Origin: Microcaldota archaeon
Lineage (GTDB): Archaea; Micrarchaeota; Micrarchaeia; Micrarchaeales; CABMGC01
DNA: 46,991 nucleotides
Direction: 5' to 3'
Assembly: GCA_027334165.1 (NCBI GenBank)
Contig: DAHWXM010000015.1
Location: 77,832 to 124,822 of the forward strand
Under the pieces are notes generated by a model. It saw only the letters and a list, made by a program, of their open reading frames with translations, ran no database searches and was not told the DNA's origin. The position numbers were made by a program, and so were the translations under genes. Position 1 is the first letter of the stretch, and each line of letters starts with the position of its first letter. Shown here one piece after another: positions 1-46,991 of the stretch.

Positions 1-1
1 G

Positions 2-295
2 CAGAACAATGCCAACACCCTGTTCCAGGGCACGCCGTACACTATTTGGGGCAACGCCATGTTCGCAGGTGCCGATGCTGTTGACTTCGGCAATTCGACT
101 CCGACAGGCGCAACTCTCGCCCTGTCCTCAATGACCCATGCGGACGTTTTGAATCAACTCCGCACCCCAAATGACCAGTTTGCGTGGACCGAGTACGCAG
201 CCGCCGATATGTACATCGCAGGACTGTGCAAGTCATTGAACAACACCGCTCCGGTGTGCTCATTGCCCGCAATAGTCATGCTGGAAAAGAAATAA
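2..295 (+). CDS. C-terminal part of a DUF929-like (thioredoxin-like) protein, truncated by window start
   Basis: Frame open from position 2 (QNNANTLFQGTPYTIWGNAMF...); C-terminal pattern AAADMYIAGLCKSLNNTAPVCSLPAI resembles the archaeal DUF929 tail with paired Cys. Confidence 0.5.
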   Translation, partial: QNNANTLFQGTPYTIWGNAMFAGADAVDFGNSTPTGATLALSSMTHADVLNQLRTPNDQFAWTEYAAADMYIAGLCKSLNNTAPVCSLPAIVMLEKK

Positions 296-305
296 GCGTA
301 TTAGC

Positions 306-857
306 ATGCAATCACGGAAGACGCTACGGACTGGTAGGATCGGCGCATTTGCAACGGTCTTCAGAGAACCACGCTATATTGCCATAGCCTTGCTTGGTGC
401 CATTGCTTACTACTTTGTGTACTTCATAATAATACGGGCCAGCAACTACGGCATATTCCTAATTACGGTGCCGCTTTATCTGATATACGCAATAGCTGCT
501 ACGTCCGGAATCCTGTTGGCCCTAAGCGCGTTCTCTATAGCCAAGTCGTTGCTTTCCCTTAAAGCCGGCACGGCCGGCGGAATAGCTAGTGCATTCATAC
601 CATCCGTAGGCAGCATGGTCGCAACGTGCGCGTGCAGCTATCCAATACTGGGCTCGTTCCTGTTCTTTCTCGGTGTCAACGCATTCGAATTATCGAGCAT
701 AGTGTCCGTAATCTCACAGTACGAGCTTGAGGCGACATTCCTTATAGTTGTAGTGAATATGCTCCTGTTATTCTACTACTCCGGCAGGATAGCGCGCGCC
801 GAAGGGTTGAAGCATGCTGGAAAATCCCCCTTTCGCGTGAAGATAAAACGACTCTGA
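306..857 (+). CDS. Small polytopic membrane protein with CxC motif
   Basis: 183-aa ORF with several hydrophobic segments and SMVATCACSYPILGSFLFFLG; starts 11 nt after the upstream CDS. Confidence 0.65.
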   Translation: MQSRKTLRTGRIGAFATVFREPRYIAIALLGAIAYYFVYFIIIRASNYGIFLITVPLYLIYAIAATSGILLALSAFSIAKSLLSLKAGTAGGIASAFIPSVGSMVATCACSYPILGSFLFFLGVNAFELSSIVSVISQYELEATFLIVVVNMLLLFYYSGRIARAEGLKHAGKSPFRVKIKRL

Positions 858-871
858 CTCTTGGAGATTCT

Positions 872-1399
872 ATGCATGATTTTGAACCAGATTTTAAGAA
901 CGGCTTGCGTCTGCCTATGCGCCTCCGCAAAGAACTCCGGAAGACGTACGGTAAGATAATCCAGACATCGGAACTCGGACGCAGTCTTCGAAAGAATGAT
1001 ACCCTGTTTGCAGTTGGTGATATCGTGGTTGGCACCCTCCTTGATAATGGCTTTTTGCCCAAGATTTCCATATTCGACTGCAGGACGGAGCGGGGTAGGA
1101 TAGTCGTGCCGTCAATAAAGAGTAAATTCAGTAAACCGATAGTGGTTAGGAACCGCCCCGGCACCATAAGCCGTTCATTGTGGTTTGCGATAAAGCGTGC
1201 CGCAGCCAGGCACCAGCGCGTAGGCATAAGGGTGTACGGAGAGGAGGACCTTGCGTCACTCGCATGCATACACTTCGCGCCGTTGGGAGCCGTGGTCATG
1301 TATGGAATAAGGGGCAGGGGAATGAACTTGATCCGAGTAGACGGGCACATAAAGGATGTGGTTGACGGCTTCCTGCTCCAGATGTGCGGCGTGCGATAG
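872..1399 (+). CDS. GTP-dependent dephospho-CoA kinase (DUF359 family)
   Basis: VGDIVVGTLLDNGFLPKISIFDCRTER...VYGEEDLASLACIHFAPLGAVVMYGIRGRGMNLIRVD matches the DUF359 architecture and length. Confidence 0.8.
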   Translation: MHDFEPDFKNGLRLPMRLRKELRKTYGKIIQTSELGRSLRKNDTLFAVGDIVVGTLLDNGFLPKISIFDCRTERGRIVVPSIKSKFSKPIVVRNRPGTISRSLWFAIKRAAARHQRVGIRVYGEEDLASLACIHFAPLGAVVMYGIRGRGMNLIRVDGHIKDVVDGFLLQMCGVR

Positions 1400-1499
1400 A
1401 TGCTGCGAATGTCCCTCTTTCTTGACATTTCCGCTCCTTCCTATCCTCATCAAACACGCGGTAATTTAAATCCGGGCAGAGGGATTAGTATGGACCACT

Positions 1500-3065
1500 A
1501 TGTCGTTCATATACCCGGAGCAAATGCTGAGAATACGGATAGTAGTACTCAGACAAGACACAGACAAAACCATTTCCGCGCTTAATGGCATGGGCATAAT
1601 GGACTTCAGAAGAAGCGGGCTGGGGCTCGCAGACGAACAGCCTCCCCTGTACGCCAATGACCTGTTCATTCTATCCTCAAACATCGCACACGCCGTCGAA
1701 GTGCTTCCCAAAGGCAGGTGTGTGCGCATGCGTCACCTTGGACTACAGGAGTTGCTTAAGTCTGCCAAGGAGGAATCCGCGCTAGTGGGACGCATCACAG
1801 CAATGGACTCCAGAAGGAAGGAGATACTCGCGATGCTCTCCGGGGACAGTGAAGAGTCGCTCTGGGCAAGGCAAGCGCAGCTCAGGTCGGAAGCAAAGCG
1901 AATAGATGCTGCGCTTGGCGAAATCGGCATGGAGCATTACGGCAGGCTGGCGTGCATCGGCGAGATGCTTCGGTTCGAATGCATGAATGTTGATGCCGTT
2001 AGGATGTTAAAGCGTACCGAGGATACCTGTGTGATGGAAGGATGGATCCCTACAAAGCGCGAACGCGAGCTCTTCGGAAAGCTGCACCAACTGCTCGGCG
2101 AAGAATTCAGCATAGAGCACGTCGGGACAAAGGAATCCGCCCCTGTCTACTATGAGATGCCGGGCATAATGCACTCTTTCAACTACGTATTGGACATGTA
2201 TTCGGCACCAAGAGGCGACGAGATAAATCCCGCATTCTTCCTAATGGTATCGTTCCCGATACTTTACGGACTTATGATAAGCGATGTGGGATACGGGCTC
2301 CTCTCCCTGATACTATCAATAATCATTGCAAGGTTCACTGAAAAGGATGGCCTCCTGCACAACATGTCAAACATCTGGGCATTTGCTTCCATATTCACGA
2401 TCCTGTTCGGCGTCTTCAATGACCAATACTTTGGCTTTGCACTTGACAAGTACTTCCTGCCATATGGTGGCTTCGACTGGGCACACAACCTGAATTTCGT
2501 AATAGCCGCGTCAATCCTGATAGGCATATCGCAGGTGGGTCTCGGCCTTAGCATAGGCGTCTGGAACAGCATTAAGAAACGAAAACTCCGATTTGCAGTT
2601 GCACGGCTCCTGCTTCTGGCAGCGTTGATATCCGGAACCGTTTACGTATCCGGCCTTATCTTCGGTGCGTTTGCCAATGGCACCACAGCATGGAGCGGCG
2701 CAGTAGCCCTATTCTCTGTGCTTCTGTTGATATTAGTAAACGCCAAACAGCTCAACAAGTTGGTCGATATGATCATATACCCGATAAGCTACGTCAGGAT
2801 AGTCGGCTTCGGACTCACGAGCATGCTTATCGCATCCGTGATAAACGAGGCGGTCACGCCCAACGTGCACTCCGGCATCGCCATATTCGTGCTTTATCTC
2901 TTTGTCTTCGTGTTCCTCCACCTGCTCAACATGGCGCTGAGTACTTTCGAAGGAGCACTGCAGAGCATACGGCTGAATTTTGTGGAATTCTTCGAGGAAT
3001 TCTACACCGGCAACGGTGTGGAGTACCGTCCGTTTGGATTTAGGCGCAGGTGCACGTTCGAATGA
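1500..3065 (+). CDS. atpI: A/V-type ATP synthase subunit I (subunit a-like)
   Basis: N-terminal soluble domain, then membrane half with PILYGLMISDVGYGLLSLI and C-terminal LNFVEFFEEFYTGNGVEYRPF signature. Confidence 0.85.
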   Translation: MSFIYPEQMLRIRIVVLRQDTDKTISALNGMGIMDFRRSGLGLADEQPPLYANDLFILSSNIAHAVEVLPKGRCVRMRHLGLQELLKSAKEESALVGRITAMDSRRKEILAMLSGDSEESLWARQAQLRSEAKRIDAALGEIGMEHYGRLACIGEMLRFECMNVDAVRMLKRTEDTCVMEGWIPTKRERELFGKLHQLLGEEFSIEHVGTKESAPVYYEMPGIMHSFNYVLDMYSAPRGDEINPAFFLMVSFPILYGLMISDVGYGLLSLILSIIIARFTEKDGLLHNMSNIWAFASIFTILFGVFNDQYFGFALDKYFLPYGGFDWAHNLNFVIAASILIGISQVGLGLSIGVWNSIKKRKLRFAVARLLLLAALISGTVYVSGLIFGAFANGTTAWSGAVALFSVLLLILVNAKQLNKLVDMIIYPISYVRIVGFGLTSMLIASVINEAVTPNVHSGIAIFVLYLFVFVFLHLLNMALSTFEGALQSIRLNFVEFFEEFYTGNGVEYRPFGFRRRCTFE

Positions 3066-3113
3066 TGTGTCAAGACGCGATTCGCCAGGTCAATTCCACG
3101 CCAGCAGGATCTG

Positions 3114-4007
3114 TCACTTGCGATACAGCTTCTTTTCTATCTGCAGGAGGAGATCAAGTATCAGGCCGCTTATTATGGAGAGAAAGCCCAGCACAACCAA
3201 CATGAATGCTATCAGGGCTCTTCCGATCTCGGTTAGCGCACCGGTATGGAGGTAATTTCCTATCACAAAAAGTCCGAGGACCAATCCTATCACCACCAGC
3301 ACGAGCCCCGTCCCGCCGAAAATCACGAGCGGATTGTAGTCTCTCGCATACCTTATCGAGTGGCTTGCTATGTTAAGACCGTATATGGGTTTTGCCCTGG
3401 TTATTCTGGACGTCGAGCCCACCCGCGGCTTGTACCCTATGGGCACATCTATTATCCTGTATCCGCGCCTTGCGAGCTCTATCTCGAAGAACATGGTGCC
3501 CGCCCGATACGGCTCCTCATCGCGCATGGCCTCGAATGCCTTTCTGGTCATAACGAAGGAACCGCTCAGCGCATCGTGTATGTTCTTCCTGTAGAGAATA
3601 TTGAACAATCCTGTGAGGAATCTGTTTCCGAAAGCTATGGACGGTGTCATGGCGCCCCTGGACGGATGCGCAAACCTGTTACCGCTTACGAAGTCCGCCT
3701 TTCCCTTCCTCAGTTCAGCTACAACCCTGCCGAAGTCGCTTATGGAGTACGTGCCATCCGGATCAAGTGTGCCTATGATGTCGCCTTTGGACAGCCTGAA
3801 TCCCTCCATTAGCGCGTTCTCGTAGCCGTCAGATTCCTGGCTAAGGACAAGTGCGCCAGTGCCCGCGAGTTCCTTTCTGTGCCTTGCATCGCTCTTGTCA
3901 ACTATTATTATCTCCGCCGAGTTCCCGAAGGCCTTCAAGAGTTCGAGGACGGACTTGCGCGCCGAAGGCTCATTCTTCGTGGGGACTATGATGCTCAGTT
4001 CTGGCAT
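3114..4007 (-). CDS. Family 2 glycosyltransferase (dolichyl-phosphate sugar transferase-like) with C-terminal TM helices
   Basis: MPELSIIVPTKNEPSARKSVLELL...GTLDPDGTYSISDF...; two hydrophobic C-terminal helices. Confidence 0.85.
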   Translation of the reverse strand: MPELSIIVPTKNEPSARKSVLELLKAFGNSAEIIIVDKSDARHRKELAGTGALVLSQESDGYENALMEGFRLSKGDIIGTLDPDGTYSISDFGRVVAELRKGKADFVSGNRFAHPSRGAMTPSIAFGNRFLTGLFNILYRKNIHDALSGSFVMTRKAFEAMRDEEPYRAGTMFFEIELARRGYRIIDVPIGYKPRVGSTSRITRAKPIYGLNIASHSIRYARDYNPLVIFGGTGLVLVVIGLVLGLFVIGNYLHTGALTEIGRALIAFMLVVLGFLSIISGLILDLLLQIEKKLYRK

Positions 4008-4051
4008 AAATAACGGAAATTAGTGGTACTTCAAGTAATATAAACGCTACT

Positions 4052-5608
4052 TCAAACGCCGGTATTCACCGCGGTCTCGTTCAGATATGTGTGCACGAGA
4101 TGGACAAATCCCTGCGGGAAGAAGCCATAGGAGAAATACTCGTATGTGCTGGAATTCGATATGGAAATAGGGACACGCACATCTTTGTATCCTGAGAAAT
4201 TCGCATAATACGTGCTGCTCACGTGCTCGTTTACCCTTGCCGTGCCAGCCGAGACTACCACATAATATGTGCATTCGCTGTTGTACGAAAGGTTCATTGT
4301 TGCATTCCGTGATTCCATAACGCTGCCGTAGCCTCTTGCCGCCAGTGCAGAGGCGTATCCCTGCGCGCCCAGGTACGGGGTCGTGCCTGTCACCGCCTCT
4401 GAGAAGTCTGTGGTGTTGTAAATTCCTATCACGCTAACAGGCACATCGGCACTTATCGTAAGCGTTGTAACCTTGTGCGTTCCAGGCGTACACACCATCT
4501 GTGGGGTTTCGTATCCATCCGTTGTGATGTTGTAAGACTCTGTCCTGCTTCCCCATTCCTTTCCGTAGTACAGCACGCTTCTGTTAACATACGCGCCCGT
4601 ATTCGTGATCCGTCCATAAACCGCGTAGAGCGCCTTGGCAGTGACATTTGCCGCCCGTTCCTGCGAAAATTGTGTCAGGTTCTTTGAGAATCCAGTGCCA
4701 TAGGCTTCGAAGTACATCCTGATGGTTGTGCCATTGCTCCCCCCTCCAAGATAAAGAAGGAACTTCGCCGTGTTATTGGTCCTGTTCGCGCTTTGAAACA
4801 CCCCTGCCGCGATGGGTGTGCCATTAGAATAGTAGAATCTCACATTGCCGTATTCTGGATTTACAATGCCGGAGTATCTGCTCATGTTCACGTATACTGC
4901 ATACGGGGCAGGACCATGCGCCCCATTCTCAGGTGCGAATCCGGAAAGCGTCACGTTCGCATAAGGCATCACGCCAAGGTGCACTATTGTACCGAGAGGC
5001 CATATGGGCAGTATCATCAGAATCGCACAGAAGGCTGCCGCCGTGTGCCTGATTCGTAACGAATGCCTGTCAAGCCCACGCAGTGCAAGTTGCGCCTTCC
5101 TTTCCAACGAAGCCTCGTTCTGGAAATAAACAATGCGCCAAAACAGGCCCATAACAACGCTTATCAGGAGATAGTATCCAAGGATCGCGACATTTATGCT
5201 AAGCGCCTGAAACCTCTGGAAATTCAAGGCAAGAAAGAGGATCGGGAGCAGTGCACCCGCTGCCACGAGGGCCGCGTACGTCCGTTGCATTTTCCCGGAG
5301 AAGGCAAGATACGCCATTGCCGCTACTGCAAATGCCGCGCATGCAGAGTATGGCAAGGCTATGCTGGGGAAGCCTTGCATGTAAATCATCGAGCTCGCGT
5401 ATATTAGCGCCATCGATACTCCCAGTGCAAAACCCGACATTCTTTCTCTGATTAAGGCAACCGACAAAGCTACGAAAATCACAAAGGAATAAAGTATAAA
5501 GATGCTGCTGTTCATGACTACGAAGTACGCAGAGAATAATATCGCAAGCGCAATGAAAAGTGCGCTTTCTGCCAATACCAGAAGGCCGCTCCGCGAATAT
5601 TTAGACAT
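4052..5608 (-). CDS. Polytopic membrane protein with large, sequon-rich extracellular domain
   Basis: Start set at MSKYSRSGLLVLAESALF; about 180 aa of TM segments, then about 330 aa with many N-x-S/T motifs. Confidence 0.65.
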   Translation of the reverse strand: MSKYSRSGLLVLAESALFIALAILFSAYFVVMNSSIFILYSFVIFVALSVALIRERMSGFALGVSMALIYASSMIYMQGFPSIALPYSACAAFAVAAMAYLAFSGKMQRTYAALVAAGALLPILFLALNFQRFQALSINVAILGYYLLISVVMGLFWRIVYFQNEASLERKAQLALRGLDRHSLRIRHTAAAFCAILMILPIWPLGTIVHLGVMPYANVTLSGFAPENGAHGPAPYAVYVNMSRYSGIVNPEYGNVRFYYSNGTPIAAGVFQSANRTNNTAKFLLYLGGGSNGTTIRMYFEAYGTGFSKNLTQFSQERAANVTAKALYAVYGRITNTGAYVNRSVLYYGKEWGSRTESYNITTDGYETPQMVCTPGTHKVTTLTISADVPVSVIGIYNTTDFSEAVTGTTPYLGAQGYASALAARGYGSVMESRNATMNLSYNSECTYYVVVSAGTARVNEHVSSTYYANFSGYKDVRVPISISNSSTYEYFSYGFFPQGFVHLVHTYLNETAVNTGV

Positions 5609-5730
5609 TGAACCACATAACAATGCCGTTTTGGCATTAAATATCTTACGCGGTTGGCGCACCGGCGCCACCGTATCCGCGCTGAATCTTTTTTAGCTTT
5701 GCGCACGTATCCATTTATAGCCTCTGGAGT

Positions 5731-7362
5731 GTGTTTACTTTGACCGTGAAAAGCAAAAATGCACGAAGCACCGAAACCGTCAAGATGGGGAAGGCGGGCG
5801 GCAACTCCTCCGGCTCCGAAACCATGCGAATGGGGGTACACAGCGCGGGCCTTGCAACGTTTGTATTTTTCGGAAAGTTTCTCTCGCTCCTGTTCGGGGC
5901 CGCAATGCTGATAATTCTGGCGAGAGTGCTCGGCCCATCGCAGTATGGGGTTTACGTGGTAGCTCTCGCAACAGCAGGATTCATAAGCGCCTTCGGCAGC
6001 ATAAACATAGGCGCTTACTTCAACAAGAAACTGCCCCAGCTAATAGCGGAGAAGCGGATTGCGTTTGCGGGATCACTGATCGGGGACTCTCTGATATTTA
6101 CGATTGCGGTGTCATGCGTACTCACCGCAGCCGGGATACTGCTCAGCGGCAGCGTTTCCGGGCTGCTATTCGGATCTCAGGCGCACTACTTCGAAATAGC
6201 GCTTGCCAGTGCGAGCATCTTCTGGATAATAGCCTATCCCATGCTAAACACAACGCTCATAGGCGTCGGCACGGGCAAGGAGCTGGCGCTATCTACCATG
6301 TCGAGCCTTGTCCTGCAATCTACAATAAGCATAGTGCTAGTGCTTTTCGGTTTTGGGGCAGATGGAGCAATTTTTGGATATCTGTCCGGATTTGCCCTGG
6401 CTGCCGTGCTGACCGGGTACTACATCAACAGGCATGTTCCCATCTCCATCTCGTTCAACGGTATGCGCAGGAGGCTTCGCGAGATGCTCTCCTTTTCCAT
6501 GCCACTCACTCTTTCTGGAATTCTTGGCACGCTGACAAGCAATTTCGCAGTGATGTTCCTTGGCATGCTTTTGATCTCCTCCGCGGTTATAGGGCAGTAC
6601 GGCGTGGCGCAGAAGATCGGCAACGTGATAGACCTCGCCAGCGGTGCCATAAGCGTCGTGCTGGTACCGATGTTTGCAACCGCGATATACCGGAGCCAGT
6701 CGCTCGTGAAGATAGGGAAGCTCTATCACGCGTCGCTGTATTATGGGCTGCTCTTCACCGCGCCAATGGTGGTTTATGCGTCTGTGCTGTCGCGCGACAT
6801 AATCCTTACGGTATTTACTCAATCGTACACGCTTGCGGTGCTGTACATGCCGCTGATAAGCGTCGGCATACTGATAGGCCTTGTCGGAGGCTACGCCTCA
6901 TCGATACTAATAAGCTACGGCATGGTGCGCCGCATTCTGCGCTTCTCGCTATACACGACAGCGGTGCAATTCGCCTCAATACTCATCCTGGGCTGGCTTT
7001 TCAGGGTGATCGGCGTCATATTCGGGTACTTCTTCATAGGCAGCACGGTTTCGTCCTTCCTTTACATGCACGAACTGCACCGCACCGGACTCAGGGTGCG
7101 CACAGGGCCTATCCTTCGGATGCTCCTGTCCAACACCGTATTGGGCATCGCCCTTATCCCGCTCATCTTCCTCCAGATAAGGCCCCTGTACGTGCTTTTC
7201 CTGGGCCTTGCCGAGGCTTTCATAGTGTATCCCGCGGCGCTTGCTAAGACGCACGCCATCTCCTCCGACGATCTTGGCGTGCTGCGCAAGGTAGGCAGCG
7301 AAATGCCCCTTGTCGGCAACGCGCTCCTCCTGATAATACGCTACGCAGAAGCCTTGCTCTGA
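5731..7362 (+). CDS. Polysaccharide flippase (MOP/Wzx-like)
   Basis: GTG start; about 12-14 hydrophobic segments; GKFLSLLFGAAMLIILARVLGPSQYGVYVVALATAGF is typical of the N-terminus of this family. Confidence 0.8.
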   Translation: MFTLTVKSKNARSTETVKMGKAGGNSSGSETMRMGVHSAGLATFVFFGKFLSLLFGAAMLIILARVLGPSQYGVYVVALATAGFISAFGSINIGAYFNKKLPQLIAEKRIAFAGSLIGDSLIFTIAVSCVLTAAGILLSGSVSGLLFGSQAHYFEIALASASIFWIIAYPMLNTTLIGVGTGKELALSTMSSLVLQSTISIVLVLFGFGADGAIFGYLSGFALAAVLTGYYINRHVPISISFNGMRRRLREMLSFSMPLTLSGILGTLTSNFAVMFLGMLLISSAVIGQYGVAQKIGNVIDLASGAISVVLVPMFATAIYRSQSLVKIGKLYHASLYYGLLFTAPMVVYASVLSRDIILTVFTQSYTLAVLYMPLISVGILIGLVGGYASSILISYGMVRRILRFSLYTTAVQFASILILGWLFRVIGVIFGYFFIGSTVSSFLYMHELHRTGLRVRTGPILRMLLSNTVLGIALIPLIFLQIRPLYVLFLGLAEAFIVYPAALAKTHAISSDDLGVLRKVGSEMPLVGNALLLIIRYAEALL

Positions 7363-7432
7363 TCCGGACTGTTCCCATGCTTTGGGCTCCGGCTGCGCTA
7401 CCTTTTTGAAGTTTGCATGCGTATAGCAAAGC

Positions 7433-8533
7433 ATGGACAGGAGAATAGAATTGCGGCAGCTCACCGAGATACTCGCACTTTTCCTGATAGTCCAATTCCT
7501 AGGCCTAGCCATAATCTTCTTTTCCGTGCCTCCATGGGCCATCTCGTTGGTCACCGCTCCGGTATCAACGTCAACAAGCATCTCACAGGTGGCAGAGCTG
7601 CTGGTTTACATGATAGCTGCCTCGATAATCCTGGTAGTGATATTCCGTGTTTACAAGGGTGCGATATTATTCAAGGCTCTGGAGGCATACGTTGTTGGGG
7701 TCCCATCATTCTTCTTGTTCTTGATACTCATCGGGGATTTTGCTCCAACCCTATCCGCCACTGCGTCGATGGTCGTCGCCGCGGCACTTTCCATCGCGCT
7801 GGTCTATGCAAAGAGCAGGAAGCCCTGGCTGCGGAACACCACCACCATAATATCCAGCATAGGAATGGGCATAATAATAGGGATGTTTGGGTTCTCGTTC
7901 GGATACTTCCTCATGGCACTGATAGCAGTGTATGACTATGTGGCCGTATTCATCACCAAACACATGCAGGTCATGGCCCGCGCCCTTGCGAGCAGGAACC
8001 TCTCTTTCCTAATAGGTTCTTCTGACATCTCGCTAGTGCCGGAGAATACCATACCGCGCCGCGACAGGCCCGATGCCATGAAGGCAGCCGCAGAACTTGG
8101 AAAGAGAAATCCCTCGATAGAAAAGTTCGTCAAGGCCGGCACGGTTCCAATGGTGTCGCAGGTCATGCTGGGCGCAGGGGATCTTGCCATACCGCTGATG
8201 CTCGCCGTAAGTGCCTACATCAGCTTCGGCGATTTCTTCGTCCCGCTGGTGATAGCCTGCGGAGCCGCTGCCGGAGTCCTTGGCACAATGTATCTCCTTA
8301 AAAAGTACATGGTGCCCCTGCCTGCGATACCTCCGCTCTTCGCATTCATAAACGCCGCTCTCGCAATCGCCCTCTTCATCAAACCATCAATAATGCCCGG
8401 AATTTCTCCTCTCGCATTTCTGGCGCTCGCGGTGATGATACTCCTGCTACTTTACTTCACGCTGGAAAGGCACCCGTTGCGCAGTGAGGAGCCTTCGTCA
8501 GGAAGCGGGCGAAGGAAGCCGCGGCATGCATGA
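7433..8533 (+). CDS. Presenilin/signal peptide peptidase-like GxGD aspartyl protease (A22-like)
   Basis: Polytopic; VYDYVAVFITKHMQVMARAL (YD), MLGAGDLAIPLML (GxGD), LPAIPPL (PAL-like). Confidence 0.8.
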   Translation: MDRRIELRQLTEILALFLIVQFLGLAIIFFSVPPWAISLVTAPVSTSTSISQVAELLVYMIAASIILVVIFRVYKGAILFKALEAYVVGVPSFFLFLILIGDFAPTLSATASMVVAAALSIALVYAKSRKPWLRNTTTIISSIGMGIIIGMFGFSFGYFLMALIAVYDYVAVFITKHMQVMARALASRNLSFLIGSSDISLVPENTIPRRDRPDAMKAAAELGKRNPSIEKFVKAGTVPMVSQVMLGAGDLAIPLMLAVSAYISFGDFFVPLVIACGAAAGVLGTMYLLKKYMVPLPAIPPLFAFINAALAIALFIKPSIMPGISPLAFLALAVMILLLLYFTLERHPLRSEEPSSGSGRRKPRHA

Positions 8534-8542
8534 TTCCGCGCG

Positions 8543-9079
8543 CTAAGTGTACTTCGTATTGAACGTCGCTATCATGACTGTCTGGCTTTTGTATCCCGGT
8601 ATCGTGTAGTTGAGCCACACATAGCCCGCATAACTGTTGCCGTAGATGCCTTTCGACATCCCTCCTGGGCCGTAGCAGTACATATCGTACGTGTTCGCCT
8701 TTCCGCTGTACAGGAGCGCGGAACCCATTCCAACGGCAGGATAGAAGATCGCATTTGACGATACCGCGGTGTTTCCATAAGCCGGCCTGTCGCCCGTGCT
8801 GTTTGGGGCAGCGGCACACGCCACACCATTTATCGTGGCCGTGGTTCCAGACACCTGTGCTATCTGCACCGAGAACGCGCCGCTCGTGTTTAGGAAGTAG
8901 TAGCCGCACGAGAATCCAGGGGAAGGGTTGCAGAAGCTGGTTTCGGTGTACGAGTTGTTAGTGCTGAACACCAGGAGTATGGCTATCGCTATGCCTATTA
9001 CCAATATCACGAATCCATAAGAAATGAGAAAATCGAGGGCAGCTTGTCCCCTTATCCGGATGCCCGCCGTACCGCGCAT
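8543..9079 (-). CDS. Class III signal peptide (archaeal pilin-like) protein
   Basis: MRGTAGIRIRGQAALDFLISYGFVILVIGIAIAILLVF: class III-like cleavage region plus a single N-terminal hydrophobic helix. Confidence 0.65.
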   Translation of the reverse strand: MRGTAGIRIRGQAALDFLISYGFVILVIGIAIAILLVFSTNNSYTETSFCNPSPGFSCGYYFLNTSGAFSVQIAQVSGTTATINGVACAAAPNSTGDRPAYGNTAVSSNAIFYPAVGMGSALLYSGKANTYDMYCYGPGGMSKGIYGNSYAGYVWLNYTIPGYKSQTVMIATFNTKYT

Positions 9080-9134
9080 TGCGCTCGTAGCGCCACGACC
9101 ATATCCTGCATGCCTATCGAGCAGCGCCTTCAAG

Positions 9135-9752
9135 TCAGTTCGCCTTCATCTCCATTTTAACTTCGAAATCGGAGATCTTGTAGTTGAACTCTTCATTTGA
9201 CTTTATTAAGCCTTTCTCCTTCATGAATTCCCTTGCAAGAAGGAAGTAAACGAGTGCAAGGGCCCTGCGTCCCTTGTTGTTGCATGGTATTATCAGGTCT
9301 ACGTACTTTATCAGGTTGTCGGTATCACAGAGTGCAACTGTCGGTATGTTCGTCTTGCTAGCCTCGCGGATAGCCTGCCTTTCGTTCCTGGTATCGCTGA
9401 CAAGCATTATCGCCGGCTCAGAGTAGTCAGCCCTCTTTGGGTTGGTGAATATTCCGGGCATGACTCTCCCCTGAAGGAGCTTCGCGCCGGTTATCTCCGC
9501 AAATTTAGATGCTGCTGATATTGCATAAATCCTTGAAGCGGTGACCACTATGTCCTTGGGTTCATATCTGGCGAGCACCTTCGCCGCCGTCTGTATCCTC
9601 TCATTTATCGTGGAGAGGTTTAGCAGGAATAATCCGTCCTCGCGCACCTTGTATATGAACCTGGACATTCCAGGCGTAGTGACCTTTGTGCCTATGTGCA
9701 CTCCCGCCTCTAAGTATGCGGCCTGATCCAATAGCAGTTCCTCTTGTTCCAT
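9135..9752 (-). CDS. rps2: 30S ribosomal protein S2
   Basis: YLEAGVHIGTKVTTPGMSRFIYKVREDGLFLLNLSTINERI...; start set at MEQEELLLD, an in-frame extension to 9863 is possible. Confidence 0.93.
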   Translation of the reverse strand: MEQEELLLDQAAYLEAGVHIGTKVTTPGMSRFIYKVREDGLFLLNLSTINERIQTAAKVLARYEPKDIVVTASRIYAISAASKFAEITGAKLLQGRVMPGIFTNPKRADYSEPAIMLVSDTRNERQAIREASKTNIPTVALCDTDNLIKYVDLIIPCNNKGRRALALVYFLLAREFMKEKGLIKSNEEFNYKISDFEVKMEMKAN

Positions 9753-9943
9753 TGCTTCACCAGTCTTAAGGTTGTTCGGGGTCGCCGAGACTTTCATAGG
9801 CTTTAGAGAGCCTATTTTGAATTCCCGAAAGAATTTTTCTCGGGTCTTATGCTCCCTAAGCACAGAGCCTAACCAAGCTAGCAGACGACCCCGTACTTTA
9901 TCGTTTGGCTGATCTTGTTTTTATATCTTGTGCTGATACCGTT

Positions 9944-10144
9944 TTACTTCCTGCTGTAATTTATTATATCGTCGATCAGATCAACGTTGCCCACAAGCAT
10001 GCGCCTGCAGCAATATCTCTTGACGTTGAGTTCGTTGAGCACCTTGTCAGAGTCCTCTTTGTCGACGTTTACCCTCTTGTTGAATTCTTCCCACTTGTCG
10101 GCAACTACCTGACCGCAGGAAAAACATCTCACAGGAATCATCAT
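9944..10144 (-). CDS. rpoN: DNA-directed RNA polymerase subunit N
   Basis: MMIPVRCFSCGQVVADKWEEF...VKRYCCRRML: Rpb10 zinc-ribbon signature. Confidence 0.93.
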   Translation of the reverse strand: MMIPVRCFSCGQVVADKWEEFNKRVNVDKEDSDKVLNELNVKRYCCRRMLVGNVDLIDDIINYSRK

Positions 10145-10157
10145 TTCTAACCACCAA

Positions 10158-10706
10158 TCATCTATAGGACTTCTGGAATTTTGCTCTTGCCTTAGGTCCA
10201 AGGAACTTCTTGGGTTCCACTCTCCTATAATCATCAACTAGAATGGTTCTGTCGTAATCCATGTAAAGCTTTCTGAGCGAGTCGCCGCTCGCTGCCTCGG
10301 CGAGCGCTTTTCCTATCGCACTCCTGGCAGCCTGCGCCTGCCCGCTCCTGCCTCCTCCATAAACATTGATTGAGATATCTGAACCACTTGCTATCTCCAT
10401 TGCCTTCTCCGATATCTTTATCGGTTCCATTATGAGCTCCCTCAAGAATTCCGGCCTCATGAACTTTATGTCGCTGCCGTTTATAAGAACCCTGCCGCTG
10501 CCCTGCACCAGCGTCGCGCGCGCTATTGCCTCCTTGCGCTTGCCCTTTGCCATCACTAGCTTCTTCTTCGTCGTGCTCTTACCAACTGCCTTCTTCTTCG
10601 GCGCTGCGCTTTTTCTCGCTCCCGCGCGCTTCTGCGGCGCCTGCTTCGGCTGGTAAAGCGTCTCCAATTCCTTGTCCAGGTTAACGTTCTTGTTCTCTTC
10701 AGCCAT
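10158..10706 (-). CDS. rps9: 30S ribosomal protein S9 with long basic N-terminal extension
   Basis: GKRKEAIARATLVQGSGRVLING...VYGGGRSGQAQAARSAIGKAL...KKFLGPKARAKFQKSYR. Confidence 0.93.
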   Translation of the reverse strand: MAEENKNVNLDKELETLYQPKQAPQKRAGARKSAAPKKKAVGKSTTKKKLVMAKGKRKEAIARATLVQGSGRVLINGSDIKFMRPEFLRELIMEPIKISEKAMEIASGSDISINVYGGGRSGQAQAARSAIGKALAEAASGDSLRKLYMDYDRTILVDDYRRVEPKKFLGPKARAKFQKSYR

Positions 10707-10711
10707 CACTA

Positions 10712-11155
10712 TCATCTATTTAGGTGGTTCTTGTATCCGAGGTCTTCCATGAGTTCGCTCACGGTCATGGCATTCTGGTATAGCTCTTTAGGACTCTTGG
10801 ACTCTACTTTTGAAACATCAGCACTCTTGAATTCCTCTGGTGTGCCTATGTACACCTTGAGCAACTTGTACGCGGCCTTCCCTTTTGGCTTCTTGTACGG
10901 CAGCATGCCCCTTATGCTCCTCTTTACGAACAGGTCCGGTCTCCTTGACCAGTAAGGCGAGTGCTCCGGATTTGCTTTGTCTTTAAGCTCTAAGAGCTGT
11001 TTGTACTTTTCAAAAAGAACTTTCCTGTCACCGCTTATCGATATCTTCTCCGCGTTGAGCAGAACGACGCTCTTTCCATTAAGAAGCTGCTTAGCTACCT
11101 GGCTCCCTACTCTGCCAAGCACCTTGTCGCTTCCGTCTATTATCAAGTCCGCCAT
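10712..11155 (-). CDS. rpl13: 50S ribosomal protein L13
   Basis: IIDGSDKVLGRVGSQVAKQLLNGKSVVLLNAEKISISG...IRGMLPYKKPKGKAAYKLLKVYIGTPEE. Confidence 0.93.
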   Translation of the reverse strand: MADLIIDGSDKVLGRVGSQVAKQLLNGKSVVLLNAEKISISGDRKVLFEKYKQLLELKDKANPEHSPYWSRRPDLFVKRSIRGMLPYKKPKGKAAYKLLKVYIGTPEEFKSADVSKVESKSPKELYQNAMTVSELMEDLGYKNHLNR

Positions 11156-11165
11156 GAAACTGACC

Positions 11166-11519
11166 TTATATTATGATCCTAACATTCTCTTTCTTGCGCA
11201 TCTCCTGCAGCCCTAATATCTTGCCATTCGCCTTCTTTATTTTTTCCTCGGCGTCATGCGAGTATTCGACTGCGGTTATATTTAACTCTTTGCTGAGCTT
11301 TCCTCCTCCGAGGACCTTGCCAGGAACGATGACGTTGTCACCGCTCTGCGCATGCTTCTGAAGCTTGGAGAGATTCACCGCAATCCGGCGTCTCTTTGGC
11401 CTGGAAGCGAGCTTGTATACATAGTCCCACAGTTTTGCGTTCTTCTCGTTCTTTCCTACCTTGCTAAGCTCATCTAGCCATTCCATGACGCCTGTCTTTT
11501 CGATGTTCCTCTTTTGCAT
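11166..11519 (-). CDS. rpl18e: 50S ribosomal protein L18e
   Basis: ASRPKRRRIAVNLSKLQKHAQSGDNVIVPGKVLGGGKLSKELNITAVEYSHDAEEKI. Confidence 0.9.
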   Translation of the reverse strand: MQKRNIEKTGVMEWLDELSKVGKNEKNAKLWDYVYKLASRPKRRRIAVNLSKLQKHAQSGDNVIVPGKVLGGGKLSKELNITAVEYSHDAEEKIKKANGKILGLQEMRKKENVRIII

Positions 11520-11533
11520 ACATTCACCATCCG

Positions 11534-11619
11534 TGCGGGGGGTGAGATTTGAACTCACGCAAGCGATAAGCTACTGACCCCTCAAGCCAGCGCATTTGAC
11601 CATGCTCTGCCACCCCCGC
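11534..11619 (-). tRNA. tRNA-Leu (GAG), type II with long variable arm
   Basis: Acceptor GCGGGGG/CCCCCGC, anticodon arm CTGGC-TTGAGGG-GTCAG, T-arm GTGAG-TTCAAAT-CTCAC, discriminator A. Confidence 0.93.
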
Positions 11620-11633
11620 GCCAGTTAAGTCAG

Positions 11634-12203
11634 TTACTTTTTCAGCTCCTTATGTATTTCTTTTACATTATCACTTATTATACTTAATGCCCTGGCCAGG
11701 ATTTCAGCGGGGGACATCTGGCCAAAGGTCTCTATGTAAAAATCAAATTCCTTGTCTGAGAGCGCCTTGTACGTTACGAGTCCCGGCTGAAACTTCGGAC
11801 TTGTGTTTGCGTCTCTCATGACTGCTTTTCCATCGAGCCTTATGGTCTGACCCAGCGCAAGCTTCATGATTGGTATCTTCCCATTAACGGCCTTTACCTC
11901 CTTGTCATTTGCCTTGAGGTCGCTAGAGTATACAGTAGTTGGTCCCTCCGCACTTAGCGTGAAAAGTATTTCATCCTTCTCGTCATAACCCTTTGGGGTG
12001 GCAAGTGGTATAAGACCTATCCTGTGCGCTATGTACTCATCGAACATGGCCGAAGAGTTCTCGTAGAAAGTGACGCTGTCTATGGCAAACGTGGGTACGC
12101 GGCTTATTGCCGTGCGCCTTATTGCGTTCGCCGTGCTGAAGTTCGCACCGCTAAGCTTGAAGCGTATCAAAGTCGGTGTGTTCTCTATGATGTCTATTTT
12201 CAT
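11634..12203 (-). CDS. rpoD: DNA-directed RNA polymerase subunit D
   Basis: LSGANFSTANAIRRTAISRVPTFAIDSVTFYENSSAMFDEYIAHRIGLIPL; operon context with L18e/L13/S9/rpoN. Confidence 0.93.
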   Translation of the reverse strand: MKIDIIENTPTLIRFKLSGANFSTANAIRRTAISRVPTFAIDSVTFYENSSAMFDEYIAHRIGLIPLATPKGYDEKDEILFTLSAEGPTTVYSSDLKANDKEVKAVNGKIPIMKLALGQTIRLDGKAVMRDANTSPKFQPGLVTYKALSDKEFDFYIETFGQMSPAEILARALSIISDNVKEIHKELKK

Positions 12204-12405
12204 AAGACCAGCTAAAAGTAGCGCTGCAGTACCAATGACACTCTTAAAATATATATCGTAAAGTATTTAAATCTTGTTTAGCCACCACGCTATGTTACGC
12301 TGTGCACCAACTGCCAGTGGCCCTCCCCTAGACTGCCGTTACCGTTGCTCCGTGCATACGAATATAACTCTTGTCTGGCCACTAATTCTGAAGAATGGTG
12401 TACCA

Positions 12406-12993
12406 ATGAATCTCTGGAATGCCTATCTGTCCGAATCCTCAAAAAGCGGCTTTGGATCGGCAAAGCTGTCCCTGAAGACGGGGCACAGATGGCACACATC
12501 GCTCAAAATGGTCGGCGCAGTCTCCGCGGAGCTGGCTCAGAACGCAGTCATGAGGTGCAGATACGCTGACGATAAGAGGTACGTGCTGGCAAAGGACATC
12601 TCATTCGATCTTCTCATCTCTATATACGATGTTGATACCAAGAACGCGTTGATTTTGCGCCCCACTTCCTTGCTCCTTCTGGAAGAGGTTTCCCGGCTAA
12701 CCAAGTACGTACACGACGCACGAATGTCGAACATCGAGGTCAGGCTCATAGGCCTGCAGAATTGGCGCGTCGAGGTTGCCCGAAGCCTGCCTGAGCTGTC
12801 AAAGATACCTGGGGCAAAACTTGCGGAGGTTGACCTGTTTGGCAATGAGCTTCGGCACATAGCGATAGATCTCAAGACTGGCGAGAGCTACGATCTTCTC
12901 CTGAATAACAAGATATGCACTCCGGCAGAACTGATAAACCAGACGAGCATGGGGGATTATAAGCTCCACGAGTCAAAGCTCAACTTCGTATAG
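12406..12993 (+). CDS. Hypothetical protein
   Basis: Open frame from ATG (MNLWNAYLSESSKSG...) to stop in an otherwise uncovered interval; overlaps thpR 3' end by about 21 nt. Confidence 0.5.
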   Translation: MNLWNAYLSESSKSGFGSAKLSLKTGHRWHTSLKMVGAVSAELAQNAVMRCRYADDKRYVLAKDISFDLLISIYDVDTKNALILRPTSLLLLEEVSRLTKYVHDARMSNIEVRLIGLQNWRVEVARSLPELSKIPGAKLAEVDLFGNELRHIAIDLKTGESYDLLLNNKICTPAELINQTSMGDYKLHESKLNFV

Positions 12994-13494
12994 CTTCTCG
13001 TAAATCGGCCCCGATCCTGTAAGTGTGCTTTTGATCAGCGCCACCCTCGTGACATTCATCCCTCCAAAATCCATATCCGCATATTTTTCGGCTATCCCGC
13101 GTATGCGTCGCACATCGGCACCGGGTTTTACTCTTGCTATGGTCAGATGCGGGCTGAACTTCTCATCCTCGATGCCCACCAGTCCCATCAGTCGTGCATT
13201 CATGCCTGTGATCTCCGCGGCCCCGTCGATAACGTTTGCATACACTACGCGTATCCTTGTCGGAGTAAAGAATCCAATGCCAGAAATGCGCAGCCCAAAC
13301 CTTTTCTGTCCATGCGCGGCCTCCCAAAGGGCCTTCTTTGCAGTCTCAAGGTCTACATCACCCAGAAACGCCACGGTCATATGCATCGCATCTCTTTTCA
13401 CCGTGGTGACCCTGCCAATGTCAAATTCTCTTGCGACTTCAATCAGTGCGTCCTTTATCCCGTCAGAAATCTCTATTGCCGCAAATAGCCTCAT
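12973..13494 (-). CDS. thpR: RNA 2',3'-cyclic phosphodiesterase (2H/LigT family)
   Basis: MRLFAAIEISDGIKDAL; two HxT motifs HMTVAFLGDVD and HLTIARVK. Confidence 0.88.
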   Translation of the reverse strand: MRLFAAIEISDGIKDALIEVAREFDIGRVTTVKRDAMHMTVAFLGDVDLETAKKALWEAAHGQKRFGLRISGIGFFTPTRIRVVYANVIDGAAEITGMNARLMGLVGIEDEKFSPHLTIARVKPGADVRRIRGIAEKYADMDFGGMNVTRVALIKSTLTGSGPIYEKLYEVEL

Positions 13495-13518
13495 TCTTCC
13501 CACATCGAATCAAGCATG

Positions 13519-14400
13519 CTACGGGGCATAGTAATTGCTGCTCCACGTCCCCGAATACGAAATCTCCGACGTCACACTTCCATGCGAATTGCCGGAGTAG
13601 TCGCGCGTGTTTCCATTGAGTGGATACCAACCTATTAGGTTATCCAGCATTATCGGGGCCCCACCTATCCCCTCTTGATAAATTGTCTGTACCTCATTGG
13701 CTGTGAGGGACGTGTTGTACACCTGCACATTCGACACGCCTCCAACCAGATTCGAGCCGTCCTTGCCTTTTCCTATGTACATGTATCCCGTGCTTATTAT
13801 ATTGGAAGGCACGCCACCGCTGCCTCTGTACAACTGTCCATCTACTCCACCGTAAACTGTCTGCCCGGTCGAATTGCTGGTAAGTGCTGCAAAGTACCAT
13901 GTTCCCTTCGAAGTGCCTCCTGGAACAGGAGAGCACACCTGGCTGCACCATGGGTCGCTTTCTATTGTTGGATTTCCACAGTCAACTCCGAGCCTGAAGC
14001 TGAAGTAGTTGCCTCCCCCACACGCCGTGTTGTTGCTCCCGTACGCTAGCAGCATTATGTCTGGATTATTATTGTAGTAGAACCACATTGTTACGGTGAC
14101 GGGGTTCGCGCCCTTCGGAAGGTCCGACATGTTTATCCTAACGTAAGAATTTCCGTTGAGCTGCGCAACGTATCTTGGCAGTTCCCCATTGCACGTGCCT
14201 TGCAGAGATAAGTACGCTGTTGTGCCCGCCCCATACGGCCTGTTAACCGTGCACGATCCTGGCTGCGCCTTCGGCGCGAAGTTCGATGGGTTGAAAACCC
14301 CCAGTGCGTAAAGCATTCCAAGGACAACAACGATGGCGAGTATGGCCCATCCGTAAGTAATGAGATACTCCATCGCCGACTGAAGTTTGCTCGTTCGCAT
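13519..14400 (-). CDS. Class III signal peptide + LamG/ConA-like surface protein (copy 1)
   Basis: MRTSKLQSAMEYLITYGWAILAIVVVLGMLYALGVFNPSNFAPKAQPGSC...EGIGGAPIMLDNLIGWYPLNGNTRDYSGNSHG. Confidence 0.8.
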   Translation of the reverse strand: MRTSKLQSAMEYLITYGWAILAIVVVLGMLYALGVFNPSNFAPKAQPGSCTVNRPYGAGTTAYLSLQGTCNGELPRYVAQLNGNSYVRINMSDLPKGANPVTVTMWFYYNNNPDIMLLAYGSNNTACGGGNYFSFRLGVDCGNPTIESDPWCSQVCSPVPGGTSKGTWYFAALTSNSTGQTVYGGVDGQLYRGSGGVPSNIISTGYMYIGKGKDGSNLVGGVSNVQVYNTSLTANEVQTIYQEGIGGAPIMLDNLIGWYPLNGNTRDYSGNSHGSVTSEISYSGTWSSNYYAP

Positions 14401-14428
14401 ACTCTTCTTCCTCACACTGCTTTTATAT

Positions 14429-15307
14429 TCATGGCGGTGCATAGCTCCCTGTCCAGGATCCCGCATACTCCACGTTGGCCGGCATTCCGCCGTTGTTGTT
14501 TCCTGAATAGTCATTAGCATTGCCATTCAGCGGATACCACGCTATCAGGTTTTGCAATCGTATCGGTGCACCCCCAATGCCTTCGCTGTAAATATCATGT
14601 ATCTCGCTTGCCGACAGAGATGCATTGTACTCCTGGACATTTGCAAGGTCCGCTATTAATCCCTGCCCGTTGCACGTGCCCCCGATTTTTCCTAGGCATC
14701 CGAAGAATGCGGGGTACACAACGTTCGCAGCGCTGCTTATCCTTATGCCATTCAAGTATATGGAAAGGGAATTCGAGCTGTTCCACCGGGCCACCACGTT
14801 GTAAAATGTCGTTGGAGAAAATGGGTTCACTTTCACGTTTGTGTTGTACTGCACATCGGCGTCACTAAACACCCTAAAATAAAAGATCACGCTGCCGCTT
14901 CCACCCCCTGTGGCTATGAGATCGAAGTCGTTTGCAGCACCGTCGTTGCCCATCGACCAGATGAACTGCCTCCCCGATCCGGTTCCTTCGTACCACACGC
15001 TTATTGTGCCATTGGTCGGGTTCATGCCGCTATTGTTTATGTCAGAGATGGAGGAGCGGCCGCTAAAATTTGCAACGTATTGCGGCAATTCCCCTCCACA
15101 CTCCCCTTCAAGATTTAAGTCGTAGCTTGTTCCGGGGCCGTTCGGCCTTAGCACCTGGCACGATCCTGGCTGCGCCTTCGGCGCGAAGTTCGATGGGTTG
15201 AATATGCCGAGCGAGTACAGCACTCCGAGGACGACAGCGATGACCAGTATGGCCCAACCGTACGTCATCAGGTATTCCATTGCGGATTGGAGCTTTTGTC
15301 GTCGCAT
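14429..15307 (-). CDS. Class III signal peptide + LamG/ConA-like surface protein (copy 2)
   Basis: MRRQKLQSAMEYLMTYGWAILVIAVVLGVLYSLGIFNPSNFAPKAQPGSC...EGIGGAPIRLQNLIAWYPLNGNANDYSGNNNGG. Confidence 0.8.
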   Translation of the reverse strand: MRRQKLQSAMEYLMTYGWAILVIAVVLGVLYSLGIFNPSNFAPKAQPGSCQVLRPNGPGTSYDLNLEGECGGELPQYVANFSGRSSISDINNSGMNPTNGTISVWYEGTGSGRQFIWSMGNDGAANDFDLIATGGGSGSVIFYFRVFSDADVQYNTNVKVNPFSPTTFYNVVARWNSSNSLSIYLNGIRISSAANVVYPAFFGCLGKIGGTCNGQGLIADLANVQEYNASLSASEIHDIYSEGIGGAPIRLQNLIAWYPLNGNANDYSGNNNGGMPANVEYAGSWTGSYAPP

Positions 15308-15314
15308 AGTGCCA

Positions 15315-16481
15315 TCACGTATGCTCTTGTCCCACTTCGTGCGCGCCGCCGCTATCGCCGTCTCTCCTTACCGCCCTGGCCATCCTAGTCAGGTAATACG
15401 CGAGAACGAGAAGAATCACCACGGCTGCACCAGTAAGGAACGGATCTTGCGTTAAAGCCGTTTTTGCGGCCCCAGCCCCGCTAACGTTCACCTCCAACCC
15501 ATAGTATTGAGAGAAGCCATTCGAGTCGCCGACTTTCACAGAGATGTTGTATGTATTCGAATATGTCAAGGTGCAAGCCACCCTGCTTCCATTCGGCACA
15601 CATTGGCTAGGCAGCCCATTCCAAGAGTACGTGTAATTCCCGCTGCCCCCTGCCACACCCAATGTCACATCAATGGATCTGCCATCGGAAACGTTCGCAA
15701 GCGAAATCCTCGGGTGCAACGCTATCGGGTTTACGTCTTCCGCTTCTGCCCGCAGGTACTCCGGAAGCACGCCAAGCGTGTTATTCGTATCCCTGTTTGT
15801 TATGAACACGTATCCTACGCCAGACCTTCCCGCGCGGTCTATTATGCTTTGCATGGCCGTAACGTTGGGAACATTGTACACTATCATACTGAAATGGCTC
15901 GGCGTGTACCCCCGCGTCCAATTGTCCATGCCGAAGTACTTTGTGTAAACCGAATAATTGTTCTCGAAGATATTTATAACGTCTGAGATCCCTCCATAGC
16001 AGGATTCTACAGATGTTCCGGGATCCATCATCACCACGCTGCCCGGGTACTTGCCCTTGATATAATTGTAGAGAGCCGTGTAGTATGCCGTGTTAGAGGC
16101 ATTGCATATACTGGGGACCATATCAAGAAAGATGCCGTCTATTTTATACCACGAATAGTACTTTGAAATCTCATTTTCAGCATCCAGCAGCGGCATAGTC
16201 CCGTCATTGTAGTACGTAGGTACGTATCCAAGTACCGTCACGTTGCGCTGCCTTAGCATAGCTATGTACACCGCGTAATTACGGTCGCTCACATTCCCTG
16301 GGCCGCTCTCCGGGTTTGCTATCACGAGGCCTACTCCGGGGGTGTAGTTCGCTACTACACTCCAACTCTGGTTTGGGTAGATATAAAGAGGTATAAAGAC
16401 GCGCTCCACGCTTCCGGCGCCATAATCCTGCCCCGCAATCACGAGCAGCAGAAGTGCGATAACCGCCACTCTATGGTCCAT
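15315..16481 (-). CDS. Secreted spherulin-4/GH135-like protein with Ig/PKD-like domain and C-terminal TM anchor
   Basis: FIPLYIYPNQSWSVVANYTPGVGLVIANPESGPGNVSDRNYAVYIAMLRQRNVTVLGYVPTYY...IDGIFLDMVPS; signal peptide; C-terminal hydrophobic helix then basic tail. Confidence 0.75.
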   Translation of the reverse strand: MDHRVAVIALLLLVIAGQDYGAGSVERVFIPLYIYPNQSWSVVANYTPGVGLVIANPESGPGNVSDRNYAVYIAMLRQRNVTVLGYVPTYYNDGTMPLLDAENEISKYYSWYKIDGIFLDMVPSICNASNTAYYTALYNYIKGKYPGSVVMMDPGTSVESCYGGISDVINIFENNYSVYTKYFGMDNWTRGYTPSHFSMIVYNVPNVTAMQSIIDRAGRSGVGYVFITNRDTNNTLGVLPEYLRAEAEDVNPIALHPRISLANVSDGRSIDVTLGVAGGSGNYTYSWNGLPSQCVPNGSRVACTLTYSNTYNISVKVGDSNGFSQYYGLEVNVSGAGAAKTALTQDPFLTGAAVVILLVLAYYLTRMARAVRRDGDSGGAHEVGQEHT

Positions 16482-16581
16482 GCTCACACGCGTATAAAAT
16501 GCGCAACAATGTTTTTATGCGTGTGCACAACCACATACGGGCACCGCTCACGCTAACTCTGAAAAAGCAATAGCGCTGCGA

Positions 16582-18774
16582 TCAATCGAGGAACTGTTCC
16601 GGCCCCGGCGGGTTCTCCGGCTGGCCCTTCCTTTTCCGTATCTCGCGCACGACCTTGTCCTGGAGTTCCCTGTTGAGCTTCTCATAGCCTGCATACTCCG
16701 GGTACCAGATTGCCTTGCCCTGGGTTATGCCCCTGAGCTCGTTGGAGAAGCCCTTTATGACCTCCGCAACAGGCATCTTGGCTATTATCGTCACGTTCTC
16801 ATTCTCCTGCTGTATGTCAATAACCTGGCCGCGCTTGCCCTGCACGAATGATATCACATCCGATAGGTACTCCTGGCCAATGTTGATTGTGAATTTCTGC
16901 TTCGGTTCCATGAGAACCACCCCTGCCATGAGCATGCCAGCATATATCGGCCTTCTCATCGCAGGTATTATCTGCGCCGGACCCCTGTGAACAGGATCCT
17001 CGTGTATCGTTGCATCTAGTATCGAAACTTTTATTCCGGAACACTTCTCCCTCGCAAGAGGCCCGTCTCTGACCGCCTCCTCGAATCCCTCTATGAGAAG
17101 TTCCATGACCTCGTTTAGGTACTGGACTCCCTTCGTCGCATCTATGAGCACGCTTCTGGTGCACACGTCAACGAGTCCTCTGGCCTCCTCCCTGGTAAGT
17201 CCCGCTTCTATAAGCGTATCCACGTACTGCTTGCCTTTCGGCTTGCCCTCCTTGAGCGTACCTGTCTCTATGAGGTCTACGACCTTTTCACTGAGCGGCT
17301 CGACGCTTATGTAGAACCTGGAGTGCCTGTTCGGGGATTTGCCCTCCACCTTATCCACTTTCCTCTCTATCGTCTCCCTGTAAACCACTATGGGCTCGCT
17401 GGTTATGATCGGCACCTTGAATTCGTCACGTATCTTCTGCTCGATGACCTCCAGGTGGAGTTCTCCCATTCCGCTCACCAAGTGCTCTCCGGTCTCCTGA
17501 TTGAGTTCGACAACAATTGTCTGGTCTCCCTTTGAGAGCTCACGCAGCGCTTCTATGAGCTTCGTCATATCGCGCGTGTCTTTGGCTTCTATGGCTTTAG
17601 TAACCACCGGTTGTGAGTAGTGCTTGATCTGCTCGAACGGCTCTATGTTTTCCTGGCTTATAGTGTCCCCTATGGAAACATTCTTGAGGCCCACGAATGC
17701 CGCTATGTTGCCAGCAGGTATCTCTTCTATTATAACCTTGTCAGGGCCCATGTATATGCTGACCTGCTGCACCTTCTGCATATCCGGCATGCCAGTTGCA
17801 TATACGTCAACGCCTTTTTTGATCGTACCCGAGAACACGCGGCCTATGGCCACCTCCCCGCTGTGTTGATCATAGTTAATTCCGAATATTATCATATTGA
17901 GCGGTGCCTTCTGATCGACATTCATCATGGCAACTCCATTGGGGCTGTTCAGATCTCCGTGCCACAGGTACGGTATCCTGTACCGCTGCGCAACCTTGGG
18001 GTCAGGCATGTGCTCTATTATCATAGATAGCACTGCCTCGTCTATCGGCGCAACCTCCTGCAGTTTCGCTTCGTCGTTCTTGGCCGTGAGTTCGAATATG
18101 TCCTTGAATGTCACATTGTACCTCTCCGTTATCCTCTTCGAGATGGCCCACTTCTTGTAAGCCGAACCGAAGCACACGCTGCCGTTCTCCACGCTTACCG
18201 TCCAGTTCTTCGCCATCTCCTCCGGCGCGAACCTCACGATGAGCTTGTTTATGTCATTTATAAGTTTGAGCAGTCTCTCGAACGTCTGCTCTGGCGTGAG
18301 CTTAAGCTCATTGAGCAGTCTGTCAGTCTTGTTAACAAATAGCACCGGTTTGGCCCGCTCCTGCAGTGCCTGCCTGAGCACGGTCTCTGTCTGCGGCATT
18401 ATCCCTTCCACCGGGTCTACAACCAGCACGACTCCGTCAACGGCACGCATGGATCGCGTGACGTGTCCTCCGAAGTCAACGTGGCCAGGCGTGTCTATAA
18501 GGTTTATTATGTAGTCCTTTCCCTTGTAACCGAAGCCCAGTGATATGTTGGCAGACTTAATCGTCATCCTTCTTTCCTTCTCTATGGCTTCATAGTTTGT
18601 ATAGAGTGCCTCTCCTGCGACTCCCTTGGATATGATTCCTGCTCTGGCGAGGAGGGAGTCAGTGAGTGTTGTCTTTCCGTGGTGAACGTGCGCTATTATG
18701 GCGACGTTTCTTATCTGCTCTATGTTGCCCATGATCTTGGCCGCTTCCTCCGCGGCAAATTCTTTCCTTACCAT
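16582..18774 (-). CDS. fusA: Translation elongation factor aEF-2
   Basis: IRNVAIIAHVHHGKTTLTDSLLARAG...DTPGHVDFGGHVTRSMRAVDGVV...DPVHRGPAQIIPAMRR with the diphthamide-site His. Confidence 0.97.
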   Translation of the reverse strand: MVRKEFAAEEAAKIMGNIEQIRNVAIIAHVHHGKTTLTDSLLARAGIISKGVAGEALYTNYEAIEKERRMTIKSANISLGFGYKGKDYIINLIDTPGHVDFGGHVTRSMRAVDGVVLVVDPVEGIMPQTETVLRQALQERAKPVLFVNKTDRLLNELKLTPEQTFERLLKLINDINKLIVRFAPEEMAKNWTVSVENGSVCFGSAYKKWAISKRITERYNVTFKDIFELTAKNDEAKLQEVAPIDEAVLSMIIEHMPDPKVAQRYRIPYLWHGDLNSPNGVAMMNVDQKAPLNMIIFGINYDQHSGEVAIGRVFSGTIKKGVDVYATGMPDMQKVQQVSIYMGPDKVIIEEIPAGNIAAFVGLKNVSIGDTISQENIEPFEQIKHYSQPVVTKAIEAKDTRDMTKLIEALRELSKGDQTIVVELNQETGEHLVSGMGELHLEVIEQKIRDEFKVPIITSEPIVVYRETIERKVDKVEGKSPNRHSRFYISVEPLSEKVVDLIETGTLKEGKPKGKQYVDTLIEAGLTREEARGLVDVCTRSVLIDATKGVQYLNEVMELLIEGFEEAVRDGPLAREKCSGIKVSILDATIHEDPVHRGPAQIIPAMRRPIYAGMLMAGVVLMEPKQKFTINIGQEYLSDVISFVQGKRGQVIDIQQENENVTIIAKMPVAEVIKGFSNELRGITQGKAIWYPEYAGYEKLNRELQDKVVREIRKRKGQPENPPGPEQFLD

Positions 18775-18778
18775 AAAA

Positions 18779-19552
18779 TCATCTCGCTCTCTTCGCTATG
18801 CGTTCGCCTTCAACCCTCTTCTTTATCGCGTAGCTGTCCGGGCTGTTGTTGGCCGCAAGGATGAGCTCATTGGCCAATGCATCCGAAAGGGATCGCTTGT
18901 TCTTGAATGCCCCTATCAAAGCCGCCAACGCTATATTCTTAAGTGCAACATTTATCCTTCTCTGGGCGCTGATCCCTACCGCGACATTGTAGCTTATGCC
19001 GCCGTACCTTACCCGCGTCGTATCCTCTATGGGTGCAGAGTTCTGCAGTGCATTTATTAGCACCTGCAGCGGGTTCTTTCCTGTCTGTTTGCTTACCGAA
19101 TCGAACGCGTTCTTGACTATGCGCATGACCGTGACCTTTTTGCCCTGGAGCCTGCCCTCTGTCCTGACCACCTTTCCGCCGATCTTCTTGCCTGTGCCTC
19201 CGCGCATGAGTTTGTTGATCAGGCGCTCCACCACGCTTATGTGCGATTCGTAGTATGACTGTTTGCTTCTCCTTCCGAAGATGTTTGGATATATATAGGA
19301 ATCAAGGTTAACGTAGTCGGCCATGCTCCCATCGGTTATCACAACGTCCTTGGGATCATACTTGCCAAACACCAGCTGTTTGTTGAGGCCTGCCTTGCCG
19401 CTCTGCCTTCTCTTTGCCGCGAGCTCCGTTACCTCTTCTGCACTCTCCACCGCGGTATCCACTCTCGCGGCGGTCCTCCTTCTTCTAGGCTGCGCAGCTT
19501 CCGTATCTGCAACGTCCTCCGCACCAATTTTTTCAGTTGAATCTTCGGCCAT
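18779..19552 (-). CDS. rps7: 30S ribosomal protein S7 with acidic/Arg-rich N-terminal extension
   Basis: VVERLINKLMRGGTGKKIGGKVV...NPLQVLINALQNSAPIEDTTRVRYGGISYNVAVGISAQRRINVAL. Confidence 0.93.
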   Translation of the reverse strand: MAEDSTEKIGAEDVADTEAAQPRRRRTAARVDTAVESAEEVTELAAKRRQSGKAGLNKQLVFGKYDPKDVVITDGSMADYVNLDSYIYPNIFGRRSKQSYYESHISVVERLINKLMRGGTGKKIGGKVVRTEGRLQGKKVTVMRIVKNAFDSVSKQTGKNPLQVLINALQNSAPIEDTTRVRYGGISYNVAVGISAQRRINVALKNIALAALIGAFKNKRSLSDALANELILAANNSPDSYAIKKRVEGERIAKRAR

Positions 19553-19557
19553 TAAAA

Positions 19558-19986
19558 TCATCTCTTAGGTTTCTCCTTCCTGCCCTTTACTACCTCGAAA
19601 ATATCCGCACCGTTTACTGCTATCACGCGATATCTGAGGCCAGGTATGGAACCCATTGCCCCCCTCTGCGAGCCTCCCATTCCCTGTATTGTTACCTCGT
19701 CGTGCTCTTCTATGAAGTTGATAGAGCCATCGTAAGGAACGTAAGCACCCACGGTCTTGCCGTTCTTGACTATCTGCACTCGCACACACTTTGTGAGCCC
19801 CGAGTGCGGTTGCTTCTGCTGGAGCACGAACTTCTGTAGCACGAGCGCCTTTGCCATCGGCACGGTGCCCACTGGATCGTACTTCTTCTTGAGCTTGAAG
19901 TACTTTCTCTTCCACCATTTGTTAAGCATCCTGTGCTTCTTTCTCTTTTTTATAAGCTCCCTAGCTGAGAATTCTCCCTTTGGCAA
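19558..19986 (-). CDS. rps12: 30S ribosomal protein S12
   Basis: VLQQKQPHSGLTKCVRVQIVKNGKTVGAYVPYDGSINFIEEHDEVTIQGMGGSQRGAMGSIPGLRYRVIAVNG. Confidence 0.95.
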   Translation of the reverse strand: MPKGEFSARELIKKRKKHRMLNKWWKRKYFKLKKKYDPVGTVPMAKALVLQKFVLQQKQPHSGLTKCVRVQIVKNGKTVGAYVPYDGSINFIEEHDEVTIQGMGGSQRGAMGSIPGLRYRVIAVNGADIFEVVKGRKEKPKR

Positions 19987-20001
19987 GTATTCACCTAAAC
20001 A

Positions 20002-20304
20002 TCATTCGTATTTCTCGTTAAGTATGTTCGAGTTTCCTGGTTCTAGTATGGCAAGCCCGTTCACAGAGTGCGGCTTACCGCATGCGGCGCCTAGCTCAAG
20101 CCCGTTACCATTGAATTTTATTATGCGTATGTCGGCTATCCCGCACACGTGCGTTACATCATCCACTATCTCTTTCTTCCCCTTTGTCGCCAGCACCACG
20201 GCCTTCGCGGTGTTTGCATTTATGCTCCTCACCAGGCTCCTGTAGCCGAAGCTGACCTTTCCCGTGTCTATAGCCAACCTAAGGTCGTTGTTTAAGTCAC
20301 TCAT
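20002..20304 (-). CDS. rpl30e: 50S ribosomal protein L30e
   Basis: LRLAIDTGKVSFGYRSLVRSINANTAKAVVLATKGKKEIV...LELGAACGKPHSVNGLAILEPGNSNIL; position upstream of S12/S7/EF-2. Confidence 0.88.
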   Translation of the reverse strand: MSDLNNDLRLAIDTGKVSFGYRSLVRSINANTAKAVVLATKGKKEIVDDVTHVCGIADIRIIKFNGNGLELGAACGKPHSVNGLAILEPGNSNILNEKYE

Positions 20305-20558
20305 GCTAATCAATCAGGCCAAGCTTTAAGGAGGAATGCAGTGCATTCACGCAATAAGTAGCCTATAAGCACTATCATTATTTGTGAAAAGGTATATAAA
20401 TCTTCAGAAAGCGGTCGCATATGGCCCTGCAGGACGCCACCGCCGCACCTCCTCATTCATATGCCATTATAATGCATATAAATATTTGTTCGCATAATTT
20501 ATGGCTTGATGGTTTGCCCCGCACCAGCCGCGCAGCCCAATTTGTGCTTAGTGATTCG

Positions 20559-21437
20559 ATGAAGATACTGAACGCGATGCCGCCGTACAATCTGTTCGGT
20601 GTTGAAAACCCCGACTTCAAGGATGCGATGATAGCTGTGCTCCCCATACCGTACGACTCTACCGTGACGTACAAATCCGGATCGAGGGATGGCCCACACG
20701 CAATAATCGATGCAAGCAGGAACATGGAGATGTACAGCGAGGAGTTTGACGGGGACGTAACCCAACTCGGCATATACACGCTGGAGGAGATGGCTCCGAA
20801 CCTCAACTCACCAGAGGAAAACATAAACATGATACAGAAAGAGGTGTCAAACATACTTGACAACGGGAAGATCCCTGTGATACTCGGCGGCGAGCACACG
20901 GTCATGGTTGGTGCCGTCCGCGCTGTTGCCGCGCGCGAAAAGGACATGAGCGTGCTGCACTTTGATGCTCATTCGGATTACAGGGACTCGTATTCAGGAA
21001 GCAAGTTCAATCATGCCTGCGTAATGGCTCGCGCAAGGGAGGCATGCCCAAGCTGCTTCAGCGTTGGCATAAGGAGCACCGACGAGGTTGCTGCCAGGAA
21101 ATACGGCAAGGACATGCTCTACAGGAAGGACATGCACAAGATGTCACTCGACGATGTTGTTGATACGATAGTCAATAGGACAAAGGACAATCTCTATATA
21201 ACAATAGACATGGACGTCATGGATCCTAGCGAGATGCCCAGCCTCGGCACGCCAGAACCTGACGGTCTGAGCTTCTACGAGCTCACGTACATACTCCGTG
21301 GGGTACTCTCAAAGAAAAAACTCCTTGGGATAGACTTCAACGAGCTGTGCCCGATACCCGGCATGATAGCACCAAACTACCTAGTAGCGAAACTCGTCTA
21401 CATGGCCCTCGGATATGCGTTCTTTGCAAAGAAGTAG
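20559..21437 (+). CDS. speB: Agmatinase/arginase-family ureohydrolase
   Basis: GGEHTVMVGAVRAV, HFDAHSDYRDSYSGSKFNHACVMARA, TIDMDVMDPSEMPSLGTPEPDGLSFYEL. Confidence 0.9.
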   Translation: MKILNAMPPYNLFGVENPDFKDAMIAVLPIPYDSTVTYKSGSRDGPHAIIDASRNMEMYSEEFDGDVTQLGIYTLEEMAPNLNSPEENINMIQKEVSNILDNGKIPVILGGEHTVMVGAVRAVAAREKDMSVLHFDAHSDYRDSYSGSKFNHACVMARAREACPSCFSVGIRSTDEVAARKYGKDMLYRKDMHKMSLDDVVDTIVNRTKDNLYITIDMDVMDPSEMPSLGTPEPDGLSFYELTYILRGVLSKKKLLGIDFNELCPIPGMIAPNYLVAKLVYMALGYAFFAKK

Positions 21438-21439
21438 CG

Positions 21440-22207
21440 TCACAGATCCCTGACCATCCTGCTGCTGATTATCCTCTCCAGCTTGCTGGCCATACCTTCC
21501 TGCATCCCCTGCAGCCTTACGATGCTCAAATCCCTATCCGAGAGGCGCACCTCAAAGCTCCTTCCAGGAGCAAGGGTGGATATGCGCATCCCGTCATACT
21601 CCAGTGCCCCTCTATACTTCACAACCTTCACGACTATCCTCTTCATCGCGCCGACCACTATCGGGTTCCTGTACGGTCCATCCGCATTCAGGAATGTCAG
21701 GCAGAAAACGGCGGGGCTTAGTATTATCGGTCCCCCCGCCGACTTGTTGTATGCCGTGGAGCCTATCGCGCCTGTCACCAACACCCCGTCTCCGCCCATT
21801 ACGAACGGATATATCTCTTCCAGATTCCCGTCCCTTTTTTCATACACCTTGAAATTAACCTCACGCTGCATGTTGCGCAGCACGGCTTCGTTAACGGCGT
21901 AGTGCCGTTTCCCGTTGTACACTATCTCGAGCTTCTTTTCCAATGCCTCGATGTGGAACTTGCGCCCAGTCAACTTATCTATAATCTCCTCCATGCGCTC
22001 CAGTGACGCGTCGGCGTAGTAACCACTGCTTCCCGGCGCCCCTCCTCTTATTGGCAGTATTGGCCCATCATACTCGCGCGCCGCGCGCACGAAAGTGCCG
22101 TCACCCCCGATTGCCACGCAGATGTCCCCATCTGCACCAACGTCAAATTCCTCCTTCAGCCTGCGTATCTCAGGGAAATTCCCCGCGGCAACTATTTTTA
22201 TCTTCAT
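21440..22207 (-). CDS. nadK: NAD kinase
   Basis: CVAIGGDGTFVRAARE...PILPIRGGAPGSSGYYADASLE...GVLVTGAIGSTAYNKSAGGPII. Confidence 0.88.
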   Translation of the reverse strand: MKIKIVAAGNFPEIRRLKEEFDVGADGDICVAIGGDGTFVRAAREYDGPILPIRGGAPGSSGYYADASLERMEEIIDKLTGRKFHIEALEKKLEIVYNGKRHYAVNEAVLRNMQREVNFKVYEKRDGNLEEIYPFVMGGDGVLVTGAIGSTAYNKSAGGPIILSPAVFCLTFLNADGPYRNPIVVGAMKRIVVKVVKYRGALEYDGMRISTLAPGRSFEVRLSDRDLSIVRLQGMQEGMASKLERIISSRMVRDL

Positions 22208-23595
22208 ACCCTGCCACCCGATTTCTTGCCGTAAAAGAAGTGCAGCGGCCTGCCCAGCGCCGCCTCGGCTGCCTCCTGTACTGCCTCGGAAAAGGTCGGG
22301 TGAGGGTGTATTGTATCCGCGATGTCTTCGAGCGTTGCGCCCATCTCTATCGCCAACGCCGCCTCGGCTATCATCGCGCTCGCATTCTCCCCAACTATCT
22401 CAACACCCCTAACGAGCCCATCGGCATCGTGTGCTATCTTTACAAATCCTTTCTCCTTCCCAATTGCTATTGCTCTTCCTATCGCTGTCATTGGAAACTT
22501 CGTTACGCTCACGCCGGCGCCCTCCAGGCTTCCTGCAAGTGCCACTTCTGGGTCTGAAAATATCACCGCTGGAACAACGATATTATCATATCCGGAGTTC
22601 ACCCCGCTTGCACATTCCCCTGCAACAACCCCCTGCCTTATCGCCTTGTGCGCCAACATGGGCTCTCCTATAACATCCCCTACTGCATAGATGCTGTCAT
22701 CGTCTGTCTTCAGTGATCCATCTACTGTAATGAAGCCGCGCTGGTCTAGCTTCACCTTTGTGTTCTCCAAGCCGAGAACGTCGGTGTAGGGCTTCAGTCC
22801 TACCGCGACAACTATGACATCAGCGTCAAGCTTCTCTCCATCGGCCAGGCTAACCGATTCGCCATCATGAGACACTGGCTCTGTACCTGCATGCACCGTT
22901 ACGCCTAAGGCCGACATGCTCTCCTTTATCAGGTTTACGGCATCCCTGTCGAACCTTGACAGAACGTCAGATCTGGCTATTATGTGCACCTTGCTTCCCA
23001 GCTTAGCGTACAGCGTGCCTATCTCCACTGCCACGTATCCGGCGCCTATTATCACCATGCTTTCAGGCACGCGGTCCAGCATGAGCGCCTGCTTGTAGTC
23101 CAGCACATTGCCTCCGAAATCAAATCCCTTAAGTGCGGTAGGCTCCGACCCTGTCGCTATTATCGCCTTCTTGAAATCAAGCTCCTCCCCGTTGGTCAGC
23201 TGCAGCTTGTTTGAGGAGATGAACGCTCCCTGCGCCTTGATGACCTCTACGCCGTTCGACTTGCACAGGAATCCAACGCCGTCCTCGAGCTTCTTTGATA
23301 CTCCCATGCGCCAATCGAGCATCACCTTCGCGTCTACGGACACGCCGTTGCCATTTATCCCAAACCTCTGCGAATTCCGCGCATCATACACCAGGTCTGC
23401 TATGTGTATTAGCGTCTTGGATGGTATGCACGCATAATTCAAGCAGTGCCCTCCGAGTTTCTCCTTCTCTACAAGCGTAACGCTCTTTCCTAACTCCGCG
23501 GCCCTTATCGCAGCGACGTACCCTCCGACGCCACCTCCTATAACTGCAATGTCAACTTCCTCTGGAATGGAGCCCATAACCATCGCATCAGCCAA
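22204..23595 (-). CDS. lpdA: Dihydrolipoyl dehydrogenase (E3)
   Basis: IGGGVGGYVAAIRAAELGKSVTLVEKEKLGGHCLNYACIPSKTLI (redox Cys pair), YAVGDVIGEPMLAHKA, HPHPTFSEAVQEAA. Confidence 0.95.
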   Translation of the reverse strand: MADAMVMGSIPEEVDIAVIGGGVGGYVAAIRAAELGKSVTLVEKEKLGGHCLNYACIPSKTLIHIADLVYDARNSQRFGINGNGVSVDAKVMLDWRMGVSKKLEDGVGFLCKSNGVEVIKAQGAFISSNKLQLTNGEELDFKKAIIATGSEPTALKGFDFGGNVLDYKQALMLDRVPESMVIIGAGYVAVEIGTLYAKLGSKVHIIARSDVLSRFDRDAVNLIKESMSALGVTVHAGTEPVSHDGESVSLADGEKLDADVIVVAVGLKPYTDVLGLENTKVKLDQRGFITVDGSLKTDDDSIYAVGDVIGEPMLAHKAIRQGVVAGECASGVNSGYDNIVVPAVIFSDPEVALAGSLEGAGVSVTKFPMTAIGRAIAIGKEKGFVKIAHDADGLVRGVEIVGENASAMIAEAALAIEMGATLEDIADTIHPHPTFSEAVQEAAEAALGRPLHFFYGKKSGGRV

Positions 23596-24841
23596 GCATC
23601 TCCAGGAACTCTGGATCCTGGAGGTATCGTATTAGCGCGTTGCCAAAGGCCACCGCCTCCGCACCATCGACTATCCTGTGGTCGAATGTTATTGAGAACG
23701 GAAGCACCTTTCCCACCGCGACCTTGCCGTCCTTAACCACCGGAGCGTCGCGTATCATGTGCACTCCAAGTATCGCCGCTTCGGGATAATTTATCATGGG
23801 CACCGATAGGTATCCTCCTCCTAGGCTGCCTATGTTTGTTATCGTGAACGTGCTGTCCCTCATCTCGTCCAGCGTGATCGTCTGGTCCTTTATCTTGCCG
23901 TGCAGCAACTGTATCTCCTTCGCTATCTCAACTATGCTCTTCCTGTCCGCATCCTTTATTACGACAACCTTGAGCCCGTCCGGCGCCTCGGCAGCCAACC
24001 CTATGTTGTAGTACTTTTTGACTATCAGTTCCTGTCTGTCTCTGTCGTAGCTGGAGTTGAAGTTGGGGTTCTCCCTGAGCGCCTCTACAACCGCCTTTAT
24101 TATGAACGGAAGGAAAGTGAGCTTGGTCCCGAGCTTCTCCGCATTCGCCTTCTCCCTGGATACTATGTCTGACAGATGCGTGGCGTCGATAAGATCCATG
24201 TGCACAGCGCGCGGTATCGTCCATGAGAGCTCCATGTTCCTGGCTATGGCTTTCCTCGTTTGCGACATCTGCACTCTGTCTATCTCATGTCCATGCTTCT
24301 CCTCAAGAATCTCAGAGAACTTCGGTGTGGGGGCCACGGCCTGGGCTGTCACATGCAGCATAGACCTTATGTCATTTTCAAGTATCCTGCCGTTGGGTCC
24401 CGTTCCATGAACCTTGGATATATCTATTCCAGAATCCCTTGCAAGCTTCCTAACCCCCGGAGTTGCTATTATCTCGCGCACATTCTGTGCTCCCTCCTTC
24501 GTTTCCTGCGACGGCGGATTTCCTGCTGCCGCACGTGTTGCTGGCTTGGCGGCTGCAACCTCAGATTTTTGCGCAGATGCCTTCTGTTGCGTTGTCGTGG
24601 CGGTTATCTCAGCCGTTTCCCCGACAAAAGCGATATCGTCCCCCACCTTCACCGTCTTCCCCTCTGGGGCATTGATCCTTATTGTACCTCCTACGGGAGC
24701 AGGTATGTTCACCACTGCCTTATCGGTCTCTATTTGCACAAGCGGCTGATCCTCCTTTACAACATCCCCGTCCTTGACAAGCCACTTCTGTATCTTGCCT
24801 TCCTGTATTCCCTCTCCAACGTCAACGAATTTTATGCTCCT
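23588..24841 (-). CDS. pdhC: 2-oxoacid dehydrogenase dihydrolipoyl acyltransferase (E2)
   Basis: N-terminal lipoyl domain (VQIETDKAVVNIPAPVGG), peripheral subunit-binding domain (ATPGVRKLARDSGIDISKVHGTGPNGRI), catalytic domain with FDHRIVDGAEA. Confidence 0.93.
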   Translation of the reverse strand, partial: RSIKFVDVGEGIQEGKIQKWLVKDGDVVKEDQPLVQIETDKAVVNIPAPVGGTIRINAPEGKTVKVGDDIAFVGETAEITATTTQQKASAQKSEVAAAKPATRAAAGNPPSQETKEGAQNVREIIATPGVRKLARDSGIDISKVHGTGPNGRILENDIRSMLHVTAQAVAPTPKFSEILEEKHGHEIDRVQMSQTRKAIARNMELSWTIPRAVHMDLIDATHLSDIVSREKANAEKLGTKLTFLPFIIKAVVEALRENPNFNSSYDRDRQELIVKKYYNIGLAAEAPDGLKVVVIKDADRKSIVEIAKEIQLLHGKIKDQTITLDEMRDSTFTITNIGSLGGGYLSVPMINYPEAAILGVHMIRDAPVVKDGKVAVGKVLPFSITFDHRIVDGAEAVAFGNALIRYLQDPEFLEMLG

Positions 24842-24848
24842 CATGAAA

Positions 24849-25814
24849 TTACGCCTCAAGCAATTTGTCTATCGCCTGGGAAATTCTCTGCGCTCCGGGG
24901 ACGTAGTATTTCTCATATCCCGGAAACGGATACGGCAGGCTCGGAGATGCGATCCTCATTATCGGCGCCTCCAATTCGAACATGGCCTTCTCCGCTATCC
25001 TTGCTGCAACTTCCGCTCCAGCGCCGAAACTCAGCGAGGCTTCGTGCACTATGAGTGCTCTGCCGGTCTTCTTTACGCTTGAAAGTATTGTCGTCTCATC
25101 AAGCGGATTTATTGTCCTCAAGTCGACTATCTCCGCGTCTACTTTTTTCTTTTCAACAACTTCCTTAACGAGGGGTACCATCGTGCCGTATGTTATTATA
25201 GAAAGCGCATTTCCTTCCTTCACTACCGATGCCTTGCCTATCGGAACCTCGTACGCTTCGTCGGGTATCTCCTGCTTGAACAGCCTGTAGAGTTTCGTAG
25301 GTTCCAGGAAAACTACCGGATCTTCACCGTGTAATGCCTTGAGCATTAGCCCCTTCGCATCATACGGCGTTGAAGGTTCGACTACAATCAGTCCACCCAT
25401 GTGTGAATAATACACCTCCGGACTTTCCGAATGATGTTCTAACGTTCTTACCCCTCCGCTCACCGGGGTTCGCACGATCATGGGCACGGTGAACTTCCCG
25501 CGCGTCCTGCTTCTGTACCGCGCCGCATGATTTATTATCTGATCAAATGCTAGGAACATGAATCCCGCAAACTGCATTTCCGCAACCGGTTTCAACCCGG
25601 ATAGGGCCATGCCGATCGACATACCGGCTATTCCCGCTTCCGCAAGCGGCGTATCTATTACTCTGTTTTCTCCGAATTTTGCCTGCAGGCCTTCGGTTAC
25701 CCTGAACACTCCGCCGTCCTTTCCTATGTCTTCTCCGAGCAGCACGACGTTTTCATTTTCACTCATGCCTATTTCGAGTGCATTGTTTATCGCGGTTACC
25801 ATATTAGCCTGCAT
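24849..25814 (-). CDS. pdhB: 2-oxoacid dehydrogenase E1 beta
   Basis: MQANMVTAINNALEIGMSENENVVLLGEDIGKDGGVFRVTEGLQAKFGENRVIDTPLAEAGIAGMSIGMA. Confidence 0.93.
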   Translation of the reverse strand: MQANMVTAINNALEIGMSENENVVLLGEDIGKDGGVFRVTEGLQAKFGENRVIDTPLAEAGIAGMSIGMALSGLKPVAEMQFAGFMFLAFDQIINHAARYRSRTRGKFTVPMIVRTPVSGGVRTLEHHSESPEVYYSHMGGLIVVEPSTPYDAKGLMLKALHGEDPVVFLEPTKLYRLFKQEIPDEAYEVPIGKASVVKEGNALSIITYGTMVPLVKEVVEKKKVDAEIVDLRTINPLDETTILSSVKKTGRALIVHEASLSFGAGAEVAARIAEKAMFELEAPIMRIASPSLPYPFPGYEKYYVPGAQRISQAIDKLLEA

Positions 25815-26845
25815 TATTTTCCACCCTGCCAAAATCCGTTTGCCTTGGCGTCTTCCAATTCATCTTTCAATATGTCCGGCATGAAACTGTAAATATTGTC
25901 AAACATGCTCTCCGGATTTTCGACAAACTTCTCTGCCTTTTCAACTGCTTCGTCTATTCTTTTCGAAAATTCAGCCGTCGCTTTGCCTTCAAGCTCGTCA
26001 TTCCATAATCCCTTTCCTTCAAGATACGCCTTTACGCGCGAAATGGGGTCTTTCGGTTTCCATTGCTCGACTTCGGAGTCAGGCCTGTACTTCGTTGGGT
26101 CGTCTGCCGTGGTATGCATGCTCATCCTGTACGTTACGCATTCTATTACAGTAGGCCCGTCGGCGGCAGAGTCTATCGCATCCTTTGTTGCTTTGTAAAC
26201 CGCAACGACGTCATTTCCGTCTACCTGCACTCCGCGTATTCCGGCGGCTATGGCCTTCTGTGCAAGCGTCTTCGCCGCACTCTGTTTCGCCCTGGGTATC
26301 GATATTGCCCACTGATTATTTTCTATTATTACTATCAACGGTAATTTCATGACCCCTGCAACATTCAGCGCTTCGTAGAACTCCCCCTCGGAAGTTCCTC
26401 CATCTCCAACATAAACAAGTGCGACATTGCCTGTTTTCTTGTATTTTTGCGCGAATGCCATACCCACTCCGTGAAGTACCTGTGTTGCCACTGGAACTGC
26501 GACAGGCAGATCTCCCTTATCGCCTTGAACCGAGGCGCCTTCCTCGTATCCTCTCCAATAAAGAAACATGGATTCCATTGGGAATCCTCTTACTATGTAA
26601 GAGCCGTGCTGGCGGAACGAAGGCACAAAAATATCATCCTTCCGCAGTGCAAACGCCGTTCCTATCTGCGTTGCTTCCTCTCCGACTAACGGGGCATATG
26701 TTACCGCCCTGCCCTGGCGCTGAAGACTCAGCACTTTTGCATCGAACATTCTTGCAAGAAGCATGTAATTGTACATGCTCAGTATCTTCGTATCGTCAAG
26801 GTCCTTGGGATACAGTGCTATGTCTACGTTGCCCTTTTCATCCAT
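25814..26845 (-). CDS. pdhA: 2-oxoacid dehydrogenase E1 alpha
   Basis: RQGRAVTYAPLVGEEATQIGTAFAL; TPP motif GDGGTSEGEFYEALNVAGVMKLPLIVIIENNQWAIS; start uncertain, possibly an upstream TTG. Confidence 0.92.
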   Translation of the reverse strand: MDEKGNVDIALYPKDLDDTKILSMYNYMLLARMFDAKVLSLQRQGRAVTYAPLVGEEATQIGTAFALRKDDIFVPSFRQHGSYIVRGFPMESMFLYWRGYEEGASVQGDKGDLPVAVPVATQVLHGVGMAFAQKYKKTGNVALVYVGDGGTSEGEFYEALNVAGVMKLPLIVIIENNQWAISIPRAKQSAAKTLAQKAIAAGIRGVQVDGNDVVAVYKATKDAIDSAADGPTVIECVTYRMSMHTTADDPTKYRPDSEVEQWKPKDPISRVKAYLEGKGLWNDELEGKATAEFSKRIDEAVEKAEKFVENPESMFDNIYSFMPDILKDELEDAKANGFWQGGK

Positions 26846-27256
26846 TATCTGCAAGTATTTTATCTCTCCTTCGAAAGCGCCAGTTTCCAACAAACCCCCT
26901 AACCTATCCAACGCTGAAAAGATTATTATACGTTTCAAGAGATTTGATGCCTTGCCATGCCACTGCGTACATCGCGGTCCGTTTTCAGAAAGCGTCGGTG
27001 CGCGCGAAATTCGGCGTTCCTCATTGTCGTCAGAAAGGAGTAGACCCAAACAGTTACTTTGATGCTTGAAGTATATAAAGTTTGCCTGCCTGCGCAGAGC
27101 CTTCAATTTCCCCAATTAAAAGTATATAAACCCGTGGCGGCACACATTAATCGTTGCTCAGATAAACCACATCGTGCTGGCAGTGTCCTTTTTCTGACAT
27201 TGGCGCCCCGCACGTCGAAGCGTAACCCGTATCCGGGCAACAACTGGTGAGGAGAC

Positions 27257-29257
27257 ATGGAAACGAGCTACGCGAGAGCACTACGCGAAATAGGGATAGA
27301 CAACATGCTTGTCTTTGACGGGGATGCCGAAGCAATGCTGCACAGCAGTCTGGTTAAAGCGGTCTTCTACTCAAACACGAATTCCGGTCACAAGATGCGC
27401 AATGAGGACCTGATAACCAGCGGCGCTCTGATAAGCAAGGACGGCATACTTCCGGATTATCTACAGATACTCAATCTCAACGGGGTTCATGACGTATTCT
27501 CACGGATAAAATGGGGCGAAGTCAGGACCGAGCACATATGGGACGTTAGGAGGGCACTCCTGAACGGGGTGTACAGCAATGGAAAGTATCTGGAGGGCCT
27601 GCGCAGATATCGTACCAGCGTGGGCCCATACCTTTCGACTCCCTTGCCTACGTTGCACGAGGATTTCGAGAGGGCCGTCGAGATGCTGGGCACCAGCTTT
27701 GAATCCCCTTCGGAGAATTTAATGCATTCGGTGAACTTCCTCACAAAGTTCCTGGAGCTGCACCCGTATGAGGATGGAGACGGACGCACCGGAAGGCTCA
27801 TAACGAGCTATTACCTGATAAAGAATGGCATCCGGCCTCTGCACGTGTCTGCAAACATAACGGAGTTCTGGCCGGAGAGCGCCAATGCGTACCACATAAA
27901 CAAGTGCATAGGGCCGTACGTTGCATCAACTATCATACAGATACTTGGGCACGAACAGTCGCAGGAGCTCGCGCGTCGCATACGTCAGGCGGAGCCGCGG
28001 GATGCGTATTCGCGCTCTCTCAAGCTGAACCTGCTGGTGCAGACAAACAACCTCGACGGCGCAGCGCTCAGACGGGAGGCGGAGGGGCTGTATCGCATCG
28101 GCCTCGCCGAGGACAATTTGGAGATCATGTCCAGCGCACTCTGGCTCCTTGCTATAAAGAAATGCGACAGCGGAATTATACGCCATGCGTACGACAGTAA
28201 TAACGGAGAGATCCGGGCCATGGGAATCTACGCCATGGCAAAGGTGAACTTTGAAAAGTATGCGGGACACATAGAGCGCACGGCGTTACGCGATGCGAAC
28301 ACGCAGTCACGCATAGAGGCGGCAGTGCAACTTGGTCTTCGTGGCATGATGGATGCCGACATGTCGCTGCGTATGTTTGCCACTAATCCCGACGAAGTCG
28401 TAAGAATCACGATCGCAAGGTACGCGGCAAGCGCGTCAAATTCCAACGGCATGCATGGACTGGTTGATTTCCTGATGGACTCGGGCTCATACGATCTGAA
28501 GATCCGCGCATACAGAATAATGATGCGGCACTACTCAGACGATGAGATAGCGGGAATTATCAAGGGTGACTTCCTGTCGGAGAGCGACGCGCTTAGAAAG
28601 GGCACCATAATAGAGCTTAACAGGTGCAAGAGGCTGAACAGCCCAAAGATAGCGGTCGCTCTGTGCGAGGCAGCATCTAATGACCGGCTCATCAGGGAAT
28701 CCATGCTTGGGGAATTGATGGTTACCGCAAACATGTCCGACATCTACGATGCGCTCCTTCTGGATGTGATGAAAGGTAATTTTAAGGAGGGATCCACTGT
28801 CTTTGACAGGGCATATGCCATATACATGCTAGGGCGCAAGCACGGCCACGAGTTCGTCCACTCAGCAATGCGTCTGCCTGGCGATTCGGTTTCTAAGGAG
28901 GAACGAATAGCACTATCACTGGTTAGGCTTCACGACTTTGCAAAAGGATTGAGCGATACAATCGATTTCAACTCTATACTGAGCGAGAAGGACAGCGACG
29001 TGCTCTTGGTAAACGTCTCCGAAATAAGTAGGATGATGGGTGGCGGGGAGATGTCCCGCCTAAACGGCTCCACAGAAAGGGCAATAGACGATGTGAGGAA
29101 GACGGAACTTCGCCTGTCGGCACGCGGAGAGAATGATCGCGGCATGTTTGATCTGAGGAAAATACTCACCTTCATAGACACCGGACTTTCCACGTTGCAC
29201 GAGGCCAGGGGCGTGAGGAACGGGCCTGACATGAAGTCCACACGGCTGCGCACGTGA
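27257..29257 (+). CDS. Fic-domain protein with C-terminal HEAT-like helical repeats
   Basis: Fic motif HPYEDGDGRTGR at 27761..27796; about 400-aa C-terminal all-helical repetitive region; ggtgagg SD-like sequence before ATG. Confidence 0.8.
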   Translation: METSYARALREIGIDNMLVFDGDAEAMLHSSLVKAVFYSNTNSGHKMRNEDLITSGALISKDGILPDYLQILNLNGVHDVFSRIKWGEVRTEHIWDVRRALLNGVYSNGKYLEGLRRYRTSVGPYLSTPLPTLHEDFERAVEMLGTSFESPSENLMHSVNFLTKFLELHPYEDGDGRTGRLITSYYLIKNGIRPLHVSANITEFWPESANAYHINKCIGPYVASTIIQILGHEQSQELARRIRQAEPRDAYSRSLKLNLLVQTNNLDGAALRREAEGLYRIGLAEDNLEIMSSALWLLAIKKCDSGIIRHAYDSNNGEIRAMGIYAMAKVNFEKYAGHIERTALRDANTQSRIEAAVQLGLRGMMDADMSLRMFATNPDEVVRITIARYAASASNSNGMHGLVDFLMDSGSYDLKIRAYRIMMRHYSDDEIAGIIKGDFLSESDALRKGTIIELNRCKRLNSPKIAVALCEAASNDRLIRESMLGELMVTANMSDIYDALLLDVMKGNFKEGSTVFDRAYAIYMLGRKHGHEFVHSAMRLPGDSVSKEERIALSLVRLHDFAKGLSDTIDFNSILSEKDSDVLLVNVSEISRMMGGGEMSRLNGSTERAIDDVRKTELRLSARGENDRGMFDLRKILTFIDTGLSTLHEARGVRNGPDMKSTRLRT

Positions 29258-29363
29258 TACTGTTTTCCTATGGGCCCTCTCATCGGAGAGTGTCATGGGA
29301 TTAGAGAAGAAGACTCTCTCAAAACCATGCGCGTTAAATTATAAAATGAGTAATCCCGCCGTT

Positions 29364-29386
29364 TTGCACTCGGCAGCCGAGTGCAA
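29364..29386. repeat. Perfect 11-bp inverted repeat, 1-nt centre (ttgcactcggc a gccgagtgcaa)
   Basis: Arms are exact reverse complements; lies just 5' of an AT-rich tttaaataat element upstream of the 29469 CDS. Confidence 0.9.
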
Positions 29387-29468
29387 TCCACAGCGTTTAA
29401 ATAATTTGTTGTCCAAATCCAATTTACAAGATTGTAGGGCCGCCACGTGCGGTTCCCGGTTGCTATAA

Positions 29469-30212
29469 GTGAAGAAGATGGATGCGCTGATACTTTGCGG
29501 AGGATTTGCCACGAGGTTAGAACCGATAACACTGTTCGTGCCGAAGCCGCTGCTTCCAATAAACGGCAGGCCGATACTCGATTATACTATTGACAATGTG
29601 GTATCAAACGGGGCAAAACGCATCGTGGTTTCGACGAACCAGAAGTTTGCTAACCAGTTTGAGTACTGGAAGAAGAACATTGAATGCGTCAAAGGGCTGA
29701 AGAACCTGGAGATGGTGACAGAGCCGACGATGCACAATGGGGAGAAGTACGGTGCCATACGGGGAATACAGCACGCGATAGAAACTCTGGGCATCAGCGA
29801 TGACCTGTTGATAGTCGCCGGTGACAACTTCTACGACTTCAACTTATCCGCCCTGCTCGACCACTTCAACAGGACGAGAAAACCGATACTGGTAACATAC
29901 GATATAAAATCCCTGGACGAGGCAAAGCGCTTCGGAGTGGTCACGCTCGACGGCGACAGGATAGTAGACTTCCAGGAGAAGCCGCAGGCTCCGGCATCAA
30001 CCAAGATAAGCACCGGGATATACGCGTTTCCGAAGGAGATGCTGCACAAGTTCAGTGAGTATCTGGGAGATAACAACAACCCCGATGCGCCAGGATACTT
30101 CCTGCAGTGGCTCATCAAGCGCGCAGAGATCGAGTCTATATCATACACTGGCAAATGGTATGACGTGGGCAACATAGACACCTACAAGGAGGTGTTCGAC
30201 CTGCACCTATAA
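29469..30212 (+). CDS. Sugar-1-phosphate nucleotidyltransferase (RmlA/GlmU-like)
   Basis: MDALILCGGFATRLEPITLFVPKPLLPINGRPILDYTIDNV...VAGDNFYDF...FQEKPQAPAS; GTG start. Confidence 0.9.
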   Translation: MKKMDALILCGGFATRLEPITLFVPKPLLPINGRPILDYTIDNVVSNGAKRIVVSTNQKFANQFEYWKKNIECVKGLKNLEMVTEPTMHNGEKYGAIRGIQHAIETLGISDDLLIVAGDNFYDFNLSALLDHFNRTRKPILVTYDIKSLDEAKRFGVVTLDGDRIVDFQEKPQAPASTKISTGIYAFPKEMLHKFSEYLGDNNNPDAPGYFLQWLIKRAEIESISYTGKWYDVGNIDTYKEVFDLHL

Positions 30213-30222
30213 CGAAAAACGT

Positions 30223-31362
30223 TCACTTCCAATTGCTTATTATCATTGTGAACAGTGCTGTCACATCCTGAAGGCTCTTCTTTACCGAGTACTCGTTCTG
30301 CGCGTGCGCATTCCTCCCCTCCGGCCAGAGCGTAACCACCGGTACGTTGAGAACCCTGGCGAGGGCATTGTCATCTGCCACGGAACTTCCATAGTTCCGC
30401 ACAATCTCGCCAAAGTTCTCCCTTACTATCTGTATTACGTTCCCCACCCTCTCATCATCCTCACTTGTGACATACGGCTCAAGGTACGGCGTCTCCCTTT
30501 TCCTGAGCGCAACCGTGACCACAGTCCTGTCATCAAGCTTTCCTTCCTGTCGTAGCGTTCCTATGAACTTCTCGACCCTTTGACGCATCTCCTCCGCACT
30601 TCCCGGCGGTACGAAATGGCAATCGAGTTCCAGGCTTGCATTCTCAGGAAGTGACAAACTTGTCGCCCTGCCCTCGATCATGCGCACGAAAATGCCGTCG
30701 CTGCCAAGTTTTTGGTGTGTGTTGAGCGGTATGCGGTGCGCGTTATCTGCGATCCTGGCTGCCTCGTTTATGGCATTCACGCCCTTCCCGGGATCCGCTC
30801 CATGGGACGAAAGCCCACGCACGTCTATAGTTACAACGCATCTCCCCCTCCTTCCGAGAGTGACGGTTGTCACGCCACCATTGCTTGTCTGCGAAGTAGC
30901 CCCATCCCCAGACACGACGAGTTTTACGTCCTTGAACCAGTCTCTCCTGTCCACGACGGCCTTCCACGCCCCTTTTGATATGTTCTCCTCGTCTACGCAG
31001 ATCAGCACCTTTATGTGCTGATCGCCAGCGCTGTCGAGCGCGGTGAGGATGGCGGCAAGTCCACCCTTCATGTCCCTCGCTCCGAGCCCGTAAAGCTTCC
31101 CCCCCCTCTCAGTAAGCGTGAACGGATCACTCTCCCACGTGCCGTAAAGCGGCACGGTATCCATGTGTCCGTAGAACAACAGCGCGTCTCCACCACTGCC
31201 CCTTTCTGCAAGAAGGTCATACCTGTTGTCCTCCACAAGCAGGCGCTCGACCATGAAGCCCCGTTCCTTTAGGTAACCCTCTAGGTAATTGCATATCTCG
31301 GCTTCCTCAGGAAATGACGATTTGATATGCACTAGTTCTCCAAGCAATTTTTCTACTTCCAT
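30223..31362 (-). CDS. M20-family metallopeptidase/deacylase (ArgE/DapE-like)
   Basis: LLFYGHMDTVPLYGTWESDPFTLTERGGKLYGLGARDMKGGLAAIL. Confidence 0.88.
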   Translation of the reverse strand: MEVEKLLGELVHIKSSFPEEAEICNYLEGYLKERGFMVERLLVEDNRYDLLAERGSGGDALLFYGHMDTVPLYGTWESDPFTLTERGGKLYGLGARDMKGGLAAILTALDSAGDQHIKVLICVDEENISKGAWKAVVDRRDWFKDVKLVVSGDGATSQTSNGGVTTVTLGRRGRCVVTIDVRGLSSHGADPGKGVNAINEAARIADNAHRIPLNTHQKLGSDGIFVRMIEGRATSLSLPENASLELDCHFVPPGSAEEMRQRVEKFIGTLRQEGKLDDRTVVTVALRKRETPYLEPYVTSEDDERVGNVIQIVRENFGEIVRNYGSSVADDNALARVLNVPVVTLWPEGRNAHAQNEYSVKKSLQDVTALFTMIISNWK

Positions 31363-31366
31363 ACAG

Positions 31367-32428
31367 TCACTCCCTTCTCATGCTGTCCAGAACTCCCCTG
31401 ATCTCATCCGCCCCTGCGAGTCTGGATATGTTTTCGCTAAGCAGATAATTGACCGCAAGAGGATAGAATTCGGCATTCCCGTTGCTCGTGCGCATTCTTA
31501 CGTGCTGATCCAATATGCCCTGCGGCACTCTGTCGAGCCCGCCCATGATCCCCCCTTGCATCGCCCTCACCGCCAGAACGGTGCTTTTCGTCGCGTTGGA
31601 TTCCGAATATATTACCGAATTCTCCCCGGCGTATGACGTCACTAGGAGTGTTGTGACCGCGGCATAAACCCTGTTTATCTCACCAGGCTGCCTGAAGTCC
31701 GGATGTATGGTGGCGTTCGTGAGTTCCACAATGTTTGCGTTTCCTCCTTGCACGCCGACGTTCGCCGCTTCTCCCATGCTTATGCCTATTATGCGCTCGC
31801 CAAGGAACGCTGCCGCCACCCTGTTCCTGCTGAGCTCTCCATGTACCGAAGCTTCCGTATCGTAACCATGGAAGCGCATGAGATAGCCGATGTCTTCGAG
31901 CTGATTCTCGCTCAGGCTCTGCTCGCTCACGAGCCCTACTGTTATTCCCTCGCGCCGAGCGGCCCTAAGCAGTCCGGATAGAGCCACAAAGTTGCCGCCC
32001 CTGTGTCTGTTTGCATTCGATAGCGCGTGCGCCACTCTGCTGTGTAGCGTTTGTTCTTCCCTAAACCTTCTCCCCCCCTCATTGTATCCGACATAAACGA
32101 TAGAAAATCCATTCTGCAGCGGAAGTACTGCTTCGGTGTCATCAAGCTGATCAGCATACGCATCCCTTGCGAGCACTCTCAGAGTAAGCCTGGAGTAACC
32201 GCTCTCGTTCAGATATCTTTTGCCCTGCCCAAGGAATGTGTTGAACCTGGCGACGTCCTGTGGGCTTGCTATGGCCTCTTCGTTGAGGAAGCCTTTCAGT
32301 CTGCTATTGAACTCGTCCGGAGCTATTCTCCCTATTACGCCCTGACTGCTGCTGTGTCCATCCACTCCGTTCGCTACAAGCGACCTGAATGACCGGTACA
32401 TGCTTTGTGACGTTCTTTTATACATCAT
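31367..32428 (-). CDS. Hypothetical protein with possible C-terminal GNAT-like fold (AblB-like pattern)
   Basis: IVELTNATIHPDFRQPGEINRVYAAVTTLLVTSYAGENSVIYSESNATKSTVLAVRAMQGG resembles the GNAT HPDYRGRGL motif region, weakly. Confidence 0.45.
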   Translation of the reverse strand: MMYKRTSQSMYRSFRSLVANGVDGHSSSQGVIGRIAPDEFNSRLKGFLNEEAIASPQDVARFNTFLGQGKRYLNESGYSRLTLRVLARDAYADQLDDTEAVLPLQNGFSIVYVGYNEGGRRFREEQTLHSRVAHALSNANRHRGGNFVALSGLLRAARREGITVGLVSEQSLSENQLEDIGYLMRFHGYDTEASVHGELSRNRVAAAFLGERIIGISMGEAANVGVQGGNANIVELTNATIHPDFRQPGEINRVYAAVTTLLVTSYAGENSVIYSESNATKSTVLAVRAMQGGIMGGLDRVPQGILDQHVRMRTSNGNAEFYPLAVNYLLSENISRLAGADEIRGVLDSMRRE

Positions 32429-32496
32429 TAGTCAAACCCTTTAACCTAACCTTTTGATACAGCAATAACTGTGCCTTTCTTAATATATATACTTTA

Positions 32497-32512
32497 TGTT
32501 ACTGTAGTAACA
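32497..32512. promoter_or_regulatory. 7-bp palindrome (tgttact gt agtaaca), candidate operator in divergent intergenic region
   Basis: Exact inverted repeat between divergent genes, immediately upstream of TATA-like gttataaat and ctatataaaa. Confidence 0.5.
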
Positions 32513-32561
32513 AAAGTGTTATAAATTCTCGCTACTATATAAAACACGCATTGGTGTGAAA

Positions 32562-33218
32562 ATGGCAACGGTATCGCACGTGGTTACAAGAATCTTAGAG
32601 GGAATGCCATTCTTGGAGGAGGCCCTAGTCCGAGACATAATAAACTATGCATATCTGGCAGAGATGATACGGCCGGAAGTGGAGAGCGAATTGCGTCACC
32701 CCGCCAAACGCTCCGCTATAGTGATGGCGATAAGGCGCTTCAGGGAAGCCCTTAAAGGTAGCGAGATCCGGGCTACTGCACTAAAGCTGACAGGACTTGA
32801 CATATCCGTGAAGTCAGGCATATTCGAGATCACGGTCAACAGGAACGCAGATACGGTAAACGCGCTGCAAGGCCTGTACGGCCTGGTCGACTTCGCGAAA
32901 GGCGACGTGCTTACAATAACGCAGGGTCTCTACGAGATAACCATACTCTCGAACACGAAGTACATGGAACAGATAAAGCGAATACTCGGCGCAGGGCATG
33001 TGCTGCGCGTGATAGATGGGCTGTCATCACTCATGGTGCGCATCCCGGAGAGCGCTTCCGAGACCGTCGGTATAATATACATACTAGTCAAGGCACTCAG
33101 TTGGAACAACGTCAACATAGTGGAAGTCGTTTCGACGCTCACCGAAGAGATATTCATAATAAAGGAGGAAGACACGTCGATAGCGTTCAATGCCTTGAAG
33201 AATCTTGCAAAGGCATAA
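32562..33218 (+). CDS. ACT-domain-containing protein
   Basis: C-terminal SSLMVRIPESASETVGIIYILVKALSWNNVNIVEVVSTLTEEIFIIKEEDTSIAFNALKNL has the ACT pattern; alternative GTG start at 32556. Confidence 0.7.
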   Translation: MATVSHVVTRILEGMPFLEEALVRDIINYAYLAEMIRPEVESELRHPAKRSAIVMAIRRFREALKGSEIRATALKLTGLDISVKSGIFEITVNRNADTVNALQGLYGLVDFAKGDVLTITQGLYEITILSNTKYMEQIKRILGAGHVLRVIDGLSSLMVRIPESASETVGIIYILVKALSWNNVNIVEVVSTLTEEIFIIKEEDTSIAFNALKNLAKA

Positions 33219-33291
33219 ATTAATTCCGCGCCAATAATATGACCACGGAAGCCGCAGGTGCGCATTCGCCATGCTTTCGTGAGGGTTTTTC

Positions 33292-33663
33292 ATGAACGTA
33301 GGCATAGATTTCGATAACACAATAACCGCAAACCCGAAATTCTTCAAGGAACTGGTGAACGATCTGCTCTCCAGCGGAAGGAATTTGATATACATTATAT
33401 CTTCTTGTGCCAAGGAGGACGAACCAACGCTTTCGGAGATACGGACTAGAAAGTCACTGCAGTTGAATGAATGGGGCATACCCTTTGAGCGGCTAGAGCT
33501 TGCCCTTGAACCTATACCAGAAAACAAGGCGTTTTTGTGCGAGTCGCATGGCATAGGCTTAATGATAGACGATGACCTCCGCAACCTCGAGGCCATAATG
33601 AAAAGGGATCCTTCCATCGTGTGCGTGCAATTCTTTCCGCCAAACGGCGATGAGGGGAGATGA
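33292..33663 (+). CDS. HAD-superfamily hydrolase-like protein
   Basis: MNVGIDFDNTITANPKFFKELV (DxDxT), IYIISSC, LMIDDDLRNLEA. Confidence 0.7.
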   Translation: MNVGIDFDNTITANPKFFKELVNDLLSSGRNLIYIISSCAKEDEPTLSEIRTRKSLQLNEWGIPFERLELALEPIPENKAFLCESHGIGLMIDDDLRNLEAIMKRDPSIVCVQFFPPNGDEGR

Positions 33664-33667
33664 TAGT

Positions 33668-34993
33668 ATGAGTGGAATAAAGCTTGGCATAGTTTCTCAG
33701 ACGCCTGCGGTGCGCTTCCTAAGAAAGGTGCGCGGCAGCGTGGTTCATCTGCGCGACTTGAAACGGAAGGATTACATGTACACGGTTGGCGGCGTCACCC
33801 CGATGGTACGCGCGCAACTCTCAGAGCTGGTCAAGGAGAAAACCGTCTCAAAGGCCGAATGGTTTTCCTTGAATGCAAACGCCCCTGAACGTATCATACT
33901 CAACGAACACATAGAGATAGAGAACGTCTTCCTGCGCAAGGAAAACAGTCAGCAGTACACTAACTTCAAGCAGGAACTGTGGAATAACATCCATGGAATA
34001 GATGCAAAAGGGTTCAACATAGCAGAGTATCTTGGCTATTTCAGGTACAACTCGCGCCTTGCTAAGGCGATACTGCAGCGGTCGGAGAGATTCGACATCT
34101 TCGAGATACACGATTTCCAGCAGCTTCTGCTGGGCTCGATGCTGGGGCCAGCGTATCCGACGATGTTCAGGTGGCACATACCATTCGTTCCAGACATACT
34201 AAATGCAAAGATAAAGAAGTTCATAATCAACGGCATGGAGAGCAACGATGCGGTCGTCGTCAGCACAAAACGCGATCTCGAAGGGCTGATACGCGCCGGA
34301 TTCGATGGCCGTGCCTATCAGGTGTATCCTCACATAGACCCGGACGCGTATCCGAAATCCGACGCCGAGGAGCTGGTGCGGTTTGAAGCCAAGTATTCCA
34401 TCCCGCCTGGCGAGTTCCTCATTATCAACGTTGCGCGTATGGACAACATGAAGTCGCAGGACGATCTCATAAAAGCATTCTCCCTGATCAAGAATCCCAA
34501 ATGCAAGCTCATGCTCATAGGGAATGGCTCATTCACTTCGCAAACGCTTGGCCACGCTAAGGGGAATTCATGGCGTGCACATCTGGAGCGCCTGGTTGCC
34601 CGATTGGGGCTGTCAGACCGAGTCATCTTTACAGGATACATGCCTGACGAAGAGGTGCGCGTGGCGTATTCCCGTGCAAACCTGTTTGTGCTGCCTTCCC
34701 GTACCGAAGGATTTGGCCTTGCCGCTGTAGAGGCGTGGCTCTACAATGTTCCATCTATAGTAAGCGCCGGGGCAGGAGTATCGGAACTGATAATCGATGG
34801 CCTCAACGGGGAGACGTTCGCTCCGGGAGATTTCAAGAGCTTGGCGAAAAAGATTGGCGTGTTCATAAAGGACCCAGAGTTCTGTAAGGAACTCGGAGTT
34901 AACGCGCACAGAACTGCCCGCGTATGCTTCGTCAAGACCGCAGTGCCACAGCTGAAGTCCATATACATGAAGACTCTGGCCGAGTTCGAGTGA
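33668..34993 (+). CDS. GT4-type glycosyltransferase
   Basis: FLIINVARMDNMKSQDDLIKAFSLI, DRVIFTGYMPDEEVRVAYSRANLFVLPSRTEGFGLAAVEAWLYNVPSIVSAGAGVSELI. Confidence 0.88.
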   Translation: MSGIKLGIVSQTPAVRFLRKVRGSVVHLRDLKRKDYMYTVGGVTPMVRAQLSELVKEKTVSKAEWFSLNANAPERIILNEHIEIENVFLRKENSQQYTNFKQELWNNIHGIDAKGFNIAEYLGYFRYNSRLAKAILQRSERFDIFEIHDFQQLLLGSMLGPAYPTMFRWHIPFVPDILNAKIKKFIINGMESNDAVVVSTKRDLEGLIRAGFDGRAYQVYPHIDPDAYPKSDAEELVRFEAKYSIPPGEFLIINVARMDNMKSQDDLIKAFSLIKNPKCKLMLIGNGSFTSQTLGHAKGNSWRAHLERLVARLGLSDRVIFTGYMPDEEVRVAYSRANLFVLPSRTEGFGLAAVEAWLYNVPSIVSAGAGVSELIIDGLNGETFAPGDFKSLAKKIGVFIKDPEFCKELGVNAHRTARVCFVKTAVPQLKSIYMKTLAEFE

Positions 34994-35003
34994 ATGTATC
35001 GCG

Positions 35004-36197
35004 TTATAGCAGTGCGGCTATGCCGCACAGGAGGATTGCGACAGCGCTGCCCCAGAATGCAATCCTATCGAATCTGCCGAGTCTGTGCCTGCCCATGATA
35101 TTCTCCCGTTGCGCAAGTATCCCGAGCGTGACAACGGGCCCTATAAGCACGAACACGAGCAGAACCATGAGTCCTATAACGAGCGATATGAGGTTAGTGA
35201 ACAGCAGCGGCACCAGGGCAGCCGGAAGCGATTCCAACACGTAGATCTTGAACCACGTGTCGCGCTTCATGTTAAGGGCTTCTGTGACTCCCCACGCGCT
35301 GGCCATGGATATCACTACAAGGGCGAGGAAACCCGCAAGGACGAGCCCCGCGCTGAATATCACCGGCGCGTACGTTCCACCTATACCCCGTATTCCCTCT
35401 GCTATGCCCTGCATCGTAGAGAAACCGGCGCCGTGGCCAAGGCCGCTGCTCACCATGACTATCGCAATCATTATTATTTCGCCAAATACTGCGCCAGTGA
35501 AGGTCTCTATCTTGGTTGCTCGGACCGACCTGAATTTCTTCTTTGCCGTTGCTGTGGTCTGATAGAAGAGCATGAACGGCATTATCACTGCTCCGACGTT
35601 AGCAGCGAGCAGGTAGAAGAATCTGCTGCCAATACCTGTGGGCATGAGAGGGTAGCTGCCAATTCCGTCACCCATGAGTCCCATGTACGCCACCAGCATC
35701 AGCATCGACATCACAAGCAGTGTCCTCTCTATCGCACCATGATCCCTCCTGTACACGAAGAGTATGTGCGCCACGTAGACTACTGGTATGGCGATAAGCG
35801 GTGAGATGCCAAGTATCGATGCCGCTATCGCTATGCCGGCATATTCGGCCACGTAGCTCAGGAGGTCCGTTATCGCCATGGGCAGGCTCATCAGTGCCGC
35901 TGTCCTGCGCGAGAAGTTCTCCCGTATCAACTCCCCGAGCCCCTTTCCAGTGACCGCACCAACCCTTCCGGCAACCTCTTGTATAAAGTACAGGGGCAAT
36001 ATGAGCAGCAGCAGTACTAGCACGAATCCATACTTGAACTCCGCGCCGCTCTGCATGGCCGTGATTATGCTTGCCGCATCCACATCTGCCATCATCACGA
36101 GCCACGCCGGCCCGAATACCCTCCTTAGCTCAGACAGCAGGTTCGTGCCGTTCCGTACCATTCTTGCTCCAGGCATGCTGACTCCTTTCCTAATCAA
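35004..36197 (-). CDS. NRAMP-like divalent metal transporter, divergent
   Basis: FGPAWLVMMADVDAASIITAMQSGAEFKYGFVLVLLLLILPLYFIQEVAGRVGAVTGKGLGELIRE; about 11 TM segments. Confidence 0.75.
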   Translation of the reverse strand: MIRKGVSMPGARMVRNGTNLLSELRRVFGPAWLVMMADVDAASIITAMQSGAEFKYGFVLVLLLLILPLYFIQEVAGRVGAVTGKGLGELIRENFSRRTAALMSLPMAITDLLSYVAEYAGIAIAASILGISPLIAIPVVYVAHILFVYRRDHGAIERTLLVMSMLMLVAYMGLMGDGIGSYPLMPTGIGSRFFYLLAANVGAVIMPFMLFYQTTATAKKKFRSVRATKIETFTGAVFGEIIMIAIVMVSSGLGHGAGFSTMQGIAEGIRGIGGTYAPVIFSAGLVLAGFLALVVISMASAWGVTEALNMKRDTWFKIYVLESLPAALVPLLFTNLISLVIGLMVLLVFVLIGPVVTLGILAQRENIMGRHRLGRFDRIAFWGSAVAILLCGIAALL

Positions 36198-36238
36198 ATA
36201 GATAAATCTGCGTTAACGTGCAGCTTAAACTGCAGAAA

Positions 36239-37171
36239 ATGGAAATTTACCAAGCTAAGTTTAAATACCACCGGCCCGAACTTTGTTGGGAGAAGGTTGG
36301 TGCTTTGGCAGAAGCGTTCAGAGAGAGGCCCCGGGTTCGCGAACTGGTGCTTGATTACGAGCAGTTTCTCAGGACCGCAAGGAGTCTCTCAGAATCAGGG
36401 AACATGCGATATGCGGGTATCGCGTACGGGGTAGTTGCAGAAAAGGCCAAGTTAGTCGCAGATTCTGGCAAGGACATAGAAACCACCATCAAATATCTGC
36501 GCCTGGCATCAGAGGCGGCCGCCCTGTCAGATACGCCCGCTTCCGCAAGAGGCCTGCGCCTATTCCTGGATCTTTACACGGCCATGCGAGACAATGACAT
36601 GGAAAGAACGAATATGAATAACGCACGCAACACTACGGGCATACTGGAAGGCCCTCCTGTATCGGGGGCACTCCGTCCGTCTGTAGATGGAGATGGCCCC
36701 TCCAGAATCGGCTCTGATGTTTTCACCGATGCGGAGTTTGAAATAGGACGACTGCGCCGAGAGGTTCTTGAAGGGGTGGATAGATCGTTCGAGCATTTCG
36801 ATGGAAAGACCGGCATATATCTCGCAAGGGCAAGGTTCCGCAGCGCAGAAGCACTGCAGCCTGAGGCTCTCGATTCCCTGGTCCGTGAACTGGACGCGTT
36901 GCTCGTAGATACTGCCGGATCACTCGGCCTCTCCTATCTCATCTCCCCAAAGATAATAAGCATGAAGCGCAATACGATCGGCATTGAAGGGCGGGACCAG
37001 GGCGGCATCCTGGTGCTTTTCCGGCACAACGGCATTTACATCAGCATAAATGAAGTTGGATACATAGAGATATTCATGGAGAAGATGCGCTGCGATGAGA
37101 AGATGTTCTCGCTATTCAAGTATCTCGTCGATGCGACCGCGTTCGTAATAGAGAAGAAATATTTGGTGTGA
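36239..37171 (+). CDS. Hypothetical protein, helical N-terminal half
   Basis: Long ORF with no competing gene; MEIYQAKFKYHRPELCWEKVGALAEAF... Confidence 0.55.
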   Translation: MEIYQAKFKYHRPELCWEKVGALAEAFRERPRVRELVLDYEQFLRTARSLSESGNMRYAGIAYGVVAEKAKLVADSGKDIETTIKYLRLASEAAALSDTPASARGLRLFLDLYTAMRDNDMERTNMNNARNTTGILEGPPVSGALRPSVDGDGPSRIGSDVFTDAEFEIGRLRREVLEGVDRSFEHFDGKTGIYLARARFRSAEALQPEALDSLVRELDALLVDTAGSLGLSYLISPKIISMKRNTIGIEGRDQGGILVLFRHNGIYISINEVGYIEIFMEKMRCDEKMFSLFKYLVDATAFVIEKKYLV

Positions 37172-37266
37172 AGCTGCCGGTTTCCGTGGCATCATATGCC
37201 GGTGTCACGGGTCAGCATCATCAGATAGCTTTATCTGTTTTTTTGCGCACCTTAAATCCGATTGTG

Positions 37267-38172
37267 ATGCGGATGACATTACGTTTTGCGCTATTTGCAA
37301 ATGGAGTACCATCCCCTAAAAGGCTGCGGTGCCACAAGGCTCAGTCCGCCATGGAGTACCTGATGACGTACGGGTGGGCCATACTGGTCATCGCTGTCGT
37401 CCTCGGCGTTTTGTATTCGCTAGGCATATTTAGCCCTTCAAATTTTGCTCCAAAAGCAACCCCTGGTTCGTGTCAGGTTTTCCGTCCAAACGGCCCGGAT
37501 ACGAATTACGATATTAACCTCGAAGGAACGTGCGGCGATGAACTGCCCGAATACGATGCGCAGTTCAATGGCGGTAGTGCTTACATATCGTTGTCTTCGC
37601 CTGCTTCCTCAAAGAGCTACACGCAACTCAGTATTTCAGCGTGGATCACTAATCCTGGCAATGCGTCCAGGTACGAGATTATGAATTTTTACGGTTTTTA
37701 TCTCAACGTGCAATCAGGAAAAATATGCTTTTTTGTAAGCAATGTCAACTCCGGATATCTGTGTTCCTCTTCTACATTAAGACCAGGCTACAACTTCATT
37801 GCCGCGACGCTGAGCAATAGCACAGAAACAGTTTATGTAAATGGAGAGTCTTCTGGCATCGCCTCTTATGGTTTAGGAATTGGAACAGGATCTCCGGATG
37901 GTACGATAGGCGTGTGCTCCTACTGCGGTAACATATACTACTTCAATGGCCAGATTTCAAACATACAGGTTTACAACACCTCGCTCACGAATTCATCAAT
38001 AAAGGCGCTATACTACGAAGGGATAGGCGGAGCGCCAGCTATGCTACAGAATATTGTTTCATGGTGGCCCCTCAATGGCAATGCGAATGATTATAGCGGC
38101 AACAATAACAACGGCGTGCCGACAAATGTTGTGTACACCGGTTCTTGGCAGACAGAATATACACCAACATGA
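37267..38172 (+). CDS. Class III signal peptide + LamG/ConA-like surface protein (copy 3)
   Basis: KAQSAMEYLMTYGWAILVIAVVLGVLYSLGIFSPSNFAPKATPGSC...EGIGGAPAMLQNIVSWWPLNGNANDYSGNNNNG; start codon uncertain. Confidence 0.8.
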   Translation: MRMTLRFALFANGVPSPKRLRCHKAQSAMEYLMTYGWAILVIAVVLGVLYSLGIFSPSNFAPKATPGSCQVFRPNGPDTNYDINLEGTCGDELPEYDAQFNGGSAYISLSSPASSKSYTQLSISAWITNPGNASRYEIMNFYGFYLNVQSGKICFFVSNVNSGYLCSSSTLRPGYNFIAATLSNSTETVYVNGESSGIASYGLGIGTGSPDGTIGVCSYCGNIYYFNGQISNIQVYNTSLTNSSIKALYYEGIGGAPAMLQNIVSWWPLNGNANDYSGNNNNGVPTNVVYTGSWQTEYTPT

Positions 38173-38189
38173 TGGCGAGGAACAGACCT

Positions 38190-38310
38190 TGGCGGAGGGG
38201 AGATTTGAACACCCGACCTCTAGATTTCTTAGCAATCACAGCAAAAAGCTCATCACTCATAAAACGTAGCTTATGAGTCTAGCGCTCTAACCAGGCTGAG
38301 CTACTCCGCC
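38190..38310 (-). tRNA. tRNA with CAU anticodon (probably elongator Met; Ile2 not excluded), with 46-nt intron at 38226..38271
   Basis: GGCGGAG/CTCCGCC acceptor, D-arm GCTCAGCCTGGTTAGAGC, anticodon arm CTAGA-CTCATA^intron^A-TCTAG, T-loop TTCAAAT; intron at canonical 37/38 site; anticodon at 38273..38275. Confidence 0.88.
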
Positions 38311-38353
38311 CTGCCAGATAATGCTACTTCTTAATATATAGTTTTTATGGTTC

Positions 38354-39232
38354 TCATACGGTGCCAAGCACGACGGCCCCCGCCACCATTATTCCGAGCC
38401 CAACAAACTGCAGCCTGCTCAGCCTCTCCTTGTAGAACAGGAATCCGAGGAACGATACTACCATGGGGGACAGCGCAGTCATTGCGCCGCCTATCGCAAA
38501 CACCTTTGATATCACGGTGATCCCAAACACCGAGTCTCCAATCCCATCAACAAGGCCCATAAATATGACCAGCGCAGCCAGCGCGCCGAAGGCGCTCGAC
38601 TTGCGCATCGCATGCAGCCTGTTTCGCATGTCCTTCATCGTACCCTTTCTGAAAAACACGAAGGCGAGTGCGAGCCCTACGCTCACTATCCTGGAAACCA
38701 ATACGGGCAGGGAGAATCCGTGCGCCGAGCTTATCGCATAGGACATCATCATCCAGTACACTGCCCACGATACACTGGCCAGGGCTGCAGGTATCAGGTA
38801 TTTGTTTATCCTAAACTTCTCATATGTTATAATTAGGAATGCCCCAACAAATATCGCAGCCATGCTGAGGAGCTGTATCCGTGTAACCTGCTCTCCGAGC
38901 ACCAGCAGACCAAAAAGCACAAGTGCCGCAGGCTGTATTTCGCCCAGAGCAGAAGCGTTCGCCAGCTGTTCTGTCCTCAATGACATGTACATGAGTATAA
39001 AACCGAGACCCAGGAATACGCCAGACGCCGCGGCCATCGCCGTGCTGTACAGCGGCATGCTGTACATGCCGGTAAGCACCACCGATACCGACATCGGGAT
39101 TATGCCCAACAGTATCACTGCGAGTGCGATGAGCGGCGCGCCGAAGGCCTTCACTACCTTCTTCGATATCCCGTTTGATATTATCCAGAAAAAAACCGCA
39201 GTTATTGCGGCCGCTGTGCCTTGAATTATCAT
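38354..39232 (-). CDS. EamA/DMT-superfamily transporter
   Basis: About 10 TM segments in two EamA-like halves; start MIIQGTAAAITAVFFWIISNGISKKVVKAFGAPLI. Confidence 0.75.
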   Translation of the reverse strand: MIIQGTAAAITAVFFWIISNGISKKVVKAFGAPLIALAVILLGIIPMSVSVVLTGMYSMPLYSTAMAAASGVFLGLGFILMYMSLRTEQLANASALGEIQPAALVLFGLLVLGEQVTRIQLLSMAAIFVGAFLIITYEKFRINKYLIPAALASVSWAVYWMMMSYAISSAHGFSLPVLVSRIVSVGLALAFVFFRKGTMKDMRNRLHAMRKSSAFGALAALVIFMGLVDGIGDSVFGITVISKVFAIGGAMTALSPMVVSFLGFLFYKERLSRLQFVGLGIMVAGAVVLGTV

Positions 39233-39342
39233 TGAGATCCCTCGCACTTTATGCCGTGCAGGATAAATAGCAATAATATATATGTGATGGCTATTATTTA
39301 ATATTCTCCTTGCTAACTGAAATGCGGTCACTGCGCTACGGT

Positions 39343-39418
39343 GGCCTTGGTAGTGTAACGGCTCGCATAGGAGGCTGTGAACCTTCTGGACCGGGTTCGA
39401 CTCCCGGCCAAGGCCCCA
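39343..39418 (+). tRNA. tRNA-His (GTG), with encoded G-1 and apparent encoded 3' CCA
   Basis: G-1 + GCCTTGG/CCAAGGC + C73 + CCA; anticodon loop CTGTGAA; T-arm CCGGG-TTCGACT-CCCGG. Confidence 0.92.
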
Positions 39419-39460
39419 TTCATCAAAACACTTTCCCAGCAGAGCATCTATCAGTGCCTG

Positions 39461-42055
39461 TCAGAACGCGTATATCGCCAGCTTCCTAACGAACTTCTTC
39501 ACGGTCATGTACCACTTGCTGCTGTTTCTCTTAACATCCTTTATAAGCGGCTTGTATCGTGCCTTCTCTTCTGGAGAGAGTTTTCCCTCCTTGACTATCT
39601 CCTGCTTCTTGCCATCGACTATCTGTGTTTCCCTTTTGCTGATTATGTCCTTCCTGACCATGGCGTACCATTCGTCAAGTGTCCCCCCGTGCTTCTTGAT
39701 CATGCGCAGGAAGTCCCTCATCTCTATCTTTCTCCTCTTTCCAGTTCGGTCCTCCTCCGCCGCAGGTATCAGTGCGGCCTTGTCGCATATCTCCGCAATG
39801 TCTGCCTGCGAGAAGCCCATCGTCGCCCTGGACAGCCTTCCGAAGTTCATGTGGCCCAGTGGCATCTTCCTTGTGTTGTATATGAACGCTGCCTTTCTCG
39901 TCTTGTAGTTCGGCGGCGGTATGTATATCGCCTCCCCAAATCTCTTGCTCCTCTTGAGGGCGGGGTCTATGTCCCACGGCTGGTTCGTGGCCCCAATCAC
40001 GAACAGCCCTTCCGGGTTGGCTTCCACTCCGTCCATTTCCTGTAGGAATTGGTTGACTGCCATGCGCATGTAATTCTGCGAACCTCCCTCTCCACCTCCC
40101 CCCTCTCCTCCTCTCTTCACCCCTAGGGCGTCGAGTTCGTCGAAGAAGACTATGACCGGAGCGTGCTTCCTTGCCTGTTCGAAGATCGCATGCATGTTTT
40201 TTTCCGTGTTCCCCGCGTACATGTCTACTATCTCGTTTATTCTCGCTATTATCACATTGGACTGCGTTTCTCCGGCTATGGCATTGACGAGGTAAGTATT
40301 ATGAACGAAGAATTCGTTAGCTACGAAGTTGTGCGTTTCATCCACGGTAAGGTCATAAACAAACTCCGGCGCAGGAATATGTTCTATCTTGCGTATCTGT
40401 TCGTACACTACTCTGCTGCCTCCCGTCTTCTTTATTTTACCCCACGCGTCCTTTCTTTTCATGAGCGCTTCTCCTTTCTTGCCGAACATCCCTATTTCGT
40501 CAATGAATATGTCAATGTCTCTGTTTCTGTGTATTACAAGGTCCCAGCGGTCCGCGCTCATTTTATATACATTAGACAATACGCCAAATCTTAGTAATAG
40601 ATGCTGAAGGTCCCTAACAAGTCTTTCAGAGTTGCTTGCATAACCTATGGCTCTCATCATTTTCTTTCCATATGTGCCTTCATGCTCGTTATTTTCTTGG
40701 AACCATCCGTCTCCTGTGAACATCCTGTTAAGGAACAGCGCCAAGAGGTGTTTCGGCAATTGATAAACGCGCTCTGGCACCTTTTTTTCATACGAGCTTG
40801 TAAGCGATAGTTTGCAACTGTCAAGGAGGAGTTGCATGGAATTTCTTTCTCTCCCGCCACTTCTATCACCATTAACGTACATTGTCATCGTATAGCCGTC
40901 CTTCGTTTGCACATTAATGTGCAACTTCATATCAAACTGTTTCGCAGAGGACTGAAAATCTTCAAGAACTTCAGGGTCTGAATTGGTAAAGACTGCCTTG
41001 CCCTGTGTTAGCCCTCCCTCTGTTATAAAGTATGCAAGAAGCTTAACTTCACACTCGCGCATATTTACAGAACCAAATACCGGGACGTCGCATGGTACTC
41101 CAATTATTGCGCTTTCGCTGAGTTCCGATGCATTGATCCATCCATCCCGCGTAAGCAAAGGGTGTTCAGGGGTACATTCTAGTACTCTATTCCTATTCGT
41201 AGTTATCCTAAGCAGTGGTTTTCCTTTCAGTTTCCACCACCCACTAACTTTCTTCACTGCAAGCTTATGTTGCGGTGTTAAGGTAAGAATATACGGCTCC
41301 CTATTTTCGACTACTTCTTTTATGGTCGGATATCTACCATCAGGAAGCATAATACGAGTGCTTTCCGCAACACATTTCCCGTTGCCTGGCGGACCATAGA
41401 ATATTACTCCCAAGCCAAGCTTCTTTCCATAGGCTTTAAGCAGTTCGGGCTTCTTTATCGCAAGTATTATGTTCTCATAAATCATCTGCTTTTCCTTATC
41501 CATGCCGACCAGGTCCTTGAACGACATGTTTGATTTGTGCCATCTGACCTGCTTTATTTGTCCCTCGACAACTTCGGTTTCTTCTCCTACGCCCTTCTCC
41601 TTCTTCTCCACTTGTTTACCAGGCGTGCTCAGGGTCTTTGTCTTCAGCTGCTCTAGTCGTGCGCGCGCCTGCTCATACTTGGGGTTCTTCGCGAGCGCCC
41701 GTTCGTACCACTCCTTCGCGCCTTCGTAATCGTGCTGGTACTCGGCCACGATCCCCATAACGTAAGGCGCATCGTGGCTGTCCGGTTCTATATCCATTAC
41801 CGACTCGGCATCACGCTCGGCTTCTTCGTATCTGTTAAGTATGGCGTATGAAAGTGCTCTGTTAAAGTATGCGCTCGCATAGTTCGGGTCTGCATCTATG
41901 GCCTTGGAATACAGGTCTATGGCCTCCTCAAACTTGTTCTCTTCGAACGCCGCGCCCGCCTTAGTGTAGAATTCCTTCGCTTCTGGGTTAGGCCCGCCGG
42001 CCTTCTGGTGGCTCGGCACCTTCTTCGTTTCCTTCCCTGATTCATTGTCGGCCAT
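39461..42055 (-). CDS. TPR-AAA+ ATPase (Vps4/katanin-like AAA core) interrupted by an in-frame intein
   Basis: N-terminal TPRs (AIDLYSKAIDADPNYASAYFNRALSYAILNRYEEAERD); split Walker A GPPGNGK^...^TYLVNAIAGE; Walker B VIVFFDELDALG; ATNQPWDIDPALKRSKRF. Confidence 0.92.
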   Translation of the reverse strand: MADNESGKETKKVPSHQKAGGPNPEAKEFYTKAGAAFEENKFEEAIDLYSKAIDADPNYASAYFNRALSYAILNRYEEAERDAESVMDIEPDSHDAPYVMGIVAEYQHDYEGAKEWYERALAKNPKYEQARARLEQLKTKTLSTPGKQVEKKEKGVGEETEVVEGQIKQVRWHKSNMSFKDLVGMDKEKQMIYENIILAIKKPELLKAYGKKLGLGVIFYGPPGNGKCVAESTRIMLPDGRYPTIKEVVENREPYILTLTPQHKLAVKKVSGWWKLKGKPLLRITTNRNRVLECTPEHPLLTRDGWINASELSESAIIGVPCDVPVFGSVNMRECEVKLLAYFITEGGLTQGKAVFTNSDPEVLEDFQSSAKQFDMKLHINVQTKDGYTMTMYVNGDRSGGRERNSMQLLLDSCKLSLTSSYEKKVPERVYQLPKHLLALFLNRMFTGDGWFQENNEHEGTYGKKMMRAIGYASNSERLVRDLQHLLLRFGVLSNVYKMSADRWDLVIHRNRDIDIFIDEIGMFGKKGEALMKRKDAWGKIKKTGGSRVVYEQIRKIEHIPAPEFVYDLTVDETHNFVANEFFVHNTYLVNAIAGETQSNVIIARINEIVDMYAGNTEKNMHAIFEQARKHAPVIVFFDELDALGVKRGGEGGGGEGGSQNYMRMAVNQFLQEMDGVEANPEGLFVIGATNQPWDIDPALKRSKRFGEAIYIPPPNYKTRKAAFIYNTRKMPLGHMNFGRLSRATMGFSQADIAEICDKAALIPAAEEDRTGKRRKIEMRDFLRMIKKHGGTLDEWYAMVRKDIISKRETQIVDGKKQEIVKEGKLSPEEKARYKPLIKDVKRNSSKWYMTVKKFVRKLAIYAF
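40298..41374 (-). mobile_element. Intein (359 aa) with LAGLIDADG-like endonuclease motifs
   Basis: Cys1 block CVAESTRIMLPDG, block B RVLECTPEHPLLT, LAGLIDADG-like LLAYFITEGGL and LFLNRMFTGDGWF, C-terminal EFVYDLTVDETHNFVANEFFVHN followed by +1 Thr. Confidence 0.93.
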
Positions 42056-42144
42056 GCGCGTCCCCGTACCTCAATAGATGATTTCCTATATTTATATATC
42101 TTGGCTAAGACGAGAGATGCGGCCTCCGATTCCGTGCATCCCGC

Positions 42145-42561
42145 TTACTTACCCATGCGGTCAAGCAGTGCGTTTAGCCCGCCATCAACACTAACTATGT
42201 GCTCATTCTCACGTGGCACATTCACGAACCTTGCCTTTGCAAATTTAGAGGCTATGCTGCGTGCCTGAAGGTTGAGCCGCTTCAGTCCATCATTCTTAAT
42301 CTTGAACTTTCCGTTCATCTGATTTACTATCAGCTGGCTGTCAGAGTGCAGCGTGATATCTGCGCCTTCGCCGTAGTCGCGCAACGCTCTCCTTAGGGCC
42401 TCTATCACCGCTATGTACTCGGCCTCATTGTTTGTCTTGATCCCATTGTACAAGCTGCGTTCGGCAAGCAACCTGCCGCCATCATCGAAGATCTCGTATC
42501 CCGAGGCACTTTCGCCGGGGTTCTTCCTAGATGCGCCGTCCGTGTATATCGACAAATGCAT
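42145..42561 (-). CDS. rnhA: Ribonuclease HI family protein
   Basis: IYTDGASRKNPGESASGYEIFDDGG...TNNEAEYIAVIEALRRAL...ITLHSDSQLIVNQMNGKFKIKN. Confidence 0.9.
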   Translation of the reverse strand: MHLSIYTDGASRKNPGESASGYEIFDDGGRLLAERSLYNGIKTNNEAEYIAVIEALRRALRDYGEGADITLHSDSQLIVNQMNGKFKIKNDGLKRLNLQARSIASKFAKARFVNVPRENEHIVSVDGGLNALLDRMGK

Positions 42562-42714
42562 ACTCTCTCCATCTGCCTGTGCACGAAACTGCGCAAAATG
42601 CCCGTAGCATGCGACAAGCCCCGTTATATCTTGCTCGCAACGAATAAAAAACTGTAGATGACGTTCTGCCTTTGGATAAGCTTATTAAACATGCTCTTGG
42701 CATTACTTACAATC

Positions 42715-43764
42715 ATGGCGTTCGGAGTTAAACAGAAGAAGCTTTTCGGCCCTGCACCAAAGCGCAGGCCTTCTGGATTCGGAAAGACCAAGTGGGTTCC
42801 GGGCGTGCACAGCAAGAATCGGCACATCCTTTACGTGATCGTGGCGGCAATAATCATTGCAGCAATCTATTTTCTGGCTTCCGGATGGAATGGCGTGTAC
42901 AGCATATCGCAAAACAACACTATAACCATCGGACTCAACAAGAGCATAGTCATACGATCCGGTGCATCGGGACAGTCATTCGCAGTGGGTTTCCTTGGCA
43001 CTTCGGATAACGTTTCGACATTCTTCATGGGTCGCACACCTATTCTCGCGAATCCGGTGTACAAGATTCTTCTTTCTCCGCAACAGGTCGTCAATTTCAG
43101 CACGTCAAGCACCACTACGGCTGATCTACAGATCAAGCTTGTCTCCGTTACTGTATCCGGTGCAGTTGTTGAGTTCGTGCACGTGCCATCAACATTCGGC
43201 CTACGGGCAAGCCACTTCGAGCTGTTTAATCAGACCGCAAGCCCGTCCCCACAGACGACCACGTTCACTACGACGGTAACTCAGGCGCAGAAGACCACCG
43301 CGGCAACCACCACGGTGCAGCAATCATCCGGTTTTTCAAGTTCGGATGCAATGCTCGCGGTCAATGAGAGTGAGTATGGCATACTGATGAACAACCTGCG
43401 CGCCTTGTACCTAAAGGACACGCAGTGTACTTCGGCAGTTTACAACTCAACGTTCTATCAGCGCTACGGGTCATCCCCGTCAGGCCCTAATGCCTACTCT
43501 TCAGTTAGGGACACCACGCCGCACGACATATCCACATCTGTGGTACAGGTTAGGGGCCCGGCCTTCGTAGTGACCTTCAACGCCGTGTCGTATTCCTCAA
43601 TAACCAACGGTCCAATCCTCCGTTTGGGCGTCAATGCCTCCGCAGGCACAATAACCAATGCAACTTTTGAGGGTATGTTCCAGGGCAGCACGTTCACCGA
43701 GGTCAACCAGACGTACCACTCCCAGGATTCGGTGACCAACTACTGCGGTGCCTATGTGCCGTGA
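42715..43764 (+). CDS. Membrane-anchored extracellular protein with Thr/Ser-rich linker
   Basis: Basic N-terminus, one TM helix (ILYVIVAAIIIAAIYFLA), linker SPSPQTTTFTTTVTQAQKTTAATTTVQQSS. Confidence 0.6.
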   Translation: MAFGVKQKKLFGPAPKRRPSGFGKTKWVPGVHSKNRHILYVIVAAIIIAAIYFLASGWNGVYSISQNNTITIGLNKSIVIRSGASGQSFAVGFLGTSDNVSTFFMGRTPILANPVYKILLSPQQVVNFSTSSTTTADLQIKLVSVTVSGAVVEFVHVPSTFGLRASHFELFNQTASPSPQTTTFTTTVTQAQKTTAATTTVQQSSGFSSSDAMLAVNESEYGILMNNLRALYLKDTQCTSAVYNSTFYQRYGSSPSGPNAYSSVRDTTPHDISTSVVQVRGPAFVVTFNAVSYSSITNGPILRLGVNASAGTITNATFEGMFQGSTFTEVNQTYHSQDSVTNYCGAYVP

Positions 43765-43776
43765 GACCTCTCGGGC

Positions 43777-43789
43777 AAAAAAAGAAAAG
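43777..43789 (-). terminator. Candidate oligo-T terminator downstream of histidine kinase
   Basis: On the minus strand, cttttcttttttt T-tract immediately after the HK stop codon, in a short convergent gap. Confidence 0.4.
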
Positions 43790-43794
43790 CGATA

Positions 43795-46059
43795 TCATTC
43801 CGTTCCAGCCTGGTCCTTCTGCGTGTCCTGTTTCTTGCGCTTCTTTTCCGCGCCTTTCTCAATCGGCAGGGTGAACCAGAAGGTGCTTCCCTTGCCAAGA
43901 TCCGAACGCACTCCGACCCTTCCTTTGTGCAGGTTCACTATTTCCTTGACTATGGATAGCCCCAGGCCCGTTCCGGCCTTTGGCTGCATTGTCAAGTCCT
44001 TTCTGGAGACCTGATAAAATTTCCTGAACAGTTTAATCCGGTCCTCTTCGCGTATCCCGAGTCCAGTGTCTGTGACTTCGACGCGAACGTTTCTTCCCTT
44101 TCGTGTGACGTTTACGTGCACGCCTCCTTTCTCTGTGAACTTGAGCGCATTGTCTATGAGGTTCACAAAAACCTGTATTAGCCTGTTGGGATCAGCGGAT
44201 ATCTCAGGAGTGTTGTAATCCACGCTGATGTCGAACTCGAGTCCGAGGCTCCGCGCCCTCTCAGCAAGGGCCTTTACACTCGGGTTTTCGGCAATGCTGT
44301 TGAAGTTCACCTGCTGCATGTCCAGCTTTATCTTTCCGGACGCGAGCTTCGCCACATCCAGTATCTGGAGTATTAAGCCCATTAGCCTATCCACTTCGCC
44401 AAGTATCGTCTCAAGCGAACTCTTCTGCTCTTCTGTAACGGCTCCGAACTCCCCCTCACTCATGAGCTTCGAGTAGCCCTTTATGCTTGTGAGCGGCGTT
44501 TTGAGGTCATGTGATATGTTGTATATGAACTGTGTCTTGAGGTCGCTCTCAGATTTGAGGCGTTCGACTTGCTTGCCCATCTCTTCCGCCGCGTCTTTGA
44601 ATATCTCCATCCGTCTCTTCGTTGCAAGTTCCTTCCCGCTTATTATGTATCCGCTGAGTTTGCCGCTCTGATCGGTGAGGCTAAGCACACTCGCTTCTAC
44701 AGGCACCGTGCCTTCGCTACTCTTGCTCATCAAGTTGAGCAACATCGGGGTGACAACCCCTGTCCTCTTAGCTATCAGCAATGCCTCTCCGAGCCTCGAC
44801 TGACTCTCCCGGTCTGCGCACAGCGCGCCCACCGATGCGCTGGAGAATTCCCCATTCGAATATCCCAGTATTCTCTCTGCAGCCCTGTTTATCCCAGATA
44901 TGTTTCCCATCGAGTCTATCTTTATTATCACATCGTTTGATAGCTTCGTGATCTCATCCACGAGCCTCTGCGCGGATGACACAACCTTTTCGTAATCCCG
45001 TGATATTACACACGAGTATCCTGCAGCGTTCTTGAACGCTGTCAATTTTACGTCAAGGAACATGTCATTGCCAACGCTTATCCTCAACGGTGTGGAACAC
45101 TGCGAATCGGCGGCCGATGGCATCTTGCCTACGAGCGCTTCCGGCTCCACCACTATATCTAGCAATCTTCTCCCAAGCACGGCATCCTCACTAAGCCGCA
45201 GCTCTCTGTCCACGTTTCTGCTCACCCAAAGGACTTTCATCGAATTGTCCAGAAGCATGAAAACATCGTTTCCTATATCGAGAAGTACGGTCTTGTTTCC
45301 TAGTTCCTCGTTCTCAGATATGTCCTGTGCCAGCACGTGGGTGAGTTTGTCACTTATCTTCGCGGAACTCAGCACGAAGGAAATGCCCTTGCCAGCACTG
45401 CGCACCCTGATTGGCTTTCCCTTAACCAGGCCTACCAATTCGTCATTTCCTATTTTGAAGAAATCCCTTATGTTCTTACCCTGCACATCTCTTGCGGAGA
45501 TGTCCGCTAGATTTAGCATCCACTTGTTTGCCTTCATGATGTTCCCGCCGCTTTCCATGAGGACCTGCGGCACGGCACTATTGAATGCCGCATCGAAATA
45601 CCTGGCTACACTTAGACTTTTTTCCTTCTCAAGCTTCATGTATGCCTCTATGCTGAGTATTCGACCAAGAACGGACACATAATTTTCAATGTCAGTTCCG
45701 AATGCCCCTTCCTGCCTGGACAACAGTATCAGCACACCCAGTCTCTTGCCTTCTGCCTCTATCGGGAGCAGCGCGCAGCTCTTGTACCCGGCCCTGTAGA
45801 ACTCGATGAGCTCTGGGAATGCCGAGTACTCGCTGAGCTGGTTGTCCAAGAAGACCTTCCCCGTGTTGAGTGCCATCTCCTCTGCCGGGCTGAGATGCAC
45901 GTCCTTTACGAGCAGTTCCTGTACTACCACCTGGTCTATTTCCAAGAGTGCCTTAAGCCGCTGGCTGGACTTAGCCAGCAGGTCATTGACCCCAACCGAC
46001 TCGAATCCCGTCTTCTGGATCTCGAGTATCAGTCTGTCTATAGGGATCAGCTGCGGCAT
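43795..46059 (-). CDS. Sensor histidine kinase, apparently soluble, with GAF-like and PAS-like modules
   Basis: H-box FIYNISHDLKTPLTSIKGYSKLM, N-box QVFVNLIDNALKFTEKGG, G1 VTDTGLGIREEDR, G2 GTGLGLSIVKEI; no obvious TM helix. Confidence 0.9.
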   Translation of the reverse strand: MPQLIPIDRLILEIQKTGFESVGVNDLLAKSSQRLKALLEIDQVVVQELLVKDVHLSPAEEMALNTGKVFLDNQLSEYSAFPELIEFYRAGYKSCALLPIEAEGKRLGVLILLSRQEGAFGTDIENYVSVLGRILSIEAYMKLEKEKSLSVARYFDAAFNSAVPQVLMESGGNIMKANKWMLNLADISARDVQGKNIRDFFKIGNDELVGLVKGKPIRVRSAGKGISFVLSSAKISDKLTHVLAQDISENEELGNKTVLLDIGNDVFMLLDNSMKVLWVSRNVDRELRLSEDAVLGRRLLDIVVEPEALVGKMPSAADSQCSTPLRISVGNDMFLDVKLTAFKNAAGYSCVISRDYEKVVSSAQRLVDEITKLSNDVIIKIDSMGNISGINRAAERILGYSNGEFSSASVGALCADRESQSRLGEALLIAKRTGVVTPMLLNLMSKSSEGTVPVEASVLSLTDQSGKLSGYIISGKELATKRRMEIFKDAAEEMGKQVERLKSESDLKTQFIYNISHDLKTPLTSIKGYSKLMSEGEFGAVTEEQKSSLETILGEVDRLMGLILQILDVAKLASGKIKLDMQQVNFNSIAENPSVKALAERARSLGLEFDISVDYNTPEISADPNRLIQVFVNLIDNALKFTEKGGVHVNVTRKGRNVRVEVTDTGLGIREEDRIKLFRKFYQVSRKDLTMQPKAGTGLGLSIVKEIVNLHKGRVGVRSDLGKGSTFWFTLPIEKGAEKKRKKQDTQKDQAGTE

Positions 46060-46112
46060 AAAAAACACAATACTTATAATACACGTCAACGCTTTAAATT
46101 GTGCGTGTGACC

Positions 46113-46772
46113 ATGGAGATAGAGCGTCTCTTCAACGGAGTGTTCAGGATAGACAACAAGCTTGCCACAATCAACTTGGCTCCTGGAATAAAGGTTTATG
46201 ACGAGGAGCTGCTTCGCGACGGAAAAATCGAATACAGGACATGGAATCCGTATCGGAGCAAGCTCGCTGCGGCGATGCAGAAGGGCCTAAAGCACATGGA
46301 GATCAAGGACGGAGACAGCGTCCTGTATCTCGGTGCGGCAACAGGCACGACCTGCAGCCACATAAGCGACATAATAGGTGACAAGGGCAGCCTCTTCTGT
46401 ATAGAGATATCCGAGAGGAGCATGCGAGACCTGCTGAAGCTCTGCGAACACAGGAGCAACGTCCTACCTATGCTGCAGGATGCAAGGAACGTTTCAACGT
46501 ACGGAAAGGACGTTGGCACAGTGGACGCGATATACGAGGACGTCGCCGCGCCAGACCAGGCAGAGATGCTGCTGTACAACAGCGAACTGCTGAAGAGTGG
46601 CGGATTTGCATACGTTGCGATAAAATCGCAGAGCATAGACGTATCCAAGAAACCTACGGAGGTCTACGACGCGTTTATCAAGAAGGTGTCCACGAAGTTC
46701 GCGCTCATCGAGGCAATCAACATCGAACCGTTTGACCGGATGCACTTGTTCGTGGTATTCAAGAAGCGCTGA
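46113..46772 (+). CDS. flpA: Fibrillarin-like rRNA/tRNA 2'-O-methyltransferase
   Basis: YRTWNPYRSKLAAAMQKGL, VLYLGAATGTTCSHISDIIGDKGSLFCIEISERSMRDLL; GTG starts at 46101/46107 possible. Confidence 0.92.
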   Translation: MEIERLFNGVFRIDNKLATINLAPGIKVYDEELLRDGKIEYRTWNPYRSKLAAAMQKGLKHMEIKDGDSVLYLGAATGTTCSHISDIIGDKGSLFCIEISERSMRDLLKLCEHRSNVLPMLQDARNVSTYGKDVGTVDAIYEDVAAPDQAEMLLYNSELLKSGGFAYVAIKSQSIDVSKKPTEVYDAFIKKVSTKFALIEAINIEPFDRMHLFVVFKKR

Positions 46773-46866
46773 CCCCTTCGGGACACAGCCAAAATGTTTC
46801 CCAAGGTAAATTCCTCTGAACCCGCTGCTTTAATGTATGTCTTTTTAAGCGTGAAGCTCGAGATAC

Positions 46867-46991
46867 ATGCCTATTGGGGATGAGGAGTTGCAAGACCTTA
46901 AGAGGATTGGGCACACGAAACTTTTTGGAAAAGTTTCACCAAAAGCGCAGTCCGCCATGGAGTACCTGATGACGTACGGGTGGGCCATACT
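46867..46991 (+). CDS. Class III signal peptide protein (copy 4), N-terminus only, truncated by window end
   Basis: MPIGDEELQDLKRIGHTKLFGKVSPKAQSAMEYLMTYGWAI; last 44 nt identical to copy 3. Confidence 0.75.
   Translation, partial: MPIGDEELQDLKRIGHTKLFGKVSPKAQSAMEYLMTYGWAI

Follow-up and report, generated by a model that had tools for sequence, protein, structure and literature searches.

The window, by which we mean the whole 46,991-nucleotide stretch analysed here, ends inside what is very probably a truncated pilin-LamG gene. The 44-nt class III signal peptide cassette of this gene is identical, letter for letter and on the same strand, to the cassette within a complete pilin-LamG gene upstream (Table 1), as the preliminary description had stated. 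These are the sole two occurrences in the window, compared with none expected in shuffles of it, and the window otherwise contains no copy of the 44-mer at ≤3 mismatches. The edge cassette had been counted as the fourth of its class, and the count holds: besides the copy at 37342, two members lie in tandem on the reverse strand. The identity was also said to be cut only by the window edge; this edge proved to be the end of contig C9 (124822 bases) of the source assembly (G000, 816 kb in 21 contigs), so the right boundary is not biological. The left boundary is real, with the base 5' of the 44-mer being t at 37341 and g at 46947. An A/T-rich stretch resembling a TATA box (46841-46849) suggests the ATG at 46867 as the start of the truncated gene.

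Table 1 Features of the window that bear on the edge cassette and the pilin-LamG family.
Feature	Position	Strand	Remarks
Truncated pilin-LamG gene, 5' end	46867..46991	+	27-aa leader MPIGDEELQDLKRIGHTKLFGKVSPKA precedes cassette
44-nt cassette, class III signal peptide codons Q S A M E Y L M T Y G W A I (L)	46948..46991	+	ends at contig end
Palindrome GAAACTTTT-TGG-AAAAGTTTC in edge leader	46917..46937	+	perfect, 9 base pairs
Fibrillarin gene	46101..46772	+	Pfam PF01269, E 1.8e-75; anchor placing the truncated pilin
Complete pilin-LamG gene	37267..38172	+	301 aa from ATG 37267; Laminin_G_3 E 2.5e-14; carries identical cassette
Identical 44-nt cassette within the complete 37267 gene	37342..37385	+	exact match to edge copy
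Family member	14429..15307	-	cassette start 15289; LamG domain
Family member	13519..14526	-	cassette start 14382; LamG domain; in tandem with the 14429..15307 gene

What lies beyond the contig end can be judged from the sister species (G005), where fibrillarin is followed by an intact 303-aa LamG pilin and then by a Zn-ribbon gene. The pilin at the place of the edge copy shares its signal segment and scores 64.8 bits for Laminin_G_3 (cut-off 27.6), which bears out the reading of the edge cassette as the start of a class III signal peptide/LamG protein. In G000 the Zn-ribbon gene starts at base 1 of contig C3 (C3:1-810). Because G005 has a LamG pilin between fibrillarin and Zn-ribbon, the end of C9 and the start of C3 flank one gap, and judging by this gene order the remainder of the edge LamG gene most likely lies in it. 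A pilin frame after fibrillarin was not seen in the flank examined in the 8 other genomes of the genus, 7 of which have a frame with the same Zn-ribbon-type start after fibrillarin. Two further contigs, C5 and C19, likewise begin within conserved parts of family genes. This is in keeping with a repeated pilin family that breaks the assembly, and serves as a warning that short-read bins can lose such genes at contig ends. Among named relatives, 'Candidatus Micrarchaeota archaeon isolate DBS2-5.bin41' is the nearest to the genome of the window. On contig C8 of G005 (locus L156, about 6137), a 430-aa frame that by eye resembles a TnpB/IS605-type transposon protein lies between the Zn-ribbon and a glucoamylase-like gene.

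A protein search of G000 returned 35 matches, about 20 of which make up a core family of the form QSAMEYLMTYGWAIL...NFAPKAQPGSCQV.RPNGPGT. Core members start with a basic leader that would be cleaved before Q, have E at +5 and continue with ~20 hydrophobic residues, as in RLRCHKA followed after the cleavage site by QSAMEYLMTYGWAILVIAVVLGVLY; in the edge copy, these class III signal features can be read across the first 14 residues past the cleavage site. Alignment of the family shows conservation over codons 1-75, a hypervariable LamG region in columns 76-285 and renewed conservation in columns 286-361. The modular layout of these genes starts with a short leader of basic character, followed by a class III signal/transmembrane segment from QSAMEYLMTYGWAIL, a linker, the hypervariable LamG part and a conserved C-terminal tail. 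Laminin_G_3 was detected in 20 of the 21 members scanned (E <= 0.001), with the 37267 gene scoring 54.1 bits, above the curated cut-off. It was the only Pfam model to match the members, no class III signal or pilin model being hit, and in an NCBIfam scan the weak hit to TafC fell well short of the model's cut-off.

The family is widespread, being present in 60/60 relatives searched with 4 to 52 matches per genome (E <= 1e-5). A degenerate cassette is found in 57 of the 59 genomes of the family-level group, and several of these 59 contain identical 53-base cassettes within a single genome; pairs of this kind are therefore frequent in the lineage. An identical 53-base cassette is also shared by two different genera (G070:C4:377-429 and G073:C2:31795-31847). 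The genome-wide count of copies suggested by the preliminary description was run on G000: a 36-base core is exact at the two window positions, with 7 more places within 3 mismatches (9 in all). When all synonymous codons were allowed, 26 places with <=3 mismatches were found. An exact scan of GTDB contigs with the 44-mer gave no match, in a collection from which records of G000 or near-identical genomes may be excluded.

The identical pair was then considered against the family as a whole. Pairwise mismatches over the 44 nt among 20 members rise smoothly (1 pair at 0, 3 at 1, 7 at 2 and 13 at 3). Shuffling codons within columns gave at least one identical pair in 99/2000 trials (5%; mean 0.05 pairs), which places the exact pair in the tail of this smooth distribution. 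Its exact identity is mildly unusual and is by itself no proof of a recent event. Hence the recent duplication or conversion that had been proposed is not shown by this pair, although homogenised 5' ends within genomes are seen at the level of the family, and the 44-nt identity is explained by a homogenised 5' pool together with codon preference.

This homogenisation is apparent from trees of 42 genes from one species pair (G000 and G005), in which changes of species label were counted and compared with shuffled labels. Codons 1-30 require only 2 changes (shuffled mean 13.5) and codons 1-75 require 4, whereas the LamG part requires 15 (shuffled 13.6) and is fully mixed; the C-terminal block requires 8. 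Silent identity relative to the expectation from codon usage follows the same division, lying above it in the 5' part, equal to it in the middle and at or just above it in the C-terminal block. For codons 16-30 it amounts to 0.47 within G000 and 0.54 within G005, compared to 0.36 between the species and 0.34 from codon usage. The within-minus-between difference for these codons is 0.14, where codon usage alone gives 0.013. Species-specific silent codons are found at Ile17 (ATC vs ATT), Gly28 (GGC vs GGA) and Pro32 (CCG vs CCT), with Ile17 being ATC in 15/19 genes of G000 and ATT in 23/26 of G005. A third genome (G017) displays a smaller 5' silent excess over expectation.

Eight genes could be matched between G000 and G005 through the LamG part. 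In 6 of the 8, the 5' silent sites are less like those of the match than like the mean of own-genome paralogs, and all 6 LamG-matched pairs with near-saturated silent sites have a 5' silent identity to the match below the own-genome paralog mean. Paralogs within a species are thus more alike than cross-species matches over codons 1-75, but not over the LamG part. One pair (C20:12422 and G005:C10:84236) is ~75% identical over the first ~70 codons and 85-100% identical over most of the LamG part; the jump in identity near codon 70 falls where the conserved 5' module ends. Tests for runs of identity at silent sites only gave P = 0.0015 for G005 and, for G000, P = 0.0065 with 16 genes and 0.20 with all 19. 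These were used instead of the all-site tests, as the latter (P < 0.001) include uneven protein constraint. The silent identity of pairs correlates weakly between successive 15-codon blocks, hence conversion tracts would be short or old. From these sequence comparisons, we read the pattern as concerted evolution of the 5' module within each genome, with a LamG diversity that would be older than the species split. No account of this pattern was found in literature on the TafC fimbrial protein or on archaeal surface/pilin gene conversion.

Surroundings of the LamG-matched pairs were compared by blastn over stretches of up to 20 kb. They match for C9:15656, C20:12422 and C14:6850 and do not match for C9:115173, C9:66362, C8:25524 and C6:8513, with array sizes differing by species. 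Upstream of the 37267 pilin lies a gene whose relative in G005 (40% identity) adjoins a different pilin gene (G005:C14). Genome G042, a single contig from the same order, contains a tandem array at C1:580000-599999 in which a 1974-base pilin unit is 100% identical over >5 kb. Separately, the stretch G000:C14:6698-7600 is 92-99% identical to a G005:C6 pilin against a background of ~65-70%, and from its sequence looks like a recent exchange between species. A 98% match (C14:8713-9851) was dropped as a candidate transfer, as its broken frames look like rRNA.

The preliminary description considered the 5' regions preceding the two cassettes unrelated. This is correct for the two copies relative to each other, but the edge leader is not unique: the 30 bases before the edge cassette match those at G000:C2:4309 in 28/30. 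The palindrome in this leader recurs, in the same or a related form with compensating arm changes, before five other G000 pilins and before G005 pilins, and was not found elsewhere in the genomes searched at that stringency. Several palindromic leaders contain a QSAME-like stretch also 5' of the palindrome, and at G005:C7:6570 two such units follow one another. An insertion element composed of palindrome and repeated QSAME was considered but not adopted, since few copies are preceded by it and no enzyme is linked; the palindromic leader may merely be an inherited basic leader. As for the shared block being a cassette, its left edge lies at the predicted cleavage site, for which rapid evolution of the leaders is a simpler explanation than a recombination boundary.

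Taken over the family, the edge cassette is very probably the 5' end of one of ~20 modular LamG pilins, broken by assembly and homogenised at the 5' end by recombination between paralogs. Several other origins for the repeat were weighed against this. If the two window copies were recent duplicates, or one had recently been converted by the other, identity at 44/44 positions including all silent sites would follow directly, as would the Ser codon TCC of the edge copy, which is that of the 37342 copy where other palindromic-leader genes have AGC. However, column shuffles yield such a pair in 99/2000 trials, other pairs differ by only 1 or 2 bases, and the LamG part of the complete 37267 copy is nearest to G005:C8:18680 and not to a gene of its own genome, so that a recent event confined to these copies appears rather doubtful. 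Protein constraint and codon preference acting alone, with occasional exact matches as a by-product, could conceivably account for the pair, though we would not favour it. The smooth distribution of pairwise differences is consistent with this, as is the between-species silent identity of codons 1-15 (0.467 vs 0.387 random), which indicates that some positions use one and the same codon in the two species, as Ile14 does with ATA. Yet constraint alone leaves unexplained the species-specific silent consensus and the combination of species-grouped 5' trees with mixed LamG trees, and codon usage covers just 0.013 to 0.019 of the within-minus-between difference. Across the entire family, this reading is already disfavoured.

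An assembly artefact, in which the 37342 cassette copy was wrongly joined to the contig end, is improbable. The contig does stop exactly in the shared 44-mer, where assembly graphs often break and a wrong extension is possible, but the edge leader is in frame with the cassette and a pilin gene also starts at the corresponding position behind fibrillarin in G005. More improbable still is a mobile gene cassette for which a dedicated site-specific recombinase or element would use the palindromic leader as its site. Such a cassette would be in keeping with LamG-matched genes occupying non-matching places in the two species, and with a palindrome whose arms have changed yet remain paired, that precedes pilin cassettes alone in the genomes searched and that has the QSAME stretch repeated around it. 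Against this, the palindrome precedes 6 of about 21 copies, other leaders being unrelated, no recombinase gene could be tied to the family and homologous recombination accounts for the arrays.

Ordinary homologous recombination between paralogs, in the form of gene conversion and of unequal exchange with the conserved ends as anchors, is the mechanism we infer from the sequences. Within a genome, it would homogenise the first ~75 codons, with the diversity of the LamG parts being maintained by selection. A further role for the 5' module, and to a lesser extent the C-terminal block, as anchors for swapping LamG parts between expressed pilin genes at different places is on balance unlikely. If true, it would let a host-associated archaeon continually produce new surface adhesins from a genome that is small and fixed. 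Two histories within the same genes of one family, in a 0.8 Mb genome, present a testable case of archaeal pilin diversification.

A comparison can be made to pilE/pilS of Neisseria gonorrhoeae, where a conserved N-terminal part is likewise combined with variable parts in a family shaped by gene conversion (PMC4877100). In the gonococcus, silent copies give variable parts to one expressed gene (PMC4877100), unlike the present family, in which almost every copy is a complete open gene and homogenisation is seen in the conserved 5' part. Silent donors of the pilE/pilS type, with no start or promoter, were not found among the members, which appear as complete frames with their own leaders. The one frameshifted member is G000:C10:7115, in which a 1-base loss changes the cassette from GGGTGGGCC to GGGGGGCC; it could be a pseudogene, a phase variant or a sequence error.

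A dependence on partner-cell contact is assumed for many DPANN archaea, and to our knowledge little is known of the variation of their surface binding proteins. For the LamG pilins, a prepilin peptidase would cleave before Q, after which the hydrophobic helix would enter a filament or stay in the membrane, and the LamG part would bind sugars or proteins on the surface of partner cells; both the filament and the binding are predictions from the genes. A prepilin peptidase (A24, PF01478) is encoded at G000:C7:33175-33447 (E 1.3e-8, above cut-off), whereas the 82%-complete G005 genome yielded none. Archaeal class III type IV pilins (PMC4858521) share with the present family the basic leader, Q at +1, E at +5, ~20 hydrophobic residues and an A24 peptidase; the present proteins differ in matching no Pfam class III model and in being putative filament subunits.

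A close architectural parallel is found in Streptococcus sanguinis, whose PilC and PilB are modular type IV pilins, with PilC carrying a concanavalin A-like lectin domain (PMC8179133). Both systems join a class III signal pilin module to a bulky binding domain, that of PilC belonging to the superfamily of the LamG domain found here, but the S. sanguinis system is bacterial, with few copies and no homogenised 5' end reported (PMC8179133), while ~20 paralogs occur here in a small archaeal genome. The ARMAN-2-related Mia14 is also a DPANN archaeon with many LamG genes; the Mia14 paper describes an expansion of LamG-like jellyroll proteins, some linked to type IV pili loci, and proposes that they act in partner-cell contact (PMC5498576).

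The model of the 37267 protein shows an N-terminal helix and a beta-sandwich (mean pLDDT 66.9), with the signal helix and core strands confidently placed. Its best matches among solved folds, at 14-20% identity, are pentraxin and other lectin-like beta-sandwiches including receptor-binding parts of toxins. On the basis of this predicted model, the toxin-domain matches indicate a shared fold and are no sign of a toxin.
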